A DNA stretch of 64,000 nucleotides from assembly GCA_009782555.1 (NCBI GenBank), contig WRIV01000002.1, forward strand, positions 62,001-126,000. Direction: 5' to 3'. Positions within the stretch are counted from its first letter, which is position 1, and the number at the start of each line of letters is the position of its first letter. Below, piece after piece: positions 1 to 64,000 of this stretch. A program made the position numbers and the translations under genes. This DNA is from Treponema sp. GTDB lineage: Bacteria; Spirochaetota; Spirochaetia; Treponematales; Breznakiellaceae. The notes under the pieces were generated by a model. The model was not told the DNA's origin and made no database searches. It saw nothing but the letters and a program-made list of their open reading frames with translations.

Positions 1-1455
1 AGATTCCAACTTACAGCGTCGGAGCAGCGCGCCGAACGTATAAAACTGGATGCGATAAAAGAAGCTGAGGCTAAAAAGAAGGAGATTCTTCTTGAAGCAA
101 AAGAACAAGTTATCCGAGAACGAAACCAGCAAGAGAGGGAAACCCGGGAACGCAGGGCCGAATTGCAGCGGTATGAACGCCGCGTTGTACAGAAAGAAGA
201 GGTTTTAGAGAAAAAAACTGATCAAGTTGAAAAAAGTGAACAACAGAATGCTGAAAAAAGCCGGAAAATTGCCGAGCGGGAAGCAGAGCTGGATAAGGAA
301 GAAGAACGGTACCGCAGGGAGTTGGAGCGGATTTCCGGCCTAACGGTAGAGGAAGCAAAGGCGCTGATCATAGCGGATCTGGAAAATGACGCCAAACACG
401 ATGCCCAGGTTCTGATCAACAAAATTGAACAGGAAGCCAATCTCTCGGCGGAAAAAAAAGCCCGGGATATCCTGGTAGCCACCCTACAGCGGCTTGCCAC
501 AGAAGTAACCGGGGATGTAACAGTGGCGGCCGTTACCCTTCCCAATGACGAGATGAAAGGCCGGATCATAGGCCGGGAGGGCCGGAATATCCGGACCCTG
601 GAAACTCTTACGGGGGTAGATCTTATCATTGACGATACGCCGGAAGCGGTGGTCATTTCCTGTTTTGACCCCGTCCGGCGGGAAATCGCCCGGGTCAGCC
701 TGGAGCGGCTCATCGTTGACGGCCGAATCCACCCCGCCCGAATCGAAGAGGTGGTTTCCAAGGTCAGCAAGGATATCTCCCAAAAGATTTTTGAAGAGGG
801 CGAAAAAGTTCTTTTTGATATAGGGATCCACAATATCAGCCAGGAAGCTATCCGATCCCTGGGACGGCTTCATTTTCGTACCAGCTACGGCCAGAATGTC
901 CTGGCTCATTCCAAAGAAGTGGCAATTATCGCCGGGGTACTGGCGGCAGAGTTGGGAGTAAACCGGGATCTGGCCAAGCGGGCCGCCCTGCTCCACGACA
1001 TTGGCAAGGGCGCAGAATCCGATTCGGATCAGAATCATGCGGAAATCGGCATGGATATGACCCGCAAGATGGGAGAAGACCCTAGGGTAATCAACGCCGT
1101 GGGGAGCCACCACAACGACATAGAACCTTCCTGTATTGAGTCGGTGCTGGTACAAATTGCCGATGCCATCAGTGCTGCCCGGCCTGGCGCACGGAAAGAA
1201 ACCCTGGACAACTACATCAAACGGCTGGAAAATCTGGAAAACATCGCCGCCGGCTTTAACGGCGTGAACAAAGCTTTTGCCATCCAGGCCGGGCGGGAAC
1301 TCCGGATCATCGTCAATAACGATGCCGTCAATGATGACCAAACCAAGTACCTGGCCAAGGATATAGCCAAAAAAATTGAAGAAGATCTCCGCTATCCTGG
1401 CCGGATTAAGGTAACGATCATCCGGGAGACCAGAATTACGGAATACGCAAGGTAA
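1..1455 (+). CDS. rny: Ribonuclease Y, 5'-truncated by window edge
   Basis: Endoribonuclease Y starts mRNA decay at the inner membrane. The frame is open from base 1, so the N-terminal membrane anchor lies outside the window. What is visible is a long charged coiled coil (bases 1-500, rich in E, K, R and Q), then a KH RNA-binding domain with GRIIGREGRNIRTLE (about 550-600), then an HD domain with the metal ligands in LLHDIGKG (about 990-1015) and GSHHND (about 1100). The order coiled coil-KH-HD and the C-terminal ending match the family. It converges on the nuclease gene, with a GC-rich hairpin between them. Confidence 0.96.
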   Translation, partial: RFQLTASEQRAERIKLDAIKEAEAKKKEILLEAKEQVIRERNQQERETRERRAELQRYERRVVQKEEVLEKKTDQVEKSEQQNAEKSRKIAEREAELDKEEERYRRELERISGLTVEEAKALIIADLENDAKHDAQVLINKIEQEANLSAEKKARDILVATLQRLATEVTGDVTVAAVTLPNDEMKGRIIGREGRNIRTLETLTGVDLIIDDTPEAVVISCFDPVRREIARVSLERLIVDGRIHPARIEEVVSKVSKDISQKIFEEGEKVLFDIGIHNISQEAIRSLGRLHFRTSYGQNVLAHSKEVAIIAGVLAAELGVNRDLAKRAALLHDIGKGAESDSDQNHAEIGMDMTRKMGEDPRVINAVGSHHNDIEPSCIESVLVQIADAISAARPGARKETLDNYIKRLENLENIAAGFNGVNKAFAIQAGRELRIIVNNDAVNDDQTKYLAKDIAKKIEEDLRYPGRIKVTIIRETRITEYAR

Positions 1456-1463
1456 TTGCAAGC

Positions 1464-1509
1464 GGGCCGGCGCTTGTGCTGCCGCAAAAAGGCAGCGCAG
1501 CACCGGCCC
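1464..1509. terminator. GC-rich hairpin between convergent genes
   Basis: GGGCCGG at 1464-1470 pairs with CCGGCCC at 1503-1509, and inner segments (GCTGCC/GGCAGC) extend the stem around an A-rich loop. It lies between the stops of rny and the nuclease gene. There is no clear T run on either side, so a role as a bidirectional terminator is inferred. Confidence 0.45.
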
Positions 1510-1520
1510 AGAAATTGCTG

Positions 1521-2162
1521 TCAGATGCTGTCAAAGGCTCCCCCAACAACCTGATGGATGTCAATTTCATATATAAGATCACCTTCCTCATTATATACCC
1601 TTCTTTTGAAATTTAAGGGAACCTGTATGCCGTTTATGTTTTTATCACTGAATTCATCCACAATAATTACTACCTTAACAATAAAATATTCTACCGCTAA
1701 TTTTCTGGTTTCATTTTCTGTTTTTAGCCATGTTTTTCTATTTACATCTGGTGTCTGGGGCCAAATATTGGCAATAAAAAAAGTCATCAGCGCGTTTTCA
1801 CGGGTATCATTAAAATCTGCATTTGGCGCCATGTGGCCCCTGTCATATCCGGAATTAGTATAATCACCATGTTCGGGAAAAGAATACCCGTTTTCGTTCA
1901 AAAGATTCTGTAATATTCCTCCATCCCTGTCTTGTGTAAATGTTGTATTGGGCCGCCTTACCGATTCTCCTTCCAGCCGCTCCTTTGTCAAAAAGTAAAC
2001 AATTAAATGGGGTCCCTTATGAACTGCATCATAACATCCTGTATAAAGCACCCTGTCTTCATTCGAAACCTCAAAATCAAAATGCCCGGGTAAATCACAG
2101 GCAAAGGCATAAGACAGGAAAAAGAAAAACAACAAAAAGAAAAACGCTTTTGCCTTGCTCAC
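1521..2162 (-). CDS. Secreted DNA/RNA non-specific endonuclease
   Basis: A 213-residue protein with a strongly hydrophobic signal peptide (residues 5-20, ending near a cysteine). It carries the beta-beta-alpha metal nuclease motif YDRGHMAPNADF, in which the histidine is the general base, followed by a conserved Asn-rich helix (FIANIWPQTP). This is the NucA/Serratia nuclease family; the enzyme is probably exported and cuts DNA and RNA outside the cytoplasm, for nutrition or defence. The start is GTG. It overlaps the thrC stop as GTGA, so translation is probably coupled to thrC although the two functions are unrelated. Confidence 0.9.
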   Translation of the reverse strand: MSKAKAFFFLLFFFFLSYAFACDLPGHFDFEVSNEDRVLYTGCYDAVHKGPHLIVYFLTKERLEGESVRRPNTTFTQDRDGGILQNLLNENGYSFPEHGDYTNSGYDRGHMAPNADFNDTRENALMTFFIANIWPQTPDVNRKTWLKTENETRKLAVEYFIVKVVIIVDEFSDKNINGIQVPLNFKRRVYNEEGDLIYEIDIHQVVGGAFDSI

Positions 2163-3544
2163 GGTTTACTCAGCAAAAAATCCCGCAGGACAGAAATATC
2201 CGGGGGAATGGTAAGCGCCCGGGCGGTTCTGTTCATGGCCTTTTCTATGGAAGCAGGTATTGGTACGGGGCCGGTAATATTTTCTGCCGTTTCGGAAAAT
2301 TTGGCCGGATGGGCGGTGGCGGCAACGATCATCGCTCCGGGTACTGCCGGGCCGGCGCTCAATTTTTGTACTGCGGTCCAGCCCACCGCGCTGTGGGGAT
2401 CAGTGTAATATCCGTAATTCCGGTATACTGCCGCCATAGTTTGACGGGTTTCATCATCGGTAACGGAGAACCCCAGGATCATCCGCCGGAGTTGGGCAAT
2501 ATCCCAGTGGGCGGTCATCCGTTCAAAATTACTGGGAGCCCCAACATCCATGGCGTTAGAAATGGTCTCCTGGGAAAGGCGGGTTTGATATTCGCCGCTT
2601 TCCAGGTAATCCGGTACGGTTTTATTGATGTTTGTGGCGGCGACGAGGGTGGTGATGGGAGCCCCCATGGACAGGGCATAGAGACCAGCGGTCAGGTTTC
2701 CAAAGTTGCCGCTGGGTACGCAGATGGTAACCGGACGGGGAGTACCTGCGGCAGTTGGAGAGGCCCGGGCGGCTGGTTGAACAGCCCTGGGGGTAGCATC
2801 ACCGTCGCTGTCCCAGAAACCTACTCTGGCCTTTCCCGCAGCGGCAGCATAATACACAGCCTGGGGGATGAGCCGGGATATGTTAATGGAATTGGCGGAT
2901 GAAAGAACAACCTGCTTTTGCAGGGCGGAGTCTCCAAAGGCAGCCTTGACCAAAGACTGGCAATCGTCAAAATTGCCTTCCACAGCCAGGGCGCTGATAT
3001 TACCTCCCAGCCCGGCAATCTGTTTTTCCTGAAGTTCCGAGACCCTGCCCTTGGGATAGAGGATCGTTACGGAAATGCCCTCAATGCCGAAAAAACCGTC
3101 CGCCACAGCACCGCCGGTATCGCCGGAGGTTGCCACAAGGATCCGGAGGGGCCGGTCTTCCCCCCGACGAAGCCAGGAAAAGGTCCGGGCCATAAAACGG
3201 GCGCCAAAGTCTTTAAAGGCGGCGGTGGGGCCGTGAAACAATTCCAGCACCAGCGGGGTGGATTGATCTTCAGACTCTACCTGAACCAGAGGGGCGGCAA
3301 AGGAAAAGGCTCCGGCACAGAGATCTTCCAGTGTCGGACCGGGGATTTCTCCCTCCACATAGGGCCGTATGGTTTCAAGGGCAACTTCCAAAAACGCCAT
3401 AGAATGCAGTGATTTTTTTACGCTTTCCCCGTAGACTGGAATGGCCTGGGGAATAAAGAGACCGCCATCCGGGGCCAGGCCAGCCAGGGCTGCCTGGGAA
3501 AAAGAAAAGGTTTCTGTACTTTTTTTAGTACTGATGTAGCGCAC
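2159..3544 (-). CDS. thrC: Threonine synthase
   Basis: A PLP enzyme converting O-phosphohomoserine to threonine. Key segments are the PLP-lysine stretch TAAFKDFGARFMART, the phosphate-binding SGDTGGAVADGF and VPSGNFGNLTAGLYA. I place the start at GTG 3544 because the family begins with a YIST-type strand (here RYISTKK) and a possible -10 (TATAGT, 3587-3592) lies upstream. The frame stays open to a GTG at 3628, which would add 28 residues without family support. Length from 3544 is 461 residues, which is usual. There is a low-complexity A/P/T-rich insert around residues 270-290. The secreted nuclease follows with a GTGA overlap. Confidence 0.93.
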   Translation of the reverse strand: MRYISTKKSTETFSFSQAALAGLAPDGGLFIPQAIPVYGESVKKSLHSMAFLEVALETIRPYVEGEIPGPTLEDLCAGAFSFAAPLVQVESEDQSTPLVLELFHGPTAAFKDFGARFMARTFSWLRRGEDRPLRILVATSGDTGGAVADGFFGIEGISVTILYPKGRVSELQEKQIAGLGGNISALAVEGNFDDCQSLVKAAFGDSALQKQVVLSSANSINISRLIPQAVYYAAAAGKARVGFWDSDGDATPRAVQPAARASPTAAGTPRPVTICVPSGNFGNLTAGLYALSMGAPITTLVAATNINKTVPDYLESGEYQTRLSQETISNAMDVGAPSNFERMTAHWDIAQLRRMILGFSVTDDETRQTMAAVYRNYGYYTDPHSAVGWTAVQKLSAGPAVPGAMIVAATAHPAKFSETAENITGPVPIPASIEKAMNRTARALTIPPDISVLRDFLLSKP

Positions 3545-3649
3545 GCCGTTCTCTGTCCCTAAAATTGCTGCGATAACAGCTTCATTACTATAATAATTTC
3601 CATGGACCCTGCCGGATCCATCACTCACGCCAGAAAGGGCTCAAGGGGC

Positions 3650-3677
3650 TTGACAAGTATACCATACATGTTATGCT
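3650..3677 (+). promoter_or_regulatory. Sigma70-type promoter abutting the receiver gene start
   Basis: The -35 TTGACA is at 3650-3655 and the -10 TATGCT at 3672-3677, with 16 bases between. Only six bases separate the -10 from the ATG at 3684, and no Shine-Dalgarno sequence is present, so the transcript should begin at or next to the start codon. Confidence 0.75.
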
Positions 3678-3683
3678 CATTCT

Positions 3684-4076
3684 ATGGCTGAAAAAGTAGA
3701 AAAAAAGACAATCCTAGCTGTGGATGATATGGCGGTTAGCCTGACTACAATCCGCACGATCCTCCAGCATGAGTACGATGTCAGACTGGCTAAATCGGCA
3801 ACCCTGGCGCTGGAAATGCTTAAACAGGTAAGGGTCGATCTAATTCTTTTGGATATCGAAATGCCTGAAATTTCCGGGCTGGAATTTGTGGGACTCTTAA
3901 AGAAAAGCCCTGAACTAAAAGCCATTCCGGTGATCTTTGTTACCAGCCATGCAAACCCTCAGTTTATCGATCAAGCCATGGCCTTTGAAGCGGAGGGGTA
4001 CATCGTAAAACCCTTCATTCCTGAAGCATTAATTAAGCGGGTAAAATCTGTCCTGGGTGAAGAAGGCAAAGAATAG
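3684..4076 (+). CDS. Stand-alone CheY-like response regulator
   Basis: A single receiver domain of 130 residues with no output domain. Visible are the acidic pair DD in ILAVDDMAV, the phospho-acceptor aspartate in LILLDIEMPE, the T/S switch in FVTSHA and the conserved lysine in YIVKPF. Such proteins act by protein-protein contact, for example in chemotaxis or phosphorelay. No kinase gene is adjacent, so the partner cannot be named. The start fits a leaderless transcript (see the promoter at 3650-3677). Confidence 0.92.
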   Translation: MAEKVEKKTILAVDDMAVSLTTIRTILQHEYDVRLAKSATLALEMLKQVRVDLILLDIEMPEISGLEFVGLLKKSPELKAIPVIFVTSHANPQFIDQAMAFEAEGYIVKPFIPEALIKRVKSVLGEEGKE

Positions 4077-4165
4077 GGTTCCCCCTCGACAAGACGCAAA
4101 AAATGAATCCATCGGGTTTTTTCTAAAATTGAGGTTTTGAAAAAACTCCATCGCTTAATAAGCCC

Positions 4166-5188
4166 CTAACCCAGCTTTTTTCTGAGTTTGCGCCTCTGGC
4201 GGCGTTCCTTTTTCTTATCCTGGGCAGTTTCTTTTTTTGCCGAATATATTCGAACCGGCTCCCTATCCGGCAGTTTGGAAGCGATTAAGAGCCAAACCAA
4301 CCCCAGAAGGATCATGGCAAAACAAAAAACCTGCCCGGTAGAGAAATTAAAAGGTGAACTAAAAATCGCCGGAGGCAGATCAGTTTTTACCAGGGTAATC
4401 CGGTAGCCCAGTTCCGCATCGGGTTCCCGGAAATATTCGATAAAGAAACGGAACAATCCATACCCGGCCAGATATATCCCAATCAGGAAACCTTTAAAGG
4501 GTTTTTTGTTTCTCAGAAACCAGATAATAACCCAGAGTACAATCCCCTCAAAAAGGGCTTCGTAAAGCTGGGAAGGATGACGGGGAAGATTAACATAGCC
4601 ATTTACCGCCGCTATGCCGGTTTGTTCCGCCATTTCCCTGACCCACCCATCCGAAATGGGTAGTTTCGCCCCTGGGAAGATCATCCCCAGAGGGCCTGCG
4701 GTAATCCGGCCATACAGTTCGGCGTTGATAAAGTTGCCGATCCGCCCCGCAGTATAACCCAGGGGGATACTCGCTGCAAACATATCCCCAATTTCCCGGT
4801 AGTCAAAATGATGGCGGGCAGAATACATCAAAATCGCCAGAATTCCCCCAATAACTCCGCCGTGGTAGCTCATCCCCGAAAGGCCGGTAAAACGCCCATC
4901 CTGAAAAGGCCAGAGGACCAGCCAGGGTTTTTCTCTATAAATGGAACTGGTTTCATAAACCAGGGTGGCAAAGATCCGGGCCCCCAGTACCAGGGAGAGG
5001 ATGCCCCAGAAAAAAAGCCCCGAAAGCTCATCATCGGTGATTGGAAAATTCCGCTCCCGAACCTGGGCACGGTAAAGCAGCCAGGCTGCGCCGAAGGCCA
5101 CCAGATACATAAGGCCATACCAGCGAAAAGGAAGACCGGGGATGATCCACGGCTTAAGCCATGATGGAAAATGTACAGCCAGCAGCAT
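4166..5188 (-). CDS. lgt: Prolipoprotein diacylglyceryl transferase
   Basis: A membrane enzyme that moves diacylglycerol from phosphatidylglycerol to the lipobox cysteine of prelipoproteins, essential for the many lipoproteins of spirochaetes. The Lgt signatures YHGGVIGGI (residue about 107) and GRIGNFINAELYG (about 155) are present, with about seven membrane segments. The C-terminus carries a basic tail (KKKERRQRRKLRKKLG) that makes it longer than typical Lgt. A TATATT -10 (5200-5205) lies 11 bases before the ATG and there is no good Shine-Dalgarno site. An out-of-frame ATG at 5193 sits nearer the expected transcript start. Confidence 0.95.
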   Translation of the reverse strand: MLLAVHFPSWLKPWIIPGLPFRWYGLMYLVAFGAAWLLYRAQVRERNFPITDDELSGLFFWGILSLVLGARIFATLVYETSSIYREKPWLVLWPFQDGRFTGLSGMSYHGGVIGGILAILMYSARHHFDYREIGDMFAASIPLGYTAGRIGNFINAELYGRITAGPLGMIFPGAKLPISDGWVREMAEQTGIAAVNGYVNLPRHPSQLYEALFEGIVLWVIIWFLRNKKPFKGFLIGIYLAGYGLFRFFIEYFREPDAELGYRITLVKTDLPPAIFSSPFNFSTGQVFCFAMILLGLVWLLIASKLPDREPVRIYSAKKETAQDKKKERRQRRKLRKKLG

Positions 5189-5309
5189 ATCATGATCTTA
5201 ATATACTCTTCGCAATTTTTCATACCCCCCAAATGGCAGACACGGAGGCCGTTTTCTGCTATACTAACCAGACCCAAAGAACAATCGGCGGGGCAATACG
5301 GAGTTTTTT

Positions 5310-8192
5310 TTGTTTCTAAAACGTCTCGATATTTTCGGCTTTAAATCCTTTGCGGACCGGACCCAGGTTGAATTTGCCGGCGGCATTACTGCACTCGTGG
5401 GACCCAACGGATGTGGAAAGTCTAATGTGGTGGATGCCGTCAAATGGGTTCTGGGTGAGCAGTCTTCCAAGACACTGCGGGCTGAAAAAATGGAAGACGT
5501 GATTTTTAACGGGGCGGAAAGCCGCAAACCCTTGAATGTGGCGGAAGTAACCTTGACTATAACCAACGACGAGGGCCTCCTTCCCCTGGACAGAGCGGAA
5601 ATAGAAATCCAGCGGCGGCTCTACCGGTCGGGGGAAAGCGAATACCACATCAATGGCAGCCCGGTACGGCTAAAGGAAGTACGGGAGCTTTTTTGGGATA
5701 CCGGAGTGGGCAAAGCCGCTTATTCGGTGATGGAACAGGGTAAGATAGACCAGGTGCTGTCCAGCAAACCCGAGGAACGGCGCTATCTTTTTGAAGAAGC
5801 GGCGGGCATAACCCGGTACAAGATTCGTACCGCCGAAGCGGAACGGAAACTGGAAAAAACTCAGGAAAATATGCGCCAGGTGGAAGGAATCCTGGGCGAA
5901 GTAAAACGCTCCTACGAATCCCTTAAACACCAATCGGAAAAAACTCTTAAATACCGGACACTGCGGGATGAAATTTTTCAATTAGAACTGGACATTCAAT
6001 TATTAAAGCTTAAAGCCTCCCGTCACGAAAGAGACAGTAAAAACGAGGAACTCCACAAAAAGCGGAATCAACGGGATACAATAAGAACGGAAATTGACGG
6101 CATTGCTAAATCGCTGGAAGAAAATCTTGATGAGGTTAATTCCCTGGAAGAACGGCTGGTAGAGTACCAAAAAAACATATACGGCCTTTCTGTGGAAAAG
6201 ACCGCCAGGGAAAAAGAAGCCCGGCTTCTTTCGGAACAAAGCGCTCAACACCGGGTTAAGGTCAGCCAAAACGAAGAACGGGAACGGGCGGCGGCTTCCC
6301 GGGTCGAAGAATTAAACCGGGACGCTTCGGCTCAGGATGAAGAAGTAAAGAAACTCCTTAAGCAAACCTCTGATATCGAGGCAAACATAATTTCCTTCGA
6401 AGAAAGTATCCGCCTTGCTGCTTCCCGGATAACGGAAAACGACGCCTTGGTCCGGGAAAAGGAAGGAGAAATCCGAACACTCGACGGGGAACGGGCAAAA
6501 CTGGAAAAAGACCTGGAAGCGATCACCGACGACATCGTCTCTGCCCTGGATGCAGGCTTAAGGGAAGCTGGATACTCCTCTCAGGAACGGCGCAGCGCAG
6601 AGACAGCCCTGACAGAAACTCTGGGCCGTCTGCGGGAACTGCTGGCCCGGGGAGCGGCAGATCCGGCGCATGTTACTGCAGATGCCTTGCCGGAAGCGCT
6701 GACATTGGCAAATCATGCGCTGGGGCTGTTTGAAAATTACCGGAAAACAACTCCGGCCTTTATCGATGAATTTGTCGCACCCGAAGGGATCATCACCAGA
6801 AAGCGGGAAATCGACGCCGCCATCAGGGCCAGGGCCGAAGGGGTTCTGCAGTGCCGGGAACAGATCGCCCAGCTTCGCAGGGACAATGAAGAACTTTCCG
6901 GTAAGATTGATCAATACAGGGCAACTCTGGAAGAGCTTCGTGTAAACCGGGCTCGGATGGATGCCCAGGCAAAAGCGGCGGAAGAACAGGCCCGGCTGCT
7001 CCGCCGGGAACTGGCGGGACAGGAAAACCTCCAGCATCATATCCAGGACGAAATATCGGCGGACCGGAAACGGCTGGAAGAACTGGCCCAGCAGATTGCC
7101 GGAACTGAATCGGAAATTGCCGGCATAGAAAAACGAGGCGCCGAATTTTCCGAGGAACAGAAAAAACTGGAAAACGACATCAATCAAAAGAACAGCGAAA
7201 CGGCAGGAAAACAGGAAACATTAAAAAGCCGCAGCGCAGACCTTGCAAAAGTTCAGGAGGGCCTGGAAAAAATTCACCTTGATCTGGTTCAATCCGAAAC
7301 GGAAATCAAAAACCTGCAGGAAAATTTCAGGGAAACCCATTCCCGGGATCTTATGGAATTCGAAGGCCGGATCATTACCATAACCGCACCGGCGGCAGAA
7401 CTGAGGGAACAGCTTTCCGGCGCCAGAGGAAAACTTCGGGAATTGGGTTCGGTAAACCTCATGGCTCCAGAAGAATTTGCGGAAACAAAAGAGCGGTTTG
7501 ATTTCCTGTCCGGCCAAATGGAAGATCTGGCCAAAGCCCGGTCTGATCTGGAAGCGATGGCCGCAGAAATCCGCCATGAATCGTCGGAACTTTTCTTAGC
7601 AACCTATAACAGGATCAAGAAAAATTTCCACAATATGTTCCGCCGGCTTTTTGGCGGAGGCCGCGGAGAACTGCGCCTGGCAGACCCCAACCATGTATTG
7701 GAATCTGGAATAGAAATTTTTGCCCAGCCTCCGGGAAAAAAACTGGAAAATATTGCCCTTCTTTCCGGAGGCGAAAAATCCATGACCGCCGTGGCCCTGC
7801 TCTTTGCCACTTATATGGTAAAGCCCTCGCCTTTCTGCCTTTTGGATGAGATCGACGCCGCCCTGGATGAAAACAATGTTATCCGATTTGTTCATCTTTT
7901 GCGGGAATTCGGCAAGACCAGCCAGTTCATCGTGATCACCCACAATAAAAAAACCGTTGTCGGTGCCCAAACTCTGCTGGGAATCACCATGGAAGAATCC
8001 GGCATTACCAAACTGATCTCGGTGCGGCTGGAAAACGAAGACCAGGCAGCGGCAGGCCGGGATATGCTCCCGGAAGAACCCTTTGTCGAAGAAGAGGTAG
8101 AGTTTGAAGAAGGCCGGGAACTTCCTCTTGGGGTGAATGATCCCGCCGAAGTGAGCGAAGCAGAGCTGAGACCCATTCTGAGGAAAGCATGA
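5310..8192 (+). CDS. smc: Chromosome segregation ATPase SMC (short, hinge not visible)
   Basis: SMC ATPase for chromosome compaction and segregation, 960 residues. The Walker A GPNGCGKSNVVDAVKWVLGE is near residue 32, the Q-loop region lies in the N-terminal head, and LLSGGEKSMTAVALL with Walker B CLLDEIDAALD is near residues 815-860. Two long coiled coils connect them. The usual glycine-rich hinge of about 120 residues is not recognisable where expected (residues about 400-530), and the protein is about 200 residues shorter than typical SMC. The C-terminal tail is acidic. The start is TTG with GGAG upstream. The stop overlaps proB by four bases. Confidence 0.95.
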   Translation: MFLKRLDIFGFKSFADRTQVEFAGGITALVGPNGCGKSNVVDAVKWVLGEQSSKTLRAEKMEDVIFNGAESRKPLNVAEVTLTITNDEGLLPLDRAEIEIQRRLYRSGESEYHINGSPVRLKEVRELFWDTGVGKAAYSVMEQGKIDQVLSSKPEERRYLFEEAAGITRYKIRTAEAERKLEKTQENMRQVEGILGEVKRSYESLKHQSEKTLKYRTLRDEIFQLELDIQLLKLKASRHERDSKNEELHKKRNQRDTIRTEIDGIAKSLEENLDEVNSLEERLVEYQKNIYGLSVEKTAREKEARLLSEQSAQHRVKVSQNEERERAAASRVEELNRDASAQDEEVKKLLKQTSDIEANIISFEESIRLAASRITENDALVREKEGEIRTLDGERAKLEKDLEAITDDIVSALDAGLREAGYSSQERRSAETALTETLGRLRELLARGAADPAHVTADALPEALTLANHALGLFENYRKTTPAFIDEFVAPEGIITRKREIDAAIRARAEGVLQCREQIAQLRRDNEELSGKIDQYRATLEELRVNRARMDAQAKAAEEQARLLRRELAGQENLQHHIQDEISADRKRLEELAQQIAGTESEIAGIEKRGAEFSEEQKKLENDINQKNSETAGKQETLKSRSADLAKVQEGLEKIHLDLVQSETEIKNLQENFRETHSRDLMEFEGRIITITAPAAELREQLSGARGKLRELGSVNLMAPEEFAETKERFDFLSGQMEDLAKARSDLEAMAAEIRHESSELFLATYNRIKKNFHNMFRRLFGGGRGELRLADPNHVLESGIEIFAQPPGKKLENIALLSGGEKSMTAVALLFATYMVKPSPFCLLDEIDAALDENNVIRFVHLLREFGKTSQFIVITHNKKTVVGAQTLLGITMEESGITKLISVRLENEDQAAAGRDMLPEEPFVEEEVEFEEGRELPLGVNDPAEVSEAELRPILRKA

Positions 8193-9007
8193 ACGCCATT
8201 GCAAAACTTATTTTAAAAGCCCGTAAAATTGTTTTTAAATTTGGTTCTAATACTCTGACGGGCGGAGACGGAAGAATAAATAGCACTCTGCTGGCTGAAT
8301 TTGCAGAACAGGCGGATGCATTTTTAAAACAGGGAAAACAGATCGTCATTGTTTCTTCCGGCGCCCAGGTGGCGGGACTTTCCGCCATGGACCGGTGGGA
8401 TCGCAAGCGGGACATCCACTACAGGCAGGCCCTTTGTGCAGTGGGACAGGTAAAACTGATGAATGCGTGGGAAAAAGCCTTTACTCCCCAGGGTATTCAC
8501 ATCGCCCAGATACTGCTGACCAGGGATGACTTTACCGACAATACCCGCACCCTCAATATGCGGAACACGTTGTTTACATTAGTTGATGAGGGGATTGTAC
8601 CCATCATCAACGAAAACGATTCAGTAAGCGTAGAAGAAATCAAGATCGGCGACAACGATACCCTGGCGGCACAGTCGGCAATTTTATGGAGCGCCGACCT
8701 GTTGGTACTGTTCAGCGATATCGACGGTCTTTACGATAAAAACCCCAGGAACCACGCTGATGCACAACTAACAGAGGAGGTCCGGGACATAACCGCCGCC
8801 CGGCGTTCGGCAACAGGAGAAACCGCCGGGGGCGAAGCCGATGGCGGCGCCGGTGAATTCGGCACCGGAGGTATTATTACCAAGCTGGATGCGGCGGAAC
8901 GGGTCGTTTCCTACGGCATCCCCATGATCCTGGCCCACGGCGGACGGAAGCGGGCGCTCGAATCCCTGGCGGATGGAACCGGACAAGGTACGGCATTTCT
9001 GGCCTAG
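8189..9007 (+). CDS. proB: Glutamate 5-kinase (short form, no PUA domain)
   Basis: Phosphorylates glutamate in the first step of proline synthesis. Amino-acid kinase motifs are visible: FKFGSNTLTG, VSSGAQVAG, INENDSVS and GDNDTLAA, plus GGIITKLDAAE near the end. At 272 residues it has only the kinase domain and lacks the C-terminal PUA domain of E. coli ProB. The ATG overlaps the smc stop (ATGA). proC follows but with its own promoter. proA is not in the window. The segment around residues 205-222 is unusually Gly/Ala-rich. Confidence 0.93.
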   Translation: MNAIAKLILKARKIVFKFGSNTLTGGDGRINSTLLAEFAEQADAFLKQGKQIVIVSSGAQVAGLSAMDRWDRKRDIHYRQALCAVGQVKLMNAWEKAFTPQGIHIAQILLTRDDFTDNTRTLNMRNTLFTLVDEGIVPIINENDSVSVEEIKIGDNDTLAAQSAILWSADLLVLFSDIDGLYDKNPRNHADAQLTEEVRDITAARRSATGETAGGEADGGAGEFGTGGIITKLDAAERVVSYGIPMILAHGGRKRALESLADGTGQGTAFLA

Positions 9008-9033
9008 ACCCCGAAACTGCCTGCGCTTATACT
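9005..9033 (+). promoter_or_regulatory. Promoter abutting proC start
   Basis: TAGACC at 9005-9010 and TATACT at 9028-9033 are separated by 17 bases. The proC ATG is six bases after the -10 and has no Shine-Dalgarno site, predicting a leaderless mRNA. The -35 overlaps the end of proB. Confidence 0.65.
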
Positions 9034-9039
9034 GAAATC

Positions 9040-9885
9040 ATGAAGACAATTGCCTGCATAGGGGCCGGAAATATGGGGACCGCCTTAATGAAAGGCGCCG
9101 TCGGCAAGGCCAAAATCGGCTTTGCTGATACCTGCAAAAACATGGCAAGGAACGCCGCCAAAACTGTGGGAGGTACGGTATTTGCCTCCAACATTGAAGC
9201 GGCCAAAACCGGCGATTTTGTTTTTCTGGCCCTGAAACCCCAGGTGCTGCCTGCGGTACTGGAAGAAATTTCCCCGGTGATCCGGGAGAGGATCGCTTCC
9301 GGCAATCCGGCGGTACTGGTATCCATGGCGGCGGGCTGGTCTATCGGCAAAATACAAACCCTTGTAAGCGGCTTCGAAATGAACGCCGCCGTCAAAGTAC
9401 CACAGGCTTCACTGCCGGTGGTACGAATCATGCCCAATACGCCGTCCTTGATTTCCCAGGGAATGATTGTCTACAGCGCATCCAAAAAAATTCCCCCCGC
9501 AAAACTTGCGGAACTGGAAAAAATGCTCTCCGGCGCAGGATCGACGGATCAAGTGGACGAAAAATTTTTGGATGCCGTTACGGGCCTTTCCGGATCAGGG
9601 CCCGCCTTTGTGTACCAATTTATCGAAGCCCTGACGGACGGCGGAGTGCTGGCGGGATTACCCAGAGATAAGGCTCTGCGCTACGCCGCACAAACCGTAC
9701 TAGGTGCCGCCGCCATGGTACTGCAAACGGGAAAACACCCGGGAGAACTAAAAGATATGGTAACCTCCCCCGGAGGTACCACCATTCAGGGAATATCTGC
9801 CCTGGAGCAGAGCGGTTTCAGGGGATCGGTTATATCCGCTGTGGAGGCCGCCTGGAAACGGGCCCAAGAGTTGGGAAAAGCATAA
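9040..9885 (+). CDS. proC: Pyrroline-5-carboxylate reductase
   Basis: Last step of proline synthesis, NAD(P)H-dependent reduction of pyrroline-5-carboxylate. The N-terminal Rossmann motif is IGAGNMGTALMKGA, VRIMPNTPSLI sits mid-protein, and the ProC signature of the C-terminal helical domain is VTSPGGTTIQGISALE. It has 281 residues, normal for the family. It follows proB by 32 bases, giving a proB-proC pair with a second promoter before proC. Confidence 0.96.
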   Translation: MKTIACIGAGNMGTALMKGAVGKAKIGFADTCKNMARNAAKTVGGTVFASNIEAAKTGDFVFLALKPQVLPAVLEEISPVIRERIASGNPAVLVSMAAGWSIGKIQTLVSGFEMNAAVKVPQASLPVVRIMPNTPSLISQGMIVYSASKKIPPAKLAELEKMLSGAGSTDQVDEKFLDAVTGLSGSGPAFVYQFIEALTDGGVLAGLPRDKALRYAAQTVLGAAAMVLQTGKHPGELKDMVTSPGGTTIQGISALEQSGFRGSVISAVEAAWKRAQELGKA

Positions 9886-10019
9886 CACAATATGCGGCCT
9901 CCGGTGACTACATGACCGCCGGATCAGTACTAGTGTCCCTTCTTAAACATATGGCGCAATACAAATACCGCAAAAAAGCAAGCTTGTGAGACAACTAATC
10001 GGGTTATCGAACAAGTCCT

Positions 10020-12614
10020 CTATACTTTAAATCGGGAAATTTCCTGCACCAAAAGATCTATGTTGTCCCGGTTTTTGCCGCTTAACTCATTAACGCGGTT
10101 TACTATCCCGTTGATCTGATCCGATCCGGCAACCATCTCATTCATGTCTCCAGCGATCTCCTGGGTCACCCCATCAAGATTTTTGCTTTCCTCTACTACA
10201 ACCCTGGATCCATTGAGCATTTCCCTGGAACCTTCCTTAACCTGTTGGGTTATCTCCTTAAGCTGACCAATGGCATCCAGCACTTCCTGGCTCCCCTGCC
10301 CCTGCTCCTCCATAGCGTTGCGGATATTTTCTTCCTGCTCCGAAACGGTTTTAACACCAACTCCAATGGCCTCGAATTTGTTAAGGACAATGCCGGTGGA
10401 AATGGTAATTTTGTCAATGGATTCTTTTATTTTTTTGAGTACCGTGCTTATTGTCTTGGACTGATTGCCGGAATTTTCCGCCAGTTTGCGAATTTCATCC
10501 GCGACTACGGCGAAACCTTTGCCCGCTTCTCCTGCGTGGGCCGCCTCTATCGCCGCATTCATCGAAAGCAGATTAGTTTGGCTGGCGATGTTTTTCATAA
10601 CAGCATTAATCTGAAGCAATCCTTCCGATTCCTTCGCTATTTCCTGAATGTCGGCAGAAACCTGCTGTAGCGAATTGTTCCCTTCGGATGATGCTTCCTG
10701 CAGATCCTGCAGGTCCCGGTCATTTTTGCCAAGGCTTACGGTAATCGAAGAGATATTGGCGAGCATTTCCTCGATCGACGCGGAAGACCTGGAAATGCTT
10801 TCCGCCTGGTCTTCGATGTGTTTATTGAGGTTTTCTATGTTACCGATAATCTCCGTCATAGTAGCGCTGGTTTTGATAATGCCATCCGCCTGATTTACCG
10901 ATTTCGTTTTTACGTTTTGAGCGTTCTCATTTATCCGAATTGCGGTCTTTATGGAATCGGCCATCATGTTTTGCAGTTCAATCCCCACATTGGCAAGGGC
11001 CCGGGCTTTTTCGCCGATAGCTGTGATTAGGCTTTTGATTCCTTCCTGAGTTTGGCCGATCATATGCATCATCTGGGCAAGTTCTCCGCTGCCGCTGGCG
11101 CTTATCACATGGGTTAAGTCGCCCATGGCCAGCGTTTCCAGCACCCGGAAAGTCCGGCGAATGGGCTGTACAACCCAGCGGGAAAGGGCAAAGACCACGA
11201 GAATGATAATGCTGATCATTACCAGAACAATAAGAATGACCGTAAATTTATTGGAGTTTTGCAGTTTCTCGATCACCTCATATTTTTCAGCGTTGGGTAT
11301 CAGTATCGCAAGCCCAATACCTGAATCGTGGACCGAAGCCATGAGGGTGTAGTCATCTCCATCCAGATTGATATCGCTGGTAATGGTTTCTCCGGGATCG
11401 AGTTCAGTCAAATGGGCCAGCCAACTCCCTTCCTGATACTCCACAATATCATAGCTTTCAGTGCCCGAGACGGCAAAGGTAGCGTTGTTGATGACAGAAA
11501 AACCTGCTATCCGCGTTGACGGGGTTGGCGGCGGAAATGCGGCTACCATTTTCTGCAAAGTCGAAAGAGAGACATCTACCGTGGCGACCCCTACAATGCG
11601 TTTGGCCGGACTGTAAATCGGAAGGCTCACGGTAACCATCAACGCGTCTACCGAGTCATCTACATATAATTCGCTCCAATAATAACGATCGCTGCGGGAA
11701 GATGCGCGATTCCAGTCTTTTGGCAGAGCAACGAGGTACCAGTCTGTTTCATAGGTGTCCTCATCCCAGGACCATTCATCAGCCGTATCCGTTTGGACAT
11801 CATAGCCGATCCACTTTGCTTCTTCTTCCGGAGGAATCGTACCTAGAGGAGTCAACTCCTTGCTGCAAAAATAATGAAACCGGTAAATATCGGAGTAAAA
11901 GGCATTAGGCTCAAAAAAAGCACCGCCGCCAAGAAGGCTGGTTTCGCGGGCAAATACCCTGTGATAGTCGTCCCGCATCATAGCGGCCAGTTCCTGTCTG
12001 CTCAGAGTATTCCTTAACATATAAAAGGTTTCGGCCAGGGATTGAGATATGCCGGAACTTGCTTGAATTGCGTCCAAAAAAGATTTGAATTGGGAAAAAG
12101 AATCGCTGGCCAGCGCCTGTTCATACTGCCCAGTAAGATCACGGGAAATCCTCTGCATACGCAGACCGTTAACGGCCAGTATGCCCAAACCAATAAAGGA
12201 AGCCAGGGACAAAACTAGGATAAGAAAAGTAACCTTGAAACTAATGCTGCTGGTTTTTTTGGCGGTCCCTGATATTCCAGCTTGGACATTCTTAATTCCA
12301 ACGCTGTCCATTTTAGCACTCCTTATCCTGACAATTCCGGTCATGGATCGTTCTGTCTTGACAATTTCAGTCCTGGCACGCCCCAAGTCGAAATTGCCGG
12401 AATTGACATCTTTTGTTTTGAAATTACCGGCAGGACTTGCAGGTTCCGGCAATATGGGGTGCGCCCTTTCCTCTGTCGAAGGGTTAAGAGCTATTTTTTC
12501 TGAACGAGGAACAGCATCATCAGGCAGTATCTTTGCCGCCACCCGGATTGTTGAACCGGCGGTAACGAATGTTTTTTCAATAGAAGCCGTGTTTTCGGCT
12601 TTTTTTCGCGCCAA
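10020..12614 (-). CDS. Methyl-accepting chemotaxis protein with dCache-type sensor
   Basis: Transmembrane chemoreceptor. TM1 is near residues 128-150, followed by a large periplasmic Cache-type ligand domain ([26 protein letters not shown]), TM2 ([19 protein letters not shown]), a HAMP, and the MCP signalling hairpin with its conserved tip [20 protein letters not shown]. Two starts are credible: TTG 12614 with AAGGAAG six bases upstream, and ATG 12311 with AAGGAG seven bases upstream. I give the longer one because residues 1-101 have a coding-like composition (charged, A/S/T-rich, no Cys or Trp), but this N-terminal cytoplasmic extension is unusual. The SRP RNA lies directly upstream. Confidence 0.93.
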
Positions 12615-12626
12615 TATACACTTCCT

Positions 12627-12737
12627 TAAAAGCCCGCGCCAGGAGGGCCACGGCGCCGAGGCCGGACGCTTGCCGCTGCTTCCTTCCGGACCTGACGGGG
12701 TTAGGCGGCGGCCTCCCGCATGGTTCCTGGCAGGGGC
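12627..12737 (-). ncRNA. ffs: Small SRP RNA (4.5S)
   Basis: On the minus strand the SRP core GTCAGGTCCGGAAGGAAGCA is present, the universally conserved Ffh-binding helix 8 segment with its GGAA tetraloop and asymmetric loop. The flanks pair as a long hairpin: GCCAGGA (12725-12731) with TCCTGGC (12638-12644), and GGAGGCCG with CGGCCTC further in. Length is about 110 bases. The ends are estimated from pairing and from the promoter at 12744-12773. Its position next to dnaX-ebfC-recR matches the scr-dnaX-yaaK-recR order of Bacillus subtilis. Confidence 0.93.
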
Positions 12738-12743
12738 AGTATC

Positions 12744-12773
12744 ATTTTACTCTTCCTTTATAAAATAGATCAA
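12744..12773 (-). promoter_or_regulatory. Promoter for SRP RNA
   Basis: Minus-strand TTGATC (12768-12773) and TAAAAT (12744-12749) with an 18-base spacer, placing the transcript start about seven bases later at the beginning of the SRP RNA. Confidence 0.65.
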
Positions 12774-12806
12774 TGTGCATTCATGCCGCTGTCTGTCATA
12801 TCGATC

Positions 12807-12835
12807 TTCCAAAAATTCCCCCTTCCCGGTATACT
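12807..12835 (+). promoter_or_regulatory. Promoter abutting dnaX start
   Basis: TATACT at 12830-12835, with a weak -35 (TTCCAA, 12807-12812) 17 bases upstream. The dnaX ATG lies seven bases after the -10 and no Shine-Dalgarno site is present. Confidence 0.55.
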
Positions 12836-12842
12836 TTTTTTT

Positions 12843-14219
12843 ATGGCCTACGAAGTTACCGCCACCCGCCGCCGGCCAAAAACCTTCGGCGAATTGGCGG
12901 GGCAGGAATTTGTCAGTTCCACCCTAAAAAGCTCCCTGGAACAAGGGAGCATAGCCCATGCCTACCTTTTTTCCGGTCCCCGGGGCTGCGGCAAAACCAG
13001 TGCCGCCCGTATTCTGGCCAGGGCACTGAACTGCGAGAAGGGACCCACCCCAACCCCCTGCGGAGTATGCCCTGCCTGCCAGGAGATTGGCCGCGGAACA
13101 AGCCTGGATATTATCGAGATAGACGGCGCATCCAATACGTCGGTCAACGATGTCCGCCAGATCAAGGACGAAGTCCTCTTTCCTCCCAATTCGGGAAAGT
13201 ACAAGGTGTATATCATTGACGAAGTACATATGCTTTCCAACAGTGCCTTTAACGCCCTCCTAAAAACAATCGAAGAACCGCCGCCTTACATTATTTTTAT
13301 CTTTGCCACCACGGAACTTCACAAAGTGCCGGCCACGATCAAAAGCAGATGCCAGCAGTTTGCTTTTAAATCCATCCCCCTTGAAATGATCCAGCGTATG
13401 CTTCGGGAAACCTGCGGCGAAATGCAGATTCAGGCGGAGGACGAAGCCCTGTTCTGGATTGCCCGGGAAGCTACGGGGAGCATGAGGGATGCCTATACTC
13501 TCTTTGATCAGATCGCTTCTTTTTCCGAAGGAAATATCCGGGCCGCCCTAATCAAAGAAAAGCTCGGCATTGCAGGACTGGAAGAATTAAACACCATGGC
13601 GGAAGCCTGCGCTGTGAATAACGCCGCCGCCGCCTTTGGAGTTATCGACCGAATCCTGGAAGCGGGAATTACCACTGAACAATTTGTCATTGACCTGGCC
13701 GGTTATTACCGGAGCCTTTTGCTCATTAAGGCGGGTATCACCAAAGAATCACTCCTGGGCTATGGGGTAGATCGTTTTTCCAAGGTGTGGAAAAAACTCA
13801 GCCTCTCCCAGCTGGAAGAGGGTCTGTCCACTCTCCTAGACCTTTACCGGAACATTCGCTATTCCCTTTCTCCCCGGTTTGAACTGGAAACAGCGGTGTC
13901 CAAACTGTGCTGGCTGGACAGATGGATCTCCCCCACAGAACTCCGGGCGGCGGTGGAAACAGCCAAGTTCGTCCTTGATGGGCGGCCCGTTCTCAACGGA
14001 CAGCCCGATTCAGGACCATCTCCCCTTGACGGAAGACATCCATTAAGCCAGAACGCTGCCGGCACCAATACGGATGATCCCGGCGTTTTTACCGAGGGGT
14101 TTAAACAATATCTGGCCCAGCGTTCGGAACAAAAAAAAGAACAAACAATAAACGAAGATGCAGAAACGGTACGGCGGGTTTTCCGGGGAACCTATGTCAA
14201 TCATGGTGAAAATCAATGA
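12843..14219 (+). CDS. dnaX: DNA polymerase III subunit gamma/tau
   Basis: Clamp-loader ATPase. GPRGCGKTSAARILARALNC contains the Walker A; the zinc module is four cysteines across CEKGPTPTPCGVCPACQE; IIDEVHMLS is Walker B and FIFATTELHKVPATIKSRCQ holds sensor 1 and the SRC motif. I chose ATG 12843 because MAYEVTATRRRPKTFGEL is the typical N-terminus. At 458 residues it is shorter than the tau form of E. coli or Bacillus and ends soon after domain III plus a low-complexity tail, so it looks gamma-like. The stop overlaps ebfC (ATGA). Confidence 0.95.
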   Translation: MAYEVTATRRRPKTFGELAGQEFVSSTLKSSLEQGSIAHAYLFSGPRGCGKTSAARILARALNCEKGPTPTPCGVCPACQEIGRGTSLDIIEIDGASNTSVNDVRQIKDEVLFPPNSGKYKVYIIDEVHMLSNSAFNALLKTIEEPPPYIIFIFATTELHKVPATIKSRCQQFAFKSIPLEMIQRMLRETCGEMQIQAEDEALFWIAREATGSMRDAYTLFDQIASFSEGNIRAALIKEKLGIAGLEELNTMAEACAVNNAAAAFGVIDRILEAGITTEQFVIDLAGYYRSLLLIKAGITKESLLGYGVDRFSKVWKKLSLSQLEEGLSTLLDLYRNIRYSLSPRFELETAVSKLCWLDRWISPTELRAAVETAKFVLDGRPVLNGQPDSGPSPLDGRHPLSQNAAGTNTDDPGVFTEGFKQYLAQRSEQKKEQTINEDAETVRRVFRGTYVNHGENQ

Positions 14220-14542
14220 ATATAAACCCTTTTGATATTTTGAAAAACGCACAGAAGATACAGGAGCAGGTCGGTTCCATTCAGGACAGCCTTGGTTCCA
14301 TCAGCGCCGTTGGAACCGCCGGGGGCGGCATGGTGGAAATAACAATCTCGGGAAAAATGGAAGTACTGTCAGTGCGGATAAAACCCGAAGTGGTAGACCC
14401 CGGTGACATCACCGTACTCGAAGACTTGATCTCCGCTGCCCTGGGCCAGGCCTTGGAAAAGATCCGGGAGAAGATTACCGCCGAAATCGGCTCCCTGGCG
14501 GGAGGGATAGGAATTCCCATTCCGGGTTTCGGCGGAAGCTGA
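14216..14542 (+). CDS. ebfC: YbaB/EbfC family nucleoid-associated protein
   Basis: A 108-residue DNA-binding protein of the YbaB/EbfC family, first characterised in the spirochaete Borrelia. The family pattern is an N-terminal helix (ILKNAQKIQEQV), a central strand region with GGGMVEITISGKMEVLSVRI, then LEDLISAALGQALEKI. The tail is Gly/Pro-rich (GGIGIPIPGFGGS). Its ATG overlaps the dnaX stop and recR follows 14 bases later, the classic dnaX-ybaB-recR operon. Confidence 0.94.
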   Translation: MNINPFDILKNAQKIQEQVGSIQDSLGSISAVGTAGGGMVEITISGKMEVLSVRIKPEVVDPGDITVLEDLISAALGQALEKIREKITAEIGSLAGGIGIPIPGFGGS

Positions 14543-14555
14543 TGGATTCCGGCTA

Positions 14556-15173
14556 ATGGGCTTTTCTTTAAACTCCCCGGCCAAATCGCTTAATGCCATA
14601 GACCGGCTTTCTTCTCTTTTTTCCAGGCTGCCGGGTCTAGGGAAAAAAAGCGCCGCCCGCTTGGTGTACCATATCCTGGATGCCGATCCTTCCTATGCCC
14701 GGGCATTGGGAGAAGAACTCCTCGGCTTTCACCATGCAATTAAACGGTGTACCACCTGCGGTTCCTTTACCGAATCGAACCCCTGCTCCATCTGCGCCGA
14801 TCCAGGAAGGGAGCCGGTAATTTGTGTAGTGGAGCGGGCCCAGGATGTGCGCGTAATTGAGGAATCAAAAGAATTCCAAGGTCGTTTCCATGTCTTGGGA
14901 GGAGTTATCGCTCCCCTGGAAGGAGTAAATCCGGAAAATCTTTCCATTGGAGAGCTTCTGGCAAGGATCCGCCGGGAAACCATCCAGGAAGTGATCCTCG
15001 CTATGAATCCCACCGTAGAAGGGGACACGACCGCTCTCTACATTCAAAAAGTATTGAAAGATACTGGGACAGCCATTACCCGGCTTGCATCGGGTCTGCC
15101 TGTGGGGGGCGATCTGGAATACGCCGACCGGCTTACCCTTTCCCGGAGTTTCCGGGGCAGAATACGGATGTAG
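14556..15173 (+). CDS. recR: Recombination protein RecR
   Basis: Recombinational repair factor acting with RecFO. The helix-hairpin-helix is LPGLGKKSAARLVYHIL; the C4 zinc finger is CTTCGSFTESNPCSICAD; the Toprim domain runs from VICVVERAQDV to LAMNPTVEGDTTALYI; the ending TRLASGLPVGGDLEYAD is the conserved C-terminal Walker-like element. 205 residues, standard length. Third gene of the dnaX operon. Confidence 0.96.
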   Translation: MGFSLNSPAKSLNAIDRLSSLFSRLPGLGKKSAARLVYHILDADPSYARALGEELLGFHHAIKRCTTCGSFTESNPCSICADPGREPVICVVERAQDVRVIEESKEFQGRFHVLGGVIAPLEGVNPENLSIGELLARIRRETIQEVILAMNPTVEGDTTALYIQKVLKDTGTAITRLASGLPVGGDLEYADRLTLSRSFRGRIRM

Positions 15174-15214
15174 GAACATCAAGCACGGCATTGCTGCTGC
15201 ACCGCAAAATCACT

Positions 15215-18200
15215 TCACTCTATCTTTGTATTACAAAGCAGTTTTACGGTAAAGATAAACAGCGACCCTTTTCCAAGCTCTGATTCCACCCAAATCCTGC
15301 CGCCCATAAGTTCAATTATGCGTTTTGAAAGAAAAAGTCCAAGGCCAGCGCCGCCGTATCTGCGGGTTAACCCTTTATCCGCTTGTTCAAACGCAAGGAA
15401 TATCCTTTCCTTTTGTTCAGGGGATATACCTATACCCGTGTCAGACACTTCAAAACGCAGATCGCAAATTCCATCTTTTTTTTCAACCAAAGATACAGTA
15501 AAGCTGATTTTACCTTCATTGGGCGTGAATTTTACCGCATTTGACAAGAGGTTCGACATTACCTGTGTTAATCGCTGATCATCGCCAACGAAGAAGAATG
15601 GCATATTTTTATCCAAATTAATGGTCAAGTGGATCCGTTTGTCTTTCATGGCAGATCTGACGAGAAAAAGCGCTTTTTGTATCGGATCCCTTATATCAAA
15701 GGCAATATTTGCCAATTCAAGTCTGTTTGCCTCGATATTTGTTATGTCAAGAACATCGTTGATAAGACCCATTAGCTGTTTTGAGGCTGTTTCAATTTTA
15801 TTCAGCGCATGATCTTTTCGTTCCATATTATCCGCATTTTTACCGATGGCCGTCATTCCGATGATCGCATTCATCGGCGTTTTCATTTCGTGGCTCATTG
15901 CCGATAAAAAGAATGATTTTGCACTGCTGGCAGCGTCGATTTCCATTTGTTGTCTCACCATACGTTCCATCTTTGTAATGTCCTGTATGATCTCAATATA
16001 GCCTGCGACTTTACCTCCCAGGTCTTCCAATATCTTTACATCCACTTGATAAAAAGTATTTTCGTGGGAAAAATAAGTACGCATTTGCCCGCGTTTCGCG
16101 CAGTCAATGGCACACTCGTCTGTATTGCAAATGCTCAACCCCCAGCTTTTACAAGGTAAGCCAACAATCTCTTCCCGCGTTTTATTTAAAAATGTTTCGG
16201 CTGCGGTGTTTATAAATGTCCAGTTCTCATTTTTATCCTGGACGGAAATCAGGAACGGAATTGCATCAAGAAGCGATTCATACCAGTGGGCCATGGTTTT
16301 ATTTCTTTCGTTCTCTTTATGTATCTCGTTCAGAAGGGCTTTATGCTCCCTTAAGTCTCTGACATAACATGCGGCATTATATTCATCCCGGTATTTGACA
16401 CGCACCAGGGTGACTTCACAGGGCATTGGTTCCCCGCTCAGGGTTTGATGCATCCACTCAAAGCGGTCGTAACCTGCTTTTAACGCAATCCTGTTATGTT
16501 CAAGGGCCATCTCTCTTGAGTTTCCCCCGTCAGGCTGGTGTTCCGGTGAAAGTTTGAAAAAGTTTTCAAGAAAAACCTGTTTATCCGGCAGGCCGAACAT
16601 TTTTACCGTTTCCTGGTTGCAGTCATAAATGTTAAAATCCTTGTCAAACATAAGACAGGCAATCGGCGCAGTATCAAAGATAATTTTTGTGCGTTCGTCC
16701 GCTTCGCGGGTTTGTTTTAACACCTCCGCTTCTATTATTTCCTGTTCCATTTCGTAACGTATTACGGTGTTTGTGCAAAGAAACGCTGCGGAACGCATAA
16801 CATCTATAAAGTCATCATCAAAATACCGCTCATTCTGACGGTCTTCAAACAGCGTAAAGCCCCAAAAGACATTGCTGATAAACACCGGTGTCACAAATGC
16901 CGAAACAATGCCGAAAGATTTAAGCATGGCGGCTTCCGGAAGCAGGCTTGTAGGGCTGTTAATAAATTCGCCATTCGCCAGGAGCCCTTCCCATCGCGGT
17001 GCAAGCTCAGCGTATGTAACATTGTCCAGTCCTGCCGTCGGCTTCGTTGTACCGCCGGATTCCCTGTCCCAGCGGTAAATCTGAGATACATGCATCCCGT
17101 CCGGTTTTGGAAAATTACGCCAGACCGAGACTCTGTCTAAATCCGCCGCATCGCAAAAGGGCTTTAACCCGGAAGTCATCATATTCTCAAAGGTTTCTTC
17201 GTGCTGTGAAAGAAAAATTATTGCCGCTTTGTTTAAGGTATCTGTCAGCTTTTTACTGTATTCCAGCGCATTAAGCGCCTCCATTCTTTCAGTTTCTATT
17301 TTTTTCGCTTCGGTAACATCTGTTGCTACAGTTGCGAACGCGTTTTTTTCTACCAAAAATGACGTTCCCTCAAATATTATTACCTCGTCGTTCTTTGTCT
17401 TCCCTTTTGCTTCGTAGTGGGATATGCCTGTTTCAATAAGTTCTTTAGGCACTTTGTTTGAAATGAATTGAGCCGTTTCTTTATCAAACAGCGAACCGAT
17501 ATAATCCCTTTTTAGTTCATCCTGCGTAAATCCTGTTAATTTTGTAGCGGCAGGGTTAACGTACAAACATTCACCATTAAGTATTTTATAAGAAACAAAA
17601 TTCGGCGAATGCTGTACAATGCTTGACATTATCATCAGCTGGTTCTGTGTTTCTTTTCTTTCATTTATATCCATTACAGCACCGGCAACCCGGATCGGAA
17701 CGCCCGCGCTGTCCCTTAAAGTAGTTCCAAACCCATGAAACCAGCGATATTCTCCGTTTTTATGTTTTAGACGGTATTCAATGTTGTACGGGGTTTTTCC
17801 GGTTCGATCGTTAAAGTGCGCCGCAAAGGCGGCAAATGCCATATCACTGTCGTCGGGATGGAACCGGCTGGCCAGAGCGGTAATGGTGTTTGGAAAATCA
17901 GTTTCATTAGAAAAGCCCAGCATATCGCGCAGTTCCTGTGACCAGGTGATCTTGTTGTTTGGGCTTGTCGGATCCTCTTTCTCTACATCCATATCCCACA
18001 GCGCAATGCCAAGGGCGTCGTTTACCAGCTTGTATTTCATCAGATCATATTCGGTTACCATCCGGTAATTTCTGACAACTTCGTTTACAAGGCGGGCAAT
18101 CTCCGTATCTTCATGAGAAAAACCTGCCATATAAAGAGCAACATCGAAATCACCAGCCTTTCCGGCGGCAGCGATGCGTTTTAATTCACACAACAGTCCG

Positions 18201-18229
18201 CTTTCGTGGTTTTTTGCCTCTTTGTCCAC
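15215..18229 (-). CDS. Multi-PAS/GAF sensor histidine kinase, cytoplasmic
   Basis: A 1004-residue kinase with no membrane segment or signal peptide. In order: PAS (residues about 60-190, with HPDDSDMAFAAF and YRLKHKNGEYRWFHG), a second PAS (about 195-310), a GAF-like domain (about 325-480), PAS (about 520-635), another PAS (about 655-765, with CNTDECAIDCAKRGQ), HisKA with the phospho-histidine in MSHEMKTPMNAIIGM (about 779), and HATPase with N box LLSNAVKFTPNEG and G boxes DTGIGISPEQ and GGAGLGLFLS. There is no receiver domain, so a separate regulator is needed. The GTG start has GGGGAA upstream and lies 30 bases after the MCP stop, so the two are probably cotranscribed. Confidence 0.92.
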   Translation of the reverse strand: MDKEAKNHESGLLCELKRIAAAGKAGDFDVALYMAGFSHEDTEIARLVNEVVRNYRMVTEYDLMKYKLVNDALGIALWDMDVEKEDPTSPNNKITWSQELRDMLGFSNETDFPNTITALASRFHPDDSDMAFAAFAAHFNDRTGKTPYNIEYRLKHKNGEYRWFHGFGTTLRDSAGVPIRVAGAVMDINERKETQNQLMIMSSIVQHSPNFVSYKILNGECLYVNPAATKLTGFTQDELKRDYIGSLFDKETAQFISNKVPKELIETGISHYEAKGKTKNDEVIIFEGTSFLVEKNAFATVATDVTEAKKIETERMEALNALEYSKKLTDTLNKAAIIFLSQHEETFENMMTSGLKPFCDAADLDRVSVWRNFPKPDGMHVSQIYRWDRESGGTTKPTAGLDNVTYAELAPRWEGLLANGEFINSPTSLLPEAAMLKSFGIVSAFVTPVFISNVFWGFTLFEDRQNERYFDDDFIDVMRSAAFLCTNTVIRYEMEQEIIEAEVLKQTREADERTKIIFDTAPIACLMFDKDFNIYDCNQETVKMFGLPDKQVFLENFFKLSPEHQPDGGNSREMALEHNRIALKAGYDRFEWMHQTLSGEPMPCEVTLVRVKYRDEYNAACYVRDLREHKALLNEIHKENERNKTMAHWYESLLDAIPFLISVQDKNENWTFINTAAETFLNKTREEIVGLPCKSWGLSICNTDECAIDCAKRGQMRTYFSHENTFYQVDVKILEDLGGKVAGYIEIIQDITKMERMVRQQMEIDAASSAKSFFLSAMSHEMKTPMNAIIGMTAIGKNADNMERKDHALNKIETASKQLMGLINDVLDITNIEANRLELANIAFDIRDPIQKALFLVRSAMKDKRIHLTINLDKNMPFFFVGDDQRLTQVMSNLLSNAVKFTPNEGKISFTVSLVEKKDGICDLRFEVSDTGIGISPEQKERIFLAFEQADKGLTRRYGGAGLGLFLSKRIIELMGGRIWVESELGKGSLFIFTVKLLCNTKIE

Positions 18230-18259
18230 GTTGGATTCCCCTTGATTTGTCTAATTGTT

Positions 18260-19744
18260 CTATACTTTAAACTGTGCGACCTCCTTTATCAAGATGTCTA
18301 TGGCTTCACGGTTCCTGACGCTTGTCTCATTAACGTGGTTTACAGCAGCGTTAATATGATCCGCACCCGCTGCCATTTCATTTACACTCATGGATATCTC
18401 CTGAGTCGCTTTTTCCAGGCTGGCGCTTTCATCTATGACTTCATTTGCACCTTCATGCATTTCATTGGAACCGTTCTTAACTTGTTGGATTATTTCAACA
18501 ACATGACCAACAGCCTCCAAAATTTGCTTGCTCCCAATACCCTGCTCTTCCATTGCGCTGCGTATTTGATCTTCCTGATCCGCCACAGTTTTTACACTTG
18601 AATCAATAGCCTCGAACCTGGCAAGCACGTTTTCTGTGGAACTGGTTATCTTGTCGATCGATTCCTTTATCTTTTTAAGCACATTGCCGATGGTTTTTGA
18701 CTGTTCGCTGGAATTTTCTGCCAGCTTGCGAATCTCGTCGGCGACAACGGCAAAACCTTTGCCAGCTTCCCCCGCATGGGCCGCTTCTATCGCGGCGTTC
18801 ATGGAAAGCAGATTTGTCTGGCTTGCAATGTTTTGTATCACGGAGTTAATCTCCATAATCCCCTCGGAATCGCGGGATATTTCCTGTATGTCTTCGGCTA
18901 CAGTCTGTAAACCGATGCGGCCTGTTTCGGAGGCTTCCTGCAATGTTTTTACATTTTTAGCGTTATCAACAAGTGTTGCCGTAACTGAATTGATATTTGC
19001 AAGCATTTCCTCTATTGCCGAACCAGATTGTGAAACATTGGAACTTTGTTCTTCGACATGCCCGTTAAGTTTGTTGATATTTACCACAACCTGTTCCATG
19101 GTTGCATGGGTCTCGCTGACACTGGCGCTCTGGTTCAGCACGCGGCCCCTGATGTTCTGAATACTGCCGGTAATTTCGTTTACTGCAGCGGCTGTTTCTT
19201 TCATATTTTTTGCAAGGGCGATCCCTATGTCAGATAATACTTTTGCCTCATTTATGAGGCTGATTACCATTTCCCTGATTTTATCCAAAAAATGAATAAA
19301 GGAACGAATTGTCGTTCCGATTTCGTCATTTCGCCGCCCATACCTGTTTACCGCTTTTTTGTTTATTTCCTGCATGATAATATCCCCTGCCCTGGCATGA
19401 ATGAAATCGTGCGGTTCAATAATTTGCTGCAAAAGTGAAATTTCTTCCGGGTCGGTTACCATGTTAATTTCATCGCTTTCAAGCCATCTGCCCAAAGAGC
19501 AAGTGCCCGAATCGAGCGATCCGGTGAATGTACTTCCGGCGTATACTGCCTCAGACAGCCCATGTCTCCAGGCATAATGCGAATTCAATATTGAAACAAT
19601 AGTTGATCGTGTTTCAGATAAATGCAGCATATCTTCTGCCATGGACGTAAGTTTTTTATTGCTGTAAAACCCAATTGCCCCGAGGAAAATCCCTATTGCA
19701 GCAACCGTAAAAAAACCACCGAAAAGCTTTGTACGAATTTTCAT
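18260..19744 (-). CDS. MCP with CZB-like zinc-binding domain
   Basis: A 494-residue chemoreceptor. TM1 is at residues 7-28. It is followed at about 50-125 by a CZB (chemoreceptor zinc-binding) pattern: His in SHYAW, Cys in [11 protein letters not shown], and two His in [10 protein letters not shown], the expected 3His-1Cys ligand set. I see no second membrane segment before the signalling hairpin (tip [20 protein letters not shown]), so topology is unclear. The start ATG has AGGGGA upstream. It lies upstream of the PAS kinase and diverges from an Xre regulator across a paired-palindrome region. Confidence 0.9.
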
Positions 19745-19777
19745 TTTATTTCCCCTTCGATTTGTTAATGTTTTTTC

Positions 19778-19856
19778 ATAATAATATATGCCTTAAAGGC
19801 ATTATTATTGGTCTTAAAGGACAATTTGTCAACCTGCAACAAGCATATATTATTAT
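19778..19856. promoter_or_regulatory. Divergent control region with two CTTAAAGG operators
   Basis: Two palindromes, GCCTTAAAGGC (19790-19800) and GTCTTAAAGGAC (19811-19822), share the core CTTAAAGG with centres 21 bp apart, two DNA turns. They lie inside a perfect 14-bp inverted repeat: ATAATAATATATGC (19778-19791) and GCATATATTATTAT (19843-19856). A plus-strand promoter TTGTCA (19826-19831) and TATTAT (19848-19853) reads toward the Xre gene. For the MCP on the other strand the repeats overlap the likely promoter. Binding by the neighbouring Xre protein is an inference. Confidence 0.6.
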
Positions 19857-19902
19857 TGCCAATAAGCACGGAAAAAATCTTTTATGGGCAAGGAGAAAAC
19901 CT

Positions 19903-20295
19903 GTGGAAGATCTTCGGGACATTCTGGCTGACAATTTAAGAAAAAACCGGCGCAGACTGGATATTTCCCAGCCAAGACTGGCCAAAATGGCGGATTTATC
20001 CGCCCACTATATTTCCATGATTGAAACATCCCGTAAATTCCCAACCCCCGAAGTGTTGGCAAGGCTGGCAAGGGCACTGGGTATCGCCGCCCATGAACTG
20101 TTTGCCGCTCCTGTTTCTCCCGAAAATACCCTTGAAAAGCTTCATCAGGAAGTCTTACGTGATATAAAACGGGTTGTTAGCGAGGCTGTAGAAAAAGCTG
20201 TGGGCGAACAATACCTTAACAGCCGGAAAAACCGCAAAAAAACGGGCAAAACTGCGGATCTGGTCCCATCCGGCAGGCAAAAAAATAAACGTTGA
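19903..20295 (+). CDS. Xre-family HTH regulator
   Basis: A 130-residue DNA-binding protein. The Cro/CI-type helix-turn-helix spans about residues 7-65 (LRKNRRRLDISQPRLAKMAD, then LSAHYISMIETSRKFPT and LARLARALGIAAHELF). It is followed by a helical linker and a very basic tail. I chose GTG 19903 because GGAG lies seven bases upstream; the frame is open further upstream but without family support. It is divergent from the CZB chemoreceptor gene and separated from it by the paired operators at 19790-19822, so autoregulation and control of the receptor are plausible. Confidence 0.85.
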   Translation: MEDLRDILADNLRKNRRRLDISQPRLAKMADLSAHYISMIETSRKFPTPEVLARLARALGIAAHELFAAPVSPENTLEKLHQEVLRDIKRVVSEAVEKAVGEQYLNSRKNRKKTGKTADLVPSGRQKNKR

Positions 20296-20332
20296 TACCG
20301 TCGATACAACCAATATTGGAACAGCCTCAGTG

Positions 20333-21229
20333 TTAAGAAAAATAGCTGATCCGGTAATCTGCGATCTTTTTAAAGCCCAGGCTGTCGTATACCCGTCGGG
20401 CGGGGATATTGTTCTTTTTTACAAAAAGGGTAAAACGGTCTTTTTGCGGAGCAAATTCCCGAATCAGTGCTGCGGTCATAGCCCGGGCTATGCCGAGAGA
20501 CCGGTATTCCGGCAGGACATATACTCCCCCTATCTGGAAGCGATTGTAAGATTGGGCATTGATGTTGATTTTTCCCACAAGTTTGTCTTTCAGTTCCGCC
20601 GCCAGGATCGTTTTTTCCGCTATCAGCGACTGTAATATTTTTAGGCATGAGACAGGGTTAAACTCTGCGCCTTCCGGCAGTACTTCTTCTTTTTCATAAC
20701 CGGCCTGCAAAGGGAAAAGCGCACCGGTGTCGGATGCTTCCGCTTTTCGGATCACCAGTTCCGCAGCAGAAGAAGAAAAATCTTTTGCAGGAGAACTCGC
20801 GGAATAGCTCAAGCTGCGCAGTTCATAATCATAGGTTGAGGCGGGATAAAATCCTTTTTCCTTTTGCAAAACGGTTTCCAGCATTTCCATATCATCCGCC
20901 AGTCCCTGCGCTGCATGGAGGGGATCATTCTTTAAGATCAGCGAAAACAAAAAGGGCAAAGGTAAACCCTCCGCAAAAATTTTTTTTGTTTGCCCAGGGG
21001 AAAAATGAAAGACCGGAAAGAGAAGCCCTTTGCCATAAAAAAGCAGGCCGGAAATCCGTTTTTTGCAGAAAAGCGCGCCTTCTGAAAAAGCGGCCCATGC
21101 ATTATCGATTGTTCCGGAGTTAAACCGGGAAATAGCGCTGACGCAGTACTCTTCCCGGTTCTGCAAAAATTCTTTTGTTTTGTAATGGACGGGTTTTTTC
21201 AGTTTCTTCCAGAATTTAACGCCGTTCAT
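20333..21229 (-). CDS. GNAT-family N-acetyltransferase
   Basis: A 298-residue protein. The C-terminal half (about 160-298) is a GNAT fold: IGGVYVLPEYRSLGIARAMT carries the acetyl-CoA loop (RSLGIA), and NNIPARRVYDSLGFKKI is the usual end motif. The N-terminal half is not recognised and may be a second, degenerate GNAT-like domain. The substrate cannot be predicted. It starts ten bases after the trxB stop, on the same strand, so it is probably the second gene of a trxB operon. Confidence 0.82.
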   Translation of the reverse strand: MNGVKFWKKLKKPVHYKTKEFLQNREEYCVSAISRFNSGTIDNAWAAFSEGALFCKKRISGLLFYGKGLLFPVFHFSPGQTKKIFAEGLPLPFLFSLILKNDPLHAAQGLADDMEMLETVLQKEKGFYPASTYDYELRSLSYSASSPAKDFSSSAAELVIRKAEASDTGALFPLQAGYEKEEVLPEGAEFNPVSCLKILQSLIAEKTILAAELKDKLVGKININAQSYNRFQIGGVYVLPEYRSLGIARAMTAALIREFAPQKDRFTLFVKKNNIPARRVYDSLGFKKIADYRISYFS

Positions 21230-21238
21230 TCTGCAGCA

Positions 21239-22252
21239 TCAACCGTATCTGAGACCCTTAAGGCTGTCCAGATACGCCGCCGCACAATGGGCTGCCACCG
21301 CCCCTTCTCCGGCGGCCACCACCACCTGACGAAAGGGGCTGGACCGGACATCACCGGCCGCAAAAAGACCCGGCACAGAGCTTTCCATATTTTGTCCGGT
21401 AATCACATACCCGGTTTCGTCTAGTTTTACCCCAAGGTTTTTTATCAAAGCGGTCTGAGGAACGGAACCGGCAAAGATAAACACTCCGTCCATAGGCTCC
21501 TCATAGGTCTTCACGATGCCGTCCGCCGCGGGACCAGCCCCCGCTTGTCCGCCAGGACCTTCGAACAGTACCGATACAACCTTGGTATCTCCCTTGATTT
21601 CAAGAATCCTGGTGTTAAAGCGCACCTCTATGCGGGGATTAGCCAGAGTCCGTTCCGCCAATGTCCGCTGGGCTCGGAACATGCTTTTTCGGTGGATCAG
21701 GATCACTTTATCGGTAAGCCGGCTTAGATACTGAGCTTCATCACATGCCGCATCCCCACCGCCTACCACTATGATCCGCCTGCCCTTAAAAAAAGGACCA
21801 TCGCAGGCGGCGCAATACGAAACTCCCCGTCCATATAATTCCGCCTCGCCCGGGACGCCAAGTTTTCTCCGTTCCGACCCTGTGGCAAAGATAAGAGCGG
21901 GGGCGTGGAGGAGTTTTCCGCCGCTCAACGTTATCTCAAAACGGTTCTCCGCCTTTGTAAGGCCAGCGGCTCCTTCCATAATAAACTGGGCTCCAAATCC
22001 TTCGGCCTGTTTGTGGAGATCCTGGGAAAAATCAAAACCACTGCGGGGCGGCAAATCCCCCCGGGCAGTATTACCGGGATAGTTTTCCAGCACATCGATA
22101 TTCAGAGCCTGGCCGCCGGGGGCCATCTGCTCCAGAACCAGCACTTTCAGGCTTGCCCTGGCGCCGTACTGGGCGGCGCTAAGCCCCGCAGGACCGGCAC
22201 CGACAATCAAAAGATCTGCATCACCGGAATTCTGTATATTGAAATCTGACAT
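21239..22252 (-). CDS. trxB: Thioredoxin reductase
   Basis: A flavoprotein that reduces thioredoxin with NADPH. The FAD motif is VGAGPAGLSAAQYGA (residue about 18), the redox-active CAAC is in SYCAACDGPFF (about 146), the NADP motif is VVGGGDAACDEAQYL (about 165), and the C-terminal FAD element is GLFAAGDVRSSPFRQVVVAAGEG. At 337 residues it is slightly longer than usual, with an extra Gly/Pro-rich loop around 235-245. A TATTAT -10 lies six bases before the ATG and there is no Shine-Dalgarno site. Confidence 0.95.
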   Translation of the reverse strand: MSDFNIQNSGDADLLIVGAGPAGLSAAQYGARASLKVLVLEQMAPGGQALNIDVLENYPGNTARGDLPPRSGFDFSQDLHKQAEGFGAQFIMEGAAGLTKAENRFEITLSGGKLLHAPALIFATGSERRKLGVPGEAELYGRGVSYCAACDGPFFKGRRIIVVGGGDAACDEAQYLSRLTDKVILIHRKSMFRAQRTLAERTLANPRIEVRFNTRILEIKGDTKVVSVLFEGPGGQAGAGPAADGIVKTYEEPMDGVFIFAGSVPQTALIKNLGVKLDETGYVITGQNMESSVPGLFAAGDVRSSPFRQVVVAAGEGAVAAHCAAAYLDSLKGLRYG

Positions 22253-22258
22253 ATATCC

Positions 22259-22264
22259 ATAATA
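22259..22264 (-). promoter_or_regulatory. -10 element abutting trxB start
   Basis: Minus-strand TATTAT, six bases before the trxB ATG and with no Shine-Dalgarno site between. The -35 is poor. The plus-strand gene starting at 22274 also lacks a Shine-Dalgarno site, so both divergent messages may be leaderless or nearly so. Confidence 0.45.
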
Positions 22265-22273
22265 CTGTTAACC

Positions 22274-23785
22274 ATGAAATTAAATATAGCCCTTTATTCA
22301 AAAACAGTTCTGTTTTTTTTGTTTGCCGGGGTGATCCGGCTGGAAGCACAGTTTCCCTCCCTTGATGCATCGCCCAAAGCTTACGAATATGCAAGTCTCA
22401 TGGCAGGGAACAACTGGCGCTATCTGGCGGAAGCTTCCTTGTGGGCCTCTTCTGTGAATGCAGGACCGGGGGCGGAGGAAAAAGCCGCCGTCTATTTGAA
22501 CCGGATCATGGCAGCGGCGGCGGATCTGGCCGCCGAGGATATTCCCACAGATCCAAAGGAACGGGGAGAATATGTCCTTAACTTTCTTCACCGGCGATTT
22601 TTAAAATCCTATTCAGAATATCAAACCAGGGTGGATGAAATTTTTGTGTCGGGACGGTACAACTGTGTTTCTTCTGCGGTGCTGTATATGGTACTTGGCC
22701 TTTCCGTGAACCTTGATGTGGAAGGGGTAATGACCAGGGATCATGCCTTTGCTATGGTGAATACCGGAACAGAAAAGATCGATGTAGAAACCACCAATCC
22801 CTATGGTTTTGATCCTGGAAACCGTAAGGAATTTCACGATGCGTTTGGAAAGACCACGGGTTTTGCCTATGTGCCCTCAAAAAATTACCGGGACCGGGCG
22901 GCGATCAATGGGGCTGAACTGGTATCCCTGATCCTGTCCAACCGTATCGCCGTACTGGAGAAAGGAAACCGTTTTGCCGAAGCTGTGCCTCTGGCGATCA
23001 ATCGGGCGGTTTTTCTAACCGGTGATCCCTCGGCGGAAACAATGCAAAACACCGGCGCCCAAAATACAGTTCAAAATAAAGCGGATTTTTTTGAGGACCC
23101 CCGGCAGGATATGATGTGCCGCCTTTATAATTTGGGGGCCTACTTGATCAGAACCGGAAAAGAAGACGACGCCATAGCCTGGGTTGAATATGTGGAAGGG
23201 CGCTTTTCCGATCCCCGGCGCTGGCAGGAATTGGTTAAAGCCGCGGCCAACAATAAACTGGTAAAATTGATCCGGGCAAAAAAAACACCCGATGCCCGTT
23301 CCGCCCTTACCCAATTAAAACCAAAACTTAGTGATGAAAACTACCGGGAACTGGATGCCATGGTTCTCGATGCCGAGACAGGGGATAAAATAAACGCTGT
23401 CAAAAACCCCGGCGATGCCGAAGCGGTTCTGGTCTTTCTTGCTGAAGTATGGGAACGGCTGCCGCCGGGACGCCGGAACGATCTGCAAACCGCTGCGATC
23501 CTTTCCGAAGTGGACCGTCTTGGAAAAACCCGGAACTGGACCGGGAGCATGCGATGGCTGACAAATGCCATGGAAAAGTACGGATCCAATCCCAGGATGG
23601 AAACAGCTTTTAACACCCTGCGGCAAAACAGGGTAAGCGAGCTTCACAATGAATTTGCTTCGCTGTTTAACAAAAAGGATTATACCGCCGCCAAGGCCTC
23701 GATAGAAAAATCATTACAGGAATTCCCCGGAGAACGGCAGTTGATCCAGGATCTTGTCCTGGTGGAAAGAGCCCTTAGGCAATGA
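22274..23785 (+). CDS. Exported transglutaminase-like protein with helical repeats
   Basis: A 503-residue protein with a signal peptide (residues 5-25, ending near LEAQ). The segment at about residues 125-180 has the order of a transglutaminase/cysteine-protease fold: Cys in RYNCVSSAVLYMVLG, His in RDHAFAMV and Asp in KIDVETTNPYGFDP. The rest is alpha-helical and TPR-like (for example RTGKEDDAIAWVEYVE and KKDYTAAKASIEKSLQEFPG). Possible roles are peptide cleavage or crosslinking in the periplasm; the substrate is unknown. The stop overlaps dinB by four bases (ATGA). Confidence 0.7.
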   Translation: MKLNIALYSKTVLFFLFAGVIRLEAQFPSLDASPKAYEYASLMAGNNWRYLAEASLWASSVNAGPGAEEKAAVYLNRIMAAAADLAAEDIPTDPKERGEYVLNFLHRRFLKSYSEYQTRVDEIFVSGRYNCVSSAVLYMVLGLSVNLDVEGVMTRDHAFAMVNTGTEKIDVETTNPYGFDPGNRKEFHDAFGKTTGFAYVPSKNYRDRAAINGAELVSLILSNRIAVLEKGNRFAEAVPLAINRAVFLTGDPSAETMQNTGAQNTVQNKADFFEDPRQDMMCRLYNLGAYLIRTGKEDDAIAWVEYVEGRFSDPRRWQELVKAAANNKLVKLIRAKKTPDARSALTQLKPKLSDENYRELDAMVLDAETGDKINAVKNPGDAEAVLVFLAEVWERLPPGRRNDLQTAAILSEVDRLGKTRNWTGSMRWLTNAMEKYGSNPRMETAFNTLRQNRVSELHNEFASLFNKKDYTAAKASIEKSLQEFPGERQLIQDLVLVERALRQ

Positions 23786-24951
23786 GTTATTTCGTCCACG
23801 CGGATTTGGACGCGTTTTACGCTTCGATAGAACAGTTTGATCATCCTGAATACCGGGGAAAACCCGTCATCGTAGGGGGCCTTCCCGGAGACCGTCGAAG
23901 TGTGGTATCCACAGCATCCTACGAAGCCCGCAAATTCGGGATCCATTCCGCCATGCCCATTGCAAAGGCGTTAAAACTTTGTCCCGGCGGAATTTACCTG
24001 CGGGGCAATATGAAACGGTACCGTGAAAAATCCTCGGAAGTGATGGCGGTATTTGCTGATTTTTCTCCGGATCTCCAGCAGCTTTCGGTGGACGAGGCGT
24101 TTTTGGATATCACCGGGACAGAAAAACTGTTCGGCCCCCCGGAAGTATTGGCCCGAAAACTAAAAAAAGCCGTCTTTGAAAAAACGGGCCTTACCGTTTC
24201 CGCAGGGCTGGCTTCCAACAAATATACAGCAAAGATCGCATCGGGTATGTCCAAGCCGGACGGCCTTTGTATCATAGCGCCGGGGGAAGAGGAACGATTT
24301 ATGCTGGACCTGCCGTTAAGCAAAATTTGGGGGGCCGGGGGAAAAACCCAGGAACTTTTTGCCAGACACGGCTTAAAAAGCTGCGCCGATCTGCACCGTC
24401 TGACTCTGGAAATTCTCAGATCTCTTTTCGGCAAAGCCCTGGGGGCTTTTCTTTACCGCGCCGTCCGGGGTCAGGGAGCGGAAACCTTTGAAACAGAACG
24501 GAGAACCCGATCCATGAGTGCTGAGCGGACCTTTCTTTATGATCTTTACGATGAATTTGAAATTGAAACCCAGCTTTTTAGCATCGCCTCGGAAGTTTTT
24601 TTTCGGCTCCTTCAAACGGAATATCTAAGCAGAACTGTGTCTATCAAAATCCGTTACGGTGAAGATTTTTCCACCGAAGGATGCCGGGAAACCTTTAAAA
24701 ATCCGGTAAATACCTTAAACGAATTATATGATCACCTTCTGGCGCTGTTCCACAAAAAATACAGCGCTGGCCGGGGAATCCGGCTCCTTGGAGCGGGAAT
24801 GGGTAATTTGGAGCCGCGGAGCGCCGTACGACAAAAAGAACTTTTTAATGCCGCCGGCGAGAAAGAACGAAAACTGGAAAAATCAATCCTCGAGATCAAC
24901 AGCAAATTCCCCAGGGCGGCTCTCAAGCGGGGGCGGTTACTGGAAACATAA
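23782..24951 (+). CDS. dinB: DNA polymerase IV
   Basis: Y-family translesion polymerase. FVHADLDAFYASIEQ supplies the first catalytic aspartates, SVDEAFLDITG the Asp-Glu pair, and SAGLASNKYTAKIASGMSKP is the palm signature. 389 residues with finger, thumb and little-finger domains. I do not see a clear beta-clamp binding peptide at the C-terminus. Translation is coupled to the upstream exported transglutaminase-like gene, an odd partner. Confidence 0.95.
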   Translation: MSYFVHADLDAFYASIEQFDHPEYRGKPVIVGGLPGDRRSVVSTASYEARKFGIHSAMPIAKALKLCPGGIYLRGNMKRYREKSSEVMAVFADFSPDLQQLSVDEAFLDITGTEKLFGPPEVLARKLKKAVFEKTGLTVSAGLASNKYTAKIASGMSKPDGLCIIAPGEEERFMLDLPLSKIWGAGGKTQELFARHGLKSCADLHRLTLEILRSLFGKALGAFLYRAVRGQGAETFETERRTRSMSAERTFLYDLYDEFEIETQLFSIASEVFFRLLQTEYLSRTVSIKIRYGEDFSTEGCRETFKNPVNTLNELYDHLLALFHKKYSAGRGIRLLGAGMGNLEPRSAVRQKELFNAAGEKERKLEKSILEINSKFPRAALKRGRLLET

Positions 24952-24997
24952 AGGCATTTTGCCGTGATGTCTAATTGTGTTCGCTGGACAGCGGATC

Positions 24998-25558
24998 CTA
25001 TCGTTTGTAGGTAACAACGCTGGACACCGGCTTGCGGACCGAAGCGGCGCTGGCCGCGTCAACCGGCGGAACTTTGCCAATCCGCACGATTACCACCACA
25101 TTATGGCCGGGAGGAAGGCTCAATTCGGATTTTAGGCTCCGGTTTACTTCCGCCACCGGCCCCGTATAGATCCGAGATCCAAGTCCCAATGCCTGGGCGG
25201 CCAGATAAACGGTCTGGGCTGCCAGGGCGCAATCCAGAATCTCGACACCGTTGGTTTTACCATCCCCTTGGGCAGAAATAACGACAAGCACATTGCCTTC
25301 GTTTGTACCGGGAATGATTCGCCGGGCTAAATTGGCGTTTTGAACTACGATAAAATGCCAGGGCTGCAGGTTTCTTGCACTGGGAGATTGAACGGCGGCC
25401 TGGATAATTTGATCCAAATCGGACTGGCTTACCGAGCCGGGTAAAAAGTTCCGCGCCGCATAATGATATATGATCGTTTTAATGGCGGTATTATTCTGTG
25501 TTGCTGCAAAGGAGATCGCAAAGAAAAAAAGACAAAACAAAAGAACAGTTTTTTTCAT
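24998..25558 (-). CDS. Nitroreductase-family protein with signal peptide
   Basis: A 186-residue flavoprotein of the nitroreductase family: YHYAARNFLPGSVSQSDLDQ, SPSARNLQPWHFIVVQN and the second half AAQTVYLAAQALGLGSRIYTG. Unlike most members it opens with an evident signal peptide (KKTVLLFCLFFFAISFAATQ), so it should act outside the cytoplasm. I placed the start at ATG 25558, which has GGAGG five bases upstream. The substrate is unknown. Its short length fits a minimal single-domain member. Confidence 0.85.
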   Translation of the reverse strand: MKKTVLLFCLFFFAISFAATQNNTAIKTIIYHYAARNFLPGSVSQSDLDQIIQAAVQSPSARNLQPWHFIVVQNANLARRIIPGTNEGNVLVVISAQGDGKTNGVEILDCALAAQTVYLAAQALGLGSRIYTGPVAEVNRSLKSELSLPPGHNVVVIVRIGKVPPVDAASAASVRKPVSSVVTYKR

Positions 25559-25619
25559 ATTTCCTCCATGAAAATTAAAAAAATAGACATTGGATTTGCA
25601 TTTCTGCGGCAGGCCAGAA

Positions 25620-26096
25620 TTATAAATGCCGCCGCTCCAGATCAAGCAAATACTGTTTCTTGTCCAAGCCTCCGCCGTAACCGGTCAGGCTGCCGTCGCT
25701 GCCAATAACCCGGTGGCAGGGAACAATAATTGCAATGGGATTGCGATTGTTGGCCATGCCTACCGCCCGGCACGCCTTGGGATTTCCTGCCATAACGGCT
25801 TCTTCCTTGTAACTGCGGGTTTCCCCATAGGGTATCTTCTGCAGGGCCTTCCATGCTGATATCTGAAAATCCGTACCCCGCAGCAAGAGGGGCAAGCAAA
25901 ATTGCTTTCGCTGTCCCGCAAAGAATTCAGAAAGCTGGGCTGCCGTTTTTTTGATAAGCGGAGTTTCCGTTTTGTCAGGTTTCGTTTTTCCTTTCTGGAA
26001 TTTTTCTTTACCTCGGAAAAATAAACCGGATATCTTTCCTTCTTCTTCAACAATTCCCATTTTCCCTATGGGATAATCATAATAAAATATCTTCAT
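25620..26096 (-). CDS. ogt: Methylated-DNA-protein-cysteine methyltransferase
   Basis: Suicide repair protein that takes the methyl group from O6-methylguanine. The active-site motif is VPCHRVIGSDGSLTGYGGGL, preceded by the DNA-binding helix segment PKACRAVGMANNRNP. 158 residues from ATG 26096, which has GGAG about eight bases upstream. It begins 20 bases after the P-type ATPase stop on the same strand, so the two may share a transcript. Confidence 0.94.
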   Translation of the reverse strand: MKIFYYDYPIGKMGIVEEEGKISGLFFRGKEKFQKGKTKPDKTETPLIKKTAAQLSEFFAGQRKQFCLPLLLRGTDFQISAWKALQKIPYGETRSYKEEAVMAGNPKACRAVGMANNRNPIAIIVPCHRVIGSDGSLTGYGGGLDKKQYLLDLERRHL

Positions 26097-26116
26097 TGAA
26101 TTACTCCACCGAATTA

Positions 26117-28030
26117 TTATATTGTCCTTGCTGCATTCAGTATAGCGATTAACGCCACCCCTACATCGCCTATTACCGCCGCCCAAAGCGGAGCATAACC
26201 CAGAGCGCCCAGCACAAGGAGTGCCGCCTTGGCGCCCAGGGCAAACACAATGTTTTCCCTGACGATAACGGCGGTTTTTTTTGCCGTCTCCAGGGCCCCG
26301 GTAATTTTGGAAAGTTCGCCGCCCATTAATACCAGGTCCGCCGATTCTATCGCCGCATCAGAACCCATACCCATGGCGATCCCAATATCGCTGGATGCCA
26401 GTACCGGAGCGTCGTTGATTCCGTCTCCCACAAAAATCACCTTGTCCCGGTTTCCGAAACAATTTTTTTCCCGGCCCCGCTGCGTTTCCTTTTTCAATTC
26501 CTCTAGTTTTTCCACTTTTTCCCAGGGAAGGAGTTCCGCATAAAAACTGCCTATCCCCGCGGCCTCCGCCACTGCCCCGGCAGCATCCGCCGAATCACCG
26601 GTTAACATCACCGTCCTGAGCCCCCTGGCATGGAGGGCTTCCACGACGGCCCTGCTGTCCTCCCTTAATTCATCCCCAATAACAAGACGCCCCGCATATA
26701 CTCCATTCACCGCCGTATATACCATGGTCATCCCCTCATTTCCCTCCGGCGCCGTTATTCCCGCTTCCGCCAAAAAGGATCGGTTCCCCGCCAGGATCGT
26801 CTGTCCGGTTTCCGCCTGAAACAGAACTCCTTTACCGGCGGTTTCGCTGTAAGAACGAATCTTTTCCGCCGGAAACGCCGGCCCGGCCAAACCTTTTTCG
26901 CCGACAGCTTCCTGGATCGACAGGGCAACGGGATGGGTGGAATTACTTTCCGCCAAAGCGGTCAGGCGGAGCAGTTCTTCAGGACTAAAACCGGAGGCAG
27001 GAAACACTTGAACAACAGAAAAAGTTCCCCTGGTTAGGGTACCGGTTTTGTCGAATACTACCATTCCCGCCCGGTTAAGGGCATCCAAGTAATTGCCTCC
27101 CTTAACGAGGATTCCCCTTCGGGAGGATCCGCCGATGCCGCCGAAAAAACTAAGAGGGATGGAAACCACCAGGGCGCAGGGGCAGGATATCACCAGAAAA
27201 ACAAGAGAGCGCCGGATCCAAACATCAAAAGCATCTGCACCGAGAATAAGAGGCGGCAACACCGCCAGGAGGACCGCAGAAAAAACCACCGCTGGAGTAT
27301 AGTAACGGGCAAAACGGGCAATGAATTTTTCCGCCGGAGCTTTTTTTTCTTCCGCTTCCCTGACCAGTTTTAGTATCCTGGCTGCCGCCGATTCACCGGC
27401 CTCCCTTGTTGTACGAATGGTCAGGAGTCCTGAAAGATTAATCATCCCCGCCAGCACTTCGCTTCCCGGTCCGGTCCGACGGGGAAGGGATTCCCCGGTC
27501 ATGGCGGAAGTATCCATCTGAGAATTGCCCTCTTCTACCACACCGTCCAGAGGGATTTTTTCGCCGGGCCTTACGGAAATAAACTCCCCTATCCGGACTT
27601 CGTCAGGACTCACCTGCATCAAGTTACCATCTCGGTTGACAAAGGCATGATCGGGGCGCAGATCCATAAGGCCGGTGATGGATCTGCGGGATCGCCGTAT
27701 TGCCAGGTCCTGGAAAAATTCTCCTGCCTGGTAAAAGATCATCACCGCCGATCCTTCGGGATACTCGCCTATGGCAAAGGCTCCGATGGTTGCAGCGGTC
27801 ATAAGAAAGTGTTCCGTAAAAACCCTGCCTCGTATCATATTCTGAGGCACCTGGATCATCACATCGGCGCCCGAAAGGATCCATGCGGCGAAAAAAAGAA
27901 TCTTTTCTGCCCTGGCCGGAAATCCGGCCGGGGCAGAGGCGAAGGCTGCGGCAAAACAAAAAAGCCCCGCAAACTGGGCCGTTCGTTTTAGTATTTCAAT
28001 CTTGGGTAATTCCTTGGGTAATTCAATGAT
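26117..28030 (-). CDS. P1B-type heavy-metal-exporting ATPase (non-AUG start?)
   Basis: A metal pump of the CadA/ZntA kind. Visible are the phosphatase loop TSAMTGESLPR, the metal-binding SCPCALVVSIP in the sixth membrane helix, the phosphorylated aspartate in VFDKTGTLTRG, the P1B HP signature in STHPVALSIQ, and GDGINDAPVLASSDIGIAMG. There is no N-terminal metal-binding domain. A GTG at 27862 would delete the first membrane pair; the frame stays open upstream and encodes fitting hydrophobic helices (AGLFCFAAAFASAPAGF, KILFFAAWILSGA) back to AUC-AUU at 28030-28025, six bases after a strong -10. I therefore extend it to 28030. Probable substrates are Zn, Cd or Pb. Confidence 0.85.
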   Translation of the reverse strand: MIELPKELPKIEILKRTAQFAGLFCFAAAFASAPAGFPARAEKILFFAAWILSGADVMIQVPQNMIRGRVFTEHFLMTAATIGAFAIGEYPEGSAVMIFYQAGEFFQDLAIRRSRRSITGLMDLRPDHAFVNRDGNLMQVSPDEVRIGEFISVRPGEKIPLDGVVEEGNSQMDTSAMTGESLPRRTGPGSEVLAGMINLSGLLTIRTTREAGESAAARILKLVREAEEKKAPAEKFIARFARYYTPAVVFSAVLLAVLPPLILGADAFDVWIRRSLVFLVISCPCALVVSIPLSFFGGIGGSSRRGILVKGGNYLDALNRAGMVVFDKTGTLTRGTFSVVQVFPASGFSPEELLRLTALAESNSTHPVALSIQEAVGEKGLAGPAFPAEKIRSYSETAGKGVLFQAETGQTILAGNRSFLAEAGITAPEGNEGMTMVYTAVNGVYAGRLVIGDELREDSRAVVEALHARGLRTVMLTGDSADAAGAVAEAAGIGSFYAELLPWEKVEKLEELKKETQRGREKNCFGNRDKVIFVGDGINDAPVLASSDIGIAMGMGSDAAIESADLVLMGGELSKITGALETAKKTAVIVRENIVFALGAKAALLVLGALGYAPLWAAVIGDVGVALIAILNAARTI

Positions 28031-28036
28031 GAAACC

Positions 28037-28066
28037 AGCATAGTCCTAAACTAAAGTTTGTGTCAA
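28037..28066 (-). promoter_or_regulatory. P1B ATPase promoter with palindrome in the spacer
   Basis: Minus-strand TTGACA (28061-28066) and TATGCT (28037-28042), 18 bases apart. The spacer contains the inverted repeat AAACT-TT-AGTTT (28048-28059), placed where a metal-sensing repressor or MerR-like activator would bind. No regulator gene is adjacent. Initiation about six bases after the -10 would put the transcript start at the AUC codon. Confidence 0.65.
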
Positions 28067-28137
28067 ATATCCTCTGCATGACAGATATTTAGAGACAAAC
28101 GAGAAATTTTGCTTTATACTGGATACAGGAGGGGCAC

Positions 28138-30156
28138 ATGGCAAAAAACAGCAAAAACCGGCTCATCGGAGCGGCAATTCCCGTGGGAGCCCTGCGCAGC
28201 GGCAAAAATACCGGAGTGGGAGAATATCTTGATCTTATTGAATTTGCTGAGCTTTGCGTTGATATGGGAGTGGGACTGATTCAGATACTTCCAGTCAACG
28301 ATACGGGCTACGAAAGCTCCCCCTACAGCGCCCTGACCGCATTTGCCCTGCACCCCCTGTATATCAGATTAAGCGCCATGGAAGAAGCTGCACCGTTTTC
28401 GAATGAAATTGAAAAACTGGGAAAAAAATTCGAAGGGGAAACCCGTTTTCCCTATTACCAGATACTGTGTGCAAAAATGGAACTTTTACGAAAAATCTAC
28501 AGGGAGAACAAAGAGACCGCCGAAAAGGATCCAGAACTTGCCCGATGGATAAAAGAAAATTCATGGGTCAGGGCCTATGCGGTATTCCGCAGGTTAAAGG
28601 AGTCCAACGAAGAAAAAAGCTGGAAAGAATGGAAAAACCACCGCCAGGCAAGTGCGGAAGATATCAACAATCTCTGGGATGATCCCGTCCTAAAGGAGGA
28701 GCACCTTTTCTGGGCCTGGCTGCAAAAAGCCCTGGCCCGGCAGTTTTCCCAGGCCGCCGCTGCCATTCGGGACCGGGGTCTTTTGCTCGAAGGGGATCTC
28801 CCGATTTTAATGAACGAAGATTCTTGTGACGTTTGGGCTAATCCTGGAATATTCCGTTCCGATTTATCCGCCGGAGCACCCCCTGATATGTACAGTCCCG
28901 AAGGCCAGAACTGGGGATTTCCCATCTATAATTGGGAAGCCCAGGCCAAAGACAACTATAGCTGGTGGAAGGGACGGCTTAAGGAGGCAGAAAAATACTA
29001 CGCTGCCTACCGGATCGATCATGTGCTGGGCTTTTTCCGCATCTGGGCTTCTTCCCGGACGGATAATACTTCCATCCTGGGCCGGTTTGCTCCCTATATA
29101 CCGGTAACCAGGAAGGATCTGGAAAAGCTTGAATTCAACGGGGATCGAATACGCTGGCTTTCCAGACCCCATGTCCCATCGAAAGAAATATGGGACGGCA
29201 TACGGCAGAATTGGGGCAGTTCAACCTCGGCGGGGGAAATTGCCGCAGAAGCGGAACAGGTCTTTGATCGGGCACTCTCCCGGATCGGCAGTGAGGAATT
29301 GTGGTTTTTTAAGGAAACCATCAAGGGAGAAAAAGATATCGCCCGCCTGGGTCTCCACCCCGCGGCGGAAAAAACACTGACCCGGGCCTGGCATAACCGG
29401 CTTTTTTATGAATATGAAGAAGGGAAATTTTTTCCTTCCTGGTACTACCCCAATTCAACGGCCTGGGACTCCCTCTCGGAAAAGGAACGGGAAACTCTGG
29501 AAAAACTCATCATGGAACACAGGATCGAATCGGAAAAAATCTGGGAAAAGGAAGGAATGAAGCTTCTTTCGGTCCTCACCGAATCTTCTTCCATGCTTCC
29601 CTGTGCAGAGGATCTGGGCGCCGTGCCGGAATGCGTACCCCTGGTTCTTTCCCGGCTGCACATTTTGGGTCTGAGGGTAATACGGTGGTGCCGCAGATGG
29701 GATAAAAAGGACCAGCCCTATATACCCTTTGAAAACTACCCTGAACTGTCGGTCTGCACGACTTCGGTTCATGATAGTTCCACCCTGAGGGAATGGTGGA
29801 ATACCGAGGCGGACCAGGAAATTTTTGCGGGCTTTATCGGCGTGCCCTCGCTGCCAAAAGTGTACAATCCCGGCACAGCAAAGATCATTCTAAAGCATAC
29901 CGCCGCTGCCGCTTCCCGGTTCCGGGTTTTCCAAATCCAGGACCTGCTCCACCTGTCCCAAAAATGGTATGCCGCCGATCCCGCCTCGGAACGGATCAAT
30001 GTGCCCGGTACCGCCAACGCCTTTAACTGGACATACAGAATTCCTGCTCCCATAAGCAAGATCCGGGGAGACAGCGATTTTATCCAAAGCGTCAGGGACC
30101 TTGCGGGGACCCCCGTCAAAAAAACTGCCGGCGAATCGATGAGACAGCCTGAATAG
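28138..30156 (+). CDS. malQ: 4-alpha-glucanotransferase
   Basis: Glycoside hydrolase family 77 amylomaltase, which transfers maltosyl units between alpha-1,4-glucans. GH77 landmarks: GVGLIQILPVNDTGYESSPYS, LPILMNEDSCDVWANP, the nucleophile region YYAAYRIDHVLGFFRIW, MLPCAEDLGAVPECV (acid/base) and TTSVHDSSTLREWW. At 672 residues it is longer than the typical 500-residue MalQ, with inserts in the middle third. AGGAGGGG precedes the ATG and a TATACT -10 lies at 28115-28120. No other glycogen gene is in the window. Confidence 0.93.
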   Translation: MAKNSKNRLIGAAIPVGALRSGKNTGVGEYLDLIEFAELCVDMGVGLIQILPVNDTGYESSPYSALTAFALHPLYIRLSAMEEAAPFSNEIEKLGKKFEGETRFPYYQILCAKMELLRKIYRENKETAEKDPELARWIKENSWVRAYAVFRRLKESNEEKSWKEWKNHRQASAEDINNLWDDPVLKEEHLFWAWLQKALARQFSQAAAAIRDRGLLLEGDLPILMNEDSCDVWANPGIFRSDLSAGAPPDMYSPEGQNWGFPIYNWEAQAKDNYSWWKGRLKEAEKYYAAYRIDHVLGFFRIWASSRTDNTSILGRFAPYIPVTRKDLEKLEFNGDRIRWLSRPHVPSKEIWDGIRQNWGSSTSAGEIAAEAEQVFDRALSRIGSEELWFFKETIKGEKDIARLGLHPAAEKTLTRAWHNRLFYEYEEGKFFPSWYYPNSTAWDSLSEKERETLEKLIMEHRIESEKIWEKEGMKLLSVLTESSSMLPCAEDLGAVPECVPLVLSRLHILGLRVIRWCRRWDKKDQPYIPFENYPELSVCTTSVHDSSTLREWWNTEADQEIFAGFIGVPSLPKVYNPGTAKIILKHTAAAASRFRVFQIQDLLHLSQKWYAADPASERINVPGTANAFNWTYRIPAPISKIRGDSDFIQSVRDLAGTPVKKTAGESMRQPE

Positions 30157-30164
30157 CCGCCACC

Positions 30165-30193
30165 TTGACTAACCCGCCCCTTTCGGGTATGAT
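30165..30193 (+). promoter_or_regulatory. Strong promoter of the rpsP operon
   Basis: TTGACT (30165-30170) and TATGAT (30188-30193), exactly 17 bases apart. A leader of about 60 bases follows and ends with AGGAGG (30249-30254) before the rpsP ATG, in contrast to the leaderless starts elsewhere in the window. Confidence 0.8.
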
Positions 30194-30262
30194 TTACCTT
30201 CTACAGCGCTGCACATGGTGACGGTTGTATAGATTGATTGCAGAAGTTAGGAGGATTGTTGC

Positions 30263-30514
30263 ATGGGCGCAAGGATTAGGCTCAAAAAATTCGGGACCAA
30301 AAAACGGCCGTATTACCGTATTGTGGTAATGGACAGCCGTGTACCCAGGGACGGAAAAACCATAGAAGAATTGGGTTACTACCATCCCATTGAGGCCGAA
30401 GACAAGCAGATTGTATTTAATGCCGAAAAGGTCAAAACCTGGATTCAAAACGGGGCTACGGTAACCGATACGGTACGGAGCCTTCTGAATAAAAAGGATT
30501 TTTCCCTAAAATAA
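30263..30514 (+). CDS. rpsP: 30S ribosomal protein S16
   Basis: An 83-residue small-subunit protein with the S16 opening IRLKKFGTKKRPYYRIVVMD and the usual PRDGKTIEELGYYHP. It is the first gene of the rpsP-khpA-rimM-trmD-rplS ribosome-assembly operon, with a canonical Shine-Dalgarno site. Confidence 0.97.
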   Translation: MGARIRLKKFGTKKRPYYRIVVMDSRVPRDGKTIEELGYYHPIEAEDKQIVFNAEKVKTWIQNGATVTDTVRSLLNKKDFSLK

Positions 30515-30561
30515 AAGCGCTTTTTCAAAACCGAAAATTGAAAAGCCTTAAGGATCAAACA

Positions 30562-30795
30562 ATGGAAAAAGATTTAATTGAATATATCGCCAAATCCCTG
30601 GTGGACAACCCTTCCGAAGTAACGGTTAACCTTGTTGAAGGAGAAAAATCCACCATCCTGGAACTCCGGGTAGCGGCGGATGATATTGGAAAAGTTATCG
30701 GCAAGCACGGACGCATTGCCAAGGCCATGAGGACCGTACTCCAGGCGGCGACCGCAAAAAACGGTAAACACACGGTTTTGGAAATCCTGGATTAA
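30562..30795 (+). CDS. khpA: KH-domain RNA-binding protein KhpA
   Basis: A 77-residue single KH domain. The GxxG loop is in DIGKVIGKHGRIAKAMRTV and the start EKDLIEYIAKSLVDNPSEV is typical. KhpA works with KhpB in RNA binding and cell-envelope regulation in other bacteria. The start is ATG 30562, with AAGGAT upstream. Its place between rpsP and rimM is the conserved one. Confidence 0.95.
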   Translation: MEKDLIEYIAKSLVDNPSEVTVNLVEGEKSTILELRVAADDIGKVIGKHGRIAKAMRTVLQAATAKNGKHTVLEILD

Positions 30796-30832
30796 CATCC
30801 TGGGTTAACCGTTTTTCCGGACAAGCCGGATT

Positions 30833-31330
30833 ATGACCGAACGTTTTGCTACGGCCCTTCTTGGTTCACCCTTTGGTCTGACCGGACGGGTAAAAATTGA
30901 ACCGTTTTCGGGAGAAGAAGGCCATCTCCTTGGCCTGAAAAAGGCGCTCCTCCGCTTAGGAACACTGGAAAAAGAATACACCATTGAAGAAGTTTTTACC
31001 GCCCCCCTTTCGATCAAACTGAAAGGAATAGACAGCCCCGAGGCGGCTAAAACCCTAAAGGGATCGGAAATCCTCGTGCCCCGGGAACAAGCAGCACCCC
31101 TCCAGGAAGGGGAATTTTATGTTGAGGATCTCCGGGGGCTGGAAGTCATTGCCGGGGGCAAAACAATAGGATTCATCACCGATGTGATCGAAGGGGGCGG
31201 CGGTTTCCTGGCGGAACTTCTCCTTGTACCGGGAGAAAAGCGGCTGGTTCCTTTCCGGAACGAATTTTTTGGCCCGGTTGATCCGGCGGCAGGCCGGACA
31301 GAACTGCTGGCTCCCTGGATATTAGAATGA
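30833..31330 (+). CDS. rimM: 16S rRNA processing protein RimM
   Basis: A 165-residue 30S maturation factor. The N-terminal RimM domain starts with FATALLGSPFGLTGRVKIEP; the C-terminal PRC barrel contains EGEFYVEDLRGLEVI and KRLVPFRNEFFGPVD. The stop overlaps trmD by four bases (ATGA). Confidence 0.95.
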   Translation: MTERFATALLGSPFGLTGRVKIEPFSGEEGHLLGLKKALLRLGTLEKEYTIEEVFTAPLSIKLKGIDSPEAAKTLKGSEILVPREQAAPLQEGEFYVEDLRGLEVIAGGKTIGFITDVIEGGGGFLAELLLVPGEKRLVPFRNEFFGPVDPAAGRTELLAPWILE

Positions 31331-32082
31331 AATTTACTGTCCTAACATTGTTTCCGGAAATCACCAACGCATATTTTGCCAGTTCCATCATGGCTAAAGC
31401 GCTGGAAAAGGGAATTATTCAATACCGGGCGGTAAACATCCGGGATTTTGCCCTGGACAAACATAAAACCTGCGACGACGCTCCCTATGGCGGCGGGCCA
31501 GGGATGCTCATGCTGGCGGAACCCTTAAGCCGGGCTTTGAAATCGATAGATACTGCCGGAAGTTCTCATGTAATTTGCCTTACTCCATCGGGTCGGCTTT
31601 TTACTCAAAAGCGGGCACAGGAGCTTGCCGTCATGGAGGAAATCGTTCTAATATGCGGCCGATACGAGGGGATTGATCAGAGAATCATCGATACCTATGT
31701 GGACGAGGAACTTTCTATTGGAGACTATGTTCTGTCCTCCGGCGAGGCTGCGGCCCTGGCGGTAGTTGATGCGATATACCGGCTGGTGGACTGGGTGATT
31801 ACCCCCGAATCCTTGACGGAGGAAAGTTTTTCCGGGGGACTCCTGGAGTATCCCCAGTATACACGGCCTGAAATTTTTGATACGATGAAGGTTCCTGAAG
31901 TTCTGTTATCGGGACATCATGAAAATATACGGTGCTGGCGTCAAAAAAAGCGGGTGGAAAAAACCCTTGCTTTCCGGCCTGAGCTCCTGGAACGGGGCTT
32001 AAGGGAAGGGCTTTTTGATGCGGAAACCGTGAAACTCATAGAGAAAGTGAGAGAAGACAATGAACGAGATAAAGGCGATTGA
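31327..32082 (+). CDS. trmD: tRNA (guanine-N1)-methyltransferase
   Basis: Methylates G37 of tRNAs to prevent frameshifting. TrmD landmarks: [40 protein letters not shown] and the knotted SAM-site segment [17 protein letters not shown]. 251 residues. Its end overlaps rplS by 23 bases. Confidence 0.97.
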
Positions 32083-32455
32083 AGCCGCCCAGATGAAGTC
32101 GGAACTAGACAATTTTAAGGTTGGCGATACGGTCAAGGTCCATTTTAAGATCGTGGAAGGAAAAACCGAACGGATCCAAATCTATGAAGGGCTGGTTATT
32201 GCGATGAAGAATTCCGGGGTTGGGAAGACCTTTACGGTCCGGAAAAATTCCTACGGCGTGGGAGTGGAACGGGTATTCCCCATTCATTCCCCCCGGATTG
32301 CCCGGGTGGAACGGGTACGGCCCGGCAGGGTCCGGCGAGCCAAATTGTACTATATCAGGGACAAGATCGGTAAGGCCGCGAAAATCAAGGAACTCATCAT
32401 CAAAAAAGCCTCCAAGGTCAAAGCTATGGAAATCAAAACTGAAAGCCAGGCATAG
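32060..32455 (+). CDS. rplS: 50S ribosomal protein L19
   Basis: A 131-residue large-subunit protein at the subunit interface. L19 motifs: [36 protein letters not shown] and [11 protein letters not shown]. The ATG lies inside the 3' end of trmD with a GAGAGAAG-like ribosome-binding site, so translation is coupled. The C-terminus is extended and lysine-rich. Confidence 0.97.
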
Positions 32456-32470
32456 TACGCTGAAACTACC

Positions 32471-33586
32471 TTGAAAGTTCATGGTACTAATCAGACATTT
32501 GTTCCGTCAAACACCGTAAAAAATGCTGATAGGGCCGTTCAAGATAAACAAGACGCTGCCCAAACCAAACCGGCTGTTTCTCCCGTTAAACCGGCGGCCA
32601 TGGTAGAACGATCTGCCGCCAAACTACCGGCGCTTCTTTCTTCCCTTAATCTGCCCCAGGATAACCTATCCCGGTCAATTCTCGCCTTCGCTCGTTTTTT
32701 TTCCCTGCCCTTGGAGTCAAAACTGCTGAATACCCTCCGCCGGGAAGTGCTGGGACAAACAGGAAAAACCGGACAGGAAGCTGCTGCCCTGGGATCCGCC
32801 GCCGCCGCGGACAAGGGCATAAAACTGGGAGAAAAAGCCCTTGGCGAATATACCGCCGCCATTGAAGGATCGCTTAAAAGTTTTATCCAGGACAATCCTG
32901 CCGGAACCCCGGTACATTCAGCCAATCCAGATAATCAGGAACCGCCAGAGCAAAATCCGGAACAAGGAGGGGATTCTCCTCTGGGAAACCAGAAACAACG
33001 CAGCCAGGGAGAAGAAGCAGGAGGCAATTTCAGGGATCCTTCGCAGGAAAATCTTCCACACTCCCCGGAAGCTGACAGCCAAGCCCAGCCCAAACTACAG
33101 GTTCCGGCACTGCAATGGCAGATAACGGAAATCCTGGAAAAAAGACCCCTCCTTGACTTGATCAACCGGCTCACCGGAAAAAACGGCCGCTGGGCAGCAA
33201 TTCCTTTTTCCTTCTGCAAAAACGGCCTTGAATTCACCGTTTCCCTGCGAATTTTCTTAAGCAAAACCCCCTTTTCGGCTGAAACCACCCTTTCCGAACG
33301 ATTAACTGCGGATATCAAGGTGTCAGGCGCAGGCAAAGGAAAACATTGGCTAATTACCCTGGAAAAACCAAATCCGGCAAATTTTGCCAAAAATTCAACG
33401 TATCCAGAAGATCGGGTAATCATCTTTACTGAACCGGAATACACACCGGCAGATAAAAAAAACCTCGCCAAGGAACTTGCAAAAACCCTCGGCCTCGCCT
33501 CAAACAGGGTATTTTTCATGGAGAGACCTCCCCTTTTTGCCGATTCAAGAGAAGAACTCTTGCTATCAATAGACGAGAAGGTGTAA
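32471..33586 (+). CDS. FliK/YlqG-like protein
   Basis: A 371-residue protein. The N-terminal 220 residues are low complexity (Ala, Pro, Gln and Lys rich, with a charged PEQNPEQGGDSP-type region). The C-terminal part (about 225-371) is folded, with alternating strands (LEFTVSLRIFL, KHWLITLEKP) and a conserved-looking end (ELAKTLGLASNRVFFME). A disordered N-terminus with a folded beta-rich C-terminus resembles FliK hook-length proteins. The neighbouring FlhB-like gene parallels the ylqG-ylqH pair downstream of rplS in Bacillus. The start looks like TTG and lacks a clear Shine-Dalgarno site. The function is inferred from context only. Confidence 0.6.
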   Translation: MKVHGTNQTFVPSNTVKNADRAVQDKQDAAQTKPAVSPVKPAAMVERSAAKLPALLSSLNLPQDNLSRSILAFARFFSLPLESKLLNTLRREVLGQTGKTGQEAAALGSAAAADKGIKLGEKALGEYTAAIEGSLKSFIQDNPAGTPVHSANPDNQEPPEQNPEQGGDSPLGNQKQRSQGEEAGGNFRDPSQENLPHSPEADSQAQPKLQVPALQWQITEILEKRPLLDLINRLTGKNGRWAAIPFSFCKNGLEFTVSLRIFLSKTPFSAETTLSERLTADIKVSGAGKGKHWLITLEKPNPANFAKNSTYPEDRVIIFTEPEYTPADKKNLAKELAKTLGLASNRVFFMERPPLFADSREELLLSIDEKV

Positions 33587-33587
33587 A

Positions 33588-33854
33588 GTGAATAAAGGGA
33601 AGAAAGCCGCCGCCGTTGCCTATAATCCCCCCCAGCCGGCGCCATTGCTTCTCGCCGGCGGAAAAGGCCGGGAAGCGGAACGCATTCTGGAGGAAGCCCG
33701 CAAAGCAGGCATTGCCATAGTGGAAGATCCTGGCTTAGCGGCCATGCTTGAAGCCTCCAAACCGGGAGATTATATTCCTCCCTGGTGTTGGGAGGCAGTG
33801 GCAAAGATCCTTGCCTTTATACTTGCAAGGGAATCAGCATCCATTGAGAATTAA
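33588..33854 (+). CDS. FlhB C-terminal-domain-like protein (YlqH type)
   Basis: An 88-residue protein resembling the cytoplasmic FlhBc domain alone: AAAVAYNPPQPAPLLLAGGKG, then ARKAGIAIVEDPGLAAML and YIPPWCWEAVAKILAFIL. The FlhB autocleavage tetrapeptide NPTH is not present (YNPPQP is in its place), so cleavage and export-switching are not expected. Free FlhBc homologues occur beside FliK-like proteins in several phyla. The GTG start is preceded by GAGAAGG and follows the FliK-like stop by one base. Confidence 0.8.
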   Translation: MNKGKKAAAVAYNPPQPAPLLLAGGKGREAERILEEARKAGIAIVEDPGLAAMLEASKPGDYIPPWCWEAVAKILAFILARESASIEN

Positions 33855-33881
33855 TCTTTGGAATAAAAAAGGACACACGGG

Positions 33882-35111
33882 ATGAAAAAAATCGAAGTAA
33901 AAACCCTCCACCCGGGAATGGTTTTTTCCGCCCCGGTGTATATCGAAGGAAACAGCCTTTTAGTCCCCGCAGGTATTGCGATCCGGAAAAAAGATATCGA
34001 TCACTTGATAAACTGGGGTTATTCCGTTGTATCCACTGAGGGAGAACCGGTAAAGGCCGAAGTTGCACATGAAGTAACCGAAGAATTAGAACTAACAGAA
34101 CAACCAGACATTCCAGCCGTAGAACCCGATGAGGCTTTTCCAGGACTTTCCGGGGGGCCAAAAAAAACTACCGGAAATGTTCTTTCCCTGGTAGATGTCC
34201 AGGAAAACAAAGGGGCTTATCGCAGTTATATCGACCTGATTGAACGGCTGGATGCGGTTTTTTCCAATGTTGAATCAGGCATTTCCGTGGAGCCCCGGAC
34301 CGTAGACAACCTGACCGGGCGGCTTCTCCAGGCAGTCAGGGAAGAACGAGACCATATTATAGGGTTTATCCTGGGCGGAGAAGTTTCCGGGCATATGCTG
34401 GCAAAAAATTCGGTGAACACCGCCATTTTGGCCGCTTTGATCGCCACGGAATTGAAATTCACGCACCACAAAGTGATGCAAATAGTTACCGGCGCCCTCC
34501 TCCATGATGTTGGAATGCTCCGGCTGCCCAAAGAAATAACCGATAAATCCGGAGGACTGTCCGAGGCAGAACTGCAGCGTATGCAGGCCCACCCTTTGTA
34601 TGCTTATAAAATCATAACCAAAGAACTGCTTTACCCCGAGGATGTGGGACTGGTTGCCCTGCAGCACCATGAACGCTGGGATGGCGAAGGATATCCCCGG
34701 CGTATTTCCGGCACCGATATTGATAGTGGTGCCCGGATTGTGTCCGTGACGGATGCTTTTGAAGCCATGGTCAGCGAAAAGCCTTACCGAAATTCCATGA
34801 TGGGTTACCAGGCCATGAAAAACCTGCTTTCCGACAATTCCCGGCGTTTTGACCCGGATATTCTAAAAGCCTTTATCAAAACCATGGGTATCTATCCCAT
34901 TGGGTCCATCATTTTGCTTAACAATGGTGTCATAGCCAGGGTAACGGAAGTACAAGGTGATGCTCCATTGCGGCCAAAAATCCGCATCTTGATCGACGAA
35001 TTCGGTAAAATGTACAGGCAAGACGAAGGAGAATTAATCGACCTCCTGACCGAAAAGAGTTTTTTTATTGCCCGGGCACTGGATCCCAAGGAAATTTCAA
35101 AAAAATTATGA
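33882..35111 (+). CDS. HD-GYP cyclic-di-GMP phosphodiesterase
   Basis: A 409-residue protein. The N-terminal region (1-150) is a DUF3391-like segment (VKTLHPGMVFSAPVYIEGN) plus an acidic linker. The HD-GYP domain is at about 175-370: GALLHDVGMLRLPKEI carries the HD pair, LQHHERWDGEGYPRRI is the HH-GYP element and SVTDAFEAMVSEKPYR follows. These residues support hydrolysis of c-di-GMP. There is no membrane segment. It lies in the same operon as the GGDEF cyclase at 36352, so opposite activities are co-expressed. The stop overlaps yraN (ATGA). Confidence 0.93.
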   Translation: MKKIEVKTLHPGMVFSAPVYIEGNSLLVPAGIAIRKKDIDHLINWGYSVVSTEGEPVKAEVAHEVTEELELTEQPDIPAVEPDEAFPGLSGGPKKTTGNVLSLVDVQENKGAYRSYIDLIERLDAVFSNVESGISVEPRTVDNLTGRLLQAVREERDHIIGFILGGEVSGHMLAKNSVNTAILAALIATELKFTHHKVMQIVTGALLHDVGMLRLPKEITDKSGGLSEAELQRMQAHPLYAYKIITKELLYPEDVGLVALQHHERWDGEGYPRRISGTDIDSGARIVSVTDAFEAMVSEKPYRNSMMGYQAMKNLLSDNSRRFDPDILKAFIKTMGIYPIGSIILLNNGVIARVTEVQGDAPLRPKIRILIDEFGKMYRQDEGELIDLLTEKSFFIARALDPKEISKKL

Positions 35112-35530
35112 TAAAACCGGTTATTGTTCAGGAAAAAAAAAGCAAGGACAACGGCTGCCCCATTTTTCCCGGCCGATCTAGACAAGAAATAGGGCAAAAA
35201 GGGGAATCACTGGCCGCATTGGCCCTGCAAAAAAAGGGGATGCAGGTCATTGGCCGCAATATCCGATCCAAATCAGGGGAAATTGATCTAGCTGTGCTGG
35301 ACGGAGGGGTTCTGGTTTTTGTAGAAGTAAAAACCTGGCCTGCCTATGGGCTGGAAAATCTCAGATTTAGGATAACCCCCAAAAAACAGCGCCGTATCAT
35401 AGAAACAGCTAAGTATTTTCTTGAATCCCATCGAAAATATAATAATAGATCGATAAGGTTTGATGTCGTTTTTTTACGGCCCAGGGAACCCATGGTTCAT
35501 CTGGTTTCGGCGTTTACGGAGTCCCCATGA
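35108..35530 (+). CDS. yraN: YraN/UPF0102 family nuclease-like protein
   Basis: A 140-residue protein of a family related to Holliday-junction resolvases. The restriction-endonuclease-like core is visible: GQKGESLAALALQKKGMQVI, SGEIDLAVLDGG (catalytic Asp) and VFVEVKTWP (Glu-X-Lys). Its true role is not established. It has an N-terminal extension of about 25 polar residues. It overlaps both neighbours by four bases (ATGA on each side). Confidence 0.92.
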   Translation: MIKPVIVQEKKSKDNGCPIFPGRSRQEIGQKGESLAALALQKKGMQVIGRNIRSKSGEIDLAVLDGGVLVFVEVKTWPAYGLENLRFRITPKKQRRIIETAKYFLESHRKYNNRSIRFDVVFLRPREPMVHLVSAFTESP

Positions 35531-35712
35531 TTGCGGTGGAAGAAGACATTTTTCCTATTGCGGAAAATGATCTGTCAAAAAGGCTAAATCTTCTCAAGCA
35601 AAAAATAAACGACGAGGACTACCTGTTCGAAGCCATACAGCGAATTGCCCAAGTACTCAGTAATGAAATTACCGGTAGTCACAGGGGAGGGGCCGTTGAA
35701 CGGAAAAAATAA
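35527..35712 (+). CDS. Small acidic-then-basic hypothetical protein
   Basis: A 61-residue protein that I do not recognise. It is predicted helical (LSKRLNLLKQKINDEDYLFE, then AIQRIAQVLSNEI) with a basic end. It looks real because it sits between yraN and the next gene with an ATGA overlap at its start, and the next gene begins within its last 17 bases. Its setting suggests a helper in the c-di-GMP or flagellar-export-like operon. Confidence 0.6.
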   Translation: MIAVEEDIFPIAENDLSKRLNLLKQKINDEDYLFEAIQRIAQVLSNEITGSHRGGAVERKK

Positions 35713-36355
35713 CCACAGCCGCCGCCGGCATTTCAGAAGGAACAGCCAGGAAAATGCAGGCCAGGATTCCCGAAATACTCCGGAGAGCAAAGGCAGGGGT
35801 GATTTTCAGCATACTTCGCCGCTGTCCGGTGCCAATGGGCGGCAAAACAGAGTTGGACGGCCCGGATCCGTTGAGGGCCTTGAAACCCGCACCGAAAGCC
35901 AAAACCAAAGGTTAGGCCAGGATCGACCTCCATATAAGACCGATGGCCCCCTTCGATTAAAGAAACAGGAACGATTCACCCCAAGCAGCAAAAATGGATC
36001 CCCCCATGAACGCCCCCGCTGGATTGCCCCCAAACTGAATAACGACCCCCTGCCTGTTTTAAATTGCTGCCGATGTGGTCATTCCATAGCGGATTCTCAT
36101 ACGGCGCTGAAGGATAAGCATACCGGAGAACCCGTTCATTTTGACTGCGTTATGACAGAACTGGCAGAGCAGGAAATCCTGGAAACAGGAGATTCCTTAA
36201 GCTACATTGGCGGCGGCCGTTTTGGAATTGTTCATTTTAACAACGGAAAAGGAGAATCCAGAAACTTTACCATAAAAAAGATCTTTGAATGGGAAGACAA
36301 GGAAAAAAAGGCGGAATGGCGCGGCGCCATTGCTGACCATTATTCAATAACATGA
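35696..36355 (+). CDS. Hypothetical protein with C-terminal zinc-ribbon-like domain
   Basis: A 219-residue protein of unrecognised family. Residues 1-110 are disordered and rich in Arg, Asn, Gln and Ser. The C-terminal 100 residues have cysteine and histidine pairs that could bind zinc: NCCRCGHSIAD and PVHFDCVM, followed by SLSYIGGGRFGIVHFNNGKG. I chose TTG 35696 because AGGGGAGGGG lies just upstream. RNA or protein binding is possible. It is coupled to the GGDEF gene by an ATGA overlap. Confidence 0.65.
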   Translation: MNGKNNHSRRRHFRRNSQENAGQDSRNTPESKGRGDFQHTSPLSGANGRQNRVGRPGSVEGLETRTESQNQRLGQDRPPYKTDGPLRLKKQERFTPSSKNGSPHERPRWIAPKLNNDPLPVLNCCRCGHSIADSHTALKDKHTGEPVHFDCVMTELAEQEILETGDSLSYIGGGRFGIVHFNNGKGESRNFTIKKIFEWEDKEKKAEWRGAIADHYSIT

Positions 36356-37527
36356 TTGAAGATGCGGAAAATCTTGATTTTATTTCCAACCCCAAGGTTG
36401 TTGAAAATTATATGCTCCTGGAAGAATTGGGCGTATTTAATCTCATTGATAATTATAACCGGGAAATAAAAAACTGCAAAAACCTTCTTGCCGGGGCGGT
36501 AGAAATCTTTAACAAGGTTACTATTGACGAAATCCTGGATGCGGCGATTTGGAGAATTTCTGATCGGTTTTTACCTTTGCTCATTACTTTTTTATGGAAA
36601 CCCCATCGAAACCGGGAGGATGTGGTCATAAAAAATTACAAAAATTATAAACTGATAGATATTCAAGTACCGATCCAGTCAATGGCGCCTTTTGAATCTT
36701 TTTTTAAAAAATACCCTTCACCGGTGGCCTACGAAATTTTTGCCCTCCAGGAAAGCAACCTTAATCCTAAGATACAAAAAACTCTGGAGGAACTAAACCC
36801 GGAACTGCTTGTTCCCATTATTGGACCTTTTGGCCTATATGGCGTTGTGCTGATTGGAAAAAAAATGATGGTAGAAAAAAAAGCTCTTGACATAGGCTAT
36901 ACCCCGGATGAACTTTTTTTTCTTGAACAGCTTATGTCTTTTCTTTCCCAGGCCTTACAGAACAATTTGCACTATGAGCATTCGGTGAGAGACGTAAAAA
37001 CAGGGCTGTACAACCATGGCTATTTTATGACCCGTCTAAACGAAGAAATTGCCAGGACAAGACGGGAATCGGCGGTTTCTTCATTGATGGTGATGGACGT
37101 GGATAAATTTAAAAACTTTAACGATACCTATGGGCATTTAGCGGGAGACCGGGTCCTGGAAAGTCTGGCATATACCATAAAACAAACCGTCCGAACCGGG
37201 GATATTCCTTCCCGTTTTGGAGGCGAAGAATTTACTATTCTGCTTCCCAATACACCCCGGCAGACCGCCTGGCTGGTAGCAGAACGGCTGCGTATGTCGG
37301 TATCAGCATTGAAGGTCCCATGGAAGCCTCCTCTCCCTCAGGTAACAATCAGCTTAGGGGTAGTTAGTTTTGACAAGCACACCAATGCCGCCCCGGAAGA
37401 CATAATCTCCCGGGCCGATGAAGCCCTGTATCAATCCAAGGAAAACGGCCGCAACCGTACCAGCGTTTGGGGATCGGGTCTGCTTTTCAGAATTCAACGA
37501 ACCCAGCAGGAACCAGCAACCGCATAG
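36352..37527 (+). CDS. Diguanylate cyclase (GGDEF) with N-terminal sensor domain
   Basis: A 391-residue protein. Residues 1-205 form a GAF-like sensory region. The GGDEF domain spans about 215-375: VMDVDKFKNFNDTYGHLAGD carries metal and GTP contacts and SRFGGEEFTILLPNT the active loop. The inhibitory I-site RTGD lies five residues before GGEEF, so the enzyme should be product-inhibited. It makes c-di-GMP and ends the operon that begins with ribosomal genes and includes an HD-GYP phosphodiesterase. No membrane segment is seen. Confidence 0.94.
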   Translation: MIEDAENLDFISNPKVVENYMLLEELGVFNLIDNYNREIKNCKNLLAGAVEIFNKVTIDEILDAAIWRISDRFLPLLITFLWKPHRNREDVVIKNYKNYKLIDIQVPIQSMAPFESFFKKYPSPVAYEIFALQESNLNPKIQKTLEELNPELLVPIIGPFGLYGVVLIGKKMMVEKKALDIGYTPDELFFLEQLMSFLSQALQNNLHYEHSVRDVKTGLYNHGYFMTRLNEEIARTRRESAVSSLMVMDVDKFKNFNDTYGHLAGDRVLESLAYTIKQTVRTGDIPSRFGGEEFTILLPNTPRQTAWLVAERLRMSVSALKVPWKPPLPQVTISLGVVSFDKHTNAAPEDIISRADEALYQSKENGRNRTSVWGSGLLFRIQRTQQEPATA

Positions 37528-37590
37528 TGCTTTTATCGCACACAACGGCATACTTTGCATTATAGGACAGCTGCCATCTGGTACCCTGGG

Positions 37591-38277
37591 CTAGATTCTT
37601 TCTTTTATCTCAAGACGGATAATATTGCCTGAAGATTTAAGGGCTTTTGCAAGTTTGGAAATATCGACCATATCAGGGATGCTTACAAGGAAACGGGCCT
37701 TGTTGTTTTTTCTTTTTCCCTTGGCCAGGTTCACATTCAGGGAATGGCTTTCTATGCCGAAGTTTTTAAGAATTTCCAGAGCCGCTTCCGTATCGGGTTC
37801 GACAGAACGATTGTAGTATAGTTCCAGTAATTTATTCTGTACTTCGGGGAAGAATTTTCGTTCCAGCGGATTTAAGAGCATCAGGGTAATAAGACTTAGG
37901 ATTTCGGCGACAAGCGCCGCAGCATACATTCCCGCTCCGATGCTCATGCCGATTGCAGCAACAAGCCACAAAGATGAAGCCGTAGTAAGCCCTTTAATGT
38001 TACTGCCCAGACGGATAATTGCCCCTGCCCCAAGAAAGCCCATGCCGGAAACAACCTGGGCCGCAATACGTCCCGGATCGCCGGTCCCTGAAGTAAATTT
38101 CTGGGGGATCCATACCGAAAGCATCATAAGGCATGTTGCACCCAGGGCAATAAGAATATGAGTTCTGAGGCCGGCAACTTGACGGCGGCTCGATCTCTCA
38201 AAACCAATAATACCGCCCGCAATAAATCCCATACCCAGGCGTATAACAATATCAAATTCAGTAATAACTGTATTCAT
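37591..38277 (-). CDS. MgtC/SapB-family membrane protein
   Basis: Four membrane helices in the N-terminal 140 residues with the MgtC signature GFIAGGIIGFERSSRRQVAGLRTH split across the first loop, then LGAGAIIRLGSNIKGLTTAS. The soluble C-terminal domain (about 145-228) resembles the ACT-like domain of MgtC homologues. The family is linked to magnesium limitation and inhibition of ATP synthase in pathogens; many homologues have unknown roles. I prefer ATG 38277 (AGGATGG upstream) over the ATG 15 bases earlier. Confidence 0.88.
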   Translation of the reverse strand: MNTVITEFDIVIRLGMGFIAGGIIGFERSSRRQVAGLRTHILIALGATCLMMLSVWIPQKFTSGTGDPGRIAAQVVSGMGFLGAGAIIRLGSNIKGLTTASSLWLVAAIGMSIGAGMYAAALVAEILSLITLMLLNPLERKFFPEVQNKLLELYYNRSVEPDTEAALEILKNFGIESHSLNVNLAKGKRKNNKARFLVSIPDMVDISKLAKALKSSGNIIRLEIKERI

Positions 38278-38316
38278 TGGCAATCGTACCATCCTAAAAA
38301 CATATTTCCATTGAGG

Positions 38317-38979
38317 TTATTTACGTACCGGTATCGCCACCCCAATCTTTGTTTCGTTTTCTCCTTTCTCTATTTTTATCTGTTCAGCCTTTGTTCCCAT
38401 TTTTCTCATCATCAAAACAAGAATTATTAAGCCTAATCCTGATCCTTCCATGTCGTCTATTGTGTCGGCTATTACCTTTTCCAATGCTTTGTACTGCTTT
38501 CCCATCTCGATTTTGTCCATCATTCGTTTTTCTTCTATCATCGTAATCCTCGCATTGTTTGTTACTTCTATCTTAATTTTCTTCTTTTCTTTCCACAGTT
38601 TTAATTGTATGTATAATCCATGTTTTTCCTGTAAGGTCAAATAGTAGTCTTTTTTTTCCACTATGTCGGTTTTGAATGACTTCATCCCCTCCAGATAGTC
38701 TTCCGAACAATGAATATCAAGTCCTTTTTCATCAAAATATACCCGTTTTGTATTTGCCTTTTTTGCATTCCCCATTAATTCCTTAACAAAATAAACGACA
38801 TAATCTGTTATTGCTTCTTGTTGTACTGCTTTCAAAAATATAGTCAATACCTGTTCCATATATTGTTCCATTGCCCGGGGAAAGGTAGGGGTGATAAGTA
38901 TGATCGGTTGTTCTGAATGTACCAGCGTTCGTATGTGTTCGTCTAGTTCATTAGCAGATAAATTATCTGGGACAGTCAT
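38317..38979 (-). CDS. Solo histidine-kinase-like ATPase domain protein
   Basis: A 220-residue protein with no kinase dimerisation domain. An HATPase-like N box is visible (YFVKELMGNAKKANTKRV) and a G box (MEGSGLGLIILVLMMRKMG), so it probably binds ATP as anti-sigma or chaperone-type HATPases do. There is no phospho-acceptor histidine region. The gene is noticeably AT-richer than its neighbours, suggesting transfer or lower constraint. Promoter TTGAAA (39012-39017) and TACAAT (38989-38994) lie just before it and there is no Shine-Dalgarno site. Confidence 0.7.
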   Translation of the reverse strand: MTVPDNLSANELDEHIRTLVHSEQPIILITPTFPRAMEQYMEQVLTIFLKAVQQEAITDYVVYFVKELMGNAKKANTKRVYFDEKGLDIHCSEDYLEGMKSFKTDIVEKKDYYLTLQEKHGLYIQLKLWKEKKKIKIEVTNNARITMIEEKRMMDKIEMGKQYKALEKVIADTIDDMEGSGLGLIILVLMMRKMGTKAEQIKIEKGENETKIGVAIPVRK

Positions 38980-39091
38980 TCTGCATAAATTGTATATCTT
39001 TATTATGTCATTTTCAATGCTTATCTATGCAAGGAATTGCCGGGGTTACAAAAAAGCCCTTTCTGCTCACTTGTTTTGACGCCATAGAATG

Positions 39092-39955
39092 TTAGCCGGT
39101 TCGCAGTTCCGCCCGAAATACCGGTATGGCCTCTTCCGGGTCCTGCCGGGCTTCCAGAAAGCGCCGGCCCTCTATAGCAAAGGCCGCCGTACAGGGCCGG
39201 GGTGTCTGCCCGCACAAGGGGCTGTCATCGGGGACATTTTCCGTTTCTATGGGCAAAAGAAACAGGCCAATGATTTCATCGTACAAGACTTCGGCGAGAT
39301 AATTGATATCCAGCCTTATCTGTTTTGCATTATCGAGAATAACCGGATCTAACAAATCCTGGATCCACTGGATGTACCGGGCATTGTTTACATGACCGTT
39401 GTAGTCAATATCGGAATAGCAGGCCCGGCGCAGAATGTGGCCGGCGGCTGAAAAATCCCGGACTGCCAGGGAAGGGGGCGGGTCATTGCCTGCTAAATTT
39501 TCTCCCGGCAAAGCGTTGATCCCTTCGTTGGGGGGCAGGTTTTCCACAGCGGCCTGAGGACGCAGGGGCCGGCGTTTTTCAATATCAACCACAAGCCAGC
39601 CGCTTCTGCCCTGGACCAGAGCAGTATCATGGCCAAGACCGCCTTGTATGCCGGAGTTATCGCTTGAGTAGTGTATATCATAATCCCGAACAGCAAAGAG
39701 TTTATTTGCATTGCGGGGCCAGGTCCGGATAACAATTTTTTCCCTGAACCTGGGACGGCGGGTCATAAACACCGAAAGCCGGGAGAGGATCCAAACATTG
39801 CCGCTTTGCATCATCGCTTCCCGGCCCACCCCGAGAATTTCAGCATGGTTCATTGCTGCTTCCTGAAAAAGATCAAAGGTAGAAGCCATAGTCAGGGTAT
39901 CGCTTTGATCGATGTTGGAAAAACGGATTACCGATTCTTCACTAAAAATATTCAT
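39092..39955 (-). CDS. Acyl-ACP thioesterase
   Basis: A 287-residue thioesterase that releases fatty acids from acyl carrier protein. It has two hotdog domains: the first with TMASTFDLFQEAAMNHAEIL and NVWILSRLSVFMTRRP, the second with RACYSDIDYNGHVNNARYIQ. The Asn-His pair NGHVNN is the catalytic element of this FatA-like family. The start ATG 39955 has AGGATGAG upstream and lies 11 bases after the esterase stop. A second, diverged member is encoded at 62670-63413. Confidence 0.9.
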   Translation of the reverse strand: MNIFSEESVIRFSNIDQSDTLTMASTFDLFQEAAMNHAEILGVGREAMMQSGNVWILSRLSVFMTRRPRFREKIVIRTWPRNANKLFAVRDYDIHYSSDNSGIQGGLGHDTALVQGRSGWLVVDIEKRRPLRPQAAVENLPPNEGINALPGENLAGNDPPPSLAVRDFSAAGHILRRACYSDIDYNGHVNNARYIQWIQDLLDPVILDNAKQIRLDINYLAEVLYDEIIGLFLLPIETENVPDDSPLCGQTPRPCTAAFAIEGRRFLEARQDPEEAIPVFRAELRTG

Positions 39956-39966
39956 GATCTCATCCT

Positions 39967-40956
39967 CTAACGTTCCCAGAATGCAGCGTCCCGCGGAAGG
40001 ACCGTACTCCAATAGGGGTTCAGGTTGTGATTGGCGTTGGCGTAAATTTCGTAACGCAGTTCAATCTTGCCCCTGCCGGCTCGTTCCCTGCGGGCATTCT
40101 CCGCAGCGATGGCCAGGGCCAGGGCGTCGCTCCATGCCTTGGGAACAGCGTAATCCTTGTCTCCCTGTTCAAGGAGTATGGGCGTGCCGGGAGCGATCTT
40201 GTCCAGGTGCACCAGAAGGGAAAAATCCGCCGGGGGATACTCTTTTTTAAATTGTTCCGCCCATTCAATACTGCCGCGGTAATGGACCCAACTGTCCGGA
40301 AAGGCCAAGCTTACCGGCGCCCAAAGTACCGTAGAAACGGGCTTCTGTATGATCTCCAGAAAATGCAAAGCCACCTGGCCTCCATTACTGTGGCCCCAGA
40401 GAACAATTTTTTTAAAGGCGCCGGGAAGCACGATCCGGTTTGCCTGGGAAACGGCGGAGGCAAAACGGAAATCGGGCTGCTCCAGGCTTTTATATAATTC
40501 CACCGCATTTATGGTAGAATAAAACTGATGGAACTGCCCCGGCCCGGGAGTTGGAGAAGAAGCGCCATAGCCAAAAAAATCCGGCGATATCACCGCCCAG
40601 CCCCGCTGCAGATAGCCTTTGGCGGGATTTTCCGTTCCCTTCCCCGTATAGTAGCCCCCGGGGGGTTGGTGTCCCCGGAGCATGATCACTATTCCCTTGA
40701 TACTATCAAGCTTTATCGCCGGTATGCTCAGCCGGGCGCTTATCGTCAAATTCATGGATGTATAACTGACATTGTACGCATATTGCAGCGAGTTTTTAAA
40801 AGCCAGGGTTTGTATGGTTATGGGACTTGCCTTGTAGGGATAATTTTGTAAACTTTTCAGGGAAAAATCTGCATAATTGGGTTGAGAAAACCGGGAGTTC
40901 TGAGCCGCAAGGCCCGAAGCAAGGGCAAGAAGCAGCAAAACTGCATGTTTTTTCAT
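39967..40956 (-). CDS. Exported alpha/beta-hydrolase (esterase/peptidase)
   Basis: A 329-residue secreted hydrolase. Signal peptide KKHAVLLLLALASGLAAQ. The nucleophile elbow is LWGHSNGGQVALHF (Ser), the acid is in EQGDKDYAVPKA and the His in ANANHNLNPYW. The family resembles S9-type peptidases and acetyl esterases. It forms an operon with the acyl-ACP thioesterase. Promoter TTGACC (40988-40993) and TATGAT (40963-40968) end six bases before the ATG, with no Shine-Dalgarno site. Confidence 0.85.
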   Translation of the reverse strand: MKKHAVLLLLALASGLAAQNSRFSQPNYADFSLKSLQNYPYKASPITIQTLAFKNSLQYAYNVSYTSMNLTISARLSIPAIKLDSIKGIVIMLRGHQPPGGYYTGKGTENPAKGYLQRGWAVISPDFFGYGASSPTPGPGQFHQFYSTINAVELYKSLEQPDFRFASAVSQANRIVLPGAFKKIVLWGHSNGGQVALHFLEIIQKPVSTVLWAPVSLAFPDSWVHYRGSIEWAEQFKKEYPPADFSLLVHLDKIAPGTPILLEQGDKDYAVPKAWSDALALAIAAENARRERAGRGKIELRYEIYANANHNLNPYWSTVLPRDAAFWER

Positions 40957-40962
40957 GCTTCT

Positions 40963-41041
40963 ATCATACCAGTTCCCGTATGGTCCTGGTCAATGCAGCA
41001 CCGGTACGCTATTGTCACATATGCCGGACAATTCGTATGAT
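40963..41041. promoter_or_regulatory. Divergent promoters of the esterase and leuS
   Basis: The minus-strand promoter is TTGACC (40988-40993) and TATGAT (40963-40968), 19-base spacer, abutting the esterase start. The plus-strand promoter is TTGTCA (41012-41017) and TATGAT (41036-41041), 18-base spacer, followed by TAGGAG and the leuS ATG at 41061. The two genes use contrasting leaderless and Shine-Dalgarno layouts. Confidence 0.7.
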
Positions 41042-41060
41042 AAAATAGGAGTTTTTCATC

Positions 41061-43703
41061 ATGGCCAAATATCCATTCAGCACCATAGAACCCAAATGGC
41101 AAAAGTACTGGGAAGAACAAAAAACTTTTAAAACAATTGAAGATCCAACGATCCCCAAAGAAAAGCGCCGCTATGTGCTGGACATGTTCCCCTATCCTTC
41201 CGCCCAAGGACTCCATGTGGGCCATCCGGAAGGCTACACCGCCACAGATATTTACTGCCGTTATTTAAGGATGAATGGCTATGCTGTGCTTCATCCCATG
41301 GGTTTTGATTCCTTCGGCCTTCCGGCGGAAAACTATGCAATTAAAATGGGGATCCACCCTGCCAAAACCACAGCGGACAACATCAATCACTTCCGCCGCC
41401 AGATCAAGGCATTGGGTTTTTCTTACGACTGGGACCGGGAAGTGGCCACCTCCGATAAGGATTACTACAAATGGACACAGTGGATATTCCTTAAACTTTT
41501 TGAAAAAGGCCTGGCTTACGAAGCGGAAAGCCCCATCAACTGGTGTCCCTCCTGCAAAACAGGGCTGGCCAACGAAGAAGTGGTGGACGGCCTCTGCGAA
41601 CGCTGTAAGACCAAGGTTATCCGCAAACGGATCCGTCAGTGGATTTTGAAGATCACCGCCTACGCTCAGCGGCTGCTGGAAGATCTGGAAGGCCTGGACT
41701 GGCCCGAGCCGGTTAAACAGATGCAGCGGAACTGGATAGGCCGTTCCGAAGGGGCTAATGCAATCTTTAAAATTGAAACTAATCAAAATGATACGGCTAA
41801 TCCGAAAAACCAGGATGAATTGGCCTTGGAAATTTACACTACCCGGCCGGACACCCTTTTCGGTGCCACCTATATGGTTCTGGCCCCGGAACATCCCCTA
41901 ATAGAAAAGATCGCAGCCGCAGAACAAAAAGACGCCGTTACCGCCTACCTGGAAGCGGCGGCAAAGAAAAGCGATTTGGAACGAACCGATCTGGCAAAGG
42001 AAAAGACCGGTGTTTTTTCCGGGGCCTATGCAATCAACCCGGTAAACGGAAAAAAGATCCCCATCTGGATCGCCGACTATGTCCTTATTTCCTACGGCAC
42101 GGGAGCGATCATGGCGGTCCCCGCCCATGATGAACGGGACTGGGATTTTGCCAAAACCTTTAATCTGCCCATCATCCAGGTTGTCAATGATGTGCCGGCA
42201 GATCCCGCCGGGACAGATTCTCCGGCGGTTCCTGATCAATGCACCACCGCTGCCGGTTGGTCGGTTAATTCCGGTTTCCTCAATGGCCTTCCTACTGCCA
42301 AAGCGGTCAAGGCCATGACAAGCTGGCTGGAAGAAAACAGCCTGGGAAAACGAGCGGTAAACTACAAGCTCCGGGACTGGGTCTTCAGCCGCCAGCGTTA
42401 CTGGGGTGAACCGATTCCCGTGGTACACTGCGAAAAATGCGCCGCCGAAGGCAGCCCAGATACTGAATACGATTCAGACAGCAAATTGCGTCCAGGCATC
42501 ATTCCATTAAAAGAAAAAGAACTTCCCCTCAAACTGCCCGATGTTCAGTCCTACACTCCCACCGGCACCGGAGAGTCCCCCCTTGCGGCCATTGATCAGT
42601 GGGTAAACACAACCTGTCCCAGGTGCGGCAGCCCGGCCCGGCGGGAAACTAACACCATGCCTCAATGGGCCGGATCATGCTGGTACTACCTGCGTTACCT
42701 GGACCCGCAGAACAGCGGATCCTTTGCGGACAGGGACAAGATCGATTACTGGGCACCGGTGGATCTCTATGTGGGAGGAGTAGAGCACGCCGTGTTGCAC
42801 CTCCTTTATGCCCGGTTCTGGCACAAAGTCCTTTACGACTTTGGCCTGGTAAACACTACGGAACCCTTTCAGCGGCTTGTGAACCAGGGGATGATCACCA
42901 GTTTTGCCTACCAGCGGAAAGACAAAACCCTGGTTCCCGCCGATCAGGTGGAAAAAAAGCCCGGGGGTCATTTTGCAGAAAAAACCACCGGCGAAGAAGT
43001 AACCGAAGTAATCGCCAAGATGAGCAAAAGTTTAAAAAATATCATCAACCCCGACGAAATTGTCCGGGACCACGGCGCCGATTCCCTGCGGGTATACGAA
43101 ATGTTCATGGGTCCCCTGGAAGTAAGCAAACCTTGGAATACAGCGGGGCTTATCGGCGTGTCCCGTTTTCTGGAACGAATATGGGCATTAAGCGATAAAA
43201 TTGGCGGTCCGCCGTCCGGATCCGGCGATGCGGCCCATGATGAATTAACCCGGATCCTTCACAAGACGATCAAGAAGGTGAGCGGCGATACGGCGGGACT
43301 GAATTTTAACACCGCCATCAGCGCCATGATGATCTATTCCAACGAGTTGGCAAAAACAGAAAACATTCCCGTTCCGCTTTGGGAACCGCTGGTTAAGATG
43401 CTCTCCTGCTATGCTCCCCATCTGGGAGAGGAACTTTGGGAAAAACTGGGGCATAAAAATTCTGTTTCAAAAGAAACCTGGCCCGAATGGGATGAAAGTC
43501 TCTGCGCAGAAAGCGAAGTAACCATTGTGGTTCAGGTGAACGGAAAAATTCGGGATAAATTTACCGTCCCGGCAGGCTCTGCAAAGGAAGCGTTGGAAAA
43601 GCAGGCAAAAGCTTTACCCAATGTAAAAAAATGGCTGGAAGGCAAAACAGTGAGCAAGGTAATCACCGTGCCGGACAAGCTTGTGAATATTGTTGTACCA
43701 TAA
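41061..43703 (+). CDS. leuS: Leucyl-tRNA synthetase
   Basis: An 880-residue class I synthetase. [20 protein letters not shown] contains the HIGH-type motif; [20 protein letters not shown] is the zinc region; the CP1 editing domain includes [20 protein letters not shown] and [31 protein letters not shown] is the KMSKS loop. The C-terminal domain ends with [20 protein letters not shown]. Complete and of normal length. Confidence 0.98.
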
Positions 43704-43705
43704 GT

Positions 43706-43727
43706 CTCCCCGCGGCAAGCAGCGGAG
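43706..43727 (+). terminator. Possible leuS terminator hairpin
   Basis: CTCCCCGC (43706-43713) pairs imperfectly with GCGGAG (43722-43727) around a short loop, three bases after the leuS stop. A short T-containing run (TATTTAA) follows. The stem is weak. Confidence 0.3.
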
Positions 43728-43801
43728 TATTTAACCTGACTTTCAATTAAGACCAAAGGGAAGCACTTGCCGGGTGATATATTTGCCCGTCAAGGCATTC
43801 T

Positions 43802-44665
43802 TTACTCCGCCATGGCGCTGCGCCGGTTCCGGACTGCCGAGAGATTGGCCTCCAGTTCTTCCGCCCGGGCTGCGCCAATCATCTCCTTGATTTCATCCAG
43901 GCTTTTTTCAAAACTGGTAATGCGTTCCAGAAGTTTTTTCCGATTTTCCAGAAAAAGCTCTGTCCACATGGGCGCATTCAGCATAGCGATGCGTGTCAGG
44001 TCTTCGAAGCTGCCGCCGCCGAAACGGGTAATTCCCGTATCCCTTTCGCAGTGAATCAGGGATGCGGCGATTACATGGCAAAGTTGGCTGGTAAAGGCAA
44101 TCTTATCATCGTGATCTTCCGCTGTGGTCTCGGTGATCCGTGCGAATCCCATACGGAGGATCAGATCCTTAAAAAAAGTAAGATTCTCCGGCCTGTTTCG
44201 CTGCACCGGGGTGAGGATATAGTTTTTCCCCGTAAAATCAACCATCTCCGAATGAAGGAAGCCGTCTTTCTCCGATCCCGCCATGGGATGACCGGGAATA
44301 AAGTCCAAATCAGGCCGCACCCGATCCGCCAGAGCGGCGATACTTTCCTTGATCCCCCCAACATCGGTAAGGATGGCGCCTTCCTTAAAGCTGGTCATGT
44401 GTTCTTCGGTAAAACGGATCAAGGTGGAAGGATTAAGACAGAGAAACACAAGGTCGCAGCGGCTCAGCATGGAAACAGGATCCTCGAAGCCCTTGGCTAT
44501 TACGCCCCCTTGTTCTGCGGATCGAAGAACCGCAGAATCAATGTCGTGGGCCAGGATAAGAGCGGGATTGAGTTTTCCCATAGCCCTGGCGATGGCTCCT
44601 CCCATCAGGCCAAGGCCGGCAATCCCAACGATACGCTTTTCAAGCGGCATGGGTTCTCTTTCCAT
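43802..44665 (-). CDS. tyrA: Prephenate dehydrogenase
   Basis: Tyrosine synthesis: NAD-dependent oxidative decarboxylation of prephenate. Rossmann motif IVGIAGLGLMGGAIARAMG, catalytic histidine region IPGHPMAGSEKDGF, and HVIAASLIHCERD in the helical domain. 287 residues with no chorismate mutase or ACT domain. It follows the DAHP synthase gene by two bases. ATG 44650, with GGAAAGAG upstream, is an alternative start. Confidence 0.93.
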   Translation of the reverse strand: MEREPMPLEKRIVGIAGLGLMGGAIARAMGKLNPALILAHDIDSAVLRSAEQGGVIAKGFEDPVSMLSRCDLVFLCLNPSTLIRFTEEHMTSFKEGAILTDVGGIKESIAALADRVRPDLDFIPGHPMAGSEKDGFLHSEMVDFTGKNYILTPVQRNRPENLTFFKDLILRMGFARITETTAEDHDDKIAFTSQLCHVIAASLIHCERDTGITRFGGGSFEDLTRIAMLNAPMWTELFLENRKKLLERITSFEKSLDEIKEMIGAARAEELEANLSAVRNRRSAMAE

Positions 44666-44667
44666 AT

Positions 44668-45690
44668 CTAGAACTGTTTTCCTTCCATCTCGGCATATTT
44701 TTTTAAGGTTCCCATAAGATCCGAAAAAGCTTCCGGTGTCAGAGATTGTTCTCCGTCACAGAGGGCGCTTTCCGGATCATTATGGACTTCGATAATAAGG
44801 CCGTCGGCGCCGGCGGCAATGGCGGCTTTGGCAGCGGCGGGAACTAGGGAAGCAATGCCGGTAGCATGGCTTGGATCTACAATCACCGGCAGGTGGGTTT
44901 TTTGTTTAAGCCAGGGCACAACGGAAATATCCAGGGTGTTTCGGGAAAAATTTTCAAAGGTTCTGATCCCCCGTTCACAGAGAATCACCTGTTCGTTTCC
45001 CCCGGCCATGATGTATTCCGCCGCCATTAAAAGTTCTGTCACAGTGGAAGCCAGACCCCGTTTTAATAGAATCGGCTTACTGCATTTTCCCAGTTCCTTA
45101 AGGAGGTTATAGTTCTGCATATTCCGGGCCCCAACCTGGATAATGTCGATCTCGTCAAATACTTCAAGCTGATGAATTTCCATTAATTCCGAGACCAGGG
45201 GCAGGGCTGTTTCCTTTTTGGCCGCCGCTAGTAAATTCATCCCTTCACAGCCCATGCCCTGAAAACTATAGGGACTAGTCCTGGGCTTAAAAACTCCGCC
45301 CCTGAGAAAAGAAGCGCCGGCGGCCTTTACCGCCTTTGCCACAGCAATGATCTGATCCTCGCTTTCCACAGAACAGGGACCGGCAATTATTCCCAGCATT
45401 CCGCCGCCTATGATCTGGTGTTCTGTTCCGCTCTGAACGCTAATACGGGTATCCTCGGGATGAAAAAGACGATTGGCCCGCTTATAAGGTTCCTGTACCC
45501 GGATAACCTTGGCCACCAGATGATGAGCGCCGATGGCTTCGGAATCAAAACCCGAAGTATCTCCCACCAGGCCCAGCACGGTCTGGCTTGTTCCCCGGGA
45601 TACATGAACGGTAACTCCTCTTTGTTCCAGGACAGCGGTAAACCTGGCTATCTCATCATCGGAAGCGTCCTGTTTTAAAGCGATGATCAT
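44668..45690 (-). CDS. aroF: 3-deoxy-7-phosphoheptulonate (DAHP) synthase
   Basis: First step of the shikimate pathway. The N-terminal 70 residues (IIALKQDASDDEIARFT...) match the ferredoxin-like regulatory domain of the Thermotoga-type enzyme, through which Tyr and Phe inhibit. Catalytic segments: IAGPCSVESEDQIIAVAKAV, KPRTSPYSFQGMG, LLKRGLASTVTE and VIVDPSHATGI. Start ATG 45690 has AGGAG upstream. Pairing with tyrA makes a small tyrosine operon. Confidence 0.95.
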   Translation of the reverse strand: MIIALKQDASDDEIARFTAVLEQRGVTVHVSRGTSQTVLGLVGDTSGFDSEAIGAHHLVAKVIRVQEPYKRANRLFHPEDTRISVQSGTEHQIIGGGMLGIIAGPCSVESEDQIIAVAKAVKAAGASFLRGGVFKPRTSPYSFQGMGCEGMNLLAAAKKETALPLVSELMEIHQLEVFDEIDIIQVGARNMQNYNLLKELGKCSKPILLKRGLASTVTELLMAAEYIMAGGNEQVILCERGIRTFENFSRNTLDISVVPWLKQKTHLPVIVDPSHATGIASLVPAAAKAAIAAGADGLIIEVHNDPESALCDGEQSLTPEAFSDLMGTLKKYAEMEGKQF

Positions 45691-45721
45691 TATGTACTCC
45701 TCTTGATAAAACCCGCAGTGT

Positions 45722-46573
45722 CTAGCGCATGAGGCTGGTAGTTCCGCTGTAGGAAAAAGGAAGCCGCAGGGCGGCAAAGTTTTCAAAACCCTGAGGGCTC
45801 AAAACTGCTTCTCCTCCACAGGTATAGTTCACGGCTTTTCCCTCGGCGGCCAAGGCGGCGATTTCCTGGATCATGGAAAGGGAATTGATGCTCACAGTGA
45901 CCGGGATCTGGATTGTCCGGCGGGCAGGCAGAGAAACGCGGGGGGCTGTTCCTGAAGTCCAGGAAACACCGTTTACCGAAAAGCCATAATCCAATTTTTC
46001 CAGATTAATGGCAAACGCGTTCTTGTTATCCGCAAGCCAGGTAAGAACAAATTCAACTTTGCTGAGGCCCAGGGAGTTAAAATGGATTCCGGAAAAGGAA
46101 AGGGCTGGTGTTTTAAGCATGGGGAGGGACCCGCTGAACGAAGCGGAAAAGATTTTACTGTCCAGCACCGGCAGGGAAAAACGGGCGCTTAAATCAACAC
46201 GGTAAGGGGCTTCATCGGCCCGGATAAGGTTATCTAGGGCTTTGTAAAGTCCATCGTAGGAAACGGTAAAGGGCAGTTCAATTACTTCAGCGTTGTTGGC
46301 GGCGATCTTGTTATTGTTTTTAACAACTCCGGAAAGAAACGGGGCATCAGTTACAAAGAGCTTCCAGGTGATTTCAGGAAAGGGTATGGAAAAAGGATTA
46401 TTGTTCTGTATTTTGATCCGGGCCTTCATATCTGCGCCGTTAAAATTGATACCCGTCAGCACTACGGATTCAAAACTGACGGAAGGTTCATTTATAATGC
46501 TGGGAATGGTTTTACAGGCGGTCATGACAAAAAAGGCAAGTGCCGCCGATCCTAAGACAGATATTGTTTTCAT
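45722..46573 (-). CDS. LEA14/WHy-domain lipoprotein
   Basis: A 283-residue lipoprotein: signal peptide KTISVLGSAALAFFVMTAC with a spirochaete-style lipobox ending in Cys. The body has two repeats of the water-stress/late-embryogenesis (LEA_2) beta-sandwich, one with MKARIKIQNNNPFSIPFPE and one with VEFVLTWLADNKNAFAINLE. Members are thought to bind lipids or stabilise envelopes. Start ATG 46573 has GAGGGG upstream. It is on the same strand as aroF, 31 bases upstream, and may lead that operon. Confidence 0.82.
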   Translation of the reverse strand: MKTISVLGSAALAFFVMTACKTIPSIINEPSVSFESVVLTGINFNGADMKARIKIQNNNPFSIPFPEITWKLFVTDAPFLSGVVKNNNKIAANNAEVIELPFTVSYDGLYKALDNLIRADEAPYRVDLSARFSLPVLDSKIFSASFSGSLPMLKTPALSFSGIHFNSLGLSKVEFVLTWLADNKNAFAINLEKLDYGFSVNGVSWTSGTAPRVSLPARRTIQIPVTVSINSLSMIQEIAALAAEGKAVNYTCGGEAVLSPQGFENFAALRLPFSYSGTTSLMR

Positions 46574-46636
46574 AATTATCCCCTCATCAAAACTAGCAGA
46601 ATAAAACAAAAAACTCAATACATCTTTTTTACAGGA

Positions 46637-46664
46637 TTGTAAAAAGAGCCCAGTTGTCGATAAT
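46637..46664 (+). promoter_or_regulatory. Promoter abutting fapA start
   Basis: TTGTAA (46637-46642) and GATAAT (46659-46664), 16-base spacer. The fapA ATG lies nine bases after the -10 and no Shine-Dalgarno site is visible, giving a leaderless or two-to-three-base leader. Confidence 0.5.
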
Positions 46665-46673
46665 TGGAATAAC

Positions 46674-48116
46674 ATGGCAATCTCGGATGGAATCGGAAAT
46701 GAAAACGCTAATCGTATGCTGCTTCTTTCAGGAGGCAGAAGCGACGGAAATATTGTAGTATTATTTTCCGGCGGCAAACTTGAATTAAAAGCCGATTTTT
46801 ATCCTCCTCAGCCGGGAGGCAGACCGTTGGATACCGAACAGATCACCGCCGCCCTGGCCCGGGCCGAGGTGATCCACGGGATACTTCGGGAAAATATAGA
46901 AAAGGCGGCAAAAGAGTGTAATCTGAACCGCCGTCTGTTAAGAGACATAGCTGTTGCCCGGGGAAATCCTCCGATAGCGGAAGTCCTTGAATATTTCCAG
47001 GTGAATCCAAAACTCAAACCCGCTGAAATTATTCCCCTGGAAAACGAACGGATTGATTACCGCTCAATATCACCCTTTGTCATCGTCAAAAAGGGACAGG
47101 CTCTGGCAAAACGCAAGTCCCGCAAGGAAGGACGAAACGGCAGGGATATTTACGGCCAGGAGATCCCCCATGGGACGATACGGCCCGACGGGGTGTCCGC
47201 CGGAATCAATACTCACAGCGACGGCATTTTTATCTATTCAGATATCAACGGCCAGCTTGTGGCAGACAAGGGTGTCCTTAACGTTCAGGAAACCCTAATA
47301 ATCAAGGGGGCGGTGAATTACCGTACGGGAAATATCATTTTTCCCGGTGATGTATTTATTGAAGGTCCTGTCTCGGACGGATTCAAGATCTATTCCGGCG
47401 GCTCGGTAACGATCAAGCAAACCTTCGATGTTACCGAAGCGATAACCAAAACAGATCTGATCGTATCCGGGGGAATCATCGGCAGGGGCAAGGCGCTGCT
47501 CAAAGTTGGCGGTGAGTTAAGATCAAAATTTCTTGATAACTGCAAAACTGCATGCCGAAAAACCGTAACGGTTGACGCGGAAATTGTCAATTCCTCGGTA
47601 TACACGATGGAAAAAGTGGAAATGACCGATAAGGGGATGATCCTGGGAAGCGAGATCTACGCTGTCCATGGTGTCCGAACCGGGGGCATCGGAAAAAAAA
47701 CCGGGAAATCTTCCCGAATCCACTGCGGGGTTGATTTTACAGCTCAACAGGAACAGGAAAAATTGAATAACCAACTGAAGGTTGTTTCTTTCAAACTAAA
47801 AAAACTCAGGGAACTTTTGGCGGCTGAAGGCGCCGAAAATCCTGAACCGGCCAGCCCCGGTGCAGAAAGGCGCAGACAAATGGAAGATACCCTAGCCCAG
47901 TTGGAAGAAGAACAGCGGCAAACCGCCGCCAAAGCAAGCGCCGTCCTGGCTCGGCTTAACGCCGATGAGGACGCCGTAATAGAATCGTCAGGAATAATCA
48001 TGGCGGGGACACTTATCGAAATATGCCAAGTAGCCCTTTTTGTGTCAGAACCCTTAAAACATGTCCGGATCCGCCTTGATCGATCCAAGGGAAAACTCGT
48101 TACCGAAAAATTATGA
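46674..48116 (+). CDS. fapA: FapA (DUF342) flagellar assembly protein A
   Basis: A 480-residue cytoplasmic protein with the DUF342 beta-helix: VIVKKGQALAKRKSRKEGRN, NVQETLIIKGAVNYRTGNI, SGGSVTIKQTFDVTEAITK, IVSGGIIGRGKALLKVGGEL. A coiled coil follows (EQEKLNNQLKVVSFKLKKLR) and the family C-terminal strand region. FapA homologues polymerise and help place flagella or polar complexes. It begins with an N-terminal helical domain of about 120 residues. No flagellar structural genes are adjacent. Confidence 0.9.
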   Translation: MAISDGIGNENANRMLLLSGGRSDGNIVVLFSGGKLELKADFYPPQPGGRPLDTEQITAALARAEVIHGILRENIEKAAKECNLNRRLLRDIAVARGNPPIAEVLEYFQVNPKLKPAEIIPLENERIDYRSISPFVIVKKGQALAKRKSRKEGRNGRDIYGQEIPHGTIRPDGVSAGINTHSDGIFIYSDINGQLVADKGVLNVQETLIIKGAVNYRTGNIIFPGDVFIEGPVSDGFKIYSGGSVTIKQTFDVTEAITKTDLIVSGGIIGRGKALLKVGGELRSKFLDNCKTACRKTVTVDAEIVNSSVYTMEKVEMTDKGMILGSEIYAVHGVRTGGIGKKTGKSSRIHCGVDFTAQQEQEKLNNQLKVVSFKLKKLRELLAAEGAENPEPASPGAERRRQMEDTLAQLEEEQRQTAAKASAVLARLNADEDAVIESSGIIMAGTLIEICQVALFVSEPLKHVRIRLDRSKGKLVTEKL

Positions 48117-48121
48117 ACCCC

Positions 48122-48149
48122 GCGATGGGTTATCAACATACCCCTTCGC
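48122..48149. terminator. Hairpin between convergent fapA and protease genes
   Basis: GCGATGGGT (48122-48130) pairs with ACCCCTTCGC (48140-48149) around a nine-base loop, just after the fapA stop and 20 bases from the protease stop. It is probably a shared terminator, although no T run follows. Confidence 0.4.
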
Positions 48150-48168
48150 AGACAATCACACAGTTTCC

Positions 48169-50169
48169 TTATTTATGGATCGAGATTCCTCCCTCCAGAT
48201 TTTTGTAACGGACAGTGAGGGATTCTTCATCTCCGGGGTTTTCCATGCCCATGTAGAGAGAATACCTGACATCGTCGGACACATTAGGCTGGGTCAGGAG
48301 ACCTCCGGCGGTACCAGTATTGTCCTTGGCAGAAAGGCGGCTTATGCCGTCGAAGGGATACCTGGCAGCCTTAACATCATTCCATTGCTCCACCATTTTT
48401 ACTCCAAGCCTTTCATCGGGTTTTATATGTTGACTGATGATAAAATAATCGGTGCCCTTTACATCCCGCTCAACAACGATCGAGCGGAAACCGTATTCTA
48501 TTTTTTCATCCTTTAGGTAATAGCCGGGGACCATGTGCAGAGAAGTCTGGGAAGTCCAGTTAAAAACGGAATCTCCGGTTTGAAGGGACAACTGGGGCAG
48601 GGTCAGGGAAAGATTTTTCTCTCTTTCATCCCAGGAAAAGGAAAAGGAAGTCAGGGAATCGGGAATCCACTTTTTCATGGAAAGGAACTCATTCCACTCT
48701 TCCAGGTTCCCTCGATAGGCGGCGAAAACACGGTCGCAGGCCGCTTCCATGTCCCATTCATACACATGGCGGGCATCCGAATCTTGGCGGGTCATCAGGA
48801 TCACCGGGCCGTTGGGCATAGGAAGTATATAGGCTAGAACAATTGAATCTGCAAAGTTCAGGAGCCAGTAGGTTTTTATCCAAGTCCTGCCCTGGCTGTC
48901 CCGGTATTCGGAACGTTCCACCGGATCGCCAAAAGAAAGAATCCGGTATTTGCCGGTATTTCCCAAAGTCCGCTCCATACTTACCCCGGAAAGATAGGTA
49001 TCCATAATTGTTCTTGGGTCGGTGTTGATTTTCTCAAGGTTTTCCGTTTTGGGACGGCGTATTTTGATCAGCAAAAATCCTGATACTTCTGATTGAAGCA
49101 AAACTCCATCGTCGGGAAGATCAAAACTCTGGACTCGGAGATCTGAAATTTTCCACTGATCATCGTTCTTGTCCACAAAGGCAAGTTCGGGAAAGTCCGA
49201 TCGTACCGCCTGAAACAGCAGGTACCGGTTATTGGGACCGTTCAGATATTTCGGCGCTTCTGCAAACAATTCGGTCATGGGCTCCGGATAATAGGCTTCG
49301 AAACCATCGGAAATTTCATTCCTCAGTTCCTTGTAGCCGGCAGGAAGATCCGCATCCATTTCAAATGCCATATCTACCCGGTTGGACAGGAGGAGGTGCT
49401 GGTAGCTGGCCCGGTACCGGTAATGGGTGGTGTTGGAGGGGGCGGAAATAACCTCTGATATGGGAAGGGAATAGAGGATATTGTCCCGCAGGGCCACTAC
49501 CACTCCCACAACTTTACCGTCTGCCGTAACCAGGGGGCCGCCGGAATTACCGGGGTTGCCGTCGGCGGAAGATTTAAGGTGGTTCCAGCGGCCTTCTTCA
49601 GTTTCCGGAACGGTTCCCAGAAGGAGTCCGTTCCGCACAACAATTCCCTCCCCCAGGGCATTGCCAATGCTGTAGACCTGGGTATTTATTTTAAAAGAAG
49701 GTTCCAGATTAAACCAAGAAGAAAAAGTTCTGTTCTTGACGGTAAAAACCAGAAAATCTTTTTCGTTGGAAGCCTTGTGAATCTTATCAATCTCGTATAC
49801 TTCTCCCTTTGAATCCCGGATAAAGTACTCCGTAAATACATCGCTTCTGGAACTTAAATCAATTACATGGAAAGCGGTAATCACCTCGGATGAAGAAACG
49901 GCAAAGGCTGTACCGATAGAATAATAGTTGTCGCTGCGGATTGCATAGGGAATCAAGGTCCAGTCCGGTTCCTTGTCATAAACAATGTTCTTTTCTTCCG
50001 GTTTCTTGATAAGCACTTCAAACACTGCATCGATAACCAGATTCTGCAGCTTGGGAGAAAGCCCTCCGGAAATAGCTGTTTGCTGCGACCGGCAGGAGTC
50101 AAATAACAAAATCATCAACAAAACGAAGGCGGTAATGCCAAGGTTAATCCGCTTTGTTTTCTTTTCCAT
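48169..50169 (-). CDS. Exported trypsin-like serine protease lipoprotein
   Basis: A 666-residue protein with signal peptide and lipobox (GITAFVLLMILLFDSC). The protease domain (about 75-250) has the catalytic triad: His in VITAFHVIDL, Asp in NEKDFLVFTV and Ser in DGNPGNSGGPLVTADGK. The remaining 410 residues are not recognised and hold no visible PDZ motif; they are beta-rich. HtrA-like quality control or surface processing is possible. Start ATG 50169 has AGGAGTG upstream. Confidence 0.88.
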   Translation of the reverse strand: MEKKTKRINLGITAFVLLMILLFDSCRSQQTAISGGLSPKLQNLVIDAVFEVLIKKPEEKNIVYDKEPDWTLIPYAIRSDNYYSIGTAFAVSSSEVITAFHVIDLSSRSDVFTEYFIRDSKGEVYEIDKIHKASNEKDFLVFTVKNRTFSSWFNLEPSFKINTQVYSIGNALGEGIVVRNGLLLGTVPETEEGRWNHLKSSADGNPGNSGGPLVTADGKVVGVVVALRDNILYSLPISEVISAPSNTTHYRYRASYQHLLLSNRVDMAFEMDADLPAGYKELRNEISDGFEAYYPEPMTELFAEAPKYLNGPNNRYLLFQAVRSDFPELAFVDKNDDQWKISDLRVQSFDLPDDGVLLQSEVSGFLLIKIRRPKTENLEKINTDPRTIMDTYLSGVSMERTLGNTGKYRILSFGDPVERSEYRDSQGRTWIKTYWLLNFADSIVLAYILPMPNGPVILMTRQDSDARHVYEWDMEAACDRVFAAYRGNLEEWNEFLSMKKWIPDSLTSFSFSWDEREKNLSLTLPQLSLQTGDSVFNWTSQTSLHMVPGYYLKDEKIEYGFRSIVVERDVKGTDYFIISQHIKPDERLGVKMVEQWNDVKAARYPFDGISRLSAKDNTGTAGGLLTQPNVSDDVRYSLYMGMENPGDEESLTVRYKNLEGGISIHK

Positions 50170-50223
50170 AACACACTCCTGATTTGTTGTTTTCTTTATA
50201 TAATATACAAAAAAACAGCGGAT

Positions 50224-51219
50224 TTAATCTATGCCGGCGGTTTTACGAAAACGTTTTACCGTAGCGGCAGCGATGGACCGGGCTTTTTCCGCCCCGGCGG
50301 CAAGGATCCGGTCCAGCCCGCTGCGATCCGCATAGATAGCGTTAAACCGTTCCCGCAAAGGGGCAAGTTCCCGGTTTACCACCCGGAACAGTTCTTCCTT
50401 GGCTTCGCCCCAGCCCATACCTCCGGCGCGGTACCGGGCGGCCAGGGCATCCTGTTCACCTTTGGAAGCAAAGAGTTTATACAACAGAAAAATTTGACTT
50501 CCTTCGGGATCCTTGGGTTCATCTACGCATTGAGAATTGGTAACAATCCGCATGATTAGTTTGCGGAGATGATTTTCCGGGGTAAAAAGGGGAATGGTAT
50601 TATTGTAACTTTTGCTCATCTTGCGGCCGTCCAGACCCGGCACTATCGCCACATTTTCCGTTACTACAGCTTGGGGAACTTTTAGGATATTTTTCTTGTA
50701 GTTGGCATTTACCGACTGGGCTATGTCCTGGGCCATTTCTATGTGCTGAACCTGATCCTTTCCTACGGGGACCACATCGGAATCAAAGAGAATGATATCC
50801 GCCGCCATCAGTGCCGGATAGGTAAAGAGGCCCATGTTGATCCCCGCATCGGGATCATTTTTTTTATCAAGATTTTCCTGTACTGCCGCCTTGTAGGCAT
50901 GGGCCCGGTTCAAAAGCCCTTTACTGGTAAAGGCCATGAGCATGACGGTCAGTTCGAACACTTCGGGAACGGAAGACTGCCGGTAAAAGATCACCCTTTC
51001 CGGATCAAGACCCGAAGCCAGCCAGCCAGCGGCAACTTCCCTGATAGAGGGCTCTAGTTCCGCCGGATCTTTTACGGTATTAAGGGCGTGGTAGTCGGCG
51101 ATAAAATACCGGGCGTCATATTCTTTTGTCAAATCAAGGGCAGGCTTTATTGCTCCAAAATAGTTTCCGATGTGGAGGCTGCCCGTGGGTTTAATGCCCG
51201 TAAGAGAAATTTTTTTCAT
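50224..51219 (-). CDS. trpS: Tryptophanyl-tRNA synthetase
   Basis: A 331-residue class I synthetase. TGIKPTGSLHIGNYFGAIKP contains the HIGH-type motif and GRKMSKSYNNTIPLF the KMSKS loop; YPALMAADIILFDSDVVPVG is the tryptophan pocket. ATG 51219 is chosen over a TTG 30 bases earlier because it matches the family start. A promoter TTGCTT (51277-51282) and TATAGT (51254-51259) sits between this gene and the HD-domain gene. Confidence 0.96.
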   Translation of the reverse strand: MKKISLTGIKPTGSLHIGNYFGAIKPALDLTKEYDARYFIADYHALNTVKDPAELEPSIREVAAGWLASGLDPERVIFYRQSSVPEVFELTVMLMAFTSKGLLNRAHAYKAAVQENLDKKNDPDAGINMGLFTYPALMAADIILFDSDVVPVGKDQVQHIEMAQDIAQSVNANYKKNILKVPQAVVTENVAIVPGLDGRKMSKSYNNTIPLFTPENHLRKLIMRIVTNSQCVDEPKDPEGSQIFLLYKLFASKGEQDALAARYRAGGMGWGEAKEELFRVVNRELAPLRERFNAIYADRSGLDRILAAGAEKARSIAAATVKRFRKTAGID

Positions 51220-51290
51220 AATATGCTCAAAAGTGCCGCTCCTGTCCAAAAATACTATACCCCTGGGAGAATATCAAGCAATTTCTATGG

Positions 51291-51848
51291 TCACCCAGGA
51301 TTAATCAGGGCGGCCAGGTATTTTCGCCGGGAAGCAACCAAAGATTCCAGTTCATGGAACATGTTTTTGTCCACTTCCTCCGCGATGGGCAGAATATGCC
51401 TTGCCGTTTCTTCGGTGTACCGGGCGATGAATTCGGTATGTATCACAAAACCCAGGGCGATCATATTGGAGATCCGGTCCGCACATTTCAGTATCTTTGC
51501 ATTTTGAGAACCGGACTCCCGTATCCTGGCAAGAAATTCGGCCTTTGTTTCTCCGGGATTACGTGTTACCTGCAAAACCAAATCGTATACTGCGGGGCTT
51601 TCAAAGTCGATGGAAAGGAGCAGGTTGTGATTAAAGTCCGGAACATCCTCTATTATGTCGTGAACCAGGGATGCCTTAAGAAGAACCGATTCCATATACC
51701 CGTAGTCGATTAGGGTTGCCATGGTATCGAACTGGTGGCGGAACATATTGCCCCCCCCTTCCCGGGTTTTTCCGATTAGCTGGGTGGCAAGCTGCATATA
51801 GGGAGCCAGGTATGTACCCTTCAGGAGCATCATTTCATAAGAAGTCAC
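51291..51848 (-). CDS. Stand-alone RSH-type HD hydrolase-domain protein
   Basis: A 185-residue protein consisting of one HD domain of the RelA/SpoT hydrolase type: FRHQFDTMATLI (first His), LVHDIIEDVPDF (HD then ED) and ILKCADRISNMIALG, which corresponds to the KLADRxHN element of SpoT. No synthetase, TGS or ACT domain is present. It could be a small alarmone hydrolase that degrades (p)ppGpp, or an HD enzyme with another nucleotide substrate. The GTG start lies 13 bases after valS and it precedes trpS, a setting consistent with amino-acid stress control. Confidence 0.78.
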   Translation of the reverse strand: MTSYEMMLLKGTYLAPYMQLATQLIGKTREGGGNMFRHQFDTMATLIDYGYMESVLLKASLVHDIIEDVPDFNHNLLLSIDFESPAVYDLVLQVTRNPGETKAEFLARIRESGSQNAKILKCADRISNMIALGFVIHTEFIARYTEETARHILPIAEEVDKNMFHELESLVASRRKYLAALINPG

Positions 51849-51861
51849 GGGAACCGCCTGT

Positions 51862-54564
51862 TCATTTTAGTCCTCTTAGGTACGATTCTATTTTGCCGGT
51901 CCTTTCTTTTGCCTCTGCAAGTTTTTGTTTTTCATTTTCGACCAATTCGGGGGGGGCGTTTTTTACAAATTCTGGGTTGGCTATCTTTTGTTCCAGCCCG
52001 GCAATAAACCCTTTGTCCCGTTCCATATTTTTTTCGAATTTTATTTTTATCGTTTTAATATCCACCGCTTCGCCCAGGTAAAGCAGAGCTTCCCAATCCG
52101 TTCCCGCCAGGCCAATCGCCCCTTCCGTTTGAATCATATTTGCCGTTCCGGGTGCTTCAAACTGAAGCGTTTCCAGTCCTGCAAGAAGTTTTACCATCTC
52201 TGCATTTTCTTTCAAAAAAGAAGAAAATTCCCCGTCTGCCTGTACAGCGGCAGAGAGTTTTTTGTCCGGCGTAACGGTACATTCGCTGCGGCAGGTTCTG
52301 ATTTGGCGCACAATATCCTGTAGAAAGGCAAAGCGCCGTTCCCCTTCGGGATCGTTGCGGTTTTCGCCGTATTCGGGATAGGGTGCATTGATCAACAGTC
52401 CGCTGCCCCCTTTACATTCGGCGGGGAGTTTGCCGTATATCTCTTCGCTAACAAAGGGGATAAGGGGATGAAGGAGTTTAAGTGATTGGACAAGCACATC
52501 CAGAAGTACCGCCGCGGCCCTGTCTTTTTCTGCGCCGGAGCTGCCGCCTTTCAGGGAAAGTTTTGTGGTCTCCACATACCAGCCGCAAAAATCGTTCCAG
52601 AAAAATTCATAGGCTGTGATGGAAGCATCGTTAAAACGGTAAGAACAAAAAGCAGCGTTCATATCCCGGGCCGCTGTATTAAGCCGTGAATAGATCCATT
52701 TGTCCACGGGAAGGAGGGAAGGGTTTTCCATCAGGTTCCGGCCCTCCAGGTTCATCAGAATATAGCGGCTGGCGTTCCAGACCTTGTTGGCAAATTTTGA
52801 TCCCAGCTTAAAGGACTCCTTGTCTACAAGAAGGTCCTGACCCTGGGCACACATAAAGGCCAGGGTGAATTTAAGGGCGTCGGCACCAAACTCGTCCACC
52901 AGTTCCAGAGGATCCAATCCATTCCCCAGACTCTTGCTCATCTTTCGGCCCTTTTTGTCCCGGATAAGGCCGTGGATATAAATATCCCGGAACGGCGCCT
53001 TGCCGGTAAATTCAAGACCAGCCATGATCATCCGAGCAACCCAGAAAAAAATGATGTCGTAGGCGGTTACAAGGGCTGTGGTGGGATAGTGGGTTTTGTA
53101 GTCCGCCGTATCGCAGGCGGGATTTTCCCAGCCCAGGGTGCTAAAGGGCCAAAGCCAGCTGGAAAACCATGTGTCCAGTACATCCGGGTCCTGATCCACC
53201 TGGGCGCCGCCGCATTTGGGACAGGCGGTAATATCCATTCGGGATACGGTCAATTCCCCGCAGACGGCACAGGTCCAGGCGGGGATCCGGTGTCCCCACC
53301 AAAGCTGGCGGCTTATGCACCAGTCCCGAATATTTTCCAGCCAATGCTGGTAAGTGTTTTCCCATTTACGGGGATAAAAGATTAATTCCCCCCGCCGCCA
53401 CGAGGCCAGGGCTTTTTCCGCCAGAGGTTTCATCCTGACAAACCACTGTTCAGAAAGGAAGGGTTCTATCACCGTATGGCAGCGGTAGCAGTGGCCCACC
53501 GCATGTTTGATCTCTTCTTCCCGAATAAAGAACCCCCCATCCTTAAGATCTTCCAGGACTTTTTCCCTGGCCTCTTTTACCGGAAGGCTCCGATATTTTA
53601 CGGGGACCTCATTATTCAGAGTTCCCTGGGGAGTAAGAATGTTGATCACCGCAAGGTTGTGACGTTTTGCCATTTCCCAGTCAGCAGGATCATGGGCGGG
53701 GGTGATTTTAACCGCCCCGGTGCCGAATTCTTTGTCCACATAGGAGTCAACGATGACCGGCAGTTCCCGATCCGCCAGAGGAAGGAGAACTTTTTTACCC
53801 TTGAGGTTTTTGTAACGCCCATCTTCGGGATGGACCGCCACAGCGGTATCCCCCAGCATCGTCTCGGGCCGGGTGGTGGCGATCTCGATATAATCCACGG
53901 TCCCGCTCCCGCCGGCTCCGGTTCCTTTGGAAACGGGATAGCGGAGATGATACATCATTCCCGGCACTTCTTCGTGATCCACCTCATCATCGGAAAGGGC
54001 GGTTCCGCAGGAACAGCACCAGTTAACCAAATAATTCCCTTTATAGAGAAGATTTCGTTCATAAAGGGAAACAAAGACTTCCCTCACGGCCCGGGAAAGA
54101 CTTTCGTCCAGGGTAAAACGTTCCCGGGACCAGTCCACCGATGCCCCAATCCTGGCAAGCTGGCGATCAATGATCGATAGATGTTCCCTGGCAACCTTCC
54201 AGGTTTCTTCCACAAATTTTTCCCGGCCCAGATCGTGGCGGGAGATTCCCTTTTCCCGAAGTTTCTTTTCCACCACATGCTGGGTGGCAATCCCCGCATG
54301 ATCGGCACCGGGCACCCAAAGGGTCTTCTCGCCCTTCATGCGGCGAAAACGGATGATAATGTCCTGGATGGTATTGTTCAGCCCGTGACCCAGGTGGAGC
54401 ACACCGGTTACATTGGGCGGAGGAATGACGATGGTAAAGGCTGCGGCTTTGCTTCCGGCATTTCTGCCTTCGGGCTTAAAAGAACCGCTTTCCTTCCATT
54501 GCGAGTAAATCCTGTCTTCAAAGGCTTTTGGATTATATGCCTTTTCCAGTTCACTTGCTTTCAT
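51862..54564 (-). CDS. valS: Valyl-tRNA synthetase
   Basis: A 900-residue class I synthetase. IPPPNVTGVLHLGHGLNNT holds the HIGH motif (about residue 50), the editing domain includes ATTRPETMLGDTAVAVHPED, and GRKMSKSLGNGLDPLELV the KMSKS loop (about 541). The C-terminal coiled-coil arm is present (QKIANPEFVKNAPPELVENE). AAGGTG precedes the ATG; ispH ends 15 bases upstream. Confidence 0.97.
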   Translation of the reverse strand: MKASELEKAYNPKAFEDRIYSQWKESGSFKPEGRNAGSKAAAFTIVIPPPNVTGVLHLGHGLNNTIQDIIIRFRRMKGEKTLWVPGADHAGIATQHVVEKKLREKGISRHDLGREKFVEETWKVAREHLSIIDRQLARIGASVDWSRERFTLDESLSRAVREVFVSLYERNLLYKGNYLVNWCCSCGTALSDDEVDHEEVPGMMYHLRYPVSKGTGAGGSGTVDYIEIATTRPETMLGDTAVAVHPEDGRYKNLKGKKVLLPLADRELPVIVDSYVDKEFGTGAVKITPAHDPADWEMAKRHNLAVINILTPQGTLNNEVPVKYRSLPVKEAREKVLEDLKDGGFFIREEEIKHAVGHCYRCHTVIEPFLSEQWFVRMKPLAEKALASWRRGELIFYPRKWENTYQHWLENIRDWCISRQLWWGHRIPAWTCAVCGELTVSRMDITACPKCGGAQVDQDPDVLDTWFSSWLWPFSTLGWENPACDTADYKTHYPTTALVTAYDIIFFWVARMIMAGLEFTGKAPFRDIYIHGLIRDKKGRKMSKSLGNGLDPLELVDEFGADALKFTLAFMCAQGQDLLVDKESFKLGSKFANKVWNASRYILMNLEGRNLMENPSLLPVDKWIYSRLNTAARDMNAAFCSYRFNDASITAYEFFWNDFCGWYVETTKLSLKGGSSGAEKDRAAAVLLDVLVQSLKLLHPLIPFVSEEIYGKLPAECKGGSGLLINAPYPEYGENRNDPEGERRFAFLQDIVRQIRTCRSECTVTPDKKLSAAVQADGEFSSFLKENAEMVKLLAGLETLQFEAPGTANMIQTEGAIGLAGTDWEALLYLGEAVDIKTIKIKFEKNMERDKGFIAGLEQKIANPEFVKNAPPELVENEKQKLAEAKERTGKIESYLRGLK

Positions 54565-54579
54565 TTTTCACCTTGTTTA

Positions 54580-55509
54580 CTATAACAATGCCCGTTCTAT
54601 TTCATCAATTACACTGTCCGGGGTGGAAGCACCGGCACTAAGGCCGATAACATTAAAAGCCTTGGCTTCTTCAGGTAAATCGGACACAGATTCCGCAAGC
54701 CATGCAGGTTTGCCGCAGCTCTGGGCAATAGAAAGAAGCCGCCTGGTATTGGCGGATTCCTTTCCCCCGGCAATAACCACGGCTTCCGCCGCCGAACAAA
54801 GTTCTCGCAGGGCATCCTGTCTGTCCCTAGTGGCGCCGCAGATCGTATTTTTTACTTCCAGATCGGGAAAATGCCTTTTGACTGCCTCCGCAATGGAATT
54901 GTATTCACCCTCGGAAATAGTACTCTGGCCGATTAGGGCAGTCTTGACCGGAAGTGTTTTCCCGCCTGCGGTTTCCCGTAGTTCCCGGGCGGAGCTATCC
55001 GCTTCTTCGGGGTTTCCTACAATGATGCAGGGTGTTTCCGATGTTTCCGATCCTTCCAAACAATAACCATAAATTCCCTTTACTTCCGCATGATCCTTTT
55101 CTCCGGCCAGAAAAGCCCGGTATCCTTTTTTTGCCAGTGCCAGAGCGGCGTTTTGAATGGCCTTGACCCGGGGGCAGGTGGCGTTGATGATCTGCGCTCC
55201 CCGTTCACGGAGTACTTGTTCTATCCCGGGGCTTACCCCATGGGCGCGGATGATTACCACCGATCCGCTAAGGGGCTTGAGAAAACCGGCGCCGTCGGTG
55301 CCGGCAAAAAGGTCCGCTTCTTCCAGGATAATTATACCCTGTTTTGCCAGGGATGCAAGAACCTGGGGGTTGTGAATCAGGGGACCCATGGTATAGATAG
55401 AAGATCCGGCCTGGGGGGAGGGGGCAGCAGAAACCGCCGCGGCAGCCATTTCCACCGCCCGGCGCACGCCCATGCAGAATCCTAAAACCCTTGCCCTAAT
55501 TATCTTCAT
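54580..55509 (-). CDS. ispH: HMB-PP reductase (IspH/LytB)
   Basis: Last enzyme of the MEP isoprenoid pathway, a [4Fe-4S] protein. The three cluster cysteines lie in VLGFCMGVRRAVEMA, INATCPRVKAIQNA and KNTICGATRDRQDALREL; GPLIHNPQVLASL supplies a substrate histidine. 309 residues. It is the fourth gene of the run yajC-secD-secF-ispH-valS. Confidence 0.95.
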   Translation of the reverse strand: MKIIRARVLGFCMGVRRAVEMAAAAVSAAPSPQAGSSIYTMGPLIHNPQVLASLAKQGIIILEEADLFAGTDGAGFLKPLSGSVVIIRAHGVSPGIEQVLRERGAQIINATCPRVKAIQNAALALAKKGYRAFLAGEKDHAEVKGIYGYCLEGSETSETPCIIVGNPEEADSSARELRETAGGKTLPVKTALIGQSTISEGEYNSIAEAVKRHFPDLEVKNTICGATRDRQDALRELCSAAEAVVIAGGKESANTRRLLSIAQSCGKPAWLAESVSDLPEEAKAFNVIGLSAGASTPDSVIDEIERALL

Positions 55510-55531
55510 GCCGGAGAAACCCGCGCAGCGG

Positions 55532-56752
55532 CTACGTTTTTACCGTTTTATTTTCTATGGTTTTACGATTAATCTTTTTTTCCCAAAGAAATACAATTCC
55601 GCCGGCGATAAAGATTGTGGAATACACCCCAGAAACAAGACCTACCAGCAAAGCCAGGGCAAAGTCTTTCATCGATCCGGTGGTAAAAACATAGAGCGAA
55701 ATCACCGCCAGCATGGTAGTCAAGGTTGTGATAAAGGTCCGGTTTAAAGTTTCGGTGACGGCCCGGTTAAGGACTGTTTCAAAATCTTCATCGGGATAAA
55801 TTCTGATGTTTTCCCGAATCCGGTCAAAGACAACGACCGTATCGTTGATGGAATAACCCAGGATCGTCAGAATTGCCGCAATGGTAGTGGTGTTGAATTC
55901 CATCCTGGACCAGACAATAAAAGCAACCATGATAAGGGCATCGTGAATAATCCCAATCACCGCCCCGACTGCGTACTGAAATTTAAATCGTATGGCGGCA
56001 TAGAACAGGATCAGCAACAAGGTTCCCCCCAAAAGCCACACTGCCTGATCTGCCAGGTTTTTGGAAAACCGCGAACCCACATAGTTGGAACTGGTAACCG
56101 CCGCCGATCCCGGGCCAAAATAATTTTCCAAGGCAATACCAATATCGGCGGAATTAAAATTTGCCCCGATATCACTGTCCTGCATACGGACTAAAAAGCG
56201 CCGTTCCACTGGATCGCCCAATACCTGTACCGCCGGAGTCCCAAAAGAAGCAAGGGCGGAACGCAGTTCGTCCAGGGGAACCAGATCGGCGCCCATGGGA
56301 AGGTAATGAATCCAGTAGCTTTCCATATTGGAGGACGGTAAAACCGGAGAAACCTGGGCGTCCAGCACCAGAACTCTAAAGGGAGTAGAGACCGATACCG
56401 CGGGGGTGGCAGAAATACCTTCTATTTGATTTACCGCCAGGGCAAAGGCACCAACAGTATTGTAATCGGAGAGAAGGTATTGGGCGGTAAATCCTTGAAC
56501 TCCTACGCCTGATATGGTAATGGAGAGGGCGGTATTGTTCAGGGAAATCATGGCGTTACCCGGCCCATCGTAGGACAGACTGAATCCCCGGGGGGCAAGC
56601 TGGACTTCCTGTATAAGACCGGCCCGGAAATCAATCCCCATATTAAAGCCGCCTTTAAACACATATCCTGCCAGGCCGGAAATGATCAAAGCCAGGGAAA
56701 AAACCGCTGCGGGAATAAAGAAGTGGGAAAAGGAAATTATCCGCCTCATCAT
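55532..56752 (-). CDS. secF: Protein translocase subunit SecF
   Basis: RND-like membrane partner of SecD that pulls preproteins across using the proton gradient. FNMGIDFRAGLIQEVQL after TM1 is the SecF start pattern, and the C-terminal five-helix unit includes ILTILGYSINDTVVVFDRIREN. At 406 residues it is longer than most SecF, with an enlarged first periplasmic domain. The start overlaps the secD stop (ATGA). Confidence 0.95.
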   Translation of the reverse strand: MMRRIISFSHFFIPAAVFSLALIISGLAGYVFKGGFNMGIDFRAGLIQEVQLAPRGFSLSYDGPGNAMISLNNTALSITISGVGVQGFTAQYLLSDYNTVGAFALAVNQIEGISATPAVSVSTPFRVLVLDAQVSPVLPSSNMESYWIHYLPMGADLVPLDELRSALASFGTPAVQVLGDPVERRFLVRMQDSDIGANFNSADIGIALENYFGPGSAAVTSSNYVGSRFSKNLADQAVWLLGGTLLLILFYAAIRFKFQYAVGAVIGIIHDALIMVAFIVWSRMEFNTTTIAAILTILGYSINDTVVVFDRIRENIRIYPDEDFETVLNRAVTETLNRTFITTLTTMLAVISLYVFTTGSMKDFALALLVGLVSGVYSTIFIAGGIVFLWEKKINRKTIENKTVKT

Positions 56753-58509
56753 ACCCCCCCGGCCCGGATACTGCCCTGGGCCTCCGGATCCTGCTTAATA
56801 AACCAGCTAACCCGCAGTTTTTTTGTTCCCATTACATCGGTGCTGAAGTCAAAGAGAAGCCGGGAAACAAAGAGAGCGGTAAAGACCGAAGAAAAAATCC
56901 CGATGGACAGGGATACCGCAAAACCCTTGATGGGGCCGGTTCCCAACTGCGAAAGGAAAAGGGCGGCAATAAGGGTGGTGATATTGGAATCCATGATCGC
57001 CCAAAAGGCCTTGTTAAAGCCCGCATCAATTACAGCCCGGCGGCTCTTGCCCAGCCGCTGTTCTTCCTTCATCCTTTCAAAAATAATCACGTTGGCATCC
57101 ACCGCCATGCCGATGGTTAGGATGAACCCCGCAATACTGGGCAAGGTTAATGTATAGTTAAACGCTGAAAGGATGCTGAACATAAAATAGATGTTCAATA
57201 TTTGGGCCACCACCGCGTTGATCCCCGCGGTCCGGTAATAGATGAGCATAAAGATCAGTACCATCGCAAGACCCCCCAAGAGGGCATAGAGCCCTTGGGC
57301 AATCGTATCCGCCCCCAAAGAAGGGCCGATGGACTGCTGACTGACCACGTTGAGTTTTACCGGCAGGGAAGCACTTCTTAAAGTGGCGGCAAGGTTGTTT
57401 GCTTCTTCGGCGTTGAAACTGCCGGATATTCTTACCGAATCACGGAGAGGCTGCCGAATCGTTGGATAGCTTTTTATGCGGTTGTTCATTATAATAGCTA
57501 GGTTTTTTCCAGTGTTGGCGGAAGTGAATTCATAAAAAATATCTCCCCCCGCTGAATCAAGCGAAAAAGACACCCCCAAATCACCCATCTTGTCATCTCG
57601 ATCAACATTGACCCGCTGGATATGACTGCCGTCCAGTCCTATTTCTTTTTCTACCGCTTTGTATTCGACAAATTCATCCAGCCCAAAATGATCTTTTTTA
57701 TAAACCCCAAATACCAGCGTATCGTCGGGGATCACACCTTGGACAGGAAGTGTTCCGTCTTCGTTGGGAACCACACCGGGATTTGCCCTAAGGTAATTTG
57801 TAAATATCTGGGTTGCTTCCGGATCAACCAGATGGAATGTAAGCCCCCCAGACTCCATAATGATCGACTTGATTTTTTCCGGTTCCTGGGCACCGGGAAT
57901 TTCAACATAAATTTGATCCGCCCCCTGCCGGCGGATTACCGGTTCGGTAAGGCCAAAACGATCCACCCGGCCATTTAATACTTCTAGTGTCTGCTCAAAC
58001 AGGATGTTCATTTCCTGGTCGGTTAAGGATCTGCCGGACTGGGCACGAAAGGTTTCGTTTAGTCCGTCCATATCGCCCTGGAGTACAATGGAAAGCCCCC
58101 CGGAAAGATCCAGTCCCAGTTGGACGGAGTTTTGCTGAAGTCTCTTTAGTTTTAGGATTTTGTCCGCATAATGAGACTCGATCATAAACTGAACGTCCAG
58201 GCGGGGAAAGATTTTTTTGATCGCCGCTGCATCCCAGACTGTAGGAGGGCGGCTGCCCTTATAAGCTTTTTTTGCCGCATCCGACAGGAATTCAAGGCCC
58301 TCCGGAAGATCATTTTGGGCGGCGTTCAGCCTTTGCAGATCCTGTTCTGCGGTCTTGCGGGCATAGTCCCGAATCTGCTCCAGGGACCCCATGGCCAGGG
58401 TCTGTTCTTCGGCGGGAACAAAAAAGTACCACCGGATCGTCGGGCTGATAAAGAGAAAACAAACACCTATCACCAGAAGAACAATAATAAACCGGTTCCG
58501 CTTTCTCAT
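56749..58509 (-). CDS. secD: Protein translocase subunit SecD
   Basis: A 586-residue membrane protein. TM1 is followed by QLGLDLSGGLSIVLQGDMDG (SecD signature), the periplasmic P1 domain with VDRFGLTEPVIRRQGADQIY, and the helical unit with GFILTIGMAVDANVIIFERM. It lies in the yajC-secD-secF order, two bases after yajC. Confidence 0.96.
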   Translation of the reverse strand: MRKRNRFIIVLLVIGVCFLFISPTIRWYFFVPAEEQTLAMGSLEQIRDYARKTAEQDLQRLNAAQNDLPEGLEFLSDAAKKAYKGSRPPTVWDAAAIKKIFPRLDVQFMIESHYADKILKLKRLQQNSVQLGLDLSGGLSIVLQGDMDGLNETFRAQSGRSLTDQEMNILFEQTLEVLNGRVDRFGLTEPVIRRQGADQIYVEIPGAQEPEKIKSIIMESGGLTFHLVDPEATQIFTNYLRANPGVVPNEDGTLPVQGVIPDDTLVFGVYKKDHFGLDEFVEYKAVEKEIGLDGSHIQRVNVDRDDKMGDLGVSFSLDSAGGDIFYEFTSANTGKNLAIIMNNRIKSYPTIRQPLRDSVRISGSFNAEEANNLAATLRSASLPVKLNVVSQQSIGPSLGADTIAQGLYALLGGLAMVLIFMLIYYRTAGINAVVAQILNIYFMFSILSAFNYTLTLPSIAGFILTIGMAVDANVIIFERMKEEQRLGKSRRAVIDAGFNKAFWAIMDSNITTLIAALFLSQLGTGPIKGFAVSLSIGIFSSVFTALFVSRLLFDFSTDVMGTKKLRVSWFIKQDPEAQGSIRAGGV

Positions 58510-58511
58510 TA

Positions 58512-58874
58512 TCAGTCAGCGCTCTCTTCGCCTTCTCCCTTGCCGGCGGTTGTTATCGAAGCAATGGCGCTTCTGTTGAATTCAACCTTGCAATTATCGT
58601 CCACTTTTAAAAGCACTGTGTTTTCCTTTACGGTCTGAACAACCCCATGCAAACCCCCGATGGTTACCACCCGGTCGCCTTTTTTTAGATCCGCCAGCAT
58701 ACGCTGGGTTTCTTTTTGCTTTTTTTTCTGGGGCCGTATCATAAGAAAATACATAATGCCAAAAATCGCAGCGAGGGGCAAAAGATTCATAAACGGCGAC
58801 GGACCATCGGTACTCCCAGGGGGTGGATTGCCGCCGGACGCGGCTAAGAGCAGGAAAGAAACAAAATTGTTCAT
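58512..58874 (-). CDS. yajC: SecYEG accessory protein YajC
   Basis: A 120-residue single-pass membrane protein: NLLPLAAIFGIMYFLMIRPQ followed by the basic KKKQKETQRMLADLKKGDRV and VVTIGGLHGVVQTVKENTV. First gene of the secDF operon; AAGGACGG precedes the ATG. Confidence 0.95.
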   Translation of the reverse strand: MNNFVSFLLLAASGGNPPPGSTDGPSPFMNLLPLAAIFGIMYFLMIRPQKKKQKETQRMLADLKKGDRVVTIGGLHGVVQTVKENTVLLKVDDNCKVEFNRSAIASITTAGKGEGEESAD

Positions 58875-58976
58875 AAACCGTCCTTAAAATAATTAGTAAA
58901 AAAAGCGTACCATAGAAAAAAGGAGAAGATCAAGTTCCAGCGATGCCATGGCAAAAAAACCAATAATTATTTTTAA

Positions 58977-58988
58977 CCATATATATGG
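58977..58988. repeat. AT-rich perfect palindrome CCATATATATGG
   Basis: A 12-bp palindrome within an AT-rich stretch that also holds near-copies (TATATGGTATACATATAT downstream). It lies in the 279-base gap between yajC and the frameshifted MCP, which holds no gene I can support. A role as a protein-binding site is possible. Confidence 0.4.
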
Positions 58989-59110
58989 TATACATATATT
59001 AAGCATAATATATGGCGATAACCGCTCATAAGCAGTAATCCCATGATTACCAAAAACTCTTCCAAAAAAGAGCCGTTTCTGTAATAATGAAACCGTCCCG
59101 GAAATTTTAA

Positions 59111-59138
59111 CATTCCAAAGGAATGGGGATGGTATGAT
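59111..59138 (+). promoter_or_regulatory. MCP promoter with overlapping palindrome
   Basis: TATGAT (59133-59138) is the likely -10. The palindrome CATTCC-AAA-GGAATG (59111-59125) covers the -35 position, as a repressor or activator site would. The message would have a very short leader with AAGGAG before the ATG at 59154. Confidence 0.5.
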
Positions 59139-59153
59139 AACAAGGAGCATATT

Positions 59154-61254
59154 ATGGCAATCCGTACTTCAATAAGGCGCAGATTAATGCTCTTTTCGCT
59201 TATTTTATTTCTGGTGATTTTTATCGGCGGAAGCACAGCTTTTATTCTTTCCACATGGCAGATTGCCCATATCAACGCGGGGCAGGAACTGGCGCGGGCG
59301 GTGGAAATTGAGCGGATCAAACTGGAATCGTCTGTAAACAGCGAAATTACCGTGGCCCTAAAAATGGCCGATTCTCCAATTATTCAGGCATACTTCGCCA
59401 ATCCCGGAGATCCGGAACTGGAAAAAATCGCTTTTAGCGAAATTGGCGGGTATCGCAGGGCTTTTGCAAGTAATTCGGTTTTCTGGGTTAATGACGCAGA
59501 CAAAAAGTTTTATTCCGATGATGCCTATGCCTTTACGCTTGATGTTGATGACCCCAATAATTATTGGTATTTAATGACATTGTAATGAAACGGAACGCTA
59601 TAATTTTAATATAAATTATAACCCCGACCTCGATGTTACAAATCTTTGGATCAACGCGCCTGTTTTTGATTCCTCCCATAGACCCATTGGCATTTTAGGA
59701 ACCGGTGTCGACCTGTCAGTATTTATCCATGCCATGTACGATGACTATACAGGCAATGCAGATCTGTACTTTTTTAACGCAGAAGGCGAAATAACAGGCG
59801 CAAAAGATTCTTCGCTCGTGGCCGACAAGGTTCTTGTAGAAAAAGAATTTGGCACCATTGGCGCAGAAATTATTGCCAAGTCCAAGCTAATGAACTCCAT
59901 GGAGATTCAATATTTTGATATGCCCGGAGAAGTAGCCGCCCTTGGCAAGGTCCCCACCCTGGACTGGCATATTGCCGCTATTCTTCCCATAACCATTGCC
60001 GATTCCCTGAACAGCAGCATGACGGTAATTTTTACAGCGATGATGGCAATTATCGCCGCAATTTTCATCATCTTCTATGTGTTTATTACCTGGCTAATGA
60101 AACCTCTTAACGTAATGGTGTCAACTCTTGACCAAATTTCCGCCGATTGGGATATGACCCGGCGGCTTAATGTCAGACAGAAAGACGAGATAGGAAATTT
60201 GGGAGATTTTTTTAACCTTACTTTTGATAAATTCGGAGGGCTCCTTAGGGGCATCAAAAATAAAGCTTTTACCCTTTCAGATACCGGCGACGAATTGAGC
60301 GCCACCATGGATGAAACCTCCCGGGCAATTACAAAAATTGATGCAGAAATCCAGAAAATGCGGAAAATGGTGTTATCCCAAGTTGATGAAGTAAACGGCT
60401 CGGTGGCATCAATGGAACGGATTATCGCGGGACTGGTCAGTCTTAACAGCCAAATCACCATCCAGGCGGAAAGTGTATCACAGTCCTCGGCGGCTATTGA
60501 ACAGATGCTGGCAAGTATAGGTTCAGTAACAGAAACCTTGATGAAGAATTCAACAAACATCAGTTCTTTGGCGGAATCTTCTGAAGCCGGGCGAAGCGGC
60601 CTGCAAAAAGTTTCCGAGGACATTCAGGAGATCGCCCGTGAGTCGGAGGGGCTCTTGGAGATTAATTCGGTAATGCAGAACATTGCCAGCCAGACTAATC
60701 TTCTTTCCATGAACGCCGCCATCGAAGCAGCTCATGCCGGGGATTCAGGAAAGGGTTTTGCCGTAGTAGCGGACGAGATCCGCAAATTGGCGGAAAATTC
60801 CAGTACTCAATCAAAAACCATCAGTGCCGTACTTAAAAAAATAAAAACCTCTATTGACGCCATCACTATGTCCACCAGTGTTGTGCTGGGACGTTTTAGC
60901 ACTATTGAGCAGGAAGTAAAAACGGTGTCAAATCAAGAAACACAGATACGCTGCGCGATGCAGGAACAGGAAACCGGCAGCCAAAAAATTCTGGAAGCGG
61001 TTATGCGGCTTAATTCAGTTACCGGCGAGGTTCAGCGCGCTTCTTCCGATATGTCGCTTACCAGCAAAGATGTGTTAAAGCAAAGTACCAAGCTTAAACA
61101 GATTAGCGGTAATGTGGCGGGTGAAATGGATGATGTAACACAGAACGCTGAAATGATCACCAGCGCCGTTACCCGTGTGCTGGAAATAAGCCAGGAAAAC
61201 AAAGAGAATATCAGCAGCCTGACTTCCGATATCGCCCGGTTTAAGGTTGAATGA
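59154..61254 (+). pseudogene. MCP gene with single frameshift in the sensor domain
   Basis: Treponeme-type chemoreceptor: TM1 (LMLFSLILFLVIFIGGSTAF), dCache sensor, TM2 (near 60030-60090), HAMP and signalling hairpin with tip [20 protein letters not shown]. The reading frame stops at TAA 59583-59585 after NNYWYLMTL and resumes in another frame with [15 protein letters not shown]. Inserting one base there (TTG TAT AAT GAA) would restore a continuous Cache domain, so a base was lost or miscalled. The second part has an internal ATG at 59734 but no membrane-proximal start, and would lack half the sensor if made alone. Confidence 0.8.
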
Positions 61255-61314
61255 CAAGCCGAAAATTCAAATTTTATCCGGAGCAGCACCATGTATAATC
61301 TTGACAAACACAGC

Positions 61315-61935
61315 TCAATTTAACAGTCTGTTTGCCTCATTAACTTTCGCATTATTGTAGTCATCGAAAAATTTTTTTAGTTTTTCATCAATCCATTTTT
61401 TATCAACAAATATCAAATGCTTTAATATTAGCTTTTTTGCTGCTCCTGATCCCTGGGTAATACTCTGCAGCACTATATATCTATTGGCATCGCCGGCAAA
61501 TAATTCTAAAATATTGTCTTCGTCTTTGTTCTCTGTCTTCCACTGGTATTTTCTTGGTTCTCCATATCTTATTACAATATCATCCCTGCTGATCGCGGGG
61601 CTGTTTAAATCCATATGATAAATACTGATGGCCGTTAATTTATTGTTTTCAAAATAAAATGCAATGTTTTCATCATATAATTGCCGCTCGTTTCTTGCAC
61701 TGCTGAAAACAACGGGCCTAATAATCCTTCCGTCAACAATATAGTTTTTTGAATAAGCTATTATATCGAAAATCACATCGGAAAACCTGGTTACATTATT
61801 CACCGGCAATAACCGGCTGCTGTTCTGGGCTACTTCTGCAACAGTCATCCCCCATTTATAATTTCTGTAGGCATCCTGAGCATAACTGTCTGCCAAAACG
61901 CAAAACAAGAAGGTCAACAATAAATATTTTTTCAT
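61315..61935 (-). CDS. Exported hypothetical protein
   Basis: A 206-residue protein with a signal peptide (KKYLLLTFLFCVLADSYAQ). The mature start DAYRNYKWGMTVAEVAQNSS resembles small periplasmic proteins that share a WGM-E pattern. The body is a mixed beta fold (VIRYGEPRKYQWKTENKDED). I cannot name a function. The start is ATG 61935 with GAGGGG upstream. Base composition is AT-rich, like the rest of 61300-63450. It converges on the frameshifted MCP. Confidence 0.75.
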   Translation of the reverse strand: MKKYLLLTFLFCVLADSYAQDAYRNYKWGMTVAEVAQNSSRLLPVNNVTRFSDVIFDIIAYSKNYIVDGRIIRPVVFSSARNERQLYDENIAFYFENNKLTAISIYHMDLNSPAISRDDIVIRYGEPRKYQWKTENKDEDNILELFAGDANRYIVLQSITQGSGAAKKLILKHLIFVDKKWIDEKLKKFFDDYNNAKVNEANRLLN

Positions 61936-62045
61936 TACCAAAATCCCCTCTGGTTTATTGGCAGGATGCAGGTTTCATTTTGCCAAAAAAACAATGCACC
62001 ATGCTACCCTGTTTTGCCTTTTATGTGAAGAGTGAGTACAGGGCA

Positions 62046-62591
62046 TTAAATCATGCCTTCGAACAAGTGTTCAAGCAATATCTTCAATCCTAACAGCACA
62101 AGAACCGTGCCGCCGATAAATTCTGCCCTTGGTTTACATTTTTTTCCAAAAACATTCCCAATTTTTACCCCTATTATCGAGATGCAAAAAATTGTTAACC
62201 CGATAATTATTACGGTAAAAAAAATATTAACTTCGAAAAAGGCAAATGTTACCCCGACTGCAAGGGCATCTATACTGCTGATATTGCCAACAGCAGTATC
62301 CTGCCTAACTGAAAAGAATTTTCCTCCGTTTTTTTTCATCCTGAGAAAAACTTTCTTTTATCATTTTTCCGCCAATGAATCCAAGAAAGACAAAAGCTGT
62401 CCAACAATCAAAATTCCTGATTCCATATGTAAAAAACGTCCCGGAAAATATCCAATAAAAGGCATTAATGCCTGAAAATCCAAAATAGATTCCGGGAATT
62501 AAATATAAAAAAAATTACATTTTTTGCGGGCAAACCAAACATTATTGAAACAGCAAATGTGTCCATTGATAACCCAAGGACGATAAAACAA
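62046..62591 (-). pseudogene. mntP: Manganese efflux pump MntP, broken by frameshifts
   Basis: The full length of an MntP pump (about 185 codons) is present in three frames. The first piece reads IVLGLSMDTFAVSIMFGLPA, the second LIPGIYFGFSGINAFYWIFS through FLGFIGGKMIKESF, and the third SIDALAVGVTFAFFEVN through VLLGLKILLEHLFEG. Frames change at two 8-base homopolymers (62507-62514 and 62329-62336). A TTG at 62591 with GAGGG upstream would be the start if one T of the following TTTT is also ignored. It is either a decayed or phase-variable gene, or sequencing error in homopolymers. MntP exports Mn(II). Confidence 0.8.
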
Positions 62592-62669
62592 TTTCTGCCC
62601 TCTTATTGGATAATTGCAACTTTTTCCCATAACCGGGGTCATATAGTTTTGGAGGATCTGCGGGGCAAC

Positions 62670-63413
62670 ATGCAAAACTATTTTTATAAAAAATTTGAGC
62701 TTAGATATTTTGATATGAATAAACATGGAGTTGCTTCACCAACCACAATTTTGACATTATTGGAAGAAACGGCAGCAGAACACTCTTATAGTATTGATTA
62801 TTGCTTATATAACCTCGAAAAAAAAAATATCGGCTGGGTATTAACTTCTGGAACGATTGATATGATCAGATATCCAAAATACAAGGAAACCATCTTAATA
62901 AAAACATGGGTGTCGAAATTTACTTTGGTAAAAGGATATAGAGAAAATATAATTTTTGACGATTCTGGAGATATTATTGGGAGAGCAAGAGGCATATGGG
63001 TATTTTATGATATTGAGAAGAAAAAACCTGTTCCCATAATTGACGAAATAAAAACAAAGTGGGGCATTAATCCGGAAATATCCCGGGAAAATAATTTTGA
63101 AAAAATAAAGGTTTTAAATGATGAAAAACATCAGCTTGAATATGATATTTATAAGTCAGATGTGGATAATAATAAGCATGTAAATAATATCAGGTATTTT
63201 CACTGGTTAATTGAATCATTGCCGGATGAAATAATGGATAGTTATTTTTTAAAGGTAATAAACGCCAAATTTTTTTCCGAAGCGAATTTTGGCGAAAAAA
63301 TACGCATTTTCAATAAAAATGAAATGGAACAAAAAACATTTTTGCATACAATGCGAAGCAGTATTAATAACAGATTACTTGCGGCGGCACATACAACTTG
63401 GGGGAAAAAATAA
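62670..63413 (+). CDS. Second acyl-ACP thioesterase, AT-rich
   Basis: A 247-residue thioesterase with the same plan as the one at 39092-39955: FELRYFDMNKHGVASPTTIL and TAAEHSYSIDYCL, then NIGWVLTSGTIDMIRYPKY, and the second domain with YKSDVDNNKHVNNIRYFHWL holding the Asn-His pair. It is clearly diverged from the first copy and strongly AT-rich, pointing to separate acquisition. I chose ATG 62670; GGAGG lies about 15 bases upstream, so the start is less certain. It is divergent from the broken mntP. Confidence 0.85.
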   Translation: MQNYFYKKFELRYFDMNKHGVASPTTILTLLEETAAEHSYSIDYCLYNLEKKNIGWVLTSGTIDMIRYPKYKETILIKTWVSKFTLVKGYRENIIFDDSGDIIGRARGIWVFYDIEKKKPVPIIDEIKTKWGINPEISRENNFEKIKVLNDEKHQLEYDIYKSDVDNNKHVNNIRYFHWLIESLPDEIMDSYFLKVINAKFFSEANFGEKIRIFNKNEMEQKTFLHTMRSSINNRLLAAAHTTWGKK

Positions 63414-63562
63414 ATTCATTCGGCACTTTCATACAGATGGGCCTTGGGCTGTGTTCGCCAAGATTTGATTATTATAATCATTTTGACAGCTAGCCGTACA
63501 TTATTCCATGATTTGAAACATTGCAAACAACCGCCGGAAAAAGCCGTTTTTTCGCCATGCCG

Positions 63563-64000
63563 TTAATCCGCATCGCTAAGGACCTCAAAACGGCGGCTGA
63601 TCCTGCTCCCCTTTCCATCCACCAGGGTAATAATATGAAAACCAGGACCGGGTCGGGCTTCCAGTTCGTGGAAAACAAAGGTTTCCCCCAGATAGGTATC
63701 GTCCAAATGCCAATAAATTGTCTCTCCTCCGTCCCGGTGGGCGGCCTGAAACACAACCCGCCCTTCTCTGCCGTCCAGTTCTCTGGGGATGTAAATTTTT
63801 CCATCCGGCTCGGGATTAAAGAGGGCCAAAGAAGGGATGGCTGATCCGTAACCATCAAGATCACCGGGCCCGGAACGGAGAGCCGGCAAGGGCTTGTAGT
63901 CCAGGTTCCAGCGCCGGACATACCATTCTTCCGCAGGAGGAAGGACAAACCACTTTTCCAGCCGAACCGGTTCCGATCCTGCTCCTGCCGTAACCCGCCG
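63563..64000 (-). CDS. pbpC: Penicillin-binding protein 1C, C-terminal part
   Basis: Only the last 145 codons are in the window; the frame is open at base 64000. EKWFVLPPAEEWYVRRWNLD and YKPLPALRSG match the end of the transpeptidase region of PbpC, and the segment with TIYWHLDDTYLGETFVFHE and GFHIITLVDGKGSRISRRFE is the BiPBP_C domain specific to PBP1C. The full protein would be a bifunctional peptidoglycan glycosyltransferase/transpeptidase. The 150 bases between the thioesterase stop and this stop hold nothing I recognise. Confidence 0.88.
   Translation of the reverse strand, partial: RRVTAGAGSEPVRLEKWFVLPPAEEWYVRRWNLDYKPLPALRSGPGDLDGYGSAIPSLALFNPEPDGKIYIPRELDGREGRVVFQAAHRDGGETIYWHLDDTYLGETFVFHELEARPGPGFHIITLVDGKGSRISRRFEVLSDAD

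Follow-up and report, generated by a model that had tools for sequence, protein, structure and literature searches.

The window, i.e., the whole stretch of 64,000 nucleotides of Treponema sp. DNA that we analyzed, contains on its minus strand an open frame for a metal-transporting ATPase, together with a promoter-like sequence, several candidate initiation codons, and a divergently oriented neighboring gene. The features considered below are the following (coordinates are those of the window).

26117..28045, minus strand: open frame encoding a P1B ATPase of the ZntA/CadA type that lacks an N-terminal HMA domain (matches to TIGR01525, TIGR01512 and 4umv)
27851..27964, minus strand: first two membrane helices (residues 24-61), homologous to relatives
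27860..27862, minus strand: GTG, the first canonical start codon, inside helix 2
27998..28000, minus strand: ATT, an alternative near-cognate start led by a Shine-Dalgarno (SD) motif, which would give (M)EILKRTAQFAGLFCF
28001..28024, minus strand: 12-bp tandem duplication, GAATTACCCAAG twice, read in frame as ELPK-ELPK
28011..28015, minus strand: AAGGA, an SD-like motif arising where the two copies of the duplication meet, at a distance of 10 nt from ATT 28000
28025..28027, minus strand: ATT, the next in-frame near-cognate codon
28028..28030, minus strand: ATC, 6 nt after the -10 box, where transcription is expected to start and a leaderless gene would have its start codon; proposed site of a lost ATG
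28037..28042, minus strand: -10 box TATGCT (4/6), a hexamer identical to that of the leaderless receiver-like gene at 3684 on the plus strand
28061..28066, minus strand: -35 box TTGACA (6/6)
28138..30156, plus strand: divergent neighbor, a malQ-like 4-alpha-glucanotransferase (named from its sequence character)

The frame belongs to the ZntA/CadA-type P1B ATPases, as judged from profile matches above the curated cut-offs and from a full catalytic core. The TIGR01525 match has an E-value of 7e-160 and 533 bits (cut-off 346), the TIGR01512 match has an E-value of 2e-142 and 475 bits (cut-off 313.5), and comparison to the structure of a Zn-transporting ATPase (4umv) yields an E-value of 2e-103; the catalytic motifs TGES, CPC, DKTGT, HP and GDGIND are all intact. 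With the P1B-2 ATPases of this type (TIGR01512/TIGR01525; 4UMV), the gene shares the core, the CPC metal site, the catalytic motifs and, by homology to relatives, the first two helices, whereas it lacks an HMA domain, a canonical start codon and the upstream arsR that its nearest relative has. The two extra N-terminal membrane helices characteristic of the type are thus present, and they are encoded by the stretch that has no start codon. The frame is complete at the 3' end (stop at 26117), and no lesion besides the missing start was found in the ORF of ~620 codons; because the ORF is otherwise intact, with all catalytic motifs, any loss of the start must be recent. The frame and the divergent malQ-like gene are less than 100 nt apart, and a split upstream HMA gene was rejected for this reason.

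The frame is open from 28045, just downstream of the stop codon TAG at 28048-28046, and contains no ATG, GTG or TTG between this stop and GTG 27862. The start-less stretch comprises 61 codons in total, and ATC 28030 lies 56 codons upstream of GTG 27862; a scan of the frame bore out the observation of the first-pass annotation that it stays open over these 56 codons without any of the three start codons. Residues 23-61, almost all of which precede GTG 27862, match the relatives (E of about 4e-6 in a small set). A start at this GTG would remove the first helix and cut into the second, in a part where the relatives match. Because homology to the relatives begins well upstream of GTG 27862, the start of translation is expected somewhere from 28045 to about 27964. 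Either a start other than ATG, GTG or TTG must be used upstream of ~27964, or the gene must be improperly translated, or the sequence must be wrong.

The 5' end of the frame is preceded by TTGACA, an 18-nt spacer, TATGCT and the 6 nt GGTTTC, which are followed directly by ATC 28030 and ATT 28027. This promoter matches the consensus in 10 of 12 positions and shares the top score with one other among the five promoter-like sites in 4.8 kb, a number of sites that does not exceed that in shuffled sequences (5 vs 4.3). From the consensus match, the predicted +1 is the A of the in-frame ATC 28030. Of 55 ORFs with an upstream promoter of at least 10/12, 5 have an ATH codon at +1 irrespective of frame, so that its in-frame occurrence by chance is ~3%; given a good promoter, the in-frame ATC at the leaderless position is therefore suggestive, not conclusive. 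Counted from 28030, the leader ahead of the first helix core would have about 21 residues; the closest relatives have 13-14, a difference that speaks against a start lost at this codon. The genome contains the full promoter sequence just once; within its spacer (28060-28043, minus strand) is a short, perfect palindrome, AAACT-TT-AGTTT, that could be an operator.

We then compared this arrangement to other genes in 1.26 Mb of the same genome (the window together with L113-L132 and L134-L173), counting promoters that match in at least 9/12 positions and end 6 nt before the first ATG, and using the mean at gaps of at least 9 nt as the expectation. There are 34 first ATGs among 921 with a promoter exactly 6 nt upstream, compared to about 3.6 expected (Poisson P about 1e-21), and an earlier 464-kb sample has the same 6-nt peak. 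Two codons are enriched at the leaderless position, ATG (31 vs 3.8 expected) and GTG (5 vs 0.7); ATC (3 vs 2.1), ATT (2 vs 2.5), ATA, CTG and TTG are not, and no second leaderless gene of the ATC/ATT type was found in the 1.26 Mb. The leaderless interpretation offered by the first-pass annotation is thus well supported as a genome-wide class with the -10 box exactly 6 nt before ATG, and ATC 28030 lies exactly at that position. The 6-nt gap noted earlier as common to the ATPase, proC and a receiver gene was confirmed, and both comparison genes are genuine, with the arrangement TTGACA-16-TATGCT-6 nt-ATG for the receiver-like gene at 3684 and TATACT-6 nt-ATG for proC at 9040, which matches P5CR_dimer. 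It should be noted that leaderless transcripts are common in the transcription start site map of Leptospira interrogans (PMC5243855), where the same placement of the -10 box puts the transcription start on the start codon. Such genes form a large class in the genome analyzed here as well, whereas the predicted 5' codon of the ATPase mRNA is AUC and not AUG or GUG. The class may be shared by two family members, in samples too small for a claim.

Start-less leaders of at least 56 codons are not rare (20/396 ORFs). In the four long-leader ORFs with a recognized domain, this domain does not begin until after the first start codon, whereas in the ATPase the homology extends into the start-less part; as these four start normally, we rejected the idea that the other long start-less leaders represent a hidden non-AUG class. 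Coding-potential scoring of the leaders recovered prfB and apparent frame lesions, and found no second clean start-less gene. The homologous N-terminus of prfB (release factor 2; L146:14673-15779, plus strand) lacks a canonical start, consistent with the known programmed frameshift, and its recovery provided the scan with a positive control. The methyl-accepting chemotaxis gene in the window (59091-61254, plus strand) is represented by two frames (59091-59585 and 59578-61254), with an apparent single-base lesion near 59578. A YhcG-type nuclease gene (L160:12467-13042, plus strand) is apparently split by a one-base frame lesion. For an RsmB/F-type rRNA methyltransferase (L156:725-1549, minus strand), the N-terminal part that shows homology contains no canonical start in the frame; on the far side of nine consecutive A's there is an ATG in a different frame, which points to an error, a frame lesion or slippage on poly(A).

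The closest relatives of the ATPase (G145, G144, G023 and G016) have 60-67% identity and likewise lack the HMA domain; the best of them, with about 63-64% protein identity over the full length, is too distant for the ancestral start codon to be read from it. Comparison of start codons among relatives, as suggested by the first-pass annotation, returned ATG, mostly with SD, in a different gene context, and the relatives with a readable N-terminus use ordinary starts. In G016, the ATPase gene follows an ArsR regulator (PF01022), and the end of an arsR-like gene is readable upstream of the ATPase in several other relatives; no ArsR-family gene was found in the present genome (85% complete). The ATPase gene appears to have lost its regulator and now to have its own promoter. 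Neither the ATPase gene nor ogt was found to adjoin malQ in the 11 malQ loci of relatives examined, which have short flanks.

The start of infC depends on leadered, SD-type initiation. Non-canonical starts have been verified for infC (AUU in E. coli, AUC in Streptomyces) and for Streptomyces sigR (GUC), which resemble the ATPase in being intact genes without ATG, GTG or TTG at the start (PMC5472188). However, sigR has an extensive SD (AGGAGGTG), whereas in the ATPase the SD is absent or badly spaced and a non-canonical start would be a prediction from sequence. In the infC gene of this genome (L133, about 1380-2030, minus strand), the apparent start is TTG behind AAGGAGG, not AUU or AUC. We assign about a third of the total probability to functional non-AUG initiation, at 28030/28027 or at 28000. 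The latter variant, in which AUU 28000 is a functional SD-led start in the manner of E. coli infC, with transcription from ~28030, a 30-nt 5' UTR and the N-terminus MEILKRTAQFAGLFCF, is unlikely. Ahead of the first helix, the presumed mRNA contains no SD-like motif other than AAGGA at 28015-28011, the resulting leader of about 11 residues before this helix is close to the 13-14 of G145 and G023, and infC sets a precedent for AUU/AUC starts (PMC5472188). However, AAGGA-to-ATG spacing in this genome peaks at 6-9 nt (21, 21, 23 and 15) and is at background (2) at 10 nt, the distance found here; the codon located 7 nt from AAGGA is AAG; and the motif owes its existence solely to the 12-bp duplication, which is found nowhere else in the genome. 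A genuine leaderless start at AUC 28030 (or AUU 28027), with deliberately low and possibly IF3-controlled expression, is also unlikely, despite the exact fit to the leaderless spacing of the genome, the intact coding region and the preservation of the frame by the duplication. Leaderless mRNAs appear to require AUG (PMC5622118), or AUG/GUG in the case of mycobacteria (PMC9094748); together with the enrichment of ATG and GTG, but not ATC and ATT, at +1, this suggests that AUC is a poor start, and the 1.26 Mb contain no other gene of this kind. Efficient leaderless initiation at a 5'-AUC(AUU), contrary to the accepted AUG/GUG requirement and acting as a built-in throttle of the metal pump, is less probable still.

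Two further explanations retain a canonical start. A frame lesion or sequence error might hide the true start: ATG 28041 is one frame off and would require an indel between it and ATC. Single-base frame lesions in the chemotaxis gene at 59578, in the YhcG-like gene and in the RsmB/F-like gene beside its A9 run are in line with such an event; however, ATG 28041 falls within the -10 box, it lacks an SD at a suitable distance (AGGA 28047 lies 2 nt from it), and the only run between it and ATC is TTT. This explanation is improbable. A uORF from ATG 28041 (17 codons, ending with TAA) combined with frameshifting or reinitiation into the ATPase was rejected, as the transcript is expected to start downstream of this ATG and there is no slippery heptamer. 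Initiation at GTG 27862 or ATG 27859, resulting in a shortened ATPase without the first helix pair, is very improbable. Although these are the first canonical codons of the frame, they sit within a conserved helix, helices 1 and 2 are homologous to those of the relatives, and neither a promoter nor an SD precedes them (no SD motif was found anywhere from 28010 to 27850).

We tentatively prefer the explanation that a leaderless gene has had its AUG changed to AUC, in which case the start was lost recently, the allele is strongly weakened, or the consensus sequence is in error. Under start loss, the gene of the Zn/Cd-exporting P1B ATPase would have its own promoter and give rise to a leaderless mRNA, with transcription predicted to begin at 28030 and with a first codon that should be the start. 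Codon 28030 would have changed from AUG to AUC, most likely by a recent substitution and less likely through an assembly consensus error, and the resulting allele would be newly silenced, or weakly expressed via inefficient AUC/AUU initiation. We infer the ancestral ATG because no sequence is closer than about 64% full-length protein identity. The sporadic single-base lesions in other genes of this genome were counted in favor of start loss. The first-pass annotation had left a choice between a working AUC/AUU start and a start codon lost by mutation; the latter fits better, whereas the former is not supported, given that neither ATC nor ATT shows enrichment 6 nt after the -10 box.

If the start has simply been lost, the ATPase gene would be a clean, ordinary example of such an event, in which automatic annotation would wrongly trim the first membrane helices. 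Actual use of AUC or AUU would go against the view that a leaderless mRNA has to begin with AUG or GUG. The leaderless class with its exact 6-nt spacing is useful for calling gene starts in this lineage.
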